A stretch of DNA of 64,000 nt from Desulfonatronospira thiodismutans ASO3-1 (lineage in GTDB: Bacteria > Desulfobacterota > Desulfovibrionia > Desulfovibrionales > Desulfonatronovibrionaceae), in assembly GCF_000174435.1 (NCBI RefSeq), contig NZ_ACJN02000002.1, forward strand, positions 372,001 through 436,000. Reading direction: 5' to 3'. Of this stretch, positions 1 to 64,000 are shown piece by piece. How positions within the stretch are numbered: position 1 is the stretch's first letter; each line of letters opens with the position of its first letter. A model generated the notes under the pieces. The model made no database searches and had not been told where the DNA came from. It worked only from the letters and a program-made list of their open reading frames with translations. The position numbers and the translations under genes are program-made.

Positions 1-39
1 ATCCTCTATGGACCTGGTCTGGATGTGCACCTTGAGCAT
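1..39 (-). CDS. Possible start of a gene running off the window
   Basis: An ATG at 39 on the minus strand opens a frame of 13 codons (MLKVHIQTRSIED) that continues past the left edge. It starts 15 bases after the moaA stop, which would fit a second gene of the same operon. There is only a weak purine stretch upstream. Too little is visible to name a family. Confidence 0.3.
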   Translation of the reverse strand, partial: MLKVHIQTRSIED

Positions 40-54
40 AGCAAAATCCCGGTT

Positions 55-1050
55 TTATCCGCCTATGGAAGACATGACCCGCCGGCACAGGCTTTTTTCC
101 TTTTTGCCGCCGGACATGAGCTCATGGCCCATGGGCTTTTTGCGCCCTGCCCGTTCCATGACCAGGCGCAGCCTTTCAGGGCTGATTTTCGGGGAACGGA
201 TAAGGGGCAGCAGGTTGTATTCTTTGTCCGAGAAAAGGCAGGTGCGCAGACGTCCATTGGCTGTTACCCGCAGGCGGTTGCAGGTGGCGCAGAAATGCGC
301 GCTCAAAGGGGATATGACCCCCACCCGGCCCAGGCCATGCCCGGGTTTGTACATGCGGGCCGGGCCATGGTTGCGGGTCAGGTTGTCCACCGGCACCATG
401 TCGGTTAACTCTGCAGCCTGAGTCAAAAGATCCGCCGAGGACCAGTAATAATCCTGTTCCCACAGGGTCTTCTCACCAATGGGCATAAACTCTATGAAAC
501 GTACGTCCAAAGGCTTGTCCATGGCCAGGCGGATAAAATCCCCCAGCTCGTCATCATTGACCCCCTTAAGGGCCACGGCATTTATCTTGACCCGGATCCC
601 CTCTTCCAGGCAACGGTCAATACTGGCCATGACGCTGTCCAGCTTGTCCTGTCCGGTTATACGCTGATACTTGTCCCGGTCCAGGGTGTCCAGGGAGATG
701 TTCAGGCCTTTGATGCCGATGTCGCGCAAGGCCCGGATCTTGCCGGCAATGAGGGTGGCGTTGGTGGTCAGCCTTATCTCCATCTGCGGCAGCTCGCTTT
801 TGAGCCGATGCAGAAAATACAGTATATCCCGGCGGACAAAAGGTTCGCCTCCGGTAAGCCTGACCTTCTGCACATCCATGCCCGAGGCTGCGTGCAGCAG
901 ATACAGCATGTCCTCGTAGGTCAGGATATTTTTGTGGGAAATGAATCTGGAGCCCTTGCCGGGCCGGCAGTAAAAGCATCTCAGATTGCAGCGGTCGGTT
1001 ATGCTCAGGCGCAGGTAGCTGACTCCCCGGCCGTAGTTGTCCTGGATCAT
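55..1050 (-). CDS. moaA: GTP 3',8-cyclase MoaA (molybdenum/tungsten cofactor synthesis)
   Basis: Radical-SAM enzyme that starts molybdopterin synthesis by rearranging GTP to 3',8-cyclo-7,8-dihydro-GTP. The 331 residues match the family length. The N-terminal cluster motif CNLRCFYC puts the three iron-sulfur cysteines at 21, 25 and 28, followed by the glycine-rich LTGGEP. The second, C-terminal cluster is present as CATCNRLR with a further Cys in RTCLF. The protein ends in the conserved GG (SSIGG) that reaches into the active site. AGGAG lies 9 bases before the ATG. The same cofactor, in its tungsten form, would be needed by the aldehyde:ferredoxin oxidoreductase at 42.7-44.6 kb. Identification is secure. 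Confidence 0.96.
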   Translation of the reverse strand: MIQDNYGRGVSYLRLSITDRCNLRCFYCRPGKGSRFISHKNILTYEDMLYLLHAASGMDVQKVRLTGGEPFVRRDILYFLHRLKSELPQMEIRLTTNATLIAGKIRALRDIGIKGLNISLDTLDRDKYQRITGQDKLDSVMASIDRCLEEGIRVKINAVALKGVNDDELGDFIRLAMDKPLDVRFIEFMPIGEKTLWEQDYYWSSADLLTQAAELTDMVPVDNLTRNHGPARMYKPGHGLGRVGVISPLSAHFCATCNRLRVTANGRLRTCLFSDKEYNLLPLIRSPKISPERLRLVMERAGRKKPMGHELMSGGKKEKSLCRRVMSSIGG

Positions 1051-1146
1051 CTGGTATTGCTCCTGGAAAATCAGGTTGTAATATCCCGCCCCTTACTGGC
1101 TGCAGGGCTTATACGCCCCTGGACGAAAACCGGGACAGGATTTAAT

Positions 1147-1226
1147 GTAACCCTTCAGGGGTATGCCGGAATCACGCCTCTGGCGTGAGTGCCAGTAATC
1201 ACCACCGAGGACCCCCTGAATGGTTA
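1147..1226. repeat. Palindromic REP element, GTAACC-type
   Basis: The outer arms GTAACCCTTCAGGGG and CCCCCTGAATGGTTA are nearly complementary and enclose a second hairpin (CACGCCTCTGGCGTG). Related copies lie near 3939, 17198, 53455 and 54087, with half copies near 39849, 40234 and 42589. Confidence 0.8.
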
Positions 1227-1259
1227 AAACTTAACTGCCCGGCAGCTTATACCAAGAAA

Positions 1260-1322
1260 GCCGGGCAGGCAACCTTGCCCGGTTTTCATAACCGCCGGGC
1301 TCGCGGCGGCGCAGTTTTTTTT
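1260..1322 (+). terminator. GC-rich double hairpin with T-runs, possible terminator
   Basis: Two strong stems follow each other. CCGGGCAGG pairs with CCTTGCCCGG and is followed by TTTT; CCGCCG pairs with CGGCGG and is followed a few bases later by eight Ts. The form is that of an intrinsic terminator on the plus strand, but no plus-strand gene is visible just upstream. It could instead be part of a structured leader on the minus strand, upstream of moaA. Confidence 0.3.
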
Positions 1323-1427
1323 AGAATGACTGTTTCCGGGCTTGCCTTTGCCCCGGGGAAAACCTATAAATCAATAGTGCCGGAAACCCAACCGGCAACC
1401 TGTTCAAGTAAAATTTATTGCATAACA

Positions 1428-1575
1428 CTACAGCGAAACTTATTTATTGACCTCCGGGGACTGGCTCTCCCCGCGCTTATTTTTAAAACCTGTTAATCAT
1501 CCTTCAGAAAAATAAGTGCGGGGGTGCCTGTCCCCAATTGAGATACGATATTATATTTTATAAGTTTCGCTGTAG
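1428..1575. repeat. 148-bp MITE-like palindrome with perfect 16-bp ends
   Basis: The ends are CTACAGCGAAACTTAT and its exact reverse complement. Inside lie GGGGACTGGCTC and GTGCCTGTCCCC flanking complementary arms (CGCTTATTTTT and AAAAATAAGTG). The same inner blocks occur in the 151-bp elements at 30759 and 48139, whose outer ends differ. No coding capacity. Apart from the palindrome at 1147 and the hairpins at 1260, nothing else is recognisable in the 680-base gap 1051-1732. Confidence 0.8.
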
Positions 1576-1732
1576 GGATAACCTGCAGGAAATGAAGACT
1601 CAACAAGCTTTACCAGCTGATTTATCAGTTCAACCATTTACCAGGCGCTTTATTTAATGTTTACCCTGCCCAGCACAGCCGGCCAGGCGTAAAAGCAAGT
1701 GCCGGATGAACCATTAAATTCGGGAGAAAAAA

Positions 1733-2728
1733 ATGAACACAGTAAAAGAAACCGCCCAGCAGGCCACTTTTGCCGGGGGATGCTTCTGGTGTCTGGAAGC
1801 TGACCTGGCCAAACTTGAAGGCGTGCTGGAGGTCGTATCCGGATATACCGGGGGACATACTGAAAACCCCACTTACGAGCAGGTCACTACCGGCCTCACC
1901 GGACATTTCGAGGCCGTACGGGTAAACTTTGATCCGGGCCTTATAAGCTACAACCAGCTTCTGGACGTATTCTGGAAATCCATCGACCCCATTGACCCCG
2001 GCGGGCAGTTCGCAGACCGGGGAAGTCAGTACCGCACAGTCATATTTTATCACAATGAGGAACAGCGGGTTGCAGCCGCTGAATCCAGGAAAGCCCTGCA
2101 GGCCACGGGCAAATTCCGGGGGCCGGTGGCCACCCTGATTCTTCCTGCGGACGAGTTTTATCCTGCCGAAGACTATCACCAGAAGTACTACGAAAAAAAC
2201 AAGGAACACTACCGCCGCTACCGGGTCCTTTCGGGACGTCAGGATTTTCTGGAACGGCAGTGGGGACATTCGACTCCAGATGCCGGCAACAACAGGACCA
2301 GTGTATCCGAGCATCCCGAGGTCAAGCTGACCCCCATGCAGTACCGGGTCACCCGGCAGGACGGCACGGAGCCTCCCTTTGATAACGAATACTGGGACCA
2401 CAAGGAAGAAGGCCTCTACGTGGACATAATCTCCGGAGAGCCCTTGTTCAGCTCTAAGGACAAGTACGACTCCGGTACCGGCTGGCCAAGCTTCACCCGT
2501 CCAATCAAAGAGGAAAACATTGTCCAGCGCCCGGATCACAGTCTGCCCAGCCCGCGCACCGAAGTTCGAAGCGCTGGATCAGACTCACACCTGGGACATG
2601 TATTCGACGACGGGCCTGAGCCCACTGGAATGCGCTTCTGTATCAATTCCGCAGCCCTGCGCTTTGTCCCGGCGGAAGACCTGGAGCAGGAAGGCTACGC
2701 TGAATTCCTGGATTTGTTCAGGGATTAA
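1733..2728 (+). CDS. msrAB: Bifunctional peptide methionine sulfoxide reductase MsrAB
   Basis: Repairs oxidised methionine in proteins; the MsrA part reduces the S-sulfoxide and the MsrB part the R-sulfoxide. MsrA occupies about residues 10-165 with the catalytic GCFWC motif (Cys17). MsrB occupies about 195-325 with [18 protein letters not shown] and the catalytic Cys in RFCINS. The two CxxC zinc pairs of many MsrB proteins are absent. At 331 residues it is a normal two-domain fusion. There is no thioredoxin-like N-terminal domain and no signal peptide, so it should act in the cytoplasm. GGGAGAAAAAA precedes the ATG. It ends 11 bases before the methyltransferase gene, so the two are probably co-transcribed. 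Confidence 0.95.
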
Positions 2729-2739
2729 TCCGGTCAAGC

Positions 2740-3900
2740 ATGCAGGAACTGGAGCTCACAGTCGAACGCCTCATCTGGCGGGGCCGGGCCCTGGCCAGGC
2801 TGGAATCCGGGCAGGTGGTCATCCTGGAACCAGGTGTATTCCCGGGGGAGCGCATCCTGGCGCAAGTCACCAAAAGCACCGGAGACCATCTCCAGGCCAG
2901 GTGCACCCGCCTCCTGGAGCCGGCAGAGCACAGGCAAGAGCATCCCTGCCCCCTGGGTGATCTTTGCGGGGGATGCCGATTCGGGGTTTTGCCCTACCAG
3001 GTCCAGGTTAAAATCAAACACCAGGTGCTGCAAACAGAAATCCGCCGCGCCCTGGGCCGCAAGTGGTCCGGACATGCTCCCGAAGAAATATTGGTCTTTT
3101 CCAGCCCTGAAAGCTGGGGCTATCGCTGGCGCGGCCAGACAGAAGTCCTGGACGGCCGCCCCCATGTCAAGGCCCTGGGCAGAAACCATCCCCTGCACTG
3201 CCCCAGATGCCTGCTGCACGCCCCGGTCCTGGCCGTGGAGCTTCCCCGCATCTGCCAGGACCTGCCACCTGGGCGCTACACCATGGCGGCCAGCCCCCTG
3301 GACCACAAGGTCCTTGCCCATACCAGTCCGGAGTGGCTGAAGCTTCCTCTGGAAAAATCCGGCATCAGCCTTCAGGTCCGCCCGGGATCCTTTTTTCAGG
3401 CCAACTGGAGGCTGAACCAGGACCTGGTGCAATATGTGCTCTCCCGGCTTGCCCACCTGGACAGCCTGGCAGACCTGTACGCCGGGGCCGGCAACTTCGC
3501 CCTGCCCTGTGCTGCCGGGGGACATAAAGTCCTGGCCCTGGAATCCGACTCCCGGGCAGCCAAAGGAGCCCTGCGAGCAGCCAGAGAGGGCGGCCTGAAC
3601 AATCTGCGCATCCATACCGGCGACCTGCGCCGGAGGGAGGCCATGCAGACATTGAAGAAGTTCGCCCCTCAGGGCCTGATTCTGGATCCGCCCCGCAGCG
3701 GTGCAGGCAGAAACCTGCAGTCCCTGGCCGGGCTGGAGAGCCTGCAGCGCCTGGCATGGATCTCCTGTGACGTGGTCAATACCTGCCGCGACCTGAAGCC
3801 TTTCCTGGAGGCCGGCTGGCGTATCCGGGAGGCGGCCATGTTCGATATGTTCCCCCAGACCTGGCACATGGAGGCCGTATTTGTGCTGGGAAAATCCTGA
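2740..3900 (+). CDS. 23S rRNA/tRNA uracil-5 methyltransferase (TrmA/RlmD family)
   Basis: SAM-dependent RNA m5U methyltransferase of the RumA/TrmA class. An N-terminal TRAM-like RNA-binding part (about residues 1-60) is followed by an iron-sulfur ligand set (CPLGDLCGGC plus a later Cys near HCPRC). The Rossmann methyltransferase core has LYAGAGNFALP for SAM binding, LDPPRSG, the catalytic cysteine in ISCDVVNTC, and FPQTWHMEAV near the end. The length (386 residues) is somewhat short for RlmD. Whether the target is U1939, U747 or tRNA U54 cannot be read from the sequence. It follows msrAB by 11 bases. Confidence 0.88.
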   Translation: MQELELTVERLIWRGRALARLESGQVVILEPGVFPGERILAQVTKSTGDHLQARCTRLLEPAEHRQEHPCPLGDLCGGCRFGVLPYQVQVKIKHQVLQTEIRRALGRKWSGHAPEEILVFSSPESWGYRWRGQTEVLDGRPHVKALGRNHPLHCPRCLLHAPVLAVELPRICQDLPPGRYTMAASPLDHKVLAHTSPEWLKLPLEKSGISLQVRPGSFFQANWRLNQDLVQYVLSRLAHLDSLADLYAGAGNFALPCAAGGHKVLALESDSRAAKGALRAAREGGLNNLRIHTGDLRRREAMQTLKKFAPQGLILDPPRSGAGRNLQSLAGLESLQRLAWISCDVVNTCRDLKPFLEAGWRIREAAMFDMFPQTWHMEAVFVLGKS

Positions 3901-3938
3901 GTTGTCCTCCAAACCTCTGAAACGCAATCCTTTGAAAG

Positions 3939-4015
3939 GTAAGCATTCAGGGGGTCCTTGATGGTGATTACTGGCACCAGGCCTCTGGCGTGATCGGCAC
4001 CCCCTGAATACTTAC
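3939..4015. repeat. Palindromic REP element, GTAACC-type
   Basis: GTAAGCATTCAGGGGGT pairs with ACCCCCTGAATACTTAC almost perfectly. The centre shares TGGTGATTACTGGCAC and CCTCTGGCGTG with the copy at 1147, in inverted orientation. It fills most of the gap between the methyltransferase gene and mltF. Confidence 0.82.
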
Positions 4016-4133
4016 TTTGAAAGAAACCTGAATGTGCTGAAGGTTTGCTTAAATTGGTTAATCAGGACTTTAAATCCCAAGCGTTTTTGTATATGGTACT
4101 TTTGAAGGGAACCTGAAAACCAGATACTTTTCC

Positions 4134-5501
4134 ATGCAGCAATTTTTATTCGACACTTTTTTCCGGGGCATTGCCTGCCTCTGTCTGATACTGGCCCTGG
4201 CCGCCTGCACAGATGATCCGCCAGAGTACGTGCTTGACCAGCCCCCCCAGGAAACCGGAGTACTAACTGTAGTCACCCGCAGCGGCTCCACCACCTATTA
4301 CCTGGATCGCCATGAAGTAAAAAAAGGTCCGGAATACGACCTGGCCATGGAATTCGCCCGGTCCAGAGGATGGGAAGTGAACTGGAAGGTGGTCCCCACC
4401 ACTGCCCAGGTCCTGGAGGTCCTGGAGGCAGGCGGGGCCCACCTGGCCGCTGCGGGGCTTACCCACCTGGATACGCGCAATGAGCGTTTTGAACGCGGCC
4501 CGGCTCACAGCGAAATCACCCAGCAGGTGGTCTGCCACAGGCAGATGAATCCCATGCCCGGCAGCCCGGAAGACTTGAAAAATGTGGACCTCAAGGTTAC
4601 CGCCGACTCCAGCTACGCTGAAAGGCTTGATGAACTCTCTGAGGAATACCAGGGCGTGGATTATACTCCGGTGGAGATGAGCACTGAAGTTCTTCTGGGC
4701 CACGTCTCGCAGCAAAAAATCGAGTGCACAGTGGCGGATTCCAATATAGTCCAGGTCAACCGGCGCTTTATGCCCCATCTGTACATAGCCTTCGATATCA
4801 CCGAGGGCCAGAACCTTGGCTGGTATCTGCCAGAGGGCTGTGAAGAGCTGGCCAGAGAGGCCTTCTCCTGGATGAACAGCCGGGAAGGGGACGAGGCCAT
4901 AAGCGAAATGTACAGCAGGTATTACGGGCACATTACCCAGTTCGACTTCGTGGACCTGCGCGCCCTGAACAGGCGCATAAAGGAGCGCCTGCCCAAGTAT
5001 AAGGAGTATTTCCTGCAGGCGGAAGAAAAAACCGGCATGCCTGCAGATCTTCTGGCCGCCCTGGCCTACCAGGAATCCCACTGGGATCCGGAGGCAGTAA
5101 GCCGTACAGGAGTGCGGGGCATCATGATGCTCACCCAGAGAACAGCCAGGCACCTGGGAGTAGAGGACCGCCTGGACCCGGCCCAGAGCATCGAGGGCGG
5201 GGCAAGATACCTTGAGGAACGCTACCGGCTGCTGCCAGAGGACATTCCCGACCCTGACCGTCTCTACCTGGCCCTGGCCAGCTACAACGTGGGCAGGGGC
5301 CACCTCCTTGATGCCCGCCAGCTGGCCCGCAACCTGGGCAAGGACCCGGACTCCTGGGATGACATGCGTGAAGTTCTGCCCCTTCTCTCGGACGAACGCT
5401 ACTACCCGTCCCTTCGCTACGGCTATGCCCGGGGCTTTGAGCCGGTGCACTTCGTAAGCCGCATACGCAATTACCGCGACATCATAGCCAGGGCTTTTTA
5501 A
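4134..5501 (+). CDS. mltF: Membrane-bound lytic murein transglycosylase MltF-like lipoprotein
   Basis: Cleaves peptidoglycan glycan strands with formation of 1,6-anhydro ends. The N-terminus is a lipoprotein signal ending in LAAC (Cys25), so the mature protein is probably anchored in the outer membrane. Residues about 40-270 form an SBP_bac_3-like substrate-binding domain, the regulatory half typical of MltF. Residues about 290-440 form the SLT domain, with catalytic Glu in YQESHWDPEA, GVRGIMMLTQRTA and the ASYNVGRGH motif. The length, 455 residues, is typical. The upstream purine stretch is weak, so the exact start is less certain than the identity. It is convergent with the large activator gene. 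Confidence 0.93.
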   Translation: MQQFLFDTFFRGIACLCLILALAACTDDPPEYVLDQPPQETGVLTVVTRSGSTTYYLDRHEVKKGPEYDLAMEFARSRGWEVNWKVVPTTAQVLEVLEAGGAHLAAAGLTHLDTRNERFERGPAHSEITQQVVCHRQMNPMPGSPEDLKNVDLKVTADSSYAERLDELSEEYQGVDYTPVEMSTEVLLGHVSQQKIECTVADSNIVQVNRRFMPHLYIAFDITEGQNLGWYLPEGCEELAREAFSWMNSREGDEAISEMYSRYYGHITQFDFVDLRALNRRIKERLPKYKEYFLQAEEKTGMPADLLAALAYQESHWDPEAVSRTGVRGIMMLTQRTARHLGVEDRLDPAQSIEGGARYLEERYRLLPEDIPDPDRLYLALASYNVGRGHLLDARQLARNLGKDPDSWDDMREVLPLLSDERYYPSLRYGYARGFEPVHFVSRIRNYRDIIARAF

Positions 5502-5575
5502 ACGAGATTTGCCTTACCAGTCGCTAATCAAGGCCTGGCTGGCAGAAGATGTGGACGAGAGCACACGCTCATGAT

Positions 5576-8500
5576 TTAACCCGACCGGTCCGCAGGGGCA
5601 AACTCCAGGTAAGGGATCAGCTTGCGGTTTTTATCTCCCCCGGTGCCGTCATAGGTGATGGAGACTATGGGCACTCCGGTCTTTTCCTGGATCCTTTCAG
5701 CCAGGGCCTCGCTCACCATGGAGGGACAGCAGAAGGAAGGACTGGTCTGCACGAAAAGGGACACCTCCGGGTGGTGCTTGAGGATATAGTGGATCTTCAG
5801 GATGTTGTCCATGGATTCCCCGCTTTGCTCGGGTATGAGCCCGTAAGCCGGCAGGACCTTTTCCGGCGGGTCGTTGTACTCGGGCCTTGGCTCGCCCAGA
5901 ACCTTTTCAAAATAGCTGTAGAAGGTCTTTTCCCGCCTGGACATGGTGGCCAGCATGGCCCTGTTGCCAATCAGATTGAAATACTTGCCCTCTGCAAACC
6001 ACTTCCTGAAATAGGCCGGGGCGATCATTCTTATATATTCTGTATAGGGCGTGGTTATGGCCTCCCCGCCGCGGCTTTCAATACATGCGATGAGATCCTG
6101 GTTGAACACCGGGTTGTCCCGGACATAAAGGTCTCCAAAGATAGCCGCCTGCCGGGTTATTTTCTCCCGGGTCTTAATGCCGGAAAACAACCGGCATACA
6201 TCCCTCACCGCCGTTTCCTTGTCCAGACTGCCCAGCATGGCCTGTTCCATGATTCCCAGGGACTTATCCAGAACCTGGTCCGTGCTGCCCGGGTGTTTCT
6301 CCCGGGGTCTGATCCTGCACCCCAGTCTGCGCAGCATGCCTCCGAACATGAAGGCAAAATAGGCATGCATGGCCGCGTTCAGGGACACATCTGCAAAAGT
6401 GATGCTGCCTGTATAAACCCCTGCCCTGTGCATGTCCCGGCCGAATGAGCTTATCATCTGCTTCAGCCTGTAGGGATAGAGGCGGATATTGCAGGCAATC
6501 TCTACATGGGCCATCCACAGTACTGTCTGGGACGGGTCCAGGTCCTTACTTTGCACATACTCCACAAACTCCTGGGCTATGGCGTTTATGGGGATGCATT
6601 GCCCGCTGTTCAGGCGCATGCTGCGCTTTATCACCTCTTCGCCCTCGGGCAGAAGGTGCGCGTCAATGCCTTCCCGCCTGAGATTGGCCACCAGGAGCCG
6701 GCAGGTAATGGGGTCCCAGTTGGGGAAAAGCACGGTCCTGCCGGACATGCCGTCTGCTTTGACCGGGTTTATCTTTGCTGGGTCAGGAATACGGGACTGC
6801 TGACGCCGGGCGTGGTTTTTAAAGGAGCGCACCGCAGCCTCGATCCTGGTCTCATAACCCACGCTGGAGCCGTGCTCGTCCATCTCCAGGATGAGATAAG
6901 GCTTGTCCGCCCCTTCCATGAGCTCCTGAAAAACATCCCGGATAAAGGAATCCGGGGAGCAGTTAAAAGAGGTCATGAGCACCGGGTAAAGCCCCTGCAT
7001 GCTGCACACCTTTTCCGTGGCCTTGATGATGTCCGAGGCGTAGTTCCAGTGCAGCTCTTCCAGAAAGGGCCTGGAGTCGAAGTCTTCCTTGTCCCCTGGT
7101 TTCAGCATGTCCTGGAAAAAGGCCTTTATGCCCATCCTGGAGAACATCTGCGGGATCTTCTTGTTCAGCTCCGGGTCCAGCACGGTGTAGGGGCGGCCCA
7201 ATAGCATGACATTTATGTCCCGGGCCTGAGAATAATGCTCGTTGAAAGTCCCGCGCCATTTCTGCCGGGCCTTTGCCCTGGCGGACCTGGCATTTTCAAA
7301 GGCCCTGACCACCTCCAGAAAGCCCTTGTCCGGGTTCATGCTGCTTACCGCCTGAAAAAGCTCCATGCGCTGGAAAAGCTTTGAATACAGGTACTCGAGC
7401 ACTGGAGAAACCAGTTTATCCCGGATCTCAGTTCCCACGGAGGCGACCAGGGTCGGGGCATACTGGGAATAATAGCAGAGCTGGCGTCTGCTCTCCCCGT
7501 CCTTGTCCCGGTGCTCCAGGTAGTAGGGCAGGAAAATATAATCGGCCTGTCCGGCCAGGGCCTCGGCCTGGCCGTGCAGGGCGGTCATGGGGGCGCAGAA
7601 TTCCGCCCCGGTAAGGGCCTTGCCCCGCTTCAGGGCATCCTGAACCGCTTTGTCCCCGGTGATGGTGGCCATGCCCAGGCGGTTGAAGAAGTCCACCCAC
7701 ATTGACAGGTCTTCTCTCATGTACACCGCTGTGGGGATGCCCACGGTGACCGCGCCGGGGTCCTCTACCCGGTTTCCGGCGGGAAATGTAGCGCGATGGG
7801 TGCGGACCAGGTCCAGGCCGGCCAGGTTGTTGTCCACGTAATGTCTGGTATCGTAGTCCCTGCCGCATAAAAACCCGAAGGCCACCGGCCCGGCCGGCAT
7901 GTCAGCCACGGTTATCTTGCAGTGATTGGTGCAGTACTCGCACACCTCGGAGCGTACAGGTATCTCCTGCCTGTACAGCTCCAGACCCTGGAAACCGCTC
8001 TGCCGGACACCCTCGTCCAGAAGGTGCAGGGCCACTCCCAGGGCTCCGGTCAGGTGGCAGAAGGCCGAGACATGAATGGGGCGGTCCAGGCGCTGTTCAA
8101 AGGCGGCCACCAGGGCCCGGTTTTTGGCCGTGGCCCCCTGAAAGCAGATCACTTCCCCTATGAGGCTTTCCACGGCCACCTTGTTCAGGTAGTTCTCCCG
8201 CACAGCATGCAGGGCAGCGGTTAGCACCTCGTTTACGGTGTAGCCCCGGCCAAGGTAATAATTGATATCGCGCTCCATGAACACAGTGCAGCGATCGCTG
8301 GCAATGGGAGAGCTGACCTCCCTGGTCCTGTCGGAGTATTCCTGCAGGGGGATCCCCAGCTTTTCCGCCTGCTCCTCGATGAAGCTGCCTGTTCCGGCGG
8401 CGCACACCGTATTCATTATGGAGAAGGTCACTTCCCCGTTTTTCAGGGTAGTGAACTTGGAATCCTGGCCCCCGATCTCGATTATGGTATCCACCTCCGG

Positions 8501-9784
8501 GTGCAGCTCCAGGGCGGCCCTGGCATGGGCGGTTATCTCGTCCAGAACCAGGTCCGCCCCGGCCAGGGCCCCCACAAATTTGCGCCCTGACCCGGTGGTG
8601 CCCATGGCCTGGATCTGCAGATGCACGCCCTCTTGCCAGGCCACGTGATCCATGGCCTCCAAAAGGACCTGCATGGCCTGTACCGGCCTGCCCGCGGTCC
8701 TGGTGTAGAAACCGGCCAGGACCTTTTTATCCCGGCTCATCCATACCGCCTTGGTACTGGTGGAACCGATGTCCAGTCCCAAGTAGACCTGGTATGTGCG
8801 GTCCTTCTCCAGGGCCTGATATATATCCACTTCCACCATATCCCCGTCCGGGGTCTGTTCCGGGTGAAATTCAAAGGACTCCCGGGAGGCAAAGCCGGGA
8901 TATCGTGACTGGACCAGTTCTAAGGGTGGATGGCCGTAATGTTTTGACTCTTCTCCGGTGCAGATTATCGACCCGGCATCCAGAAGCTCATTTCCGGGTA
9001 CCCTGCGCTCAAGCATCTGCACTGCTGCCCCCAGGGCCCCGTACAGGTGGGCCATGTCGTCCACCACCGGGCGGCTGCCCAGCATGGCAGCCATGTGCTC
9101 CACCACGGCCTGGTTTCTGGCCACTCCCCCGCAGAAAATCACAGGGGAGGCTGGTTTTTCATGCTTGAATACCGTGTTGGCGATATTGGCGGCCAGACCA
9201 CGGCAGAGACCGTCACAAATGGCCGCCAGGCTGTAGCCCTCCTGCTGGGCGTGGATAAGGTCCGTCTTGGCGAACACCGCGCACCTGGAGGCGATGCGCG
9301 GCGGTTCCTGCCGGCTTGATGCAGCTGTGGCGGCCAGCTCTTCTATGCCGGAAAGCTTCAGACGCCCGGCCTGCTGATCCAGAAAACTGCCCGTACCGGC
9401 AGCACAGGAGGTGTTGGTCTTAAGCCCCTTGTACCGCCCGTTTTCAAAAAAGAGCATGGCGAATTTTTCCCCGCCCACATGCAGAATACTTCCCACCCGG
9501 CCGTGCAGATGTCTGGCGGCCTCAATCACCGCCACACGGTCGTCGCAGCGATGATTTGCACGGATAAACCCGGGAGTCTGGTCCGTGGCCGCCACGGCAG
9601 CCGGCTCGCGGGTGTGCAGGCCGTCCAGCATCCCCTGCACTGTTGCTGCGATGTTGCCGTGATGAAATCGGTACGAGGTCTCCACCACGTTTCCGCCCTG
9701 GTCCAGGACTACCATGCCCGCTGAAACCGAGCCTATATCCAGGCCCAGCACATGCGGGCCTTGCTTTTGATTATCTTTAGACAT
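5576..9784 (-). CDS. Large acyl-CoA dehydratase-type activase/ATPase (BadF/BcrA family with DUF2229)
   Basis: 1402 residues with two consecutive ASKHA ATPase domains, each with a DIGS phosphate loop and an AAGTGSF motif carrying the cluster cysteine (TSCAAGTGSFL and TVCAAGTGSFI). These are followed by a Cys-rich segment (CEYCTNHCKI, FLCGRDYD) and a long DUF2229/2-hydroxyglutaryl-CoA dehydratase-like C-terminal half. Classical activators are 260-residue dimers that use ATP to inject one electron into a dehydratase or reductase. This type fuses two activator copies with a dehydratase-like module. It is common in anaerobes and its substrate is mostly unknown. GAGG lies upstream of the ATG. It stands alone, with no dehydratase subunits nearby. 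Confidence 0.88.
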   Translation of the reverse strand: MSKDNQKQGPHVLGLDIGSVSAGMVVLDQGGNVVETSYRFHHGNIAATVQGMLDGLHTREPAAVAATDQTPGFIRANHRCDDRVAVIEAARHLHGRVGSILHVGGEKFAMLFFENGRYKGLKTNTSCAAGTGSFLDQQAGRLKLSGIEELAATAASSRQEPPRIASRCAVFAKTDLIHAQQEGYSLAAICDGLCRGLAANIANTVFKHEKPASPVIFCGGVARNQAVVEHMAAMLGSRPVVDDMAHLYGALGAAVQMLERRVPGNELLDAGSIICTGEESKHYGHPPLELVQSRYPGFASRESFEFHPEQTPDGDMVEVDIYQALEKDRTYQVYLGLDIGSTSTKAVWMSRDKKVLAGFYTRTAGRPVQAMQVLLEAMDHVAWQEGVHLQIQAMGTTGSGRKFVGALAGADLVLDEITAHARAALELHPEVDTIIEIGGQDSKFTTLKNGEVTFSIMNTVCAAGTGSFIEEQAEKLGIPLQEYSDRTREVSSPIASDRCTVFMERDINYYLGRGYTVNEVLTAALHAVRENYLNKVAVESLIGEVICFQGATAKNRALVAAFEQRLDRPIHVSAFCHLTGALGVALHLLDEGVRQSGFQGLELYRQEIPVRSEVCEYCTNHCKITVADMPAGPVAFGFLCGRDYDTRHYVDNNLAGLDLVRTHRATFPAGNRVEDPGAVTVGIPTAVYMREDLSMWVDFFNRLGMATITGDKAVQDALKRGKALTGAEFCAPMTALHGQAEALAGQADYIFLPYYLEHRDKDGESRRQLCYYSQYAPTLVASVGTEIRDKLVSPVLEYLYSKLFQRMELFQAVSSMNPDKGFLEVVRAFENARSARAKARQKWRGTFNEHYSQARDINVMLLGRPYTVLDPELNKKIPQMFSRMGIKAFFQDMLKPGDKEDFDSRPFLEELHWNYASDIIKATEKVCSMQGLYPVLMTSFNCSPDSFIRDVFQELMEGADKPYLILEMDEHGSSVGYETRIEAAVRSFKNHARRQQSRIPDPAKINPVKADGMSGRTVLFPNWDPITCRLLVANLRREGIDAHLLPEGEEVIKRSMRLNSGQCIPINAIAQEFVEYVQSKDLDPSQTVLWMAHVEIACNIRLYPYRLKQMISSFGRDMHRAGVYTGSITFADVSLNAAMHAYFAFMFGGMLRRLGCRIRPREKHPGSTDQVLDKSLGIMEQAMLGSLDKETAVRDVCRLFSGIKTREKITRQAAIFGDLYVRDNPVFNQDLIACIESRGGEAITTPYTEYIRMIAPAYFRKWFAEGKYFNLIGNRAMLATMSRREKTFYSYFEKVLGEPRPEYNDPPEKVLPAYGLIPEQSGESMDNILKIHYILKHHPEVSLFVQTSPSFCCPSMVSEALAERIQEKTGVPIVSITYDGTGGDKNRKLIPYLEFAPADRSG

Positions 9785-9984
9785 CCCGGCCTCTTTTTTT
9801 TACAGTTAAAATCTTTGACCCAGCTCCCCGGCGACACCCCTTAAATGCAATGCCAACCTGCAAAACACAATACTATAGCAAGGCTTGATTTTGGTCCAGA
9901 GGCGGGCAGGATGTTTATGGCAGTCAGGATCAATTCCCGGCAGGTTATTCAGGTTGGATTAAATCTGAAATATGTTTCTGCATT

Positions 9985-10025
9985 AGTCCTTCCAGTCACG
10001 GGGTAAACACGTGACTGGAAGGACT
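9985..10025. terminator. Strong perfect hairpin behind the flavodoxin gene
   Basis: AGTCCTTCCAGTCACG pairs perfectly with CGTGACTGGAAGGACT around a 9-base loop, 12 bases beyond the flavodoxin stop. There is no good T-run on either strand, so it may act as an mRNA 3' stabiliser rather than a classical terminator. The rest of 9785-9984 holds nothing recognisable. Confidence 0.6.
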
Positions 10026-10036
10026 TATTAAGGCGG

Positions 10037-10519
10037 CTACACTCCAAGCTTCAGGGCGATTTCTGCCACCCGGGCGCCCAGCTTGGCTCCGTTTTCCCCG
10101 GCCTTTTCATCGGGCTCTCCCACGCAGGCAGTACCGTAATGCCCGGTTGCACTCATGGGGTCGCCGACAATGACCATGCCGTAAATCATCAGGGCCTGGA
10201 TAATGGAAAACATGGTGGTCTCCTTGCCGCCAGTGGGATCACCCGAAGTGGCGAAAGCCGCACCAACCTTGCCTTCCATTTTTTTCCTCAAGCTTATGAA
10301 CTCATCTATAACCCTTTTCAGGTCAGCAGCCATCACCCCGAAATACACCGGTGATCCGGCGATAACTCCGCTGCAGTTAAGAAAGTTGTCCTTGGTCACC
10401 TCTGAGGTGCTTTTGATTATCGCCTGGGCCCCTTCCACGGAGTCTACGCCCCGGGCCACTGCCTCGGCCAGCTTTCTCGTATTTCCCGACTTGGAATAGT
10501 AAAGGACCAGTATCTGCAT
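10037..10519 (-). CDS. Flavodoxin / WrbA-like flavoprotein
   Basis: Small FMN protein of 160 residues. The N-terminal LYYSKSGNTRKLAEAV is the FMN phosphate-binding loop of flavodoxins. The mid-part GSPVYFGVMAADLKRVID and the GGKETTMFSIIQALM stretch resemble the WrbA/NAD(P)H:quinone reductase branch. It is likely a cytoplasmic electron carrier or quinone reductase; the sequence does not decide which. AGGAGG sits 7 bases before the ATG. It follows the DksA-BON gene by 17 bases on the same strand and is probably expressed with it. Confidence 0.85.
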   Translation of the reverse strand: MQILVLYYSKSGNTRKLAEAVARGVDSVEGAQAIIKSTSEVTKDNFLNCSGVIAGSPVYFGVMAADLKRVIDEFISLRKKMEGKVGAAFATSGDPTGGKETTMFSIIQALMIYGMVIVGDPMSATGHYGTACVGEPDEKAGENGAKLGARVAEIALKLGV

Positions 10520-10536
10520 ATGCCAACCTCCTGTTA

Positions 10537-11268
10537 TTATTCATCCCGGTTGAAAAAAAGCTCCTCTTCCATCTGATCCGGGCGGTAAAGAAGTTCCTCG
10601 CCGGTATGCCATCCAAGTCCAGTCAGGGACTCGATATGCAGATTATCCCTGATATTTTCCAGGGGCAGAATATCCTGCAACACGCCCATCAGGAGGTTGT
10701 GCTGCAGTTCATTGGGTATGCTCCCGTTCAGATAGACAATGCCCTCAATGCTGGATATCTCCAGATTATGGGTCTCTATATGCGCATCTGCATGTATCCT
10801 TTCGTGCACAAGTTCCAGGATTTCCTCATCGCTCATCTCTTCAAACTCTTCAGCAGAGACTGATTCCCAGGAACCTGTCCCGGGCAGGGGACTTTCCTCC
10901 CACTCCTGAGTATCAGGACCTGTCTTTTCTTCCGCCTTGTTTACACACACGCGGCAGTACCTGGCCCATGGCACGGCCTGCAGTCTTGCCTCAGAAATCT
11001 CCTGACCGCAGGAATCGCATATACCGTAATTGCCTATAATCATTCTGTCCAGGGCATGGTCGATGTGGTTGAGCTCACTGCGGGCCTGGCTGTCCAGGGC
11101 ATTGATACTTCTGTACATATTGTCCATCTGGGCCCTGGAAGCCATTTCTTTTTCAGCGTAATTTCCTTCCTGCCACTGGTCTTTAAGGCCTTTGCTTTTT
11201 TCAAGTATCTCCATACGCCTGGTAAAGAGCTTGTTATACAATTCAGCCCTGGAATGTTTTGACAGCAT
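10537..11268 (-). CDS. DksA/TraR-type zinc-finger protein with a C-terminal BON domain
   Basis: Residues about 1-75 form a helical, charged segment. They are followed by a four-cysteine zinc finger (CDSCGQE then ARYCRVC, about 95-125) that places the protein in the DksA/TraR group, whose members bind RNA polymerase through its secondary channel. A linker leads to a BON-like domain (about 170-235; IETHNLEISSIEGIVYLNG), a fold usually seen in periplasmic or membrane-binding proteins. No signal peptide is present. GGAGG lies upstream of the ATG at 11268. The pairing of the two domains is uncommon. A general stress or envelope-linked regulator is possible, but the function is not shown. Confidence 0.85.
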   Translation of the reverse strand: MLSKHSRAELYNKLFTRRMEILEKSKGLKDQWQEGNYAEKEMASRAQMDNMYRSINALDSQARSELNHIDHALDRMIIGNYGICDSCGQEISEARLQAVPWARYCRVCVNKAEEKTGPDTQEWEESPLPGTGSWESVSAEEFEEMSDEEILELVHERIHADAHIETHNLEISSIEGIVYLNGSIPNELQHNLLMGVLQDILPLENIRDNLHIESLTGLGWHTGEELLYRPDQMEEELFFNRDE

Positions 11269-11392
11269 CGCTTCCTCCTTGTTTTAGAATCAGCTTATGC
11301 CTGCCGACGACACTGCATAACATCTTTCACCAGAGTTAAAGTTAAACAGCTGCACCAAAAACGTCAACAAATCTATAATCGCATATAACTGG

Positions 11393-12772
11393 CTACATCA
11401 GGTGTCCCAGGAAAATGCTGACAAAGGTGAAGTAAATGAACAGTCCGGATATATCCTTTATAGTGGTAATAAACGGGTCAGAGCCTGCGGCCTGGTCCAT
11501 GCCCAGCCTGACCAGGATAAACGGGATGAGAAAACCCAAGGCTGTGGCCAGGGTCATGGTCAGGGCCAGGGAGATGCCCACAGCCAGTCCAAAACTGGGC
11601 TCACCCTGCCAGACAGAAGCTATAATCCCGGCAACCAGGCCCATCATTGCCCCCATGCTCAGCCCTATGCCCGCTTCCCGGGTCAGGTGGTAGCCGAACC
11701 TCTTGACGCTAATATGTCCCAGGACAAAGGCCCGGGTAAATATGGTCGAGGACTGGGTGCCGGCATTGCCGCCCATGTCCATGATTACAGGTATAAATAT
11801 GGCCACCGCGGCAATGGCTTCCAGGGTGGCTTCGTAAGCATCTATGACCGCACCGGCCAGCATGCCCCCGATGAGGGTAATGACCAGAAAAGGCAGACGC
11901 ACTTTCCACACGTCCCACACCGGGCCTTCTATGAGGCGCTGGCTGCGCCCGGTTTCCTGTCTGGTCAGGGTGCCAAGCCCGGCCTTGCTCATGATGTCTT
12001 CCGTGGTTTCCTCCTCCAGGATGTCCATGGCATCGTCTACAGTGATAATCCCCACCAGGCGCTCTTCCCGGTCCACCACCGGCACAGCCAGGAGATCGCG
12101 TTCCTTAAGCAGAACAGCCGCCTCTTCCTGGTCTGTCTCGGTGTGCACCTTGATCACCTTTTCATTCATGATGTCCCTGATCCTGGAGGCCTTGTCCGCG
12201 GTCACCAGGTCCCCCAGGGAGAGCACCCCCAAAAGCCTGCGTTTGGCATCAGTCACGTAGAGCACATATATGGTCTCTGCGCTCTTGCGCTTACTTCTGA
12301 TCCTTTCCAGGGCCTCTTCCGCGCTCATGTCAGCCTTGAGACTCACGTATTCCGGGGTCATTATCCGTCCGGCGGTTTCTGCCGGGTAGTTGAGCAGATC
12401 TGCTGTTTTCTTGCGCTCATCCGCAGGAATGGAGTTAAGCAGCTGCTTGGCCACCTTGGCCGGAACTTCGTCCAGGAGCCTGGCCCTGTCGTCAGGTTCC
12501 ATTTCAGTTATAATTTCCACGGCCCAGTTTCCGGCCAGATGCTGAATAAGGGTCTCCTGGGTCTCTAAGGAAAGATCCTCAAAAACAACAAGAGAGAGGT
12601 CCTTGTTAAGCAACCTGAAAAGTATGGCCAGCTCATCGCGCTTGCCCTGTGCTTCAAGCTCAGAGAAAAACTCAACCAGGTCATAGTGTTCCTGCTGGTT
12701 CAAAACCTCCTTCAAGCGGTTCATCTCCTTGTTTTCAAGCATGGCAGTGATATTTTCCATTAGAGAAGACAT
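11393..12772 (-). CDS. mgtE: Magnesium transporter MgtE
   Basis: Mg2+ channel of 459 residues. An N-terminal superhelical MgtE_N domain (about 25-130) is followed by a CBS pair (about 135-255) that senses cytoplasmic Mg2+. The five-helix membrane domain (about 285-459) contains the GGNAGTQSST motif of the pore. GGAGG lies 6 bases before the ATG. The gene stands alone. The upstream region shows no leader structure that I could assign to a magnesium riboswitch. Confidence 0.95.
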   Translation of the reverse strand: MSSLMENITAMLENKEMNRLKEVLNQQEHYDLVEFFSELEAQGKRDELAILFRLLNKDLSLVVFEDLSLETQETLIQHLAGNWAVEIITEMEPDDRARLLDEVPAKVAKQLLNSIPADERKKTADLLNYPAETAGRIMTPEYVSLKADMSAEEALERIRSKRKSAETIYVLYVTDAKRRLLGVLSLGDLVTADKASRIRDIMNEKVIKVHTETDQEEAAVLLKERDLLAVPVVDREERLVGIITVDDAMDILEEETTEDIMSKAGLGTLTRQETGRSQRLIEGPVWDVWKVRLPFLVITLIGGMLAGAVIDAYEATLEAIAAVAIFIPVIMDMGGNAGTQSSTIFTRAFVLGHISVKRFGYHLTREAGIGLSMGAMMGLVAGIIASVWQGEPSFGLAVGISLALTMTLATALGFLIPFILVRLGMDQAAGSDPFITTIKDISGLFIYFTFVSIFLGHLM

Positions 12773-13709
12773 ATCAGTTCCTCCGTTTTGAATCTATTGT
12801 TTCTCATGCTGCCCGGTGGCAGAGATCAGGCAACACTCAAGAGGTCCCGGCAAACCACGGGCACCCCCTTTGCACCCGCAACAGGACCGCAGAGGTCCAG
12901 ACGCGACTCTACGGCAGACAAAAAGTCAACCAGGCCCACGGCCTTGAGGATCAGGCCCCGGGTCACGGATCCGGGATATGGATGAGCAAAATGGTGCTGT
13001 AAATGCCTGAATAGAATTTCCGGCGGGTGAATGTTTCAGGATGTATAGCCCCGGCAGACGTCTGCACACGCACCACTGCCTGCAGCATGGACGTGTTGCA
13101 GTAATTATAACCGGGGGTGTGGAAAAGAATATTGGCCTGCACGGCTCTCCTCCTTGCCGGACCGCCCTGCGCAAAAGGGCGGCAGAGGAAAAACCGTTGC
13201 CGGAAAGGATACTATGCGGCTGGAGGTCTTTTCTGCGCCTTTGCAGAGCAGAGCAGTCTTTCTGTTTTTTTGCAGCTGTTCATATTCAGCAGGAATAATC
13301 TACTGGCGGATTCTTCCATTTTGAGCAGAACTCCCTGTTATGGTTGTTGATTTATATCCTGGTTGCCTGTGAAATCAGTGGTGCCCTTAACTGCCATCCC
13401 TGATTTTTGTCAAGTTTTTTATATTCATTTCACAAGCCTGGACTCTGTTCATTCGCCGGGAAATGACCCGGAAGTGACAGATAACCACCTATCCCTTCCA
13501 AATGGTCATTGCCTTATTGTTCAGTTGACCGCTGGTTGGGCTCTGTCCCGGTTGAGGCGCTTTTAAAAGTTGAACTCAGTGCTTTTCCGGCGCATTTTCA
13601 CCGCGGACAGCAAATCAGTGTATCCTTGCTTTTTGACCGGTTTTCTGACATGAAGCGTACGCAGCACACTGGACAATTCCGTCAAAACAACAAGGAGATT
13701 TGGTAGACC
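12773..13709. other. Long gap with no convincing gene
   Basis: Between mgtE and ppcA, transcribed away from each other. A short minus-strand frame around 12830-12970 (GTG start, ending in DLLSVA) uses GC-rich third positions like real genes but is only about 46 codons and matches nothing I know; it may be a gene remnant. The rest must hold the promoters of mgtE and ppcA. No repeat or RNA structure was recognised. Confidence 0.4.
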
Positions 13710-15167
13710 ATGAAAATACCCCGGTGCATGAGCACCCAGCATCCGGACAATGCGTCCGCGCCTTTTTTCTCGACCAATTGCGTCCTGGCTGGAGAAGATG
13801 AGATTCGCGAAGCCTATTACGCCTTTTCCCATCTGGGTTGCGACGAACAGATGTGGGACGTGGAAGGCAAAGAGATTGATACTTATGTGGTAAAAAAGCT
13901 GCTTTCCTACTATCCTGAATACTTTCGCAAAAACGTCCTGGGCCGTGATCTGCGCTTGACCCTGCGCGTGCCCAACCCCACCGTTGAAAGGGCTGAGGCC
14001 AAGATTCTACTGGAGACTCTGGAGAGCATCCCACGTTCATACGATGCCGCCCGTCTGGTTTACGGCCGCGACATTGTTCCCATATTCGAAGTAATACTGC
14101 CCATGACCACTTCTGCCAGGTGTATTGACCGTATATACCGCTACTACACTGATCACATCATAGGCAGGCAGAGTGCCAGGTTCCGCGATGGGGATATCAC
14201 CATCGCCGAGTGGATCGGCAAATTTTCTCCATCCACTATCCAGGTCATTCCGCTTTTTGAAGATGTGCCCACCATGCTCAAGGTCTCGGACATTATGTAT
14301 GAATACCTGGCTGACAAGGACGTAAAGGACCAGAGGGTGTTTCTTGCCCGTTCGGACACAGCCATGAATTATGGCCTGGCCTCGGCCGCCCTGGCCAATA
14401 AGCTTGCCCTGAAAAAGTTTGATGAAGTTGCTGCACGCACCGGTGTCCGTTTGCATCCCATCCTGGGCATGGGCTCGGCTCCTTTCCGGGGCGGACTGCA
14501 TCCGCACAGCGCCGAAAGGGTTGGACGTGAATACCCAAGCGTAGTCACCTTCACCATCCAGTCTGCCTTCAAATTTGACTATCCGGTCAGCGAAGTGCAG
14601 GCGGCCTGCGAACACCTCAAGTCGCGCAGCATTGTACCTGCCGCGGACATAGATGAAGAAAAAGCCCTGGAAGTAATTGAGCGCTACAGCCAGGCTTATC
14701 GCAGCCGCATCACTGAACTGGCTCCGCAAATCTGCCGCATGGCCAGATATGTCCCCGGAAGGCGGGCCAGAAAACTGCACGTAGGTCAGTTCGGCTATTC
14801 CCGGGAAATTGGACAGGTCAGTCTGCCCAGAGCCATATCATTTACATGCTCCATGTATTCTCTGGGCCTGCCGCCTGAACTGCTGGCCTTCGAGTCTTTG
14901 AGCAAGAATGATCTGGACTTTGTGCTGGAGATTTACCCCTCTTTCCGGGACAAGATAGAATACGCCATGGCCTGCACTGATTTTGAAGGTCCGCTCATGA
15001 GCAGATCCCTGCGCAAGGCCCTGCAGGCTTCAGGTTTTGATCACCAGGCAAGCAAGGAGCATCTCCAGATTGTCCGCGGACTGCGCAATGCAGTGGATGC
15101 ATGCGATTCAGCCCAGGCCGGCGATCTCATGCTCAGGGCTGCTCTTCTGCGGGGCTTTCTGGGTTGA
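13710..15167 (+). CDS. ppcA: Archaeal-type phosphoenolpyruvate carboxylase
   Basis: Converts PEP and bicarbonate to oxaloacetate, feeding anabolic C4 acids. At 485 residues it is about half the size of the usual bacterial enzyme and belongs to the PEPcase_2 family first described in archaea. The N-terminal signature CMSTQHPDN is present. Conserved blocks include PIFEVILPMTTSA, ARSDTAMNYG, GMGSAPFRGG and QSAFKFDYP. AAGGAG lies 12 bases before the ATG. The family is scattered in bacteria, and its presence is a likely sign of old horizontal transfer. It is the only gene on its transcript and converges with the potassium channel gene. Confidence 0.93.
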   Translation: MKIPRCMSTQHPDNASAPFFSTNCVLAGEDEIREAYYAFSHLGCDEQMWDVEGKEIDTYVVKKLLSYYPEYFRKNVLGRDLRLTLRVPNPTVERAEAKILLETLESIPRSYDAARLVYGRDIVPIFEVILPMTTSARCIDRIYRYYTDHIIGRQSARFRDGDITIAEWIGKFSPSTIQVIPLFEDVPTMLKVSDIMYEYLADKDVKDQRVFLARSDTAMNYGLASAALANKLALKKFDEVAARTGVRLHPILGMGSAPFRGGLHPHSAERVGREYPSVVTFTIQSAFKFDYPVSEVQAACEHLKSRSIVPAADIDEEKALEVIERYSQAYRSRITELAPQICRMARYVPGRRARKLHVGQFGYSREIGQVSLPRAISFTCSMYSLGLPPELLAFESLSKNDLDFVLEIYPSFRDKIEYAMACTDFEGPLMSRSLRKALQASGFDHQASKEHLQIVRGLRNAVDACDSAQAGDLMLRAALLRGFLG

Positions 15168-15200
15168 TGTGACTGCATCTTTCCTGCTCGCCCTCATCTT

Positions 15201-15281
15201 TTTACCCATTTCATGCCAGTCTTGGAATGGGTAAAAACTACCCTTTATTGCCCATAACAGGCCAGGCATGAAATGGGTAAA
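15201..15281. terminator. Perfect 17-bp inverted repeat between convergent genes
   Basis: TTTACCCATTTCATGCC and its exact complement are separated by 47 bases. These hold part of a second copy of the arm (AATGGGTAAAAACTACCC). It lies between the stops of ppcA and the potassium channel gene and ends in A/T runs on both sides, which fits a shared bidirectional terminator. A small mobile palindrome is the alternative. Confidence 0.6.
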
Positions 15282-15288
15282 AGCATAT

Positions 15289-16992
15289 TCATGGCTTGTT
15301 GCCGTTTTTAAAGGTGCACAGGAACTTTTTCTCCGCCTCGGATGTTCCTATCAGTATGAGCTCGTCTCCATCCTGCAGCCGGGTATCCGGTTCAGGGTTT
15401 ATGATTGTCCCTCGGCCGGAGGAGTCTATGGCTATGACGCTGCACCCGGACTTCATGCGGATATTGCTTTGTTCAAGGCTCTTGTCGTGCAGGTTCCCGG
15501 TAACCTTCTCCCGGAATATATCCAGGCCTTCGGCCACCATGAGCACATTGTCCCCCTTTATGTAGTTGATGACCGAATTTGCGCCCATGGAGGCATAGGA
15601 CATGACCAGGTCCGCCCCGGCCTGGTGCAGTTTGGAAACACTTCTGTCCCTGGTGGCCCTGGATATTATCTGCATCTTGGGGCGCAGCTTGCGGCAGTAG
15701 ATGGTCAGGTAGATGTTCAGGTCATCGTTGTTGGTGGTGATGATAATGGAGGGAGCTTTGTCTATCCCGGCACGCTTCAGGGTATGAAAATCCGCGGCAT
15801 TGCCGAGAATGTATTTTTCCTTGCTGGCCACAATGCGCGAGCTTTTCTCTACTATGCGGTAATCAATATCGTTCTCCGCCAGTGCATCCGCCGCAGCCCT
15901 GCCCACCCGGCCTCCGCCAAGGACGATTACCGGATCAAAGGAAAGGTTGTAGATGCCGTATATCTCGTCGTACTTTTCCAGCTGTTCCTGGGAACCTGCC
16001 AGCACCAGCACGGTATTGGAGCCTATGCGCATGTCCGGGTGGGGGATCTTGAAGCTGCCCCTCTCCCAGATGCCCACCACGTTGACCCCTGTGGTTTCCC
16101 GAAGCCTGCTTTCTATGATTTTTTTGCCCTCCAGGGGAGTGCGCATGACCGGAGTCTCTGCGATGAGCAAGTCTCCGAACCGGCCGATGACATTGGCATG
16201 CATGCTCACCCCAAGCACCCGCCTGGCCAGGGCCTGGCCGAGCATAACTGGGAACTGGTGTACCTGGCTGGCACCGGCCATTTGAAGTATGTCTAAGGAC
16301 TCCAGGGTTTCCGCAGTGGCTATGACCTGAGTACTCTGACTCAGCTCGCGCAGGGTGAACACGGCGTTGGTATTGGTATGATCGTCGTTGTTGAACAGGA
16401 CCAGTTCGGCCTTGTCCGCGCGGGCCTTGCGGTAGGTATCCAGGTCGTCAAGTTCCCCCAGCATTATCCTGTAGCCCTGGTCATGCAGTTCCAGGGCCCT
16501 TTGCTGATCCGGAACCAGGATGCAGTAGGGATAGTTGTACTGCTTCAGTTTTTCCACCAGGTTGGCGATCATGGGGTCAAAATTGCTCAAGAGTACATGC
16601 CCGGTTGTCTTTTTCTGCAGCTCCCTGGGAGTTCTGGCCTTGTTATGGGCCTCTAACCAGGGGGCATAAAAAAAGCGGATGAATGTAAACGGGAGCATGA
16701 CCAGCAGGAAAATCACCCCTGACAGCAGAACCAGCACGGAAAACATACGTCCCAGGTCCGTATGAAAGGTAATGTCTCCGTACCCCAGGGTACTCATGGT
16801 CACTGCAGTCCAGTACAGACCGTCCAGGATGGTATGCTCCTGCCCCTCCATAACCATGAGTCCGTGAAAAGCCAGGGTGTACAGGACCATCATGCCAACC
16901 AGGACAAGCAGAAACTTCAAAAGGGCCAGGATATTGTTCTTGGCGGTTTTGTCCTCAAAAAAATAGGCGACAATGGATGGTATAAATTTCAT
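15289..16992 (-). CDS. Potassium channel with two RCK (TrkA) domains
   Basis: 567 residues from the chosen ATG at 16992, preceded by AAAGGT at a workable distance; a longer open frame back to 17187 has no site and no homology-like sequence. The order is a first membrane helix, a P-loop with the selectivity filter TLGYGD, a second helix, RCK1 (TGHVLLSNFDP, Rossmann but lacking the full GxGxxG), a TrkA_C segment, RCK2 with GGGRVGRAAADAL, and a final TrkA_C domain. The architecture fits MthK/Kch-like ligand-gated K+ channels. It probably acts in K+ homeostasis at the inner membrane. It stands alone. Confidence 0.92.
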   Translation of the reverse strand: MKFIPSIVAYFFEDKTAKNNILALLKFLLVLVGMMVLYTLAFHGLMVMEGQEHTILDGLYWTAVTMSTLGYGDITFHTDLGRMFSVLVLLSGVIFLLVMLPFTFIRFFYAPWLEAHNKARTPRELQKKTTGHVLLSNFDPMIANLVEKLKQYNYPYCILVPDQQRALELHDQGYRIMLGELDDLDTYRKARADKAELVLFNNDDHTNTNAVFTLRELSQSTQVIATAETLESLDILQMAGASQVHQFPVMLGQALARRVLGVSMHANVIGRFGDLLIAETPVMRTPLEGKKIIESRLRETTGVNVVGIWERGSFKIPHPDMRIGSNTVLVLAGSQEQLEKYDEIYGIYNLSFDPVIVLGGGRVGRAAADALAENDIDYRIVEKSSRIVASKEKYILGNAADFHTLKRAGIDKAPSIIITTNNDDLNIYLTIYCRKLRPKMQIISRATRDRSVSKLHQAGADLVMSYASMGANSVINYIKGDNVLMVAEGLDIFREKVTGNLHDKSLEQSNIRMKSGCSVIAIDSSGRGTIINPEPDTRLQDGDELILIGTSEAEKKFLCTFKNGNKP

Positions 16993-17197
16993 TGGTCTTA
17001 TTACCTTTACAAAAAAATTCCCATCTGTCGGTGGGGACCGAGGCCTTCTTTCCTGCAGGCCGAAATCAGACAGACTTTCCCTCAACGGCAAACAGGACGC
17101 CCTTCTACTACACCTCAGTAACTCTATAGGCAAGAGGCAGGGAAAAAATTTTTCAGCGGGAAAAAATTGACACCTTGCGCTTGACACGCAATAAGGG

Positions 17198-17254
17198 TAA
17201 CCATTCAGAAGGCCCCGGTTGTGACTGATGGCACAAGCCCCCAGAGGCCCTGAA
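17198..17254. repeat. Partial GTAACC-type REP element
   Basis: GGTAACCATTCAG followed by CTGATGGCACAAG matches the left arms at 53455 and 54087; the right arm is degenerate (CCCTGAAAAACG). Between the channel start at 16992 and this point there is only promoter-like sequence. Confidence 0.6.
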
Positions 17255-17308
17255 AAACGTTAAGGAAGGGATTTCATACAACCACCCCCGACCCCTCCTT
17301 GGCTAAGG

Positions 17309-19661
17309 CTGACCTTTACCCACACATGACACCGTGGGTCTGGTCAGGGTCCGGAGGGCATATTGGGATAAGCCTGCGGATTCATAATTGTGTACATCTC
17401 TGTGGCTGTATCCAGGCGTTGCAGGCCTCGCCAAAGGGTTTGGGTTCCAGGAGGACCGTCGCCTTTACGTCCAAGGTGTCCTCCTATTCCTGCCACCATA
17501 TATATTGATTGCTGCAGTGATGGTGGTTCTTCTGGAGGCGTGGAGGTTTTGTATACATAACAGCAAAGGGCTTTCCATTCGGCATCACTAAAAAAAGCTG
17601 TGCATGGTACATCGGGAATCTCCCTGCCAAGCATAGTCAGATGATAAATACGCCACGCAACCACCATGTCTACACCAAGGCATGCCTGCAGGCGATCAGC
17701 AGTGCCCAGCTGACGGTTTTTTATACGGCAGCCACTTTTAAGAGTTCTATGATAAACCTCAATCCCCCAGCGGTTTGCATACCAGTTTACGCATCTTTTT
17801 GCGGTCTGGAAGTCCGGCACCTCTTCGGTGGTCAGCAGCATCCATTCAATAGGATCGGAATGCTCCTGCTCCAGGACATATACAGCCCAGACAGTTGCCG
17901 GGCCATGCTTATTTAAACGCTTGGGCGGTTTGAGGGTTACCTGGGTAAAGCGGATATCCATCCAGGTATCACGGGCCTTACGCGACCCACTGCGTGGAAC
18001 GTGTATTTTAAGTGATCCGCTTACAGGTTGTTTGAAGACATATTCCCACAGCGAATCATCGTGCAGTTGGCGATTACGCGATTTTTCAGCTCTGACCAGC
18101 AGCCGCGGAGCCTGTGGATCTTCCAGAGCGCTGGAAAAGAGTTCGTATATATCCGATTCCCGGTCCCCAATACTTACCAGCTTGGTATCCGGGCAGAGTT
18201 TTTGAACTTCGCAGACTTTTTCAAAACTGCGAAGCCATTTAATGCTTTCTTTTTGCTCTATGGGCAGTTCTTTACGCCGTTCTCTTTTCTTTTCATCCTC
18301 TGGATCTCTGGCCCAACACTGGGCATCCAGAACACCCAGGGGTATGCCTTCTTCTGTAAAGGCCAGTGTGTCGTGCAGGAGTAGGCCGATGAGGGTATCC
18401 TCACTGGTACATATAGGCCCCAGGTCACTGGTCATGGGATGCGCACTATAGTTCAAGGTCGTGGTATCCTGAGGAGCAAGGACCACGGGATGTTCTTTGA
18501 TACGTTCAACTGTGGCCTCTTTGTGAGCGTCAAGTATTACATCCATATTTATCCTGGGGTTTTGAAAAAACCTGTAGGCTCCCATTGTCCGGGCCTTGGA
18601 ACCGCTGGCTTTTGGTATATCACCTTCAGGGTCTGCAAAAAAATCCTGGGCAATGTTAAAAAGTCGTTGCTTTAGACGATCATCGTAAAGGCGAATGGCC
18701 CCGAACTCGTATTCAGCCCAGTTTTCTGGTTCTTCCGGAAGAGGAATTTCGCCTAATTTCTTTTGAGGTTCACGGCAAAGAACTTCACGCCAGTTGGAAC
18801 ACAAAGGCTTGAGAAAAATATTTTTTGGAACTCCGTCTCTGCGACCGGCGGTCTGGTTGTCCAGTAAAGTCCAGTTGTCAGCTTTGTAACATGTGCCGGA
18901 AAACCTGCCTGGATCAACAAAGGTCTCTACCAGAACGGGGCGTATATTGTATCGTTGTTCCCAGTCCTGGGGCAGCCTGGCCAGGGCTATGGATAAAACG
19001 TAGGAGGCCAGATTACAAACCTGGACCGTAGGCAGAATTAAAAATCTGGCGTTTCTAAGCACCTGATGCAAATTTGTTCTTCGGGCGGCTTCACTCCAGC
19101 CGATATACTTATCTCTGGCTTTGACTGCCCAGGAAGCTGAATCAAAGGCCAGGGCACCAAGGTGGCCATAGGTGGAGCTGTGTATAAGATATCTCATTTG
19201 TGCCCCGCACAAAGAACCGTTGCCCAGGTAATGGTATTGTTCCAGCAGGTGGAAAAAGAGCTTGGAATCTTTGCTGTACCGGCTTGCTACCGGATAGACA
19301 TTGACTTCACCCAACTGGTCCAGTGTACAATCTACGTTTGGAGGCTCAAAATTATTGCTGGCAGCCTTTTTTTGTTGAAAATCATAAAACTGTTCTTTCT
19401 GGGGAAGCTCAAGGATGTTTCTCCGGTTGAGTTCAGCCAGAGTTTTTCGACAGCTTACCTGGCAAAGATTTCCATTGGCGGCTCTCCAGTCCAGCTTTTG
19501 GCAAACAAGCCTTGAGAGTTCGCGCATGGACATGGAAGGCTGCTCGTTGATCGTTGCCTGGACCCAATTCAACGTATCCTTGGAGAAATATTGACCGCTG
19601 ATATACATGCCATAACGCTTAACTCCTCATGGCCCCGGTGTCAAGCGTGTGCGAGGCTCAG
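17309..19661 (-). mobile_element. IS4-type insertion sequence with 10-bp target duplication
   Basis: 2353 bp. The left end (CTGACCTTTACCCACACATG...) and the right end, read inward (CTGAGCCTCGCACACGCTTG...), agree at 21 of the first 30 positions, including TGACACCG at positions 19-26. The flanks are TTGGCTAAGG at 17299-17308 and again at 19662-19671, an exact 10-bp direct duplication. It contains one gene. The target is the junction of a 413-bp tandem repeat. Intact ends and clean duplication suggest a recent arrival. Confidence 0.93.
17344..19608 (-). CDS. IS4/Tn5-like transposase with DruA-like (DUF4338) N-terminal domain
   Basis: 754 residues, far longer than ordinary IS4 transposases. About residues 1-290 resemble DUF4338, the domain of the Druantia defence protein DruA: YHYLGNGSLCGAQMRYL, GALAFDSASWAVKARD, FLILPTVQVCNLASYVLS and DPGRFSGTCYKADNW. 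About 300-400 resemble the Tn5-type DNA-binding domain (SKARTMGAYRFFQNPRI). The DDE core has Asp in APQDTTTLNY, Asp in IGDRESDIYE and Glu in RWGIEVYHRTLK, which is the YREK block of IS4 enzymes. The ends of the element and the 10-bp duplication suggest it has been active. What the DruA part does in transposition is unknown. Confidence 0.92.
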   Translation of the reverse strand: MYISGQYFSKDTLNWVQATINEQPSMSMRELSRLVCQKLDWRAANGNLCQVSCRKTLAELNRRNILELPQKEQFYDFQQKKAASNNFEPPNVDCTLDQLGEVNVYPVASRYSKDSKLFFHLLEQYHYLGNGSLCGAQMRYLIHSSTYGHLGALAFDSASWAVKARDKYIGWSEAARRTNLHQVLRNARFLILPTVQVCNLASYVLSIALARLPQDWEQRYNIRPVLVETFVDPGRFSGTCYKADNWTLLDNQTAGRRDGVPKNIFLKPLCSNWREVLCREPQKKLGEIPLPEEPENWAEYEFGAIRLYDDRLKQRLFNIAQDFFADPEGDIPKASGSKARTMGAYRFFQNPRINMDVILDAHKEATVERIKEHPVVLAPQDTTTLNYSAHPMTSDLGPICTSEDTLIGLLLHDTLAFTEEGIPLGVLDAQCWARDPEDEKKRERRKELPIEQKESIKWLRSFEKVCEVQKLCPDTKLVSIGDRESDIYELFSSALEDPQAPRLLVRAEKSRNRQLHDDSLWEYVFKQPVSGSLKIHVPRSGSRKARDTWMDIRFTQVTLKPPKRLNKHGPATVWAVYVLEQEHSDPIEWMLLTTEEVPDFQTAKRCVNWYANRWGIEVYHRTLKSGCRIKNRQLGTADRLQACLGVDMVVAWRIYHLTMLGREIPDVPCTAFFSDAEWKALCCYVYKTSTPPEEPPSLQQSIYMVAGIGGHLGRKGDGPPGTQTLWRGLQRLDTATEMYTIMNPQAYPNMPSGP

Positions 19662-20663
19662 TTGGCTAAGGAGGGGAGCTACACCGTGCCCTGGATTTAC
19701 TTGGGTGGTGAAAACTTAGGCAACTCCCGGAAAATAGAATTATAAACTTGGGTAGGCGGCGACCTTTTAATTTTCCGCATGTTGCCCAGAACTCCCCACC
19801 CTGAAACTGTTACGTTATTTTCAGGTAGTTGCCTTAATCAAGCTCCAGTAGGAGTATTTATTCAGATGCATGCGACAGAGTGTTGCCACGCCTCGATCTG
19901 CTCCCCTCCTTGGCTAAGGAGGGGTTGGGGGTGGTTCGATATTTAGCTCCCTTCCTTAACCGGCTTCTTCCCAGGCCAAGCAGGGGAGCTGGACCGTGGC
20001 CTGGATTTACTTGTGTGGTGGACTTCTGGAATGTTTATAAGGAAGGGATTTCATACAACCACCCCCGGCCCCTCCTTGGCTAAGGAGGGGAGCTACACCG
20101 TGCCCTGGATTTGCTTGGGTGGTGAAAGCTTAGGCTAATCCCGGAAAATAGAATTATAAACCTGGGTAGGCGGCGACCTTTTAATTTTCCGCATGTTGCC
20201 CAGAACCCCCCACCCTGAAACTGTTACGTTATTTTCAGGTAGTTGCCTTAATCAAGCTCCAGCAGGAGTATTTTACAGATGCATGCGACAGAGTGTTGCC
20301 ACGCCTCGATCTGCTCCCCTCCTTGGCTAAGGAGGGGGTGGGGGTGGTTCGATACTTAGCCCCCTTCCATACCCGGCTTCTTTCCAGGCCAAGCAGGGGA
20401 GCTGTACCGTGGCCTGGATTTACTTGTGTGGTGGACTTCTGGAATGTTTATAAGGAAGGGATTTCATACAACCACCCCCGACCCCTCCTTGGCTAAGGAG
20501 GGGAGCTACACCGTGCCCTGGATTTGCTTGGGTGGTGAAAGCTTAGGCTAATCCCGGAAAATAGAATTATAAACCTGGGTAGGCGGCGACCTTTTAATTT
20601 TCCGCATGTTGCCCAGAACCCCCCACCCTGAAACTGTTACGTTATTTTCAGGTAGTTGCCTAA
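19662..20663. repeat. 413-bp tandem repeat array with internal MITE-like units
   Basis: AGCTACACCGTGCCCTGG recurs at 19677, 20091 and 20504, a spacing of 413-414 bp, giving two full units and a partial third. The piece 17259-17308, before the IS4 element, belongs to the same array. Each unit holds an inner segment of about 120 bp (19716-19835, 20130-20248, 20543-20663) with ends TTAGGCAACT...GAAAATA and a matching inverted copy, which looks like a MITE. Each unit also holds the hairpin CTCCTTGGCTAAGGAG. Short frames of about 67 codons in each unit show no coding features. Confidence 0.85.
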
Positions 20664-20755
20664 ACCCAAGCGAATGAATTGCCCCAGCCCACCTCTGTCT
20701 GCTTTTAAGCTGATAACCGGTGTCGGGGGCCAGGCCATCGTCTAATGGAGGCTTT

Positions 20756-21703
20756 GTGTATTTCCCTGTGGCAGAAATCCAAGTGGCCCCGTGGATCCCT
20801 TTCCTGGCCGGCTTTGCAGTGGCTTTTGTCTGCAGCATGGGCGGGGTGTCCGGAGCCAACCTCCTTCTTCCCTTCCAGGTAAGTATTCTCGGGTTCACCA
20901 CCCCTGCGGTGAGCGCAACCAACCATCTGTTCAATATTGTGGCCATACCCAGCGGAGTATACCGGTTCATAAGAGAAGGACGCATGGTCTGGCCCCTGAC
21001 CATCACGGTGATCGCCGGGACAGTGCCCGGGGTGATCATCGGCGTTTTCTTCCGGGTGCAGTTCCTTCCCGATCCCACTCACTTCAAGGTGTTTGCAGGG
21101 CTTGTCCTGATGTACATCGGATTGGTCATGGCCCGTTCCCTGATTAAAAAACCACCACCGGGCGCAGACAAGGCCTCTTCGGAAAAGCGATTCCAGGAAC
21201 TGGTCAGCCGGTGGCACAAAAAGGAAAAAAAGTCCCGGGACCCTCTGCCCAGGGTTATGCTCCACCATTTCGGACTGAAAAGAATTGAATATTCGTTTTA
21301 TGGCGAGCACATATCTGCTCCAACCATGGGTATATTTACCCTGTCAGCCATTGTGGGTGTGGTGGGCGGCATGTACGGCATCGGCGGAGGGGCGATAATC
21401 GCTCCCTTTTTCGTGGCCGTTTTCAAGCTGCCGGTATACACTATAGCCGGGGCCTGCCTCATGGGCACGCTTATAACATCTGTGGTGGCGGCAGTCGTAT
21501 TTCAGGCCATAGCTCCTTTCTATCCCGAAATGGCGGTGGCCCCGGACTGGCTGCTGGGAATACTTTTGGGCGTGGGAGGCATGCTGGGCATGTATGCCGG
21601 AGCCAGGACCCAGAAATTTATCCCGGCCAACTTGATCAAGTTGCTCCTGACCTTCATCCTGATCTTTACCGGGGGACGCTACATGCTCAGCTTCCTGTTT
21701 TAG
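20756..21703 (+). CDS. TauE/SafE family membrane permease (sulfite/sulfonate exporter type)
   Basis: About 315 residues with eight or so membrane helices in two related halves. The repeated motifs GGVSGANLLLPF in the first half and GIGGGAIIAPF in the second are typical of the family. A hydrophilic, lysine-rich loop (about 150-185) separates the halves. GGAGG lies 4 bases before the GTG at 20756, which decides this start over the earlier in-frame GTG at 20720. Family members export sulfite, sulfoacetate or other small anions from the cytoplasm. No sulfonate gene is adjacent here, so the substrate is open. Confidence 0.87.
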   Translation: MYFPVAEIQVAPWIPFLAGFAVAFVCSMGGVSGANLLLPFQVSILGFTTPAVSATNHLFNIVAIPSGVYRFIREGRMVWPLTITVIAGTVPGVIIGVFFRVQFLPDPTHFKVFAGLVLMYIGLVMARSLIKKPPPGADKASSEKRFQELVSRWHKKEKKSRDPLPRVMLHHFGLKRIEYSFYGEHISAPTMGIFTLSAIVGVVGGMYGIGGGAIIAPFFVAVFKLPVYTIAGACLMGTLITSVVAAVVFQAIAPFYPEMAVAPDWLLGILLGVGGMLGMYAGARTQKFIPANLIKLLLTFILIFTGGRYMLSFLF

Positions 21704-21862
21704 ACAGTGACTTACTCTTTTAGACAGTTTTGAAAAAAATCATCAGATTGAGGCTGTTGGATTTATGACCCTTGCTGGGCTGGGACTGAAAGCTAAGGAA
21801 GTTGATATCGAGCCGAAAGCTTTAATCTTTGCCAAAGTTTAAACCCGGGACAGGCGCGCTGT

Positions 21863-22588
21863 ATGGACAATTCCCCGCCTTCAGACAAGGCCGTATTTGA
21901 AATCCGGGGCCTGAGCAAGACCTACCGCATGGGGGAAGTGATCATTCACGCCCTGCGCGGGGTGGACCTGGACCTGTACCAGGGCGAACTGGCGGTGCTT
22001 CTGGGGGCCTCAGGCTCAGGCAAGTCCACTCTTCTCAACATCCTGGGCGGACTGGACTCGGCCGGAGACGGGGAAATCAGGTATCAGGGCCGAAGCCTTA
22101 CCCATGCCGGGGAACGGGCGCTCACCGATTATCGCCGCAATCACGCAGGCTTTGTTTTCCAGTTCTACAACCTCATCTCCAGCCTGACCGCCCGGGAGAA
22201 CGTGGCCATTGTCACCGAGATCAGCCGCGACCCCATGACGCCGGAAGAGGCCCTGGAACTGGTGGGCCTGGGTAAGCGCATGGATCACTTTCCGGCCCAG
22301 CTTTCCGGGGGGGAGCAGCAGCGGGTGGCCATCGCCCGGGCCGTGGCCAAGCGCCCCTTTGTTCTCTTATGCGACGAACCCACAGGTGCCCTGGATTCCA
22401 AAACCGGGGTCCGGGTTCTGGAGGTCATCGAGCATATAAACGCCACGCTGGGAACCACTACTGTGGTCATCACCCACAACGAAGTCATAGGCCGGATGGC
22501 CCACCGCGTAATCCGCATCAGTGACGGCCGCATAGCCTATGTCCAGCCCAATTCCCACAGGCTGCCGCCCGGGGAGCTGAAATGGTAA
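21863..22588 (+). CDS. ABC transporter ATP-binding protein (LolD/MacB type)
   Basis: 241 residues with all nucleotide-binding motifs: Walker [10 protein letters not shown], the signature [14 protein letters not shown], Walker [12 protein letters not shown] and the H-loop TH in VVITHNE. The family drives FtsX-like permeases that work on substrates from the periplasmic side or the outer leaflet rather than by classical pumping. It overlaps the permease gene by 7 bases, so translation is coupled. The 160 bases before it contain a stretch coding for [12 protein letters not shown] and then stop, which may be the tail of a lost gene. Confidence 0.92.
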
Positions 22589-24945
22589 GGGCCATTAATC
22601 GCAAGCTGTTTCGGGATCTGTGGGAGCTAAAGGGGCAGGTGGCGGCCATCTCGGTGGTACTGGGGGCGGGGGTGATGGTTCTGATCCTGGCGGTGACCAT
22701 TCTGGATGCCGTCAACCTCTCCAAAGACCGGTTCTATCAGACCCACAATTTCGCCCATATCTTCTGCGACCTGAAGCGCGCGCCTGAATTCGTCTCCAGC
22801 CGCCTGGAAGAAATTCCCGGAGTAAGCGCGGTCCAGACCAGGGTAGCAGCCCCGGTGCGCCTGGAGGTTCCGGCCTTTGATGATCCGGTGCGGGGGCGGG
22901 TCTTGTCCATTCCCAACGGAGATCAGCCCCGGCTGAACCGTCTGTACTTGCGCCGGGGCAGCCTTCCTGAGCCGGATCAGCCCGGACAGGCGGTAATCAG
23001 CGAGCCCCTGGCCCAGGCCCACAGCCTGAAGCCCGGCGATGAACTAAGAGCCATCATCAGAGGCCGGCTGGAGACCTTGACCATCAGCGGAGTGGCCCTC
23101 TCTCCGGAGTTTGTCTATCAGCTCGGCCCAGCTGATCTTATTCCGGACTACGAGCGCTTCGGCGTACTCTGGATGAACCGCCGTGACCTGGAAGCGGCCT
23201 TTGATATGCAGGGAGCTTTTAACAGCGTACTTGTCAGCCTGCAGTCCGGTGCCCATGAAGCATCGGTCCTGGATGCCCTGGATGAGATACTTGCCCCTTA
23301 CGGCGGGGTTGGGGCCTATGGGCGCGAAGATCAGGTCTCGCACAGATTCCTGCAGGATGAACTTGACCAGTTGAGGGTCATGGCCGTGGTCCTGCCCCTG
23401 ATTTTCCTGGGGGTGGCCGCTTTTCTGCTGAGCGTGCTCCTGAGCCGGATCATCAGCACCCAGCGCCGCCAGATCGCGGTGCTCAAAGCCTTTGGATACA
23501 CCAATCAAGAAATCGGCCTGCACTACATCCTGTTTTCGGGCCTGATTGTGACTTCTGGCTGTATTCTTGGGGTGGGCCTGGGCCTGTGGGCCGCCGGGGA
23601 ACTGGCCGCCCTGTACGGCGAATATTTCCGCTTTCCGGAGCTTATTTTCAGGCTGAGCCCCCGGATTCTGGCCCTGGCTGTGTTTGTTGCTCTTGCTGCC
23701 GCCTTGCTGGGGATTTTCCGGGCGGTACGCGGCGCGGTAAGCAGCCCTCCGGCCGAGGCCATGCGTCCTCCTGCCCCTGAAAAATTTTCCCTGGGGTCAT
23801 TTCAGGGTCCAGTCTGGAACAGGATACTGGATCAGACCGGGCGGATCATCCTGCGCAACCTGGCCCGCAAGAGATTCAAGGCCTTGATGTCCGTGCTGGG
23901 CATTGCCCTGTCCGGGTCCCTGCTGCTTCTTGGAAGCTACCAGTTCGGCTCGGTGGATCATATGCTGGATACTCAGTATCGGCTGGTCCAGAAAATGGAT
24001 GTGCACCTGGTGTTTACCGAGTCCGTGCATGAGCAGTCCAGCAGGGAGCTTGAAGTCCTGCCCGGTGTGCTTTTCGTGGAAACCTACCGCAGCGTACCGG
24101 TGCGCTTGAAGCATGGGCAGAGGGACTATCGGACCAGCATTATGGGCATGGAGCAAAAACCGGCCCTGCGCGGAATCCTGGACCAGGACTTCAGCCAGGT
24201 GAAGCTGCCCCTCCAGGGACTGGTGCTGACTGATTACCTGGCCGGGCATCTGGGGGTTGAGCCCGGGGACACGCTGCAGGTGGAAATCATGGAGGGCCGC
24301 CGCCGAAACGTGGAGATGGAGGTGGCCCGCCTGGTGCAGGAGCCCATCGGGGTGGGGGCCTACATGGAGCGCCGGGCCCTGAACAGGGTCATGGGGGAGG
24401 GACCGGCAGTGTCCGGTGCCTGGCTGCTCACTGACCACACCCGGCACTTTGAGCTTTATGAGCATTTGTGGGACACTCCGGCTATCGCCGGGATCGGAGT
24501 CACATCACAGGCCGAGGTCAATATCCGCAGCTATATCCAGGATACTGCCCTGGGATTCATGGCGGTCTTGCTTGTCATGGCCGGTTCCATAGCCTTTGCC
24601 GTGGTCTACAATAATGCCCGTATCGCCTACGAGGAGCGCTACCGCGAACTGGCCACCCTCAGGGTCCTGGGAATGACCCGGGTGGAAGTGGGCTGGATTC
24701 TTGTGGGCGAAATACTGGTAGTCACCCTGGCGGCCATCCCCCTGGGCTGGCTTCTGGGGGCCGGTTTTGCCTACGGGTTGAACCAGGCCCTGAGTACGGA
24801 TTTCTTCCGGCTGCCCTTCGTGCTGCAGCCGGGGGTGTTTGCCTTTTCCGCGGCCGGGGTGCTGCTGGCCACGTTTTTGTCCGTACTCTTGATTCTACGC
24901 AGACTGCTGCGTCTGGACATGGTGGAAGCCCTGAAGACGGAATAG
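22582..24945 (+). CDS. ABC transporter permease with two FtsX domains
   Basis: 787 residues. There is an N-terminal membrane anchor, a first periplasmic domain (MacB_PCD-like), and three helices of the first FtsX core (about 260-400: [23 protein letters not shown]). A second periplasmic domain and a second FtsX core (about 655-780: [41 protein letters not shown]) follow. The duplicated layout lets one chain replace a permease dimer. With the upstream ATPase and the downstream HlyD-type adaptor it forms a DevABC- or MacAB-like export machine. The substrate is not evident; a lipid, peptide or glycolipid is plausible from the family. Confidence 0.9.
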
Positions 24946-25004
24946 TTGGGGACGGGGCTGGCGCAAACAAGTCAGATCATCCACAAAACGGCAGAGAAAC
25001 AAAG

Positions 25005-26198
25005 ATGAGCACAAGAAAGAAAATTATCCTGGTTCTGGCCGGACTGGCCATCCTGGGAGCTCTGGCCGCAGCCCTAACCCCTTCCCCGGTGCCGGTGAGC
25101 ACGGTGCAGGTGGAAAAGGGCTACTTTGCCGAGTACGTGGAGGACGAAGGCTACACCAGGCTTAAAACCACCTACGTCATGAGTGCTCCGGTGCAGGGGT
25201 ATCTGCACCGGGTGGATCTGGAGCCGGGGGACGGAGTGCAGGCCGGTGAGGTTTTGTTCAGCATGGAGGCTCTGCCCGCCCCCGGGCTGGACCTTCGAGC
25301 CCAGGAGCAGGCCAGGGAGAATCTGAGGGCTGCCCGGGCCAGGCTGGAATCTGCCCGGGCCGAACATGAAAACGCCCGGATACAGATGGACTACGCGGCC
25401 AGGGAAGTCAGACGCCATGAAGAACTTTTTGCCCATAATGTAATATCGGCCTCGGTCATGGACAAGATGCACAATGAACAGATGCGGGCCACTGCGGCAA
25501 AGAAAGCGGCCCGTTCGGCCATGGAGGCAGCGCTCTTTGAAAAGGAAAATGCCCGGGCGGTGCTGGACATTACCCAGGGGGCGCGCCTCGGGCGGGAACA
25601 GGGTCTTAAGATCAGGTCCCCGGTGTCCGGGATGGTGCTGAACCGGATGCATTACCAGGAAGGAACTGTGCCTGCCGGGGTGGAGATTCTGGAAATCGGA
25701 GACCTGGATGAACTGGAAGTGCGGGTGGATCTTTTATCCATGGATGCGGTCAGGGTGAGGCCCGGGATGCGGGTGGAGCTTGAGCGCTGGGGGGGAGAAA
25801 AACCCCTTGCCGGCAGGGTGCGCCGGGTGGAACCGGCGGGTTTCACCAAGATATCCGCTCTGGGCGTGGAGGAGCAGAGGGTGCCCGTGCTGGTGGAGAT
25901 CACCAGTCCCAGGCAGGATTGGGAGCAGTTGGGCAAAGAGTACCGGGTGGAGGCCAGGTTTATTCTTTGGGAGGGCCTGGAAGTAATGTCCGTGCCTTCC
26001 AGCGCCCTGTTCCGGGAAAACGGTAAGTGGCAGCTATTTGTGCTTCAGGAGGGCCGGGCCATGGTACGCCGGGTGGAGACCGGGCGGCGCAGCGGGCTCC
26101 GGACCCAGGTGGTTCAGGGGCTGGAACCCGGAGAGAAGGTAATCACTCATCCCGGAGATCAGGTCCGGGACGGGGTGCGGGTGGATATTGGACAATAA
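25005..26198 (+). CDS. HlyD/MacA-type periplasmic adaptor protein
   Basis: 397 residues with an N-terminal anchor helix (KKIILVLAGLAILGALAAAL). A biotinyl-lipoyl-like half (MSAPVQGYLHRVDLEPGD) leads into a long alpha-helical hairpin (about 90-185, rich in Ala, Arg and Glu). The second lipoyl half (KIRSPVSGMVLNRMHYQEGT) and beta-barrel domains follow. These proteins bridge an inner-membrane pump and an outer-membrane channel. It is the third gene of the ABC operon, 59 bases after the permease. No TolC-like gene is in the window. Confidence 0.92.
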   Translation: MSTRKKIILVLAGLAILGALAAALTPSPVPVSTVQVEKGYFAEYVEDEGYTRLKTTYVMSAPVQGYLHRVDLEPGDGVQAGEVLFSMEALPAPGLDLRAQEQARENLRAARARLESARAEHENARIQMDYAAREVRRHEELFAHNVISASVMDKMHNEQMRATAAKKAARSAMEAALFEKENARAVLDITQGARLGREQGLKIRSPVSGMVLNRMHYQEGTVPAGVEILEIGDLDELEVRVDLLSMDAVRVRPGMRVELERWGGEKPLAGRVRRVEPAGFTKISALGVEEQRVPVLVEITSPRQDWEQLGKEYRVEARFILWEGLEVMSVPSSALFRENGKWQLFVLQEGRAMVRRVETGRRSGLRTQVVQGLEPGEKVITHPGDQVRDGVRVDIGQ

Positions 26199-26280
26199 TA
26201 GTTTTAAAATACAGCCAAGACTTCATGTAAGGTACAATGCAACTGTTCAGCACATTTTGTGTGTACTCTTGTTCTGGCCA

Positions 26281-26396
26281 TCGGTGTCGGGGTCGGTATC
26301 GGTATCGGGGTCGATAGAAAACCGAAAGCCAAAGTTGCGCGGGGCCTTCCCCAACAGCTTCGATACCGATCCCGATTCCGATACCGACCCCGACAA
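26281..26396. repeat. Inverted repeat of GGTATCGG-type low-complexity DNA
   Basis: Alternating GTCGGGGTCGGTATCGGTAT on the left is complementary to ATTCCGATACCGACCCCGAC on the right, around a centre of about 45 bases. Likely a small palindromic repeat that may also end the efflux operon transcript. Confidence 0.7.
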
Positions 26397-26559
26397 AACC
26401 AGTTGTCATGGTGAACAATTACGGTACAATCAGCTTAAGTGCCGGCCTGCAGGTATTCCCGGTCCCCTGGCGAATAGACCCTGGCATTGATACTTCTCCC
26501 AGATCTGATGCAGGTAAAAATTACAGGGGATCCTTTGCTGGTTACTAACTGGCACTGCT

Positions 26560-26835
26560 TTGTTTTTACTGACTTCTGACATCTGATCTCTGATTCCAAG
26601 TTGCATTCAAGATGATTTCTCCAGACAGTTATGAATATCACTAAGTTCGGAAAACCAGAAAAAATTATACCACAGAGTACACAGAGGCACACAGAGTTAG
26701 CAGTGTCATCTTATGCCTTTTTCTCTGTGAATCTCTGTGCTCTCTGTGGTGTCAAACATTTGATGACAACGGGTATAAAGATCACCTTGAATGCAAATAG
26801 TAATGAAATCTGATCTCTGACATCTGACTTCTGTA
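26560..26835. repeat. Intergenic low-complexity repeats (ACCACAGAG palindrome and TCTGACnTC heptamers)
   Basis: A palindrome spans 26669-26750 (ACCACAGAGTACACAGAG against CTCTGTGCTCTCTGTGGT). Heptamer-like runs such as GACTTCTGACATCTGATCTC lie on both sides, at 26565-26600 and 26810-26835. The same heptamer DNA appears inside the coding regions of both histidine kinases. No gene is seen in 26199-26914. Confidence 0.65.
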
Positions 26836-26914
26836 TTCACAACTGCCAGGCACATGATATGACGTCCAAGCCCGGCTACATGTTTAACAGACGGGCAGCA
26901 CTCCCTGTGCAAAC

Positions 26915-27697
26915 CTATTTTATAAGCCTGTTGCGCATGGACCTGATGCTCAGGAAATAAAAAACCGCTGCAAATCCTTTCAGGTAAAAGAGGCTGACCA
27001 GCAGGTTTGATTCCATCCGGCCCATGGTGCAGAGTCTGGTCAACTCCACCAGATGATACAGGGGCGAAATCCGGGCCAGATGCTGGCCCCACTCCGGCAG
27101 GCTGGCAACCGGGAAAAACGTTCCGCTGAAAAGAAAAAGCGGGGTCACCAATAGAAAAAAGGGCAGGTTGAACATGTCAATGCTTGGAGTTATCCCGGTA
27201 AAGAACATGCCCACCGAACCGAATACCATCCCGCCGAGAAAGGCCAGGGGGATTACCACCAAAGCCCAGGGATAGACCGCAAAACCCAGCACTGAAATTA
27301 CCCCCAGGATTATGACTGCAGCCATCATGGACTTGGTGGCCCCCCAGACGATCTCCGCAGTGACTACTTCCTCCAGGGACAGTGGCGTGGCCAGCATGGC
27401 ATCGAAGGTCTTCTGATAGTACATGCGCACAAAAGAAGCATAGGTGTTTTCAAAAAAGGCGTTGAACATTATGGCCGTGGCCAGAAGAGCCGGGGCAATG
27501 AACTGTATGTAGCTAAGCTTCTCTCCTGCGTAGACCACGTCTCCAATGAGCCCGCTTAGGCCTATGCCGAATGCGGCCAGATAGAAAAGGGGCTCTAACA
27601 GGGGAACCATGAAGTTGACCTTCCAGGTGCGGCGGTAGACTATGAGATTTCTTTTCCAGACCGGCAGGAACAAAAAAGTCAGATCGGTTCTCTTCAT
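26915..27697 (-). CDS. ABC-2 type transporter permease (NodJ-like)
   Basis: 260 residues with six membrane helices of the ABC-2 family, including YYQKTFDAMLATPLSLEEVVTAEI in the first loop region. SGTFFPVASLPEWGQHLARISPLYHLVELTR near the C-terminus is a good match to the NodJ/DrrB signature. It works with the ATPase encoded just upstream (overlap of 4 bases, ATGA). Family members export lipo-oligosaccharides, drugs or polysaccharide parts. The cargo here is unknown. Confidence 0.9.
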   Translation of the reverse strand: MKRTDLTFLFLPVWKRNLIVYRRTWKVNFMVPLLEPLFYLAAFGIGLSGLIGDVVYAGEKLSYIQFIAPALLATAIMFNAFFENTYASFVRMYYQKTFDAMLATPLSLEEVVTAEIVWGATKSMMAAVIILGVISVLGFAVYPWALVVIPLAFLGGMVFGSVGMFFTGITPSIDMFNLPFFLLVTPLFLFSGTFFPVASLPEWGQHLARISPLYHLVELTRLCTMGRMESNLLVSLFYLKGFAAVFYFLSIRSMRNRLIK

Positions 27698-28614
27698 TCC
27701 CGAAGCTCCCTTCCTGTGAGACGCAGAAACACGTCTTCAAGAGTCCCGCTGCGAAACAGGCATTTGTCCGGACAGAATTTCTGCCTGATGACCTTTCCCA
27801 GCCCGTTCAGGTCGTCGGTATAAATTATCAGTCTGCCCGCCAGCTGCTCGTGGTTGATTTTTTTCTGCTCCACAAAGCTTTGAAGCTCCTGCCCGGGACT
27901 TTCCACCTCTATCACCGATGTCCCGGCAAATTCACGGATGAGGCCATCCGGGGAACCCTGCACCAGGATCCTGCCATGATCCATGATCACAATCCTGTGG
28001 CAGAGACTGGCCGCCTCTTCCATGTAGTGGGTGGTCAGGACCAGGGTCAGTCCCCTGGTCTGCAGCTCTTTGAGCTTGTCCCAGACCTGGTGTCTTGACT
28101 GGGGGTCCAGACCTGTGGTGGGCTCGTCCAGGATGATCAGACCGGGCTCGTTGATAAGGGACCTGGCCAGCATGAGCCGCCTGGCCATGCCTCCCGAGAG
28201 CTGGCTGACCCGGGCATCTTTTTTGTGGTTCAGGGCAAAGAAGTCCAGCAGTTCACGGGTACGTTCTGCAGCCTTTTGCCTGGGGATGCGGTAATACCCG
28301 GCAAAGACGAGGAGGTTTTGCTCAACGCTCAGGTCCGGGTCCAGTGTGTTTTCCTGCTGGCAGACGCCGATTCTGGAGCGGATATGCCTCCACCCGGTCT
28401 TGATGTCCAGGCCGAAAACCTTGATATTTCCAGAACTCAAGGGAGAAAATCCGTACATCATCCTGATGACAGAGGTCTTGCCCGCGCCGTTGGGACCAAG
28501 GAGGCCGAAGAACTCCCCTTCTTCCACCTGAAAGCTCACATCGTCCACGGCAGTGAACTGCCCGAACCTCTTGCCCAGACTAATGGCTTCAATTACCGGG
28601 TTTATCGATTTCAT
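27694..28614 (-). CDS. ABC transporter ATP-binding protein (NodI/CcmA-like)
   Basis: 306 residues. Walker A is GPNGAGKTSVIRM, the signature is LSGGMARRLMLARSL, and Walker B with D-loop is LIILDEPTTGLDPQ, with His in LTTHYMEEA. About 75 extra residues at the C-terminus resemble the DUF4162 tail seen in drug and polysaccharide exporters. The stop overlaps the permease start. A separate two-gene exporter, unrelated in type to the FtsX-containing operon on the other strand. Confidence 0.91.
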   Translation of the reverse strand: MKSINPVIEAISLGKRFGQFTAVDDVSFQVEEGEFFGLLGPNGAGKTSVIRMMYGFSPLSSGNIKVFGLDIKTGWRHIRSRIGVCQQENTLDPDLSVEQNLLVFAGYYRIPRQKAAERTRELLDFFALNHKKDARVSQLSGGMARRLMLARSLINEPGLIILDEPTTGLDPQSRHQVWDKLKELQTRGLTLVLTTHYMEEAASLCHRIVIMDHGRILVQGSPDGLIREFAGTSVIEVESPGQELQSFVEQKKINHEQLAGRLIIYTDDLNGLGKVIRQKFCPDKCLFRSGTLEDVFLRLTGRELRE

Positions 28615-28807
28615 CGGGACATCTTATGCGGATCACAGAGCATAAGCAAGATCCTGACTCCCGCCCGGGTCCTGCCTTCAGTCACGCGCCCTGCCACGCG
28701 CTTCGCGTGGTTAGCGTGGTCAGCGTGACAAAAAACTTTTTGCAGGCGTATCCTCTTGAGTTTCAGGGTAGCTGCGGGGGTGTGAAACTCGTGCCTTGGA
28801 ACCTGCT

Positions 28808-30199
28808 TCAGGAAATGGACGCCAGGTGCACATTGTCCTGACTTCGGGCCAGGTCCACCATGGCTTCGGTAAATCCGGACTGGCTGAAAAAAACATAGTG
28901 TTTTTCAGAGCCGTCCGGCAAAGAAACGCTTTGTGCCTTTTCCATCAATTGCCGGTAAACATCCGCATCCACAGGTGCGGCAGTATACTTGCACTCACCG
29001 AATACCGCATGCTCCCGGTTCTCAGTGACGCCCAGAAGATCTATCTCCACATCCTTGTCCCACCATCTGCCAGCCTGGATCAGCTGAATATGCGGCGATT
29101 TGACAAGCCCCTTCTGCATAAGCCACTGCCTGCATATGTCTTCGTACACACAACTGACATGACTTGACCTGAATTGATCTTTGATCTTTTTAATAACTAC
29201 TTCAGTGTTCTCAATCTCCAGGTAGCTTCTATAGGGATGGACGAATCTGAACCAGAAACTGATGAAGTTGTCTGTAATTCGATACAGGCCCTTTTTGCTT
29301 TTTTCCGGGTTCTTTTCAGTGATGGGAACTTCTCTGACAATGAGATCCAGTTCCTGCAGGGTTTTGAGATATTTTGTCAGCCCGGACTGATTCATGCCCA
29401 GGGCAGAGGAGATCCTGCCCAGCTTTCTGTTGCCGGCTGCAATGGTTTTGACCAGGGAAAAGTAAGTTCCAGTTTCGCCGAATTCTTTTTCCAGTAAAAA
29501 AACCGGCTCTTCAAATAAAAAGCTCTGCCTGGACAGAATATTTCTTTCTATGGCCTGGAAGATATCCGTGGCTGGTGTAAACAGTTCAATATATCTGGGC
29601 ACCCCTCCGGTCACAGCATAGTACTCGATGAGGTTGATGCGCTCAGGGTGTTTGAAAAAGAGTCCATAATCCTGATATGAAATCTGATCCAGCCTGATCT
29701 GTCCGGTCCGTCTTCCATACAGGGGACTGGAATAGGAGAGAGCCTGCTCCACCATCATGCCCACGAGAGAGCCGCAGAGGATGACCATGGACCTGGATCC
29801 GGCCAGCATCTGATCCCAGATTCTCTGGAAAATGGAAGGAAAAGATGTCCGGGCCTTGCCCAGGTATTGAAATTCATCAATGGCAATGATTTTCTTTTTT
29901 TCCGGCTGGTGCTCATTAAGCACGGAAAAGATTTCATCCCATTCCAGAAGGACATCTTTTTTTAGTAAGGTGTTATGTGTGAAATCCGAGACTGCGTGTT
30001 GAAAGTTTCTCCTGTTTTCCCGTTCTGATTCCTCTGTAGCCACAAAATAAAAAGCGTTTTTTTCCTGAATGAATTGTTTGATCAGGGTGGTTTTGCCTAT
30101 CCTTCTGCGACCATAAAGGATTACCAGCGAGGCCCTGTCCTGAGCGAACTCATCCTCAAGGAATTGAATCTCTTTCTTTCTACCAATAAAAAATGACAT
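28808..30199 (-). CDS. Archaeal-type AAA ATPase with DUF234 nuclease-like domain
   Basis: 463 residues. An N-terminal STAND/ATPase_2 domain has Walker A YGRRRIGKTTLIKQF and Walker B IIAIDEFQYL. A winged-helix part follows (about 270-320; RISSALGMNQSGLTKYLKTL). The C-terminal DUF234 domain (about 330-450) contains DKDVEIDLLGVTENREHAVFGECKYT, whose D and ExK pattern resembles PD-(D/E)xK nucleases. The family is widespread in archaea and anaerobic bacteria and has no settled role; defence or mobile-element links have been suggested. AGGAG lies 11 bases before the ATG. It stands alone. Confidence 0.88.
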   Translation of the reverse strand: MSFFIGRKKEIQFLEDEFAQDRASLVILYGRRRIGKTTLIKQFIQEKNAFYFVATEESERENRRNFQHAVSDFTHNTLLKKDVLLEWDEIFSVLNEHQPEKKKIIAIDEFQYLGKARTSFPSIFQRIWDQMLAGSRSMVILCGSLVGMMVEQALSYSSPLYGRRTGQIRLDQISYQDYGLFFKHPERINLIEYYAVTGGVPRYIELFTPATDIFQAIERNILSRQSFLFEEPVFLLEKEFGETGTYFSLVKTIAAGNRKLGRISSALGMNQSGLTKYLKTLQELDLIVREVPITEKNPEKSKKGLYRITDNFISFWFRFVHPYRSYLEIENTEVVIKKIKDQFRSSHVSCVYEDICRQWLMQKGLVKSPHIQLIQAGRWWDKDVEIDLLGVTENREHAVFGECKYTAAPVDADVYRQLMEKAQSVSLPDGSEKHYVFFSQSGFTEAMVDLARSQDNVHLASIS

Positions 30200-30245
30200 T
30201 TAGTGACTTACTCCTGAAACCCTGTCATAAAAAACAAGAAACTTA

Positions 30246-30499
30246 GACAGGATTAACAGGATGGATAGGATAATCAGCCACCGGCCTGATGCCGCTGACT
30301 GGATTTACCATCCAGCACTCACTTTCTTCCGACATTCATGAGTGCCGGAAAAAAGTGAGTGCTGGAGTGATTACCTTTTGGCCTGGCTTCCGCCTGTCCC
30401 GTTTAATTGCTCGCAGAGCAAGCCCGAAGGGCATTAAACTGGGAGCCAGGACAAAAATGTTTTTCTCTTAATCAATCTCTTAATCCTGTTAATCCTGTC
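30246..30499. repeat. Nested palindromes between the ATPase gene and a gene remnant
   Basis: The outer arms are GACAGGATTAACAGGAT and ATCCTGTTAATCCTGTC. Inside are two further hairpins: CCAGCACTCACTTT...AAAGTGAGTGCTGG (30312-30365, second copy at 40084-40148) and TGGCTTCC...TTTAAT paired with ATTAAACTGGGAGCCA (about 30381-30449). Insertion of repeats into repeats is the simplest reading. Confidence 0.75.
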
Positions 30500-30619
30500 A
30501 AAAAAGTTCTTTTCTTTATTGGGTTGCGGGCAAAACCCGCCTTAGTCATTATATTTTACAAAGTTACGCCTGTCAATTATAATAATTCATTTTATTATAA
30601 AATTTTTTATTTTTTTCCC

Positions 30620-31057
30620 ATGGACAAATGACCCTGACAAGGAAAGCCTGGCCTGGTTTGATCATACTGGCGAATACAAACATCTTGACCCCCAAGCCTG
30701 CAACGCTTTAAATGCCCTGGTTACAGCAGCGCACCTGTTGACCAAAAAGACCCAGGGCGTATCTGTTTAGCGCTTTGCATGTGGCATGGGGACTGGCTCT
30801 TCCGGGACCCACTTGTCCCAAAAAATGAGATGTTTTAAGCACAAAATGATGCTCAAGTGGGTCCCGGAGTGCCTGTCCCCTGCTTTCCTTAAAAGCGCTA
30901 AACAGATACTGTTCGTGCATGGCCTGCAGTGCATGCTAAGCGCTGGAATGAGCCTTTACCGCATATCCGCCTCTTTCAAGGATCACTTTGAGAGTGCCCA
31001 TCTGGATGGAATCGTCGTTGACTACTACAATGCATGGCTTTTTGGGTTGCTTTGATT
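30620..31057 (+). pseudogene. Remnant of an unknown gene, split by a MITE
   Basis: Before the MITE, one frame reads DKESLAWFDHTGEYKHLD and continues to LLTKKTQG (ends 30758). After the MITE, the frame from 30911 reads FVHGLQCMLSAGMSLYRIS and ends ...NAWLFGLL at 31057. Both look like real protein sequence with codon use like the neighbours, and they probably formed one C-terminal region. The 5' part is missing upstream of about 30620. I do not recognise the family. Confidence 0.6.
30759..30909. repeat. 151-bp MITE, copy 1
   Basis: Perfect 18-bp ends GTATCTGTTTAGCGCTTT and their complement. Inside, GGGGACTGGCTCTTCC and CCGGGACCCACTTG are mirrored by CAAGTGGGTCCCGG and GTGCCTGTCCC, so almost the whole element can fold on itself. 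A nearly identical copy lies at 48139-48291. Confidence 0.92.
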
Positions 31058-31082
31058 GCATCTGCATTTTTGGATGTTCCCT

Positions 31083-35726
<4,644 letters not shown>

Positions 35727-35728
35727 TC

Positions 35729-35737
35729 GGGGGGGGG
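35729..35737 (-). repeat. Run of nine Cs (coding strand) that breaks the kinase reading frame
   Basis: On the minus strand, the ATG at 35772, seven bases after GGAG, opens MNQRQTPEEAAH, enters the C9 run and stops after 18 codons. With eight Cs the frame would continue directly into SPEKKSGSNQRKG and the whole kinase. The tract is therefore a candidate on/off switch by slipped-strand mispairing, or a sequencing error. Confidence 0.7.
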
Positions 35738-35812
35738 TGGGCCGCTTCTTCAGGTGTTTGCCTTTGGTTCATTACCAATCTCCATGAAAATGCAACATGT
35801 TATGTAACTAAC

Positions 35813-39277
<3,465 letters not shown>

Positions 39278-39553
39278 GCCCGTGCTCCGCAAGGTAAAGT
39301 CAGATTGTTATCAGTCTTTTCCATTTCATGATTCCTACATGGTGATCCGAGGTCAGTTCAAAAACATTTGACAATCTTGTTACATGGTACATTGAATTCT
39401 TGCACCTATTCCGCCAGGCCGCCAAGTCACAAGGGTTCTCCGGCCTGGCCGGTCAACTCTCTTCTTTGCCTTGCATTCCCATTCAGGGACGCTGGAGCGT
39501 CCGAGGGCTGCGTTCCAAAAAGAACGAAGAACCAGGAACTTTGAACTCTCAAG

Positions 39554-39653
39554 CTATGTTTTTGGCCCCAAAAAAGGCATTCTAAGGCAATATTTTGGCC
39601 CTGTAGAGGTCATTTAATTAATTAGTTCAATAAGTTGATTAGGTCCGACCCCC
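39554..39653. repeat. Dispersed repeat related to the REPtron end, copy 1
   Basis: Begins CTATGTTTTTGGCCC, passes through TTCTAAGGCAAT and ends TTGATTAGGTCCGACCCC. A close copy is at 61002-61101, and the inverted counterpart lies directly upstream of the tyrosine transposase at 55741-55840. Confidence 0.8.
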
Positions 39654-40083
39654 AACGGTATTCCGGGGCTGGAGCAAAAAACCATCTTATGTTGCCCAGG
39701 TACAGCCTTCAAAAATGACAGCCGGCCCTGGCATGTCAATTTTTACCTGCAAAAAGACCATCTCCGGGGCTTTTTTGGAGGGATACCCTGCATTTCCGGC
39801 CGGGACCAGGTGAGATGCAGTCACGCCGCCGGAAGCGATCATTATTTTGTAACCCTTCAGGGGGGAGGTATGCCAATTTGCCTGTCTGCCAGGCGGGTAA
39901 TGCCCTGTGGGGATCTATATTCTTCAAAACCGTGTGTGCGAAGCACCTGCCTGCCCGCTAAAACTTCGCAGGACAGCTAAGCGCATTTTATTCGGGTGTC
40001 CGCCTGAAGATTTTCCGTGCCTAAGAAGATTTTTTGGGCACGGGCAACTTCGTTGCACACCCCGGTGAAACCCGCTGCGCTGA

Positions 40084-40148
40084 CCCAGCACTCACTTTTC
40101 CATTTGTTTGCTTGTGATGAAACCGAAATTATTAAAGTGAGTGCTGGG
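40084..40148. repeat. CCAGCACTCACTTT palindrome, copy 2
   Basis: CCCAGCACTCACTTT and its complement, separated by about 35 bases, within outer arms GTGAAAC...GTTTCAC. The same arms occur at 30312-30365. Confidence 0.8.
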
Positions 40149-40356
40149 TGTTTCACGGGGCGAGCGGGCGGCTCTGCCGCTCACGGTTGGGGAGTACGCT
40201 TCAAGTCTATTCTCGATGGCGATTGCTGGCATCCCCTGAATGGATACGTTATCTTTGTATAAAGAGGATGATCTTGACTGTCCCCCATGAATTATGTTCA
40301 GTATTCCCTATTCCCTATATGTATATAATAAGTGCCAGTCTGAGCACCCCAGTCTC

Positions 40357-41163
40357 TTAAAATATGTCCAGGTCAACAGTGGAAAACCGCATCCGGGCAG
40401 TGTCAGCCATGAGCAGGTTCCCTCGCAGGATAGGACTTACGCCGGTCATAATCCTGACGAGTTCGCCGGCCTGAAGGGATGCAGCAAATGAAGCCACAGG
40501 GGCCAAAACTCCTTGTTCATCCTCCACAGAGTTGGCTGCCTTACCCATGAACTCTCCAATCCCAGATTCACCCGGCCATGTGGTGCATACCAGAGCGTGC
40601 CACCCGGCAATTCCAGCTGAGACCAGGGGCAAGTCAGCAATTCTGGCCATTTCCAACAGTTCCTGGCGGTAATCTGCACCACCCAGGCAGTCTGCTACGG
40701 CCTGAACAGAATCCAGCAGATCAAACCTGACGAAATCCTCAACAGCCACAACTTCCACCAACGGATTGATGGCGAGGGCTCTTTGCCTGGCCGCCAGGGC
40801 CTTGGATTGTCCCAGGGTTTCGGATGTGGCCAGAATCTGCCGGTTGCAGTTGCTCTCTTCAAATACATCCGGATCGCAGGCTACAATTTTACCCACTCCC
40901 ATGCGCACCAGGTATTCACAGAGATTGCCACCCAGCCCTCCGCACCCGACTAAAAGTACTGCCGATCTGGCCAGGCTGATCTGATCCGTTAAACTCAGGG
41001 CGTGGTTGTTCCTCTGATAGCGCAACGGGATTTCCCCTGCCTCCATGGCCAGCAGAACCTCTTCCTGGACTATGTTACCTGATTTGTGTGCACGGTTGAA
41101 TATTTCCCGGTCTGAAATATAAGTTTGTATTGGCTGCTGGATCATATTACTTACATAACTCAT
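40357..41163 (-). CDS. ThiF/MoeB/HesA family adenylyltransferase
   Basis: 268 residues. ThiF-type proteins adenylate the C-terminal Gly-Gly of a ubiquitin-like sulfur carrier. The nucleotide-binding motif VGCGGLGGNLCEYL and the DPDVFEESNCNRQ block are clear. The two CxxC zinc pairs of MoeB and ThiF are absent, as in some AOR-linked relatives. About 50 residues precede the Rossmann motif. Last gene of the island, about 135 bases after the MoaD-like carrier gene. It probably serves that carrier and, through it, tungstopterin for the aldehyde oxidoreductase. Confidence 0.87.
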   Translation of the reverse strand: MSYVSNMIQQPIQTYISDREIFNRAHKSGNIVQEEVLLAMEAGEIPLRYQRNNHALSLTDQISLARSAVLLVGCGGLGGNLCEYLVRMGVGKIVACDPDVFEESNCNRQILATSETLGQSKALAARQRALAINPLVEVVAVEDFVRFDLLDSVQAVADCLGGADYRQELLEMARIADLPLVSAGIAGWHALVCTTWPGESGIGEFMGKAANSVEDEQGVLAPVASFAASLQAGELVRIMTGVSPILRGNLLMADTARMRFSTVDLDIF

Positions 41164-41299
41164 TGTATTCGTGAATTTCTATTGAATATAATATACAAAA
41201 TTTACAGCTTATTTGTAGATTCAATTGACTGTTTGAAGATCTGTTTACTTTGATTTATAAATAAGTATAGTTGTAAAAATATTTCTTATGTCCATTTTT

Positions 41300-41584
41300 T
41301 CATCCACCACAAATATAAGGACACAAAGATACTGAATCCCTGTCCGAAAGCCTGGTTTTCAAGTTAGCTAGTTTACCGTTAACAAAAGCGAGCATGACCT
41401 GATCCTCACTAAGCCCTAAGTACTTCAAAAGATCTGCCAGGGTGGAATCACTGGACACTTGAAAGTATTCAGGATTATCTGGTGCATATTTTTCCAGAAT
41501 TGATTCCAGGTTCAATTTTATAGTGATGGATTTTGCATGAAAGCAGGGTTCGTAAATTGCATTATTTGACTTGTTTTTTTTCAT
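41300..41584 (-). CDS. MoaD/ThiS-like sulfur carrier protein
   Basis: 94 residues ending in CGG, the di-glycine tail that becomes a thiocarboxylate. The central STLADLLKYLGL and VMLAFVNGKLANLKTRLSDRD match the beta-grasp fold of MoaD. It lies between a ThiF-like gene and the racemase gene. Clusters of AOR with a private MoaD and ThiF are known, so it likely contributes the dithiolene sulfurs of the AOR cofactor; another sulfur-transfer role is possible. The ribosome-binding site is weak. The 248 bases upstream are AT-rich and featureless. Confidence 0.85.
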   Translation of the reverse strand: MKKNKSNNAIYEPCFHAKSITIKLNLESILEKYAPDNPEYFQVSSDSTLADLLKYLGLSEDQVMLAFVNGKLANLKTRLSDRDSVSLCPYICGG

Positions 41585-41832
41585 ATAACCTAGTCCAGAA
41601 TAAGGTCTTGCAGAATTCTTTTGGTCGGATGTCTTTTTAGAGTAATGGCTTGCAAAAAGTCAGTTTGTCAAGCTTAAAAGACAGCAGTCTAAATAAATAA
41701 TTTATAAAAGTTAAAAAGTTACAATGACAATCTTAAATGTTTAACAATATTTATTGGCTATTTGCAGTTACATCTTGCTAGTTCTTATTCAATTGTGTAG
41801 GATGTTATACAAAAAATATCGCTGTCATGATA

Positions 41833-42579
41833 TTAGGGAGGCCCAATGCTTTTTAAATTCTTCACCTTGCAGGTACGAATTATATCTCGAGCAAGAATAT
41901 CTGACGAGTCATACCGGGGCAAGGGCTGGTGAGCAGATGAAAGCGAAGCATCAGGCAGAAGACTCAATTCTGTACACGCGATGACCAAAGCCTGCGCACC
42001 TTGCGTTTCCAGGCTGGATACGGAACTTTCAAACACAGGAAAGGCCAGGTCCATTGCCCCTTTTTTGATATCCTTGATAAGAACCATAACCCTGTCCTGG
42101 CAGGCCGTCTCAGGGTAGACCACCCTCACCCCGGACGCAGCAAAAGCCTGTTGGTATAGGCCTGTAAGGATCAGTGCAGTGGAACCCAGAATGCCCACCT
42201 TGTCTATCCCAGGCTGTTGTCGCAGAACTTCCTGTACTGTAATTTCAATCAGGTTGAGCATCGGAATGGACACTGCACCCTGGATATCCTGAAAGTAGTA
42301 ATGGGAGGTATTGCAGGGCATGGCTAGAAAGTCAGCGCCCCAGGCTTCCAAACATCTGGCCATGTCCTGCAATTCCGGCACAGGACTCTCCCCTGCACCA
42401 TCGATAAGCGCCTTGATCCGCGAAGGAACTTTGGGATTGTTGTCCACAATACAGCGGATATGATCAGCATCGTCCAAAGCCGGAGTCAAACGGATCACAC
42501 GGGACATCAGGTCCACAGTGGCTTCTGGTCCCATTCCGCCGATGATGCCGACGATCTTTTCCTGGTTTACATCTTGCAT
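41833..42579 (-). CDS. Aspartate/glutamate racemase family protein
   Basis: 248 residues of the cofactor-independent racemase family. GIIGGMGPEATVDL is the N-terminal signature. The catalytic cysteines are expected in AMPCNTSHYY and in VIACTELSLL, and both are present. The substrate may be aspartate or another dicarboxylate-like or sulfonate amino acid. No convincing ribosome-binding site precedes the ATG; a REP half-element lies in the 127 bases between it and the aldehyde oxidoreductase gene. Within a cluster holding a PLP lyase that acts on one enantiomer, a racemase would widen the usable substrates. Confidence 0.88.
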   Translation of the reverse strand: MQDVNQEKIVGIIGGMGPEATVDLMSRVIRLTPALDDADHIRCIVDNNPKVPSRIKALIDGAGESPVPELQDMARCLEAWGADFLAMPCNTSHYYFQDIQGAVSIPMLNLIEITVQEVLRQQPGIDKVGILGSTALILTGLYQQAFAASGVRVVYPETACQDRVMVLIKDIKKGAMDLAFPVFESSVSSLETQGAQALVIACTELSLLPDASLSSAHQPLPRYDSSDILARDIIRTCKVKNLKSIGPP

Positions 42580-42588
42580 ATTATTGTT

Positions 42589-42612
42589 AAGATAACCATT
42601 CAGAGGGGTGCC
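42589..42612. repeat. Half GTAACC-type REP element
   Basis: GATAACCATTCAGAGGGG matches the left arm of the family; no right arm is visible. It sits in the leader of the racemase gene, inside the island's transcript. Confidence 0.5.
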
Positions 42613-42706
42613 GGATACGGGTCTGCGGCGATATTGCCAGAAATCACAATTGACGCCTTCCTGAACGGCAACGCCTTGATCATCTTCGAACTCAGGTATC
42701 GACTCA

Positions 42707-44584
42707 TCAATGCTTCATTCCACCGTTAGCCAGCCAATCCAAACTCAATCTATACAGCGTTCCCTTGCTGGGCACACCTTTCTCATCCCAGCCCATCATA
42801 GCATAGTACAGGTCCACGGCCTGTTGAAAGGAATCCGGAGAAATGGCCTCACCCTTGAGTACACCGTCGGGCAGGGGTTCGAACATCCGCCGGAAGAGCT
42901 TATCGTCCTTGCTGTCCATTCCCTGGCGGACATTGAACATCCTGGCCAGGACTATGGAGCGCTCGGCCACAAGCATCAGTTCATGCACACTGGTTTGCCA
43001 GCCGGTTATGGCTTCCACGGCTTCACATAATTTGTCATAGGTCATGGAAAACAAGGGAGCCACAACAAAGTTGCACAGCCCCAGGGTATTGTTCATGGCC
43101 CAGGTCTTTTCCCCGGCAATAAAGTAGCGCACCTTTTCCGGACCGGTGTCCAGGGCCTGAGGCGCAACGAAGATGCCCAGCGGATTAACCAGCTTCACCC
43201 CTTCGCCCTGAAAGGGAACCTCGTGAGGGGCCTCGATATGATCAGCACCTGTCGGCGACAGGGCAAAGCCCAGACCGACGCCTGTCTTTCCCCTTGGATC
43301 ATGAAAGGCCGGCTCCTGTCCCTTGACATGAAAAGCATACTCTTCAGCACCTCTGCCAATGGCTGCAGCAGCCCTTTTTACACCCTGGGACAAAATGTCG
43401 CCGATGCCCTCCCGGGCACCGATCTTTTCAATGAGATCCAGCATGCCTTGTGCGTCATCGAACTTAAGCTCTGTACCTCCCAGATCACCGGCGGACAAAA
43501 TGCCCTTTTCCGCCAGTTCCATGGCGAAAGACACCACAGCCCCGGTACCCACTGTATCCAGGCCCAGTGCATTGCAGCGCTCATGTCCCTTGCAGACCGC
43601 ATTCAGGTCTCCCACCCCGCACATGGAGCCCAGTGCGGCCAGGGTTTCATATTCCGGTCCCCCATACCGTTTTTCTTCTGTGTTGTTCACCCTGCGTTTG
43701 CAGGCAACAGCGCATTTATAACAGGTATGAGTGCCTTTGCTGACTTTCTCATATCCTTCCCAACCCAGGCTGGAAGCATCCTCAAACTGGCAGTCCCTCC
43801 AGTTACGGGTAGGCAGGATACCCGAATTCTGCTGGGCCATTAGATGCTGCACCGTTCCGAACTTGCGCATGTTAATGCTTGGCATATGCTCTGCAATCCT
43901 TTTGCGATGCCATTTGCTGATCTCGTCCAGCTTATCCGGGTCAGCCAGGGACATGTTTGCCGAGTCTCCACGCACGGCCACTGCTTTTAGATTTTTAGAT
44001 CCCATGACCGCTCCCATGCCGCATCTTCCGTTGGCATGAGCCAGTTCATTGATTATACAGGCCAGCCGGACCATGTTCTCGCCGGCCGGACCGATGGAGG
44101 CAATACGGATTTTCTTTTCCCCCAGCTCATTCTTTATTGTGTCCAGTGTGGGGGCGTTTTCCTTGCCCCAGATATGAGCGGCGTCGCGCAGTTCAACCTG
44201 ACCATTATTGATCCACAGGTATACAGGCTGGGGAGATTTTCCCTTTAATACCACCGCATCAAAGCCGGCATGCTTGAGTGCCGGTCCCAAATAACCAGCC
44301 GCCTCGGACTCTCCAAAGCCGCCGGTTAAAGGATTCATGGCTGCAACTGTATAGCGGTTGAAGCCGGATATTCCGCTGCCGCAAAGTACCGATGCCGCAA
44401 ATACCAGAACATTGTCCGGCCCCAAGGGATCAGCCTTCGGCGGAATTTCCTTGAGCATATACCAGGATGCAAGGGACCCGCCGCCCCAGTAGGTGCGGTA
44501 CCAGGCCTCATCACGCTCATCCACGGACCAGGTCTGGTTGGTCAGATCCACGACCAGTATTTTTCCGTTGTAACCAAAGGGCAT
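42707..44584 (-). CDS. Tungsten-dependent aldehyde:ferredoxin oxidoreductase
   Basis: Oxidises aldehydes to carboxylic acids and passes electrons to ferredoxin. At 625 residues it has the family length. N-terminal AOR_N features include GGGSLASWYML and NPLTGGFGESEAAGYLGPALK. CGMGAVMGSKNLKAVAVRG and the 4Fe-4S ligands CYKCAVAC plus a Cys in LGLCNF are in place. AAAGGAG lies upstream of the ATG. Its neighbours encode alcohol dehydrogenases, and the downstream MoaD/ThiF pair could support its cofactor. A role in oxidising an aldehyde made from the imported substrate is likely; the actual aldehyde is unknown. Confidence 0.94.
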   Translation of the reverse strand: MPFGYNGKILVVDLTNQTWSVDERDEAWYRTYWGGGSLASWYMLKEIPPKADPLGPDNVLVFAASVLCGSGISGFNRYTVAAMNPLTGGFGESEAAGYLGPALKHAGFDAVVLKGKSPQPVYLWINNGQVELRDAAHIWGKENAPTLDTIKNELGEKKIRIASIGPAGENMVRLACIINELAHANGRCGMGAVMGSKNLKAVAVRGDSANMSLADPDKLDEISKWHRKRIAEHMPSINMRKFGTVQHLMAQQNSGILPTRNWRDCQFEDASSLGWEGYEKVSKGTHTCYKCAVACKRRVNNTEEKRYGGPEYETLAALGSMCGVGDLNAVCKGHERCNALGLDTVGTGAVVSFAMELAEKGILSAGDLGGTELKFDDAQGMLDLIEKIGAREGIGDILSQGVKRAAAAIGRGAEEYAFHVKGQEPAFHDPRGKTGVGLGFALSPTGADHIEAPHEVPFQGEGVKLVNPLGIFVAPQALDTGPEKVRYFIAGEKTWAMNNTLGLCNFVVAPLFSMTYDKLCEAVEAITGWQTSVHELMLVAERSIVLARMFNVRQGMDSKDDKLFRRMFEPLPDGVLKGEAISPDSFQQAVDLYYAMMGWDEKGVPSKGTLYRLSLDWLANGGMKH

Positions 44585-44724
44585 TTGAAGACTCCTTTAA
44601 TGGTTTTGTCAATTAAGAAAAGTCATAGTTTTAAGGTTTTTAGCAATAATAAAATGGCTGGCTTGAAATGGCAGTCAGGGCCTCCAGCCTCGCAGTCTGG
44701 GAAATTATTAACCTTCTACCTGCA

Positions 44725-45732
44725 TTAATTATCTTTCCTGAATGTCGGCATATAGGCATACAGCGCGGGGGAGCCACCGGTATGCAGGAACAGGACATTG
44801 CTGCCCCGTGGAAAATGTCCGGAACGGACCAGATCCAGGAGTCCGGCAGCTGCTTTACCCGAGTAGACCGGGTCAAGTAAGATAGCTTCATGCTTAGCAA
44901 AGAGGCGAACCGCCTCGACCATGGAGTCCGTGGGAAGGGAGTAGCCGGGGCCGACATACTGGTCGTAGCAGACGACCGCCTCCCTTGGGATGGACATCTT
45001 CATTTCCAGCTTTTGTGCAGTCTCCTCAGCAAGGTTGTAAACAATGCCTTCCTGGACATCCTTGGGTCTGGAGACGTTGATTCCGCTGACCGGAATATTT
45101 GCATTCGTGCCGATCATGCCTGCAACCATGCCGGCATGCGTACCTGCGCTGCCTGAGGGCACGACGATGTGGTCGATGTCCTGGTGCCCTGCATTCAACT
45201 GGTTCATGATCTCTTCTGCGCAAGCCACATAGCCTAGGGCGCCTATGGGATTGGACGCTCCTCCGGGGACGATATAGGGTTTTTTGCCATGGGACTTCAA
45301 TTCATCCCCTTTTTTGCGCATTTCGGCCATCATGTCCGAACCGCCGGGAACAACCGAGATGCTATTCACATCCAGCAGATGGAACAAAAAATTGTTTCCA
45401 TTGTTTTCAGGATGATAAGTTCCCTTAACCCTCTCTTCCAGTATCAGGTGACAATCCAGATTTTCCTTGCAGCACCAGGAGGCCGTCAGCCTGCAGTGGT
45501 TGGACTGGACCGCCCCGCAGGTAATTATCGTATCCGCTCCCTGCTCCAAAGCATCGGCCAGGCAGAATTCCAGTTTGCGGGTCTTGTTTCCCCCTCCAGC
45601 CCCTGGAAGCAGATCATCGCGCTTGACAAACAGATTGACCTCCATCCCCAGGAAAGTGCTCAGGTTTTCCATAAACTCGATGGGTGTTGCTTCCTCCAGG
45701 TAAGCACGACGGGGATATCTGGTAAAATTCAT
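44725..45732 (-). CDS. PLP-dependent D-cysteine desulfhydrase / L-cysteate sulfo-lyase family enzyme
   Basis: 335 residues of the ACC deaminase/DcyD family. The PLP lysine is in GGGNKTRKLEF, followed by CGAVQSNHCRLTA. PSGSAGTHAGMVAGM is the phosphate-binding loop, and LHTGGSPALYAY lies near the end. Members act by beta-elimination. CuyA uses L-cysteate and gives pyruvate, ammonia and sulfite; DcyD uses D-cysteine. The stretches INVSRPKDVQEGIVYNLA and SNPIGALGYVACA recall CuyA, but I cannot separate the two from sequence alone. The adjacent RidA gene fits an enzyme that releases 2-aminoacrylate. AGGAG lies 8 bases before the ATG. Confidence 0.88.
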   Translation of the reverse strand: MNFTRYPRRAYLEEATPIEFMENLSTFLGMEVNLFVKRDDLLPGAGGGNKTRKLEFCLADALEQGADTIITCGAVQSNHCRLTASWCCKENLDCHLILEERVKGTYHPENNGNNFLFHLLDVNSISVVPGGSDMMAEMRKKGDELKSHGKKPYIVPGGASNPIGALGYVACAEEIMNQLNAGHQDIDHIVVPSGSAGTHAGMVAGMIGTNANIPVSGINVSRPKDVQEGIVYNLAEETAQKLEMKMSIPREAVVCYDQYVGPGYSLPTDSMVEAVRLFAKHEAILLDPVYSGKAAAGLLDLVRSGHFPRGSNVLFLHTGGSPALYAYMPTFRKDN

Positions 45733-45857
45733 GATAGTCTCTCCTGTTTTGCAAATGTTTAAGGTTGCAGTTACAATCAGTCGCGTGGACCGTAAGATTT
45801 ATTCGAGCTACAGATAACTCTTTGACTTTTCTGTTCCCTGTCATCTGTTTTGGCAGT

Positions 45858-46238
45858 TCAACACTCGAAAACTGCCTCAATCTCAATATCCGCGCCCAGT
45901 GGAAGGGCCGCTACCTGAAAGGCCGTCCTTGCGGGATAGGGCTCCTTGAAAAACTGGGCGTAAACCTGATTTACGGCCTGAAAATCGGCCATGTTGGTCA
46001 GAAACACCGTAACCTTGATCGCCCGATCCAGGCTCGTGCCACCGGCCTCGGCAATGTTTTGAAGATTTCGCAGGCATTGTTCAGCCCGGACCTGGATGGA
46101 ACCCTGGAGCATATCTCCTGTTTCCGGATCCAGGGGCAACTGGCCTGAGGTAAAGAGCAACGATCCTAAAGCTACTGCCTGGGAATAGGGTCCTACTGCT
46201 TGAGGAGCCTTGCTGGTGTGAATAACGGTTTTTGACAT
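45858..46238 (-). CDS. ridA: RidA family enamine/imine deaminase
   Basis: 126 residues. RidA proteins hydrolyse 2-aminoacrylate and related imines to keto acids, preventing damage to PLP enzymes. The motifs TSKAPQAVGPYSQA, FTSGQLPLDPETG and ARTAFQVAALPLGADIEIEA contain the expected binding Arg and Glu. GGAG lies 6 bases before the ATG at 46238; four codons of an earlier frame are dropped. Its place between the PLP lyase and the TRAP genes fits a partner in the lyase step. Confidence 0.94.
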   Translation of the reverse strand: MSKTVIHTSKAPQAVGPYSQAVALGSLLFTSGQLPLDPETGDMLQGSIQVRAEQCLRNLQNIAEAGGTSLDRAIKVTVFLTNMADFQAVNQVYAQFFKEPYPARTAFQVAALPLGADIEIEAVFEC

Positions 46239-46281
46239 GCGATTCTCCAATGATGGTTAAGTTAAATTATCAAGTTGAGGT

Positions 46282-47565
46282 TCAGTACCCCAGGATAGTT
46301 GGCAGCCACAGCACGGTTTGAGGAAAAAAGACCATTAAGATGATCATACCTATGGTAACAGCACAAAATGGCAGGGCCTTCCAGGATATTTCTTCAAGAG
46401 TGACATTGGCGATACCTGAGGCAATGAACATATTTTCCCCCAGAGGAGGTGTGGAAAAACCCACACCGCAGCAAGCGACCAGAATGACGCCGAAGTGAAT
46501 AGGGTCTACTCCCAGAATGGTCATAACCGGAAGCAGGACTGGAGTGACAATCAAGATAAGGGCCAGGGTTTCCATGAACATGCCCAGAAACAGCAAAAAC
46601 ACGACAACCAGAATTAGAAGAAGATGGACGTCCGAGGTTATGCTCAGCAACTGCTGGGCGATGAGATCCGGGATCCGGTTCTCTACCAGGATTCTGCCGA
46701 AGGCGAAGGCCGTGAACATAATGATCAGCACGCGCCCGGTCAGCCAGGAAGTGGTGGTCAGGGATTTTTCCAGGCCTGCAAAGGTGATCTCCCTGTAGAT
46801 GAAGATGCCCACGAATAAGGTATAAAAAATAGCTACTATGGCTGCTTCCGTGGGTGTAAAAATTCCGGAATATATCCCGCCCAGAATGATCACCGGTGCC
46901 AGAATGGCCCAGAAACCACCCTTTACAGCCAGCAGGAAACGACGCAGGGAAAATTCCTCCATGTCTTCACTGTAATTGGTTCCCCGACAGAGCAGAAAAT
47001 GGACTATGATCAACCCCATGGCGATCATGAGGCCTGGGATGACCCCTGCCAGAAACATTTTGGTGATGGACTGCTGGGAGGTTACACCATAGATGACCAT
47101 GGGAATGCTGGGGGGGATAATGATACCGATTCCCCCGGCACTGGCCGTGGCTGCGCCGGCATAGCCCTTGTTGTAGCCCTTCTTGATCATTGCCGGAATC
47201 ATCAGCATGCCCACGGCTGCGGTAGTGGCCGGGCCGGATCCGGAAATGGCTCCAAAGAATACGCAGGACAAGGTTGTGGTGATGGCCAGACCGCCGCTGA
47301 TCTTGCCTACCATGGTCTCCGCGATGTGTACCAGCCGTTTGGAAATACCGGCGCAATCCATCAGTGCTCCGGCCAGGACAAAGGCAGGCAGAGCCATGAT
47401 GGGAAATGAGTTGACCGAATTGAAGGCGATCTGGACAATACTGGAGAGATCTGTTCCCACATAAATGAAGGTGATCATGGCTGAAACGCCCAGCGCTACG
47501 GCAATGGGACTTCCCATTAGCAGCAGGATGACGAAATACCCGAAGAGGACGGTTGCTGGTGACAT
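46282..47565 (-). CDS. dctM: TRAP transporter large permease DctM
   Basis: 427 residues with about twelve hydrophobic helices. GISKRLVHIAETMVGKISGGLAITTTLSCVFFGAISGSGPATTAAVG is the well-conserved DctM core (positions about 70-115). It couples substrate entry to sodium or proton flow. AAAAGGAG lies upstream of the ATG. The dctQ stop lies 12 bases before the dctM start. The family DctM trees split by substrate, which could be used to narrow the substrate. Confidence 0.95.
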   Translation of the reverse strand: MSPATVLFGYFVILLLMGSPIAVALGVSAMITFIYVGTDLSSIVQIAFNSVNSFPIMALPAFVLAGALMDCAGISKRLVHIAETMVGKISGGLAITTTLSCVFFGAISGSGPATTAAVGMLMIPAMIKKGYNKGYAGAATASAGGIGIIIPPSIPMVIYGVTSQQSITKMFLAGVIPGLMIAMGLIIVHFLLCRGTNYSEDMEEFSLRRFLLAVKGGFWAILAPVIILGGIYSGIFTPTEAAIVAIFYTLFVGIFIYREITFAGLEKSLTTTSWLTGRVLIIMFTAFAFGRILVENRIPDLIAQQLLSITSDVHLLLILVVVFLLFLGMFMETLALILIVTPVLLPVMTILGVDPIHFGVILVACCGVGFSTPPLGENMFIASGIANVTLEEISWKALPFCAVTIGMIILMVFFPQTVLWLPTILGY

Positions 47566-47577
47566 GATGAGCTCCTT

Positions 47578-48120
47578 TTAGTTACCCGACTTCTCGGCCA
47601 GTTTTGTCATGGCCTCAGCGTCAACCTTGTCAACATCGCCCATTGCCTCTTTTTTGACATGCATAATGTAATTAACCTGTATGATGCGTAAGCTCATCAA
47701 GGTGAAGCTGATGGGAAAGATATAATAGAGATAGGCCATGTTCCAGCCCAGTGCCGGGGAATGAAAGGCAAATAACTGCATATTGTTGATGACCTTGATG
47801 CTTTCATGTATCATGGTCACATTGAAGCCGATCCAGATGAAATCAGTGAAGATTTGTGAAAATTTGCCAATCGCCGGACGAAACAGTTTAAACTGCATTG
47901 TAACTCTATTGTGGGCATACAGTCTGGCAGCATAGGACGCCCCAAAGAAAACGAACCATACAAAACAAAAACGGGAAAGTTCTTCGCTCCAGGGCAGGAC
48001 AATACTGAATGCTGCGCGCAGGAATATCTGGAAGAACAAAACGATGACGAAAAAAGACAGCAGGACCACACAGATGTATCGTTCCAGGTTGTCGAGAATG
48101 TGCAATATTTTTTTGGCCAT
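47578..48120 (-). CDS. dctQ: TRAP transporter small permease DctQ
   Basis: 180 residues with four membrane helices and the DctQ pattern LPWSEELSRFCFVWFVFFGASYAAR. The C-terminal tail is long and charged. GGAG lies 8 bases before the ATG. A 151-bp MITE begins 19 bases upstream of the ATG, between dctQ and dctP, so coupling to the binding-protein gene is loosened. Confidence 0.93.
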   Translation of the reverse strand: MAKKILHILDNLERYICVVLLSFFVIVLFFQIFLRAAFSIVLPWSEELSRFCFVWFVFFGASYAARLYAHNRVTMQFKLFRPAIGKFSQIFTDFIWIGFNVTMIHESIKVINNMQLFAFHSPALGWNMAYLYYIFPISFTLMSLRIIQVNYIMHVKKEAMGDVDKVDAEAMTKLAEKSGN

Positions 48121-48138
48121 AAGGATTTCTCCAGGCGG

Positions 48139-48291
48139 TGTATCTGTTTAGCGCTTTGCATGTGGCATGGGGACTGGCTCTTCCGGGACCCACTTGTCCC
48201 AAAAAATGAGATATTTTAAGCACAAAATGATGCTCAAGTGGGGCCCGGAGTGCCTGTCCCTTGCTTTCCTTAAAAGCGCTAAACAGATACA
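48139..48291. repeat. MITE copy 2, with 6-bp target duplication
   Basis: Ends TGTATCTGTTTAGCGCTTT and the complement. AGGCGG occurs directly before (48133-48138) and directly after (48292-48297), the likely target duplication. Nearly identical to the copy at 30759; the centre differs at a few bases (GGGGCCCGG for GGGTCCCGG). Confidence 0.92.
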
Positions 48292-48479
48292 AGGCGGTTA
48301 AATGAACACAGAGGGTCATAGCTCCAACACTTGCTGTTTAGGAGAAGGTGTCGCTGCAGTATCAGCAAGACAGCCTGTCATATGTATGGATGTTTGCACG
48401 ACAATGAAAAACAACTCTGAAAATATGGAGAAATGACCCCTCCAAGGTTCTGCTTCCCTGGAGAGGTCAAGGACAGAGG

Positions 48480-49475
48480 CTACTTGCCAAGGTGCTCGCG
48501 CATGGTGTCGATGACTTCTTTCCCGCCGACAAAGTCGTAATACTCAGGCCAGACTTTTTCCATGGCTATTTCCCGCCATTTATCCTCGTCTTCCAGTTCG
48601 CACACCTCAACGCCTTCGGCCTGCATAGCCTCCTTGGCTTTTTCGGCTTCTAAAACCTGAAAAAGCAAGCCGTACTGCTGGGCCTCGATCCCGGCTCTGG
48701 TAATGATTTCCCTGGTCTCATCGTCCATGTTCGCCAGGGTGTTTACGCCGATAATCATGGGTTGCAGGGAATACTGGTAGTGGGTTTCACTGATGTAGTC
48801 CTGCACCTCGTGAAACTTCATGGTGTGGTTGACTATGTAGGGGTTTTCCTGTCCGTCCACAACTCCCTGCTGCAATGCGGTGAAGGTTTCTCCCCAGGCC
48901 ATGGGGACCGGGTTGGCACCCCAGGCATCAAAGGCCGCTATGATGACCCTGTTCTGAGGAACACGGATTTTCATACCCTTGATATCCTCCAGATTGCAGA
49001 CCGGGCGGCGGGAATTGGTCACATAGCGGAAGTTGGAGTAGGTCCAGCCAAGGATCTCAAATCCGCCTTTTTCTTTACTGATCTCGTTCCAGTAGTTACC
49101 CAGATAGCCGGTGGTAGCCTTGACAGCATCGTAGTGGGTTTCAATAAGGTAGGGATAACTCAGAGCTGCGTACTGGGGTATAAAAGGCGCCACGTTGCCC
49201 ACGGCCACGATGGCTACTTCCAGTTGCCCCATGCGGACGTTTTGGAGCATCTCCGGTTCCTGACCGAGGACGCCGCCAGGAAAGAGTTCAACCCTGATTT
49301 CACCATTGGACAACTCTTCAACGACTTCCTTGAAACGCTGTGCGAATGCGCCCTGGTCCGAATCAATGGGATCTCCCATACCGAGCCTCATAACCTGCTG
49401 AGCCGAAGCGCTGCTTGCCATCATACCAAAAAATACACATAAACATACAGCCATCAAAATAATTCTTTTAAACAT
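48480..49475 (-). CDS. dctP: TRAP transporter solute-binding protein DctP
   Basis: 331 residues with a Sec signal peptide ending near SSASA, so the mature protein is periplasmic. The DctP core is clear: KEVVEELSNGEIRVELFPGGVLGQEPEML, and RRPVCNLEDIKGMKIRVPQN, where the conserved Arg binds the substrate carboxylate or sulfonate. WGETFTALQQGVVDGQENP is the family signature. GGAGG lies 7 bases before the ATG. Likely the first component to meet the island's substrate. Confidence 0.95.
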   Translation of the reverse strand: MFKRIILMAVCLCVFFGMMASSASAQQVMRLGMGDPIDSDQGAFAQRFKEVVEELSNGEIRVELFPGGVLGQEPEMLQNVRMGQLEVAIVAVGNVAPFIPQYAALSYPYLIETHYDAVKATTGYLGNYWNEISKEKGGFEILGWTYSNFRYVTNSRRPVCNLEDIKGMKIRVPQNRVIIAAFDAWGANPVPMAWGETFTALQQGVVDGQENPYIVNHTMKFHEVQDYISETHYQYSLQPMIIGVNTLANMDDETREIITRAGIEAQQYGLLFQVLEAEKAKEAMQAEGVEVCELEDEDKWREIAMEKVWPEYYDFVGGKEVIDTMREHLGK

Positions 49476-49762
49476 TCCAATACCTCCACAACGTTAATGG
49501 TTTACTTGTCTCATCTCCGTCAAAAGATGAATTCAGAGATGATACCATCGCTTGAAGTATTTCACCTCCTCTATTTTTCAGTTAATGTTAAATAACTATG
49601 GGCAATCAAATATCGTAAAAAATCTATGAATTTAGATTTACTATGAAAAAAGAATACTAGCCTGAAACTTTTTTGTACACCGCAGTAAGCTGACTTGCAT
49701 GCGATGAGTATCAGTTTAGAACTGTAAATTTGTACAAGATTGATTTTTTCAGTTGTCTAATT
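49476..49762. other. AT-rich gap upstream of the TRAP genes
   Basis: 287 bases between the alcohol dehydrogenase stop and dctP. The sequence is AT-rich and probably contains a promoter for dctP-dctQ-dctM. I see no clear palindrome or sigma-54 motif. Confidence 0.35.
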
Positions 49763-50929
49763 TTAAATTCTGAAATAATCTCTATATACATTTATAACGT
49801 CGGTCTTTGTGACATTACGTGGATTAGTAAGCTGCATTCCTGACGACAATGTTTCATCCGCCATTTGGGCCAGCTTTTCCTCATTTACAGCCGATCTATC
49901 TACAGTGAAATTCATAGAAAGGTCATCAAGGAGCCGCTCTATCGCGAATACAGCAGATTCCGCCTGCTCCATCATCCTGCTTCCAGGAGCAGCACCCTCC
50001 AAAAGCAGAGCCATCTCCCTGTACTTTTCCGGACATGCCAGCAGATTAAATCGCATAACCGCAGGCATCAGCACAGCACATGCCGTACCGTGCGGCAGGT
50101 GAAAATGGGCCCCCAGCGGGGAGGCCATTGCATGGACCAGGCCGAGCCTGGCGGTATTGAATGACATGGAACCCATTGCACTCGCCTGGAGCATGGCTCC
50201 AGCGGCTTCGGTATTGGAGGGATCGGCGACAAATCGGCGCAGATACTTGCCCACGAGGTAAAAGTTTTGCCGGCAATACGCATCAGTGATGTGCGTTGAC
50301 CACTTGGAAACAAATGCTTCAGCACAGTGAGAAAGCGCATCCATGCCGCTTGCCGCAGCTACATTGGAGGGGAGGCTTTGGAGCAGGTGCGGATCAAGTA
50401 GAGCGACTTTGGGAATTTGCATGCAGCTGCGAAAGGAGAATTTGTAGTTACGCTCCTCATCGTAGAGAACCGCGCCAAAGCTGAGCTCGCTGCCGGTTCC
50501 TGCCGTAGTGGGAACGGCTATCGACGGCAGTGGCGGGTTGCAGTACTTTTCAGGACCCTCATAGGCAGGCAGTGGGCCCTCGTTTGTGGCCAGGCAACCA
50601 ACGCCTTTTCCCGTGTCCATGGTACTTCCACCACCGACCAAAAGCATAATGTCGCATTGTTCGCTTTTTTGCAGTTCTGAAGCTTTCATCACTGAACTCA
50701 GCGTGGCATTCACTTCCACCTGATCGAAGACAACATACGGCAGATTTTCCTTCTTCAAAGACTCCAGCACTCCCTCCAGCAATCCTGCCTTAGCCACTCC
50801 TGGATCGGCAACAACAAGGACTTTACTGCAATTGAGCGCCTTGACCTCTACGCCTGCTTCAGCCGTAATCCCGGCACCAAACTTGATTTTAGTGGGACAA
50901 TAAAGATCAAACGGTTTTTCTAGACTCAT
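49763..50929 (-). CDS. Iron-containing (group III) alcohol dehydrogenase
   Basis: 388 residues from the ATG at 50929, which has AAGGAG 6 bases upstream; an earlier in-frame ATG at 50977 lacks this. The NAD-binding motif GGGSTMDTGKG and PTTAGTGSE are present. The metal ligands are expected in SGMDALSHCAEAFVS and LVHAMASPLGAHFHLPHGTACA. Related enzymes interconvert small alcohols and aldehydes, among them sulfoacetaldehyde/isethionate. In this island it would feed an aldehyde to AOR or recycle one to the alcohol. It follows the HpsN-like gene by 47 bases. Confidence 0.93.
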   Translation of the reverse strand: MSLEKPFDLYCPTKIKFGAGITAEAGVEVKALNCSKVLVVADPGVAKAGLLEGVLESLKKENLPYVVFDQVEVNATLSSVMKASELQKSEQCDIMLLVGGGSTMDTGKGVGCLATNEGPLPAYEGPEKYCNPPLPSIAVPTTAGTGSELSFGAVLYDEERNYKFSFRSCMQIPKVALLDPHLLQSLPSNVAAASGMDALSHCAEAFVSKWSTHITDAYCRQNFYLVGKYLRRFVADPSNTEAAGAMLQASAMGSMSFNTARLGLVHAMASPLGAHFHLPHGTACAVLMPAVMRFNLLACPEKYREMALLLEGAAPGSRMMEQAESAVFAIERLLDDLSMNFTVDRSAVNEEKLAQMADETLSSGMQLTNPRNVTKTDVINVYRDYFRI

Positions 50930-50976
50930 GACACACTCCTTTTTCGTGCAATGTGGTTTAGTGATCGCGCACATCA

Positions 50977-52287
50977 TTAACTAATATGATTTTTGAAGAC
51001 TTGAAAATCCCAGTTCTCCCTCGGGAAGAATTTTGTGAGTCTCCAATCACATGACCGGGCATGACCTTCCATGCCCTCAACCCTGGAAAGACGTGAGGCG
51101 ACAGCACTGAAGCGCTTGCTGGCCTCTGTGTCGATCTCCTGATATGTACTGATTTTCAAAAATTTGTGTACACTCAGACCTCCGCTGTGTTGCGCGGCCT
51201 TTCTTGTGGGTAAAATATGGTTTGTTCCAGAGCACTTATCACCGTGAGCAACCGAACTACCTTCTCCAAGAAAGAGAGAGCCGTAGGATCGGAGGCTCTC
51301 CAGCCACCAATCCGGATCTGCGGCTAGAATCTGGACATGTTCAGGGGCATAGGTATCGCAAACTCGACATATCTCGTCCCGGTTGTTGCAGAGTATGATT
51401 TCACCGAAGTCAGCCCAGGCGGTTTTTGGCACATGGGGATCCGGCATGTCCGCTATTACCCTTGGCACCAGGTTCAACACCTGATATGCTAGATCCCGGC
51501 AATCAGTGAACAGCCAGACAGGTGAATCCGGGCCATGTTCAGCTTGAGAAACAAGGTCGATGGCAATGGTCATGGGGTCCGCACTGCGGTCAGCGATAAT
51601 CGCTGACTCAGTTGGACCTGCATACACATCGATCCCGCATGTTCCATCTCCTGCCAGCAGAGCCTTGGCCTCGGCCACGTAAGCATTGCCTGGACCAACC
51701 AGAATGTCAGCCGGCCTGTTTGTAAAATAACCATAGGCCATGGCCGCAACTCCCTGTACACCACCGAGTTCAAGAATCACATCCGCTCCGGCAAGATCCA
51801 TGGCAAAAGCCACAGCCGGGGCGATACTCTCCTCTCTGGGAGGAGAGCAGGCAACAACAAAAGGTACTCCAGCAGCCTTAGCGGTAGCCACGCTCATTAT
51901 GGCCGAACAGGCATGCGCGAATCGGCCTCCAGGTACGTAGCACCCGGCGACATCCACCGGCAGAACCCGTTGCCCCAGACGTACACCTGGATGAGGACGG
52001 ACCTCGAAATCTTGAATGCTTTGGCGTTGCATCCGGGCAAAATTGAATACCTGGTCATGAGCAAAACGGATGTCGGTCTTGACCTGTTCCGGAACCATGG
52101 CAATCAACCGCTCCTTCTTTTCCTCCTGAAGCACGAAGTCTGTCGACCAGCCATCGTATTTTGCAGCCATCTCACGGACAGCGGGCTCGCCCCGTGTTCT
52201 GATGTCATCCAGCAGAAAGGTGACTGCCTCCCTGATCCTGGAGTTACCGTATGCTAATGACTTTTTTGCTTTTTTAACTAGTTCCAT
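50977..52287 (-). CDS. HisD-superfamily dehydrogenase, HpsN-like (sulfopropanediol 3-dehydrogenase type)
   Basis: 436 residues from the ATG at 52287 (GGAAG upstream; MELVKKAKKSL resembles the N-termini of relatives). An in-frame ATG at 52353 is the alternative. It is homologous to histidinol dehydrogenase, with GPGNAYVAEAK and IDVYAGPTES. However, DIRFAHDQVFNFA, VAGCYVPGGRFAHACSAIM, GSLFLGEGSSVAHGDKCSGTNH, GGLSVHKFLK and EGMEGHARS are, as I recall, the pattern of HpsN, which oxidises (R)-2,3-dihydroxypropanesulfonate to (R)-sulfolactate with NAD. No other histidine genes are near. A related polyol substrate remains possible. Confidence 0.87.
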   Translation of the reverse strand: MELVKKAKKSLAYGNSRIREAVTFLLDDIRTRGEPAVREMAAKYDGWSTDFVLQEEKKERLIAMVPEQVKTDIRFAHDQVFNFARMQRQSIQDFEVRPHPGVRLGQRVLPVDVAGCYVPGGRFAHACSAIMSVATAKAAGVPFVVACSPPREESIAPAVAFAMDLAGADVILELGGVQGVAAMAYGYFTNRPADILVGPGNAYVAEAKALLAGDGTCGIDVYAGPTESAIIADRSADPMTIAIDLVSQAEHGPDSPVWLFTDCRDLAYQVLNLVPRVIADMPDPHVPKTAWADFGEIILCNNRDEICRVCDTYAPEHVQILAADPDWWLESLRSYGSLFLGEGSSVAHGDKCSGTNHILPTRKAAQHSGGLSVHKFLKISTYQEIDTEASKRFSAVASRLSRVEGMEGHARSCDWRLTKFFPRENWDFQVFKNHIS

Positions 52288-52576
52288 CGGGCGATGCTTC
52301 CAGCTGTTCAACCTGCATGAGTTCAGTTTTTCTAAAATACAATCAGGTCCCATCCAGTATTGTTAATGCCTTGAGTATCACTTAGCGGCTGAAAAAATTG
52401 TTGTCAATATTTTATAAAATTTTTTTTAAAATTTTTTATTTTTTTAAGGTTAAATTTTTCTTAACTTTGCAATCTTTTTGATGTAAATACCCTTGTCATA
52501 TCTGCATTAAAGCAAATCTGTTTATCCTTAACAAGTCGTACTGACCGATAGGCTGGAGAGTGTTTGTGCAACCCAA
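52288..52576. promoter_or_regulatory. Divergent promoter region between hpsN-like gene and regulator
   Basis: AT-rich DNA (long runs of A and T at 52400-52450) between two divergently transcribed genes. GTTAAATTTTTCTTAAC at about 52451-52467 has 5-base inverted arms and could bind the regulator, but this is weak. GntR-type regulators commonly act on such shared regions. Confidence 0.45.
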
Positions 52577-53257
52577 ATGTGCTTTCGGGTGGTGAAAAAA
52601 ATGGAAGATAATAACTGTGAAATGAAGTCACTGGTGGCATATCAAAGGATCAGAGATATGATCATTTCCAGGGAAAAATTCCCCGGAACGCGCCTTGTTA
52701 TCTCTGATCTGGAGGATGAACTGGGAATAGGCAAAGGGCCGATCAGGGAAGCCTTAATGCGTTTGGATCGTTCCGGTCTTGTGCGGAATATTCCTTATAA
52801 GGGTGCTGTGGTGGCAGAGGCTCCGCGAATGCGGGAAATTGAAGCCATATATGAAATGCGGGCCAAGCTGGAAACGACCCTCGCCTTAGAGGCCATGGAA
52901 AATGTGGATGAGCAAGACATTGCCAATCTGGAATCCATACTGTCTGAAATGGATCCAGAACTGAATCTCCATGAGTTATACCATCTGGATCGCTATTTCC
53001 ATTCCCAGCTTTACGGATATTCAAGGTTACCCCATCTTTGCCTCGTAGTGGACAAGCTGATGGAGTCCGTAGACATTTTCCTTATCAATCGTCCTCGCGG
53101 CAGCAAGTATTTAATCCAGATGCAGGCTCAGCACAATCAGATTATTGATGCTCTCAAAAATAAGGATGAAACCATGCTCAAAAAGAGTTTGAAGCACAAT
53201 ATCAAGCATGGGTTGAGGCTGATCAAAAAGGCTTATGGTCCTTATATGCACCATTAG
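52577..53257 (+). CDS. GntR-family regulator, FadR/FCD subfamily
   Basis: 226 residues; a start eight codons later (52601) is equally possible. The N-terminal winged helix has SDLEDELGIGKGPIREALMRLDRSGLV. The FCD effector domain (about 95-215) contains the family's metal-binding pattern, with Asp and His in HLDRYFHSQLY and His in AQHNQIIDAL and HNIKHGL. FCD regulators bind carboxylate or similar ligands. Divergence from the HpsN-like gene suggests that it controls the island. Confidence 0.92.
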   Translation: MCFRVVKKMEDNNCEMKSLVAYQRIRDMIISREKFPGTRLVISDLEDELGIGKGPIREALMRLDRSGLVRNIPYKGAVVAEAPRMREIEAIYEMRAKLETTLALEAMENVDEQDIANLESILSEMDPELNLHELYHLDRYFHSQLYGYSRLPHLCLVVDKLMESVDIFLINRPRGSKYLIQMQAQHNQIIDALKNKDETMLKKSLKHNIKHGLRLIKKAYGPYMHH

Positions 53258-53289
53258 TGTTTGGGCTTCAAATATGAAACCCGGAAGTC

Positions 53290-53442
53290 GAAAAAACTGC
53301 CTTAAAATATTTACAGAAGGTACTCAAGGAAGCTGGAATATGTAATCTGGCCAGTTCTCTCGATGACCTTAAAGTCCCGCCTGGGAACAGGCTGCACAAA
53401 CTTGCAGATGATCGTGAAGGACAGCATTCAATAGCTATAAAA
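53290..53442 (+). pseudogene. HigB-type toxin relic
   Basis: The frame reads LQKVLKEAG and then SSLDDLKVPPGNRLHKLADD, ending in HSIAIK, where homology stops at a REP element. The functional HigB at 62774 has the matching LDDLKVPPGNRLEALSGDR and YSIRIN. There is no start codon, the last third is gone and no antitoxin gene follows. Confidence 0.75.
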
Positions 53443-53454
53443 GGGTTACGCGGG

Positions 53455-53508
53455 GACAGTCCCCTGGGCTTGTGCCATTAGCCAACACCATGCCCCCTGA
53501 ATGGTTAC
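53455..53508. repeat. GTAACC-type REP element with GGGGACAGTCCCC
   Basis: In reverse complement it matches the left arm of the element at 54087: GTAACCATTCAGGGGG, TGGTGTTGGCT, ATGGCACAAG and GGGGACTGTCCCC. It cuts off the HigB relic. Confidence 0.8.
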
Positions 53509-53584
53509 GGAGACGGGAAGCTCTTACCTGTCCCCCATGTCCCACTCTCACAGGTGCTTTTGCGTCAACTGCTGCAAATCTCGT

Positions 53585-53947
53585 TCAACCAAAGAGTCTT
53601 CTGGAGGGAACAATCCAGATACCTGGGTCAGCAGCTTTCCTGACTTCCCTGCCCCGGTAGACAACCAGTCCTCCACGCCATCTATTGCCCAGTTTTAAAG
53701 CCACATCCTGCATGGTCCGAAAGTCTTTTGCATAGACTTTATCCCGGGACTTGATCTCTACTCCGGTTATACCGGCAGGGGTCTCTATTAATAAATCCAG
53801 TTCCCTCCCGGAGCGGGTTCGATAGAGATTTCTGACTAAGGTAGTCTTGCCGGTTTGCCTGGCCCCGGTGAGCACTGCGATCCGCTTTCTGGACGCTTCA
53901 GGCAGGGCTTGTTTTAAAAAACGAAAGCGAAGTGAATTTATTTGCAT
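53585..53947 (-). pseudogene. AAA/DUF4143 ATPase with large internal in-frame deletion
   Basis: 120 residues. The first 42 carry Walker A (LTGARQTGKTTLVRNLY). From RTRSGRELDLLIE onward the sequence matches the C-terminal DUF4143 end (GITGVEIKSRDKVYAKDF, RWRGGLVVYRG). The roughly 270 residues normally lying between, including Walker B, are missing, but the frame is open. It cannot be a working ATPase. Confidence 0.82.
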
Positions 53948-54086
53948 GCTCGTATATTAAGCTGTAAAATTTACGACGTCAACGGCAATTTTACATTCAA
54001 TTTCTGTAAATATCGGCAAAGAGATCACCTCCCCGGGCTGTGTATCTCCTGACATTTTCAGCTGATCCATTGACATTCGTTATTTC

Positions 54087-54259
54087 GTAACCATTCAGGG
54101 GGACCTCGGTGTTGGCTGATGGCACAAGGCCAGGGGACTGTCCCCGCTAAGTGATGATTATGATGCATCACAAAATTTCGCGTCTGTACTTTTCCGTTGT
54201 GCAGTAAAAGTGTCGCGGGGACTGTCCCCTTGGCCGGTATCTGCCCCCTGAATGGTTAC
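54087..54259. repeat. Large GTAACC-type palindrome with nested elements
   Basis: Outer arms GTAACCATTCAGGGGG and CCCCCTGAATGGTTAC; inner arms AAGGCCAGGGGACTGTCCCC and GGGGACTGTCCCCTTGGCC; centre of about 80 bases. The most complete member of the family in the window. Confidence 0.85.
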
Positions 54260-54408
54260 GTGCGCTTCATTGCCAAATGGCTGCCATGATGCAGGTGCAA
54301 AAAACCGGTGCTTCAGGCTTGAGCCCCTGGCCCTGCCCCGGCAGGGCGGAGCACTGTATGTCCAGCTTCAGGACCAGAAACCGAATCCGGCTTCGGGTTT
54401 ATCTCTGA

Positions 54409-54588
54409 TTATGCCTTCTTCAGATCTTCAATAATCTTTTGCAGCTACCCGCACTGTTTTGCCGGGTCAGACATCGCCTGAGCCGACGAATTCATGGCAT
54501 CAGTGTTTTCCCTGGAAATGCGATTCACATCTACCATGCTCTTGTTCAGTTCCTCGCTGGTAGAGGACTGCTCTTCAATAATCCTGGC
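54409..54588 (-). pseudogene. C-terminal tail of a methyl-accepting chemotaxis protein
   Basis: The frame reads ARIIEEQSSTSEELNKSM, VNRISRENTDAMNSSAQAMS, an amber stop near 54445, then LQKIIEDLKKA and a stop. This is the usual end of a chemoreceptor's cytoplasmic helix. The rest of the receptor is absent. At 54575-54588 it abuts the ComM fragment on the same strand. Confidence 0.75.
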
Positions 54589-55050
54589 GGTCCAGGCTGC
54601 GGTAGTTGATGGCTTCACTCAGGTGGGCTGTACTGATATGCTCCTGGCCTTCCAGATCGGCAACGGTCCTGGCCAGACGCAGAATCCTGGTATGTGCCCT
54701 GGCGGACAGGGCCAGACGCTGAACAGCCACCTCCAGAAATGCATGCTCTTCCTGGCCCAGGCTGCAGAATTCAGACAGCCATTTGCCCGAAAGCTGGCTG
54801 TTGGTCAGAAAAGGCAGGTCCTGGTATCTTTTCTCCTGAATCTGCCTGGCCCTGTTGATGCTGGCCTTCATCTCCCCTGAATCCATGGAACTTCTGGCCT
54901 TTTTCAACTCTTCATAAGGCACGGAAGGCACTTCTATATGCAGATCAATGCGGTCCAGAAGAGGACCGGAGATGCGGTAGCGGTAACGCTGGATCTGGGT
55001 GGGTGTGCAGGTGCAGGGATGCTGATCATGAGTAAGATACCCACATGGGC
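54575..55050 (-). pseudogene. C-terminal fragment of ComM/YifB (Mg-chelatase-like ATPase)
   Basis: Homology starts at NPCPCGYL, includes TPTQIQRYRYRISGPLLDRI and the C-terminal helical domain, and ends in the typical INYRSLDR. About two thirds of the protein, including Walker A, is missing, and the open frame continues a little upstream (to 55087) with unrelated sequence. ComM is a branch-migration helicase used in natural transformation. Confidence 0.85.
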
Positions 55051-55092
55051 ATGGGTTCAACTCTTGCAAACAATTCATCATCACCAAAACAC

Positions 55093-55371
55093 CTTGAAAT
55101 AGTTATAAAACCACCCTTCTGGCACCTGCCCAAACCGATCCTGAAATCACTCGGACTCCCCAAAAAGGCAACCTACACCCCAAGCGAGGTTGCAAAAGCC
55201 CTGGGTGATCACATTGATGTCATGCGTAAACGCTTACTGGCTAGTATATATCCTGAGCCGAAACTTTACAAGGGGAAAGGGCATAGGAGGTTTACGGCCA
55301 GGGAGGTGCTGAGGATGGCTGAGATTAAGGAAAGGATCGGGCTGGGATTTGATCTAAGGGTAACAAAGTAG
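55093..55371 (+). CDS. Possible small helix-turn-helix protein or remnant
   Basis: An open frame from before 55093 codes for YTPSEVAKALGDHIDVMRKR and then HRRFTAREVLRMAEIKERIG, which resembles a MerR-like or excisionase winged helix. Sequence upstream of about 55050 belongs to the ComM fragment, so no obvious start codon remains. It may be the 3' part of a lost gene. Confidence 0.35.
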   Translation, partial: LEIVIKPPFWHLPKPILKSLGLPKKATYTPSEVAKALGDHIDVMRKRLLASIYPEPKLYKGKGHRRFTAREVLRMAEIKERIGLGFDLRVTK

Positions 55372-55428
55372 AATAATGGACATATAAGATAAGCCAAAAC
55401 CCTTTTGAGCAGAGAAGTAGATTGTCAA

Positions 55429-55650
55429 CTAAACATCATTTGGCACCTGGGCTAATAGATCATCTAAATAATCAATAAGGCCATCGAAGAACTGAAGAAG
55501 GATTCCTTTGATTTGCTGGAGACCGTAGTTAGCACCTTTAAAACATAGATAAAGGTCATCAGCCGTTGAAGTAAAAAAATACTGGTAATAATCCTCAATA
55601 AGCGGATCATTGTTAATTGCCCTGAGGCTTCCCCCTGTCAGACCGAAAAG
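55429..55650 (-). pseudogene. C-terminal remnant of an unknown protein
   Basis: On the minus strand a frame without start codon reads GGSLRAINNDPLIEDYYQYF, then DDLYLCFKGANYGLQQIKGI and ends ...DDLLAQVPNDV. It looks like real protein with acidic, aromatic-rich sequence. I do not recognise it. Confidence 0.4.
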
Positions 55651-56157
55651 GCTTTACCCTATAGCAAAAAAACCGTGCCAACGCGACGGGCTTCTTGAAC
55701 AATGGATTGAAAAGACCTTGCAGGTCGTGTAAAAGGCAGGTTTGGGGTCGGACCTAATCAAGTTATTGAGTTGATTGTATAAATATCCTCTATATAGTCT
55801 AAAATTGGCCTTAGAACGCCCATTTCGATGCTCAAAAACCAGTTGTAAGCAAATATGCCCAGAGCCAACAGATATTTTTTGCCTGATCATGTATGGCATA
55901 TTACCCATAGATGCCATAAAAAGGAATTCTTGCTTAAATTCGCCAAGGACCGTAGCACATGTGTGAGCGCCAACCTGAATATGTCTTAATTATGCCGGTT
56001 TGAAATTGTTTATATCTTATTCTTGTATCTTCTTCTAAAAGAGAAAAGAAAAAATATTTTTTATTTTGTCTTCTTTTCTGTCCTTCTTTTTCTTCCTCTT
56101 CTTCTGTCTTGCCGTTACTGCCTTCTTTGCCTGTCTGAGGCAAAGGAGGCTAAGTTC

Positions 56158-56712
56158 TTGGGCCGTAAACAAAGCCAACAAGTTGTCTGCCTGCACTGTG
56201 GCGAAGCCTTTTGTCCCGACTATCGAAACAGGGGCAAGCAAAAATACTGCTCCAAAGTGCCTTGTCGGGCAGCCAGTAAGAAAGCCAGTCAAAAGGCCTG
56301 GCTGGATAAGCCTGAAAACAGGGATTATTTCCGGGGGCCGGCCCATGTGGACAGGGTCCGGAACTGGAGAAAGCAAAATCCCGGATATGCCAGGCGCAAG
56401 ACCACTGCTCCCAGGAAAACGTTACAAGATCACTGCCTCCAAAAAAGCGTTGAAAATCAACGTGTTGAGGAAACGTTACAAGATCACTGGATCACGCAAC
56501 CATCTGTTATTATAGGACTAATCTCCTCCTTATGCGGGAGTGCGTTACAAGATGACATCGTCAGGGCCGCCCGGCAGATGTACACCCTGGGCTGTGACGT
56601 CATCAACAACCCCAAAGGAGGATTTCATGTACCAAAAGTATCCGATTCATCCCCAGAGACTGCGCAAGGTTCCCAGACAGTTCAGCTGGGTGGACCACAG
56701 GCTGGTTCGTGA
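56158..56712 (+). CDS. IS21 accessory zinc-ribbon protein
   Basis: 184 residues from a TTG at 56158, which has AAAGGAGG 8 bases upstream. Earlier in-frame codons give an implausible poly-Leu/Phe N-terminus. Four cysteines (CLHCGEAFC and YCSKVPC) suggest a zinc ribbon at about residues 10-35, followed by a basic region and a repeated short motif (TLQDH three times). It overlaps the next gene by 86 bases. Similar passenger genes accompany some IS21 elements; their role is unknown. It may help target choice or regulate transposition. Confidence 0.72.
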   Translation: MGRKQSQQVVCLHCGEAFCPDYRNRGKQKYCSKVPCRAASKKASQKAWLDKPENRDYFRGPAHVDRVRNWRKQNPGYARRKTTAPRKTLQDHCLQKSVENQRVEETLQDHWITQPSVIIGLISSLCGSALQDDIVRAARQMYTLGCDVINNPKGGFHVPKVSDSSPETAQGSQTVQLGGPQAGS

Positions 56713-57016
56713 CGGTCATATTGAGAGGTTAAGCCATGCTGCAGCAGCCTTGTACCTGTTCCTGGTGACCGTGGGCGATCAGCAGGGGCTTAGCTACTAC
56801 TCCGACCCCATTGTCATGCAGCGCCTGGGCATGGATGAAGTCACTTTGCAGCAGGCGCGCTTCAATCTGATCCAGGCTGACCTCATTGCCTGGAAGAAAC
56901 CGCTTTATCAGGTTCTATCCATCCAGGTCCCACCCGTAAATCAGGCCAGGACAGCACAGGCCGGGCCTGTGCACTTCTCAGACGTTCTCAAAAAACTTGC
57001 CGGGGGTAACACATGA
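56627..57016 (+). CDS. IS21 accessory winged-helix-like protein
   Basis: 129 residues from the ATG at 56627, four bases after AGGAGG. A stretch RLSHAAAALYLFLVTVGDQQG, then SDPIVMQRLGMDEVTLQQAR and LIQADLIAWKKPLYQVLSI, has the pattern of replication-initiator or DnaD-like winged helices. The stop overlaps the istA start (ATGA), so translation is coupled. I have seen this type of protein beside IS21 istA genes but know no function for it. Confidence 0.82.
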   Translation: MYQKYPIHPQRLRKVPRQFSWVDHRLVRDGHIERLSHAAAALYLFLVTVGDQQGLSYYSDPIVMQRLGMDEVTLQQARFNLIQADLIAWKKPLYQVLSIQVPPVNQARTAQAGPVHFSDVLKKLAGGNT

Positions 57017-58488
57017 TTGATTATGAGCTTTATGCCAGAATAAAGCACTACCATGAACAAAAAGGACTTACCCCGGCCCAGATAGCAAAAGAACTGCAGC
57101 TGGATCCGCGTACAGTGGGCAAATGGCTCGAAGCAAAGCAGTTTCATCAAAGAAAGTCAGTAACAAGACCAAGCAAGCTTGATCCCTTCAAGGATACCAT
57201 CGTCAGGATGCTGGAGGAGCACCCCTACACAGCCGTCCAGGTTTTGCGCAGCATCAAGGAGCAGGGCTATACAGGAGGCTCCTCCATTCTCAAGGAATAC
57301 ATAAGCAAAGTCAGGCCCAAAAGGTCCAGGGCCTTTTTAAGTCTGGCCTTTGCCCCAGGAGAGTGCGCCCAGGTTGACTGGGGAAATCACGGCTCCATCC
57401 AGGTGGGAGACAGCAGGCGCAATCTCAGCTTCTTTGTCATGGTCCTTTGCTACAGCAGGATGATGTATCTTGAGTTCACTGTCTCCCAAAGCATGGAGCA
57501 CTTCCTGGCCTGTCATCAAAACGCCTTTGACGCATTCGGGGCGGTCCCCAGAAAAATCATGGTGGACAACCTGAAATGTGCAGTGCTCAAGCACCCCTAT
57601 GGCCAAAAACCGGTTCTAAATCCCAAATATCTTGACTTTGCAAAGCACTGGGGTTTTGAGATCAGTGCCTGCGGAGTCAGAAAGCCCCATGAAAAAGGCC
57701 GGGTGGAGAATGCCATAGGTTATGTCAAAAAGAACTTGCTGGCCGGCCTTGAACTGCCGGATTACCGGGCCATCAACCATTACGCCCGCCACTGGTGCAG
57801 GGCAACAGCCAATGTGCGTATCCATGCCCAGACCGGCAAGAAGCCGGTGGACATGCTTGAAGAAGAAAGAGAGCACCTTTTGCCCCTGCCTGTTAACACC
57901 TATGATATCGGAGTCTTAACCCAGGTCCGGGCCTCGTCGCAGTTCCGGATCACCCTGGAGTCCAACCGCTATTCCGTGCCAGCCAGGTACGCAGGCAAAC
58001 GCCTGACCTTGAAGACTTATCCTGATCGCTTATGCATCTATGACGGCAACAATCTTGTGGCCAGGCATGTCCGCAGCTTTGATAAAAAAAGGGACATTGA
58101 AGACCCCGATCATGTCCAGGAGTTTATTGTCCAGCGCCGGGCAGCCAGGGATCAGCAATTGTTTTCCCGGTTCCTGGCTTTGTCCCCAAGAGCAAAGGAT
58201 TACTTTTTTGAGTTGGAGAAAAAGCACTTGAACATCAAACACCATGTCCAGAAGATTGTAGCCTTAAGCGAAATCTATGGCTCTGAAGCCGTGTCCAGGG
58301 CCATGGACGACGCATTCACCTACAGTGCCTTCTCCTGTGAGTATGTAGCCAACATCCTGGAGCAAAGAGCCAGGACCATGCCCGCACCAGGAGCCCTGCA
58401 TCTGACCAGGCGAGAGGATCTGCTGGATATTGAAGTCAAAGACCCTGATCTAAGCATTTACGACAAACCCAAGGAGAAAAACCCATGA
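57013..58488 (+). CDS. istA: IS21 transposase IstA
   Basis: 491 residues. An N-terminal helix-turn-helix (GLTPAQIAKELQLDPRTVGKW) is followed by the integrase-type DDE core, with Asp in CAQVDWGNHG, Asp in MVDNLKCAV and Glu in KGRVENAIGYV. A C-terminal beta-barrel (RFRITLESNRYSVPARYAGK-like region) and helical tail follow. Length and motifs are complete. It overlaps istB by 4 bases (ATGA). Confidence 0.96.
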   Translation: MIDYELYARIKHYHEQKGLTPAQIAKELQLDPRTVGKWLEAKQFHQRKSVTRPSKLDPFKDTIVRMLEEHPYTAVQVLRSIKEQGYTGGSSILKEYISKVRPKRSRAFLSLAFAPGECAQVDWGNHGSIQVGDSRRNLSFFVMVLCYSRMMYLEFTVSQSMEHFLACHQNAFDAFGAVPRKIMVDNLKCAVLKHPYGQKPVLNPKYLDFAKHWGFEISACGVRKPHEKGRVENAIGYVKKNLLAGLELPDYRAINHYARHWCRATANVRIHAQTGKKPVDMLEEEREHLLPLPVNTYDIGVLTQVRASSQFRITLESNRYSVPARYAGKRLTLKTYPDRLCIYDGNNLVARHVRSFDKKRDIEDPDHVQEFIVQRRAARDQQLFSRFLALSPRAKDYFFELEKKHLNIKHHVQKIVALSEIYGSEAVSRAMDDAFTYSAFSCEYVANILEQRARTMPAPGALHLTRREDLLDIEVKDPDLSIYDKPKEKNP

Positions 58489-59246
58489 CCAACAAACACC
58501 AAAGTGAGGTGCACAGGCTGGAAGAAAATCTCCAGCTGCTCAAGCTAACCTGTATAAAAGAGCAGTACAGGCCGGCGGCTGACAAGGCTGCCAGGCAGAA
58601 CTGGGATCATCTGGGCTATCTGGCCAGGCTGGTCCAGGCAGAAGCAGATGCCAGGCATGATCGCTCCATCCAACGCCGTATCAGGATGGCCCGTTTCCCA
58701 GGCATAAAAACCATGGAGAACTTCGACTGGACATGGCCGACCAAGATCAACCGCCCGGCCATCCAAAACCTCTTTCGCCTTGGATTTATGAAGGACAAGG
58801 CCAACATAATAATCCTCGGAGGAGTAGGCCTGGGCAAATCACACATAGCCACAGCCCTGGGTTACAGTGCATGCCTGGAAAAGCATTCGGTGCTGTTTGC
58901 CACCACCATAGATGTCATAAACACCCTCTCGGCCGCACAGGCTGCACACAAGCTCAAAACAGAGCTCAAGAAATATGTAAGTCCTGAACTGCTCATTCTG
59001 GATGAGCTTGGCTACCTGCCCATAGACAAGCAAGGTGCAGACCTGCTCTTCCAGGTCATAAGCCAGCGCTACGAACAAAAATCAACCATCCTGACCACCA
59101 ACAGAGCCTTCAAGAAATGGCCCGAGGTGTTCAACAACGACAGCACCCTGACCTCAGCCATGTTGGACAGACTTCTGCACCATGCCGAAACTATCCTCAT
59201 TGAAGGCAAAAGCTATCGGATGAAAGACCAGGTTCAGGAACAATAG
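58485..59246 (+). CDS. istB: IS21 helper ATPase IstB
   Basis: 253 residues of the DnaC/IstB AAA+ family. Walker A is GGVGLGKSHIATALG, Walker B is LLILDELGYLP, and sensor I is in ILTTNRAF. IstB assembles on DNA and activates IstA at the target. Complete, and directly follows istA with an ATGA overlap. Confidence 0.97.
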   Translation: MTNKHQSEVHRLEENLQLLKLTCIKEQYRPAADKAARQNWDHLGYLARLVQAEADARHDRSIQRRIRMARFPGIKTMENFDWTWPTKINRPAIQNLFRLGFMKDKANIIILGGVGLGKSHIATALGYSACLEKHSVLFATTIDVINTLSAAQAAHKLKTELKKYVSPELLILDELGYLPIDKQGADLLFQVISQRYEQKSTILTTNRAFKKWPEVFNNDSTLTSAMLDRLLHHAETILIEGKSYRMKDQVQEQ

Positions 59247-60280
59247 CTCCGCATAGGCAACCGCCGGCATCAACCTTTATGTCTGGAGCTGGCGGTTGCT
59301 CCAAAACAACATTTTTAAACCGGCGTTTTATGGCATCTTCAAGCCGGCGCTAACACACATGGGTAAAATGGTTGTTTGAAGCCAAAAAAAGGTATGGGCT
59401 ACAGGTATTGAACTATACGGTTACCTCGAATCATATTCACTTGCTGGTACACGGACATGAAGACAAAGATGCTATACCCAGATCGCTACAATTGATAGCT
59501 GGCAGGACAGGCCAGGAATACAATCAAAGGAAGAAGCGTAAGGGGGCTTTCTGGGAAGACAGGTATCACGCTACAGCAGTGGATGTTGATGAACACCTTG
59601 TTCGATGTCTGGTCTATATAGACTTGAATATGGTCAGGTCCAGAGTGGTTAAGCATCCCAATGAGTGGAGTCACGGGGGATACCCTGAAATAGTCGAGCC
59701 ACAACAAAGATACCGGATTATCAATAGGGATCTCTTGCAAAAACTTCTGGATATCGATGATGGTTTATCAGGGATTTACTCTGGGTGGGTTCAGACAGCA
59801 TTGGATGAGAGAACTCCAAGGCAAGCCGACTGGACTGAAGGTGTTGCAGTGGGCTGCAAAGATTTTGTCGAAAAGGTCAAGGAAATGCTTTGCGGCAGAG
59901 CTTGCGGCCGCAGGGTCCATGAAGTAGGCAAGTCAGGGATGTACGCACTGAAAGAACCTGTATCGGCTTACAATGATGTTTTTGAGGGTAAAATGGGGCT
60001 TCTAAGCTCCGAAAATAGGCTATTTTGGGATATTTATCCTGATATTTAAGGATGATGGTTAGGTCCGACCCCAAAGAACGATCGAAGTTATCAAAGAACT
60101 CTGCCGGGGGCCGGGCATAACCGAATTCATCCGCCGCGCAGTTCGCGCAACGAATGATCGAGCGCTCAAAGTAACTCGAAAAGTATTTTGTTCTCGCGTC
60201 CATATCGCTTCTCGTGGCGCTCTAACGACAAGCTAACCAGCCGGCCTTGCCGGTCTGGTTGAGCGCCTGGTCCGCTGTGG

Positions 60281-60556
60281 TCAGGCTACTTTTAGATGAA
60301 GATTTTTCCCTACTGCTTGAGCATAATTCACTAAAGTTGAAAGCCGGATATCCTCAGCATGATTTTCAATTCTAGAAATAGCTGATTTTTTGGTATTTAA
60401 TATAGAGGCAACCTGTTCTTGAGTGAGTCCTGCTTCAAGACGTGCCTGCTTCAAGAGGACACCAATCTTAAATTGCTCATATCCTTTATCAAAGTTCTCT
60501 CCAAAACTGGGGCTTTTCTTTTTTCTTTTCTCAATATATTTATCTAAATCATCCAT
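60281..60556 (-). CDS. XRE-type antitoxin (HigA-like)
   Basis: 91 residues with a Cro/C1 helix-turn-helix ([21 protein letters not shown]). The N-terminal 30 residues are charged and probably contact the toxin. AGGAGGGGG precedes the ATG. The reconstructed toxin frame ends inside the first codons of this gene, which is usual for toxin-first pairs. Expressed antitoxin without working toxin may persist for regulation or against relatives. Confidence 0.88.
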
Positions 60557-60915
60557 TAGCCTTCCCCCTCCTGCTAAAATATTCTTTCTTACGCTTTTCT
60601 GCTAATTCAATTTCCTTTTTAGGCGTTTTTTGGCTTTTCTTTTGGAATGAGTTTGTCAAAATTATCAATTATCAACTCGTTTCCAAAGAAGAAGCCAAGC
60701 AAACGAAAAGTGTTTTTTCCAACATCAATACGAACTTCCCAGATATCATCCGTATTTACCAGTTTTTTAAAATACTTAGATGGAACACGGTCAATTTCTT
60801 GGATTAATTTCAATACCCAGGTCACTTTCATAACTTGCGCATCTGTCAGGTTATCCAGATGATCTTCAACTGGGCAATTCCCAGACACTGAACGATAGAA
60901 TTCAATGCTTTTCAT
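60549..60915 (-). pseudogene. Gp49/HigB-type toxin, frameshifted by a 7-bp duplication
   Basis: From the ATG at 60915 (MKSIEFYRSV) the frame gives a RelE-like toxin up to FRLLGFFFGNELII, then goes astray and stops at 60619. AATTATC is duplicated in tandem at 60660-60673. Removing one copy restores ELIILTNSFQKKSQKTPKKE and [18 protein letters not shown], which is the family's normal C-terminus, and a stop at 60549 overlapping the antitoxin start. It is thus a single-event knockout or a reversible switch. Confidence 0.88.
60660..60673. repeat. 7-bp tandem duplication in the toxin gene
   Basis: AATTATC twice without spacing (GATAATT twice on the coding strand). It shifts the toxin frame by one base. 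Confidence 0.9.
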
Positions 60916-61001
60916 TAATTTAAAGTACACATATATGTTAACATTGTCAAGGAGATTTATTGTTTTGTAGGCAGCGAACGAAAAGCTCACTCTTACATCT
61001 A

Positions 61002-61101
61002 TGTTTTTGGCCCAAAAAAAGGCATCCTAAGGCAATTTTTAAGGCCTTATAGAGGACTTTTACTCAATTAGTTCAATGACTTGGTTAGGTCCGACCCCCA
61101 T
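61002..61101. repeat. Dispersed repeat related to the REPtron end, copy 2
   Basis: CTATGTTTTTGGCCC, CATCCTAAGGCAATTTT, TATAGAGG and TTGGTTAGGTCCGACCCC in the same order as at 39554. The 240 bases that follow, up to the deacetylase gene, hold a GGGGACTGTCCC core near 61221 and the hairpin CCCCACACATGTGGGG near 61301, but no gene. Confidence 0.8.
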
Positions 61102-61343
61102 AGAAACCAATAGACCATAGCATGGTCCGCGTCAGGGATGCATAATTCAACCCTGAAACGCAACTTATTTCGTGCACCAAGTCACCTATTTTCTAATTGT
61201 CGTTGCGGGCTTGAATAACTTATTGCTCTGGGGACTGTCCCGGGATTACAAGTATGGAAGCAAGGGCATATGGGGGTATGATATTCAGAATATCTTCACC
61301 CCACACATGTGGGGCGCGGTTCGTTTAAGTTCACTGGCGGTGA

Positions 61344-62132
61344 CTACTGCTGTTTTTTCAGCTCGCTCACGGTAACCGGCTTGAGTCCTCGAAGCTCCAG
61401 GCCAGCGATGATCCGGGGCAAAGCCTCGGCTGTCGGCAGATCAGGATTGTTCATGTGCAGGATTACAATGCTTCCCGGTCTGACGGAATCAATTACATAA
61501 TCAGCTATTTCCTTCGGGGATGCATTTTCATCAGCGTCTCCGCTGGCGATATCATACTGAACCGTCAGCATACCCAGCTCGCCGGCAATATCCACCACAT
61601 CGTTGTTTTTTTTGACATAGGGGGGGCGAAACAGTCTCGGCATCTCTCCGGTAAGCTTTCTGGCTATTAGCTGGGTATAGCCAAGCTCCTGCCTGATTAC
61701 AGAGGGATCGTGCCGGGTAAGATCAGGGTGGGAGTAAGAGTGGTTGCCAAGCTCAAACAGATTATTATCATGCAGAGCCTCTGTCTCCTGCGAATAGTTG
61801 AGCATCCATAGTCCCCCCAGAAAAAGGGTGGCTGGAGTTTCTGTCTTTTTAAGTATTTTGATGACATCCGGATCGTAGCCCGTTTTCTGCCAGGTACTGC
61901 AGGCATCGAAGGTTAAAGCCACTTTTGACAGGTCGCTCTCAATTCTCTTTAGTACTTCCGGGCTTTTCTGCTCAATTTCCGGTGAAACTTCTGGAGCCAT
62001 ATCCGGATGTGCTCTTTTGAATCCATCCAGCACATCTTCCGGCATTTCTTCTGTCCAGGCCGGCAGGGCAGTCAGCAGCAAGACAGCCAGGCAGATGATG
62101 ATGCAGAAAATAAGTCTGCTCAAGTTTGTCAT
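61344..62132 (-). CDS. Secreted polysaccharide deacetylase (NodB domain)
   Basis: 262 residues from the ATG at 62132 (AGGA 8 bases upstream; the 15 earlier codons lack a site). A Sec signal peptide ends near LPAWTEE. The NodB domain (about 70-255) has ALTFDACS in place of the commoner TFDDG, the metal-binding NHSYSHPDL, the RPPY motif and a modified last motif LHMNN. The first Asp is kept, but Ala replaces the metal-binding second Asp, a change seen in a recognised subgroup. It probably removes acetyl groups from a periplasmic or surface glycan. Confidence 0.88.
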   Translation of the reverse strand: MTNLSRLIFCIIICLAVLLLTALPAWTEEMPEDVLDGFKRAHPDMAPEVSPEIEQKSPEVLKRIESDLSKVALTFDACSTWQKTGYDPDVIKILKKTETPATLFLGGLWMLNYSQETEALHDNNLFELGNHSYSHPDLTRHDPSVIRQELGYTQLIARKLTGEMPRLFRPPYVKKNNDVVDIAGELGMLTVQYDIASGDADENASPKEIADYVIDSVRPGSIVILHMNNPDLPTAEALPRIIAGLELRGLKPVTVSELKKQQ

Positions 62133-62773
62133 ATTCCATGTCCTGATGTGACTGCAAAAATTCATTTTTGCAGTCACAGATGTCAGAGCTCAGACGTCAG
62201 AGGTCCCCAGTGAAATCCCCCAGTTAAACAAAAGAGGGTTTAACCGGGTAAACTTCGGGAACTCCAAGGAGTTATTTCACGGGGCAGGCAGTAAAAACAA
62301 AGATTTATATCACGCGAAGACGCGTGATTGATTTCTGAATTATTGATTTCTCGACTTTTTGCAGATTCATCTGTCCTGAGAAGATTTAACTGCAAACAGT
62401 CAAGGCGGGGACTTGAACTAAATATAGCCTGACCAGACCAGTTCTAATTGTCAAGCGGTTTGTTGCCATGAGGTTCTTCACATTATGTTTGTTCGGGTCG
62501 GACCGAGCAAATATATTATAAATATATAAAATGATCTCGTTTTTTGCTTGCTTTTAAGTCTTATAACCGCCATATTTATGTGGTAAAAGCAGTGCTAAAC
62601 TTCTATTCTCGAGGCGACAACTATTTTGACACATGGGACCCGCTTTGGATGGTTTAAATGAAATAATTGGTGGTTAACCAGTCACTGTTGCGGACTCGCT
62701 TCACTCGCCGCAAAGCTCCAACGTTCGGCTATAAAGGATTGACTTAGCATGAATACCGTGTTACCGTGATTTC
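62133..62773. other. Intergenic region with nested palindromes
   Basis: No gene is seen. CCCCAGTGAAAT pairs with ATTTCACGGGG (62210-62284) around CCAGTTAAAC/GTTTAACCGG. A second hairpin, ATCACGCGAAGACGCGTGAT, is near 62311. GGGTCGGACC near 62498 is a fragment of the REPtron end. The right part should contain the promoter of the HigBA pair. Confidence 0.5.
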
Positions 62774-63067
62774 ATGATACGATCATTTAAAGATCAGGGT
62801 ACAGAAGATATTTTCGATGGGAAAAACAGCAAGGCTGCCCGAAAATTATGCCCGCAACATCTTTGGATTTTAGCTGCGAGAAAACTGGAGCAGGTTGACT
62901 CCGCAACAAACCTTGACGACTTAAAAGTTCCGCCGGGAAATCGCCTGGAAGCCCTGTCAGGGGATCGTTATGGGCAGTACAGCATTCGAATCAATGATCA
63001 GTATCGGGTATGTTTTAAATGGGATAATGGCAATGCAGATAATGTTGAAATAGTCGATTATCATTGA
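62774..63067 (+). CDS. higB: HigB-type toxin (RelE family mRNA interferase)
   Basis: 97 residues. IRSFKDQGTEDIFDG is the typical start, followed by ARKLEQVDSATNLDDL, PPGNRLEALSGDRYGQYSI and NDQYRVCFKWDNGNADNVEI. Family members cut mRNA on the ribosome. Toxin-first order and a 4-base ATGA overlap with the longest antitoxin frame are standard for higBA. The frame is intact, unlike the relic at 53290. Confidence 0.94.
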   Translation: MIRSFKDQGTEDIFDGKNSKAARKLCPQHLWILAARKLEQVDSATNLDDLKVPPGNRLEALSGDRYGQYSIRINDQYRVCFKWDNGNADNVEIVDYH

Positions 63068-63084
63068 AAGTTCAGGAGAATATC

Positions 63085-63408
63085 ATGATCAGAATTCCGA
63101 AATACAGGGAGCCGACGCACCCGGGACAAATGTTGATGGAGGATTTTTTGGCTCCACTGTCAATAACGCAACGAGATTTGTCTAAGGCGATTCATGTTCC
63201 TTACCAGCGAATTAACGAGATTGTAAATGGGCGGCGCGGTATTACACCCAGTACAGCATTACGCCTGGCAAAATTTTTTGATATGTCAGAGGATTTTTGG
63301 ATGAATATGCAGCTTCGTTGGGACCTGTATCGTGCTAAAAAATCAGAAGAAAGAGAATTGCGTATGATAAAGCCCTATACGTCTTCTGAACACACAGCCC
63401 ATATGTAA
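63085..63408 (+). CDS. higA: HigA-type antitoxin
   Basis: 107 residues from the ATG at 63085, which has AGGAG 6 bases upstream; a start at 63064 is possible but has no site. REPTHPGQMLMEDFLAPL and the helix-turn-helix SITQRDLSKAIHVPYQRINE, then RLAKFFDMSEDFWMNMQLRW, are classical HigA. It binds HigB and the shared promoter. Confidence 0.95.
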   Translation: MIRIPKYREPTHPGQMLMEDFLAPLSITQRDLSKAIHVPYQRINEIVNGRRGITPSTALRLAKFFDMSEDFWMNMQLRWDLYRAKKSEERELRMIKPYTSSEHTAHM

Positions 63409-64000
63409 AAAAGGCTGCCGTACCATTCAGCCCGGGTGACAGCCAGGGCAGGTGGAATTTTGACAAATCGAGGGGGAAACTGAATTTCAAACAACTATTG
63501 CCAAGCCAGCGGGGGCACCAGCAGATATTCATGGTTTTCAGTGGTCAAGCGGGCGATTCTGCTACATAGATAACATCTTCCCTGGAAACGCGGTGATAAC
63601 CTGGGAAAACGTGCTCTGAAGCCATATCTTTATTTTCTGCCTCAATTTTGATTCAAACCTGCTCTTATGTCTTGAAATGTTTGTAAATCCGGGCTATTGA
63701 TCTACTCAAAATTCCATTCATGGGTTATTATCGCCCTGCCGGCCAGGGTTTTTCAGCTATTGCTGCCCGAGTGTCCGGTTTTCTGCACTTTTCCTGGCCT
63801 GCCCTGCTGAAACCTCAAGGGGTTTCAAAGGTTCAGAGGGCTTTTGGCCTCTTTCCGAGTATTGCTCTTAGCAGTCCCATTACGTGTTATTGCTGGCTTG
63901 GGTCGAATTTTTGATCATTGACTGAGCTTGTTCTCATATCTCAACAGGTGAGGTAAGCGTCCATTTAACCCCATCTTTTTTTCTCCGCCTGATGTGCTAA
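63409..64000. other. Gap at the right edge, no supported gene
   Basis: A plus-strand frame at 63720-63914 (64 codons, MGYYRPAGQGFSAIAARVSG) has no ribosome-binding site and no known features. I see no further repeat of the families described. Confidence 0.35.

Follow-up and report, generated by a model that had tools for sequence, protein, structure and literature searches.

An IS21-split Y1 tyrosine transposase gene of Desulfonatronospira thiodismutans ASO3-1 and its place in a TIRtron-like family

RAYT-like genes flanked by terminal inverted repeats were described as TIRtrons by Di Nocera et al. 2013 (PMC3733652), with the motif GGGGWSAS present in the repeats of several of the published elements, not all. 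Most TIRtrons fall in subclass 2.1 of Quentin et al. 2018 (PMC6006769), which averages 1.9 copies at 49% identity and is characterised by a C-terminal HTH domain, and the tyrosine motif of class 2 TnpA-REP proteins was given there as Y---NP. Published surveys contain no evidence of mobility for the TIRtron class, and RAYTs are regarded as domesticated, single-copy and vertically inherited genes (PMC8049555). In the related REPtrons (RAYT or TnpA-REP; Nunvar et al. 2010, PMC2817692) the gene lies inside inverted repeats that bear a 5' GT[AG]G tag and form stable hairpins, and in the IS200/IS605 family (IS608, ISDra2) a short Y1 HUH transposase belongs to a mobile multi-copy unit with subterminal hairpins on the same strand. 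The family described below is of moderate interest because its class has been described as non-mobile, and it bears on where the step from mobile insertion sequence to domesticated RAYT lies.

The sequence analysed (the window) was 64,000 nucleotides of contig NZ_ACJN02000002.1, positions 372,001 to 436,000; window positions are given by number alone and other contigs of the genome as C1, C2 and so on. The genome comprises 4.1 Mb in five contigs, and all genome-wide counts derive from searches. The following features were annotated in the window.

55741-60075, whole feature: Y1 tyrosine transposase gene split by IS21
55741-55757, + strand: left terminal inverted repeat TTTGGGGTCGGACCTAA, 17/17 identity with the right end
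55855-55961, + strand: 5' part of the tyrosine transposase gene (tnpA), 35 codons and the start of codon 36, CACATG included
55956-55961, no strand: CACATG, left copy of the IS21 target duplication
55962-59355, + strand: IS21-family insertion sequence, 3394 bp, beginning TGTGAGCGCC and ending GGCGCTAACA
57013-58488, + strand: istA transposase (rve, Mu-transpos_C_2, transpos_IS21; NCBIfam NF033546, 291.5 bits)
58485-59246, + strand: istB helper ATPase (PF01695, 244 bits; NCBIfam NF038214, 269 bits)
59356-59361, no strand: CACATG, right copy of the IS21 target duplication
59362-60049, + strand: 3' part of the tyrosine transposase gene, with HUH motif (NHIH) and catalytic-tyrosine motif YIDLNM
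60059-60075, - strand: right terminal inverted repeat, 17/17 identity with the left end
39558-39655, - strand: lone left end from an older related element, transposase-free (blastn against the element, 75% over 99 bp)
60992-61098, - strand: another solitary left end, lying about 1 kb to the right of the split element (blastn hit, 75% over 108 bp)

An earlier note on this DNA had placed the first 35 tnpA codons on the far side of IS21 and had proposed that deletion of IS21 and one CACATG would restore a single frame. The empty site had been deduced correctly: the joined frame encodes 264 aa from the ATG at 55855 to a TAA ending at 60049, 35 whole codons precede the junction, and intact 264-aa homologues span the junction gap-free at 88-89% identity, the same frame being intact in two further copies in the genome (B and G, below). 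Compared with copy G, the joined frame gave dN 0.057 and dS 0.49 (dN/dS about 0.12), values between copies of the family ranged from 0.10 to 0.12, and the joined frame shows purifying selection when set against its intact paralogues. A chance origin of the frame was ruled out because of these paralogues and the dN/dS values, and the data support a RAYT-related Y1 tyrosine transposase gene that was split when IS21 inserted in a simple event.

The IS21 insertion as such is ordinary. Both istA and istB, TG...CA ends and a short target duplication are present, and the element resembles known IS21 members in its istA/istB pair, in being a 3.4-kb element and in a target duplication of about 5-7 bp, departing only in its length and in extra ORFs upstream of istA. 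Genome-wide, eight full-length or near-full-length copies were checked (98.9-100% identity). Several of the other near-identical copies are bordered by direct repeats roughly 5-7 bp long (GTCTGCA, CTTCT, CATGC, GAGGAA), so the boundaries and the CACATG repeat at the present locus are genuine and the insertion is simple and recent. The window copy is long (3.4 kb), with additional sequence ahead of istA that includes a 158-aa ORF (56540-57016) matching no Pfam family.

Seven full-length copies of the element were found in the genome, two of them with intact frames.

Copy A, C1:1057576-1058592, 82-bp hairpin insertion
Copy B, C2:19443-20377, intact frame, 264 aa
Copy C, the window copy, IS21-split
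Copy D, C2:698688-699704, 82-bp hairpin insertion
Copy E, C2:756448-757464, 82-bp hairpin insertion
Copy F, C2:768561-769664, 82-bp hairpin insertion
Copy G, C5:22802-23736, intact frame, 264 aa

Additional fragments and solitary left ends also occur in the genome, two of the latter in the window. The one at 39558-39655 matches C1:848570 at 91% over 128 bp, and an extra short sequence, CTTGAGAGTTCAAAGTTCCTGGTTCTTCGTT, is common to these two and to a third (L197). Since CTTGAGAGTTCAAAGTTCCTGGTTCTTCGTT follows a variable length of element, the solitary ends appear to have a fixed start and a variable end.

We consider it very probable that a TIRtron-type transposon, 935 bp long and with a single gene, is present here as a full-length copy that IS21 later split, and that the family moves as a unit. 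The right flanks of the seven copies are all unrelated to one another and six different left flanks were found, 1237 bp of left flank being common to A and E, which are therefore not fully independent insertions. At all sites other than this shared flank, similarity ends at the repeats or within a few bases of them. Recognisable genes are broken by copies D, E and F, as read from translations and not from a database: the left flank of D is a cytochrome c-like gene with an intact counterpart in a relative from another genus (G008), the right flank of E and the left flank of F belong to one of the genes of a tandem family, and the right flank of F is an IS630-type transposase gene. The tandem family lies at C2:752000-770000, an array of paired genes for repeated secreted-looking proteins into which both E and F are inserted. 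In D, E and F the left and right flanks derive from different genes, and so deletion or recombination next to the element has taken place. The flanks of the seven copies and of four derivatives were searched across 18 genomes; all matches were one-sided, and none gave an exact pre-insertion site in which the two flanks meet.

That segmental duplication or homologous recombination instead multiplied an old, immobile gene is improbable. The left flank shared by A and E would fit such a history, as would a patchwork of substitutions, common to A and F in one stretch of the element and to D, E and C in another, which shows conversion among copies; because of this patchwork, the 82-bp insertion could have spread without transposition, and gene conversion may account for part of its sharing. 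Against this stand the otherwise unrelated flanks with similarity ending at or near the repeats, the retention of both ends by derivatives of differing internal structure, and the occurrence of close relatives in different genera and beyond. Taken together, these observations are good sequence evidence that the TIRtron transposes as a whole unit.

The same note had read the locus as a complete REPtron with perfect 17-bp inverted REP ends, a host REP system switched off by IS21, and had proposed a search for a second intact gene and a count of the repeats. In support of that reading, the gene does sit between inverted repeats and the protein is RAYT-like. The joined protein matched PF01797 (39.2 bits) and NCBIfam REP_Tyr_transpos (E 1e-17), although the score of 64 for the latter lies below its cut-off of 80. 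Sequence searches against the structural relatives reached only ISDra2 (E 0.19), and the fold was compared for that reason; the predicted model had E. coli RAYT 4er8 as its top PDB match (E 6e-8, TM 0.73 on target), followed by IS608 and ISDra2, the last 20 residues being a low-confidence part of the model. In the eight aligned relatives N-H-x-H and Y121 are invariant, as are N and M of the tyrosine motif (YIDLNM or YIDMNM). No HTH Pfam match at E<=0.001 and no DnaA_C hit were found at the C-terminus, one member giving Phage_CI_repr at 0.04.

The inverted identity of the ends stood (17/17, with a mismatch at the following base), but the REP designation did not. The ends lack the GT[AG]G tag (GTAG or GTGG) and fold as DNA no better than shuffled sequences (z -1.7 to 0.0), and they are for these reasons not considered REPs; a degenerate tag was also sought, and that version of the REP reading was dropped when none of the collected left and right ends proved to have one. 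They carry instead the GGGGTC repeat of TIRtrons with a palindromic core, GGTCNGACC, and the form GGGGTC[N]GACC is kept in more distant relatives (50-67% protein identity). The 14-bp core occurs four times in the window (0.06 expected) and exactly 20 times in the 4.1 Mb, mostly within elements (0 in the reversed control), so that no REP-like population of ends is seen; in the relatives G008 and G004 the exact counts were 30 (0 in the reversed control) and 7. Counts over the family of the pattern GGGGTCNGACCNNG, which does not cover the TAA form, were no better than control. As for a single resident system that has been switched off, the search for a second intact gene returned B and G, which already refute the statement as worded, and with the four further full-length copies the locus belongs to a mobile repeat family. 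A domesticated, single-copy REPtron silenced by IS21 is therefore very unlikely.

As a TIRtron-type transposon, the element shares with described TIRtrons a RAYT-like Y1 transposase with HUH motif and catalytic tyrosine, flanking inverted repeats of GGGG-W-S type that are not REPs, a C-terminal extension, delta-proteobacterial hosts of relatives and a family of solitary repeats. It differs in forming a near-identical multi-copy family with MITEs, in place of the 1.9 copies at 49% identity of subclass 2.1, in a C-terminus giving no HTH or DnaA_C hit, and in a core, GGGGTCGG, that agrees with GGGGWSAS at seven of eight positions (G, not A, at position 7). Its motif is YIxxNM rather than Y---NP, and because of this N-M it is placed on a divergent branch and not as a typical class 2 member. 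With REPtrons it shares the HUH-Y1 fold, the nearest structure and the position of the gene inside inverted repeats, but it is present as several near-identical whole-unit copies with intact paralogues. From IS200/IS605 it is set apart by having an inverted repeat at each end where that family has subterminal hairpins on the same strand, by a longer protein (264 aa) with an extra C-terminal domain, by Y---NM instead of Y---Q and by the absence of TnpB. The Y1 HUH transposase and the mobile multi-copy unit are common to both, and a cut site in a T-rich tetranucleotide beyond the recognised end may be a further shared trait.

Copies A, D, E and F carry an identical 82-bp insertion at about element position 291, directly before the HIH codons of the HUH motif. 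It is a hairpin whose loop holds a second hairpin, and it stops the N-terminal frame at once with an in-frame TAA and shifts the frame downstream. A 47-bp hairpin version lies at the same base in relatives from Desulfobulbus alkaliphilus and a Halobacteroidaceae MAG, and because this position recurs there, with 47-bp and 82-bp versions, the hairpin-bearing form has persisted. The idea that the four copies remain functional, the hairpin being skipped in translation or removed from the RNA, draws on that recurrent position and on the stop-free downstream part of D and E, but it is scarcely credible given the TAA and net frameshift, the additional TAG in A and F, and the abundance of similar palindromes in the genome, as expected of ordinary repeats.

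Insertions of palindromes are seen repeatedly at the same places in the element, at about positions 160, 291 and 892. Internally deleted derivatives of differing internal structure, with both ends retained, are found in G008, and a 229-bp MITE was found in another relative (G010), an assembly only 77% complete in which no transposase match was detected. Because the junction of this MITE, which fuses element positions 3-160 to 893-934, runs through a palindrome, the few junctions available suggest that internal deletions arise by recombination between two inserted hairpins.

The close relatives extend beyond the genus. The D. alkaliphilus DSM 24258 relative is 93% identical over 59 residues, and the Halobacteroidaceae copy matches one from G008 at 97.3% identity over 291 bp, the 4.5-kb MAG contig possibly being mis-binned. 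In a class-wide search, relatives at E<=1e-30 were present in 15 of 348 genomes, with more than three matches only in the source genome and G008; at the same threshold, PLSDB contained no plasmid-borne relatives.

The following mechanism is proposed for the Y1 HUH transposase gene lying between inverted terminal repeats TTTGGGGTCGGACC...GGTCCGACCCCAAA. The GGGGTC-NGACC ends would be recognised by the transposase as single-stranded DNA, and the tyrosine would cut at a T-rich tetranucleotide (TTAT, TTAC, GTTT, CTTT) lying a few bases beyond the ends, by a process akin to that of IS200/IS605. The bases just outside left ends are mostly T-rich (TTAT, TTAC, GTTT, ATTT) and those outside right ends are CTTT, GTTT or sometimes GATC; because several copies from two different genomes have GGAAGATTT outside the left repeat and AAAG outside the right one, the moved unit is probably slightly longer than the repeat. 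The insertion of IS21, which split the transposon and duplicated CACATG, came later. Intact copies, two of them remaining in this genome, most likely provide transposase in trans, and the sequences suggest that IS21-split and hairpin-split dead copies are mobilised in this way, along with internally deleted MITE derivatives. By a modest margin we favour a joint reading in which the TIRtron is an active, IS-like transposon that moves as a unit, mobilises MITEs and copies with a dead transposase gene in trans, and has passed between distant bacterial lineages, while REP-like hairpins inserted at fixed points of the gene kill copies and seed the deletions that form MITEs. The intact, dead, solo-end and MITE forms constitute a natural system for asking whether a Y1 transposase is able to mobilise an element whose ends are inverted.

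Other repeats were observed in the course of the analysis. A palindrome, CCCGGTGAAATCAGCTGCGCTGTCCTTCGGAATTTCACAGGG, has at least about 15 near-identical copies on C1, C2 and C3 (e.g. L151-L171), often beside ACAGGATTGACAGGATAAGC, and looks like a separate REP-like family. In the window, a palindrome broadly similar in type, also nested (CCCAGTGAAAT...ATTTCACGGGG, enclosing an inner hairpin), lies at 62206-62284. A second family of Y1 transposases, of about 305-343 aa, is present in many copies, some in tandem (C3:275906-287443, C2:818-1201, C2:26324-30322 and others), and is similar to the multi-copy subclass 2.3 described by Quentin et al.
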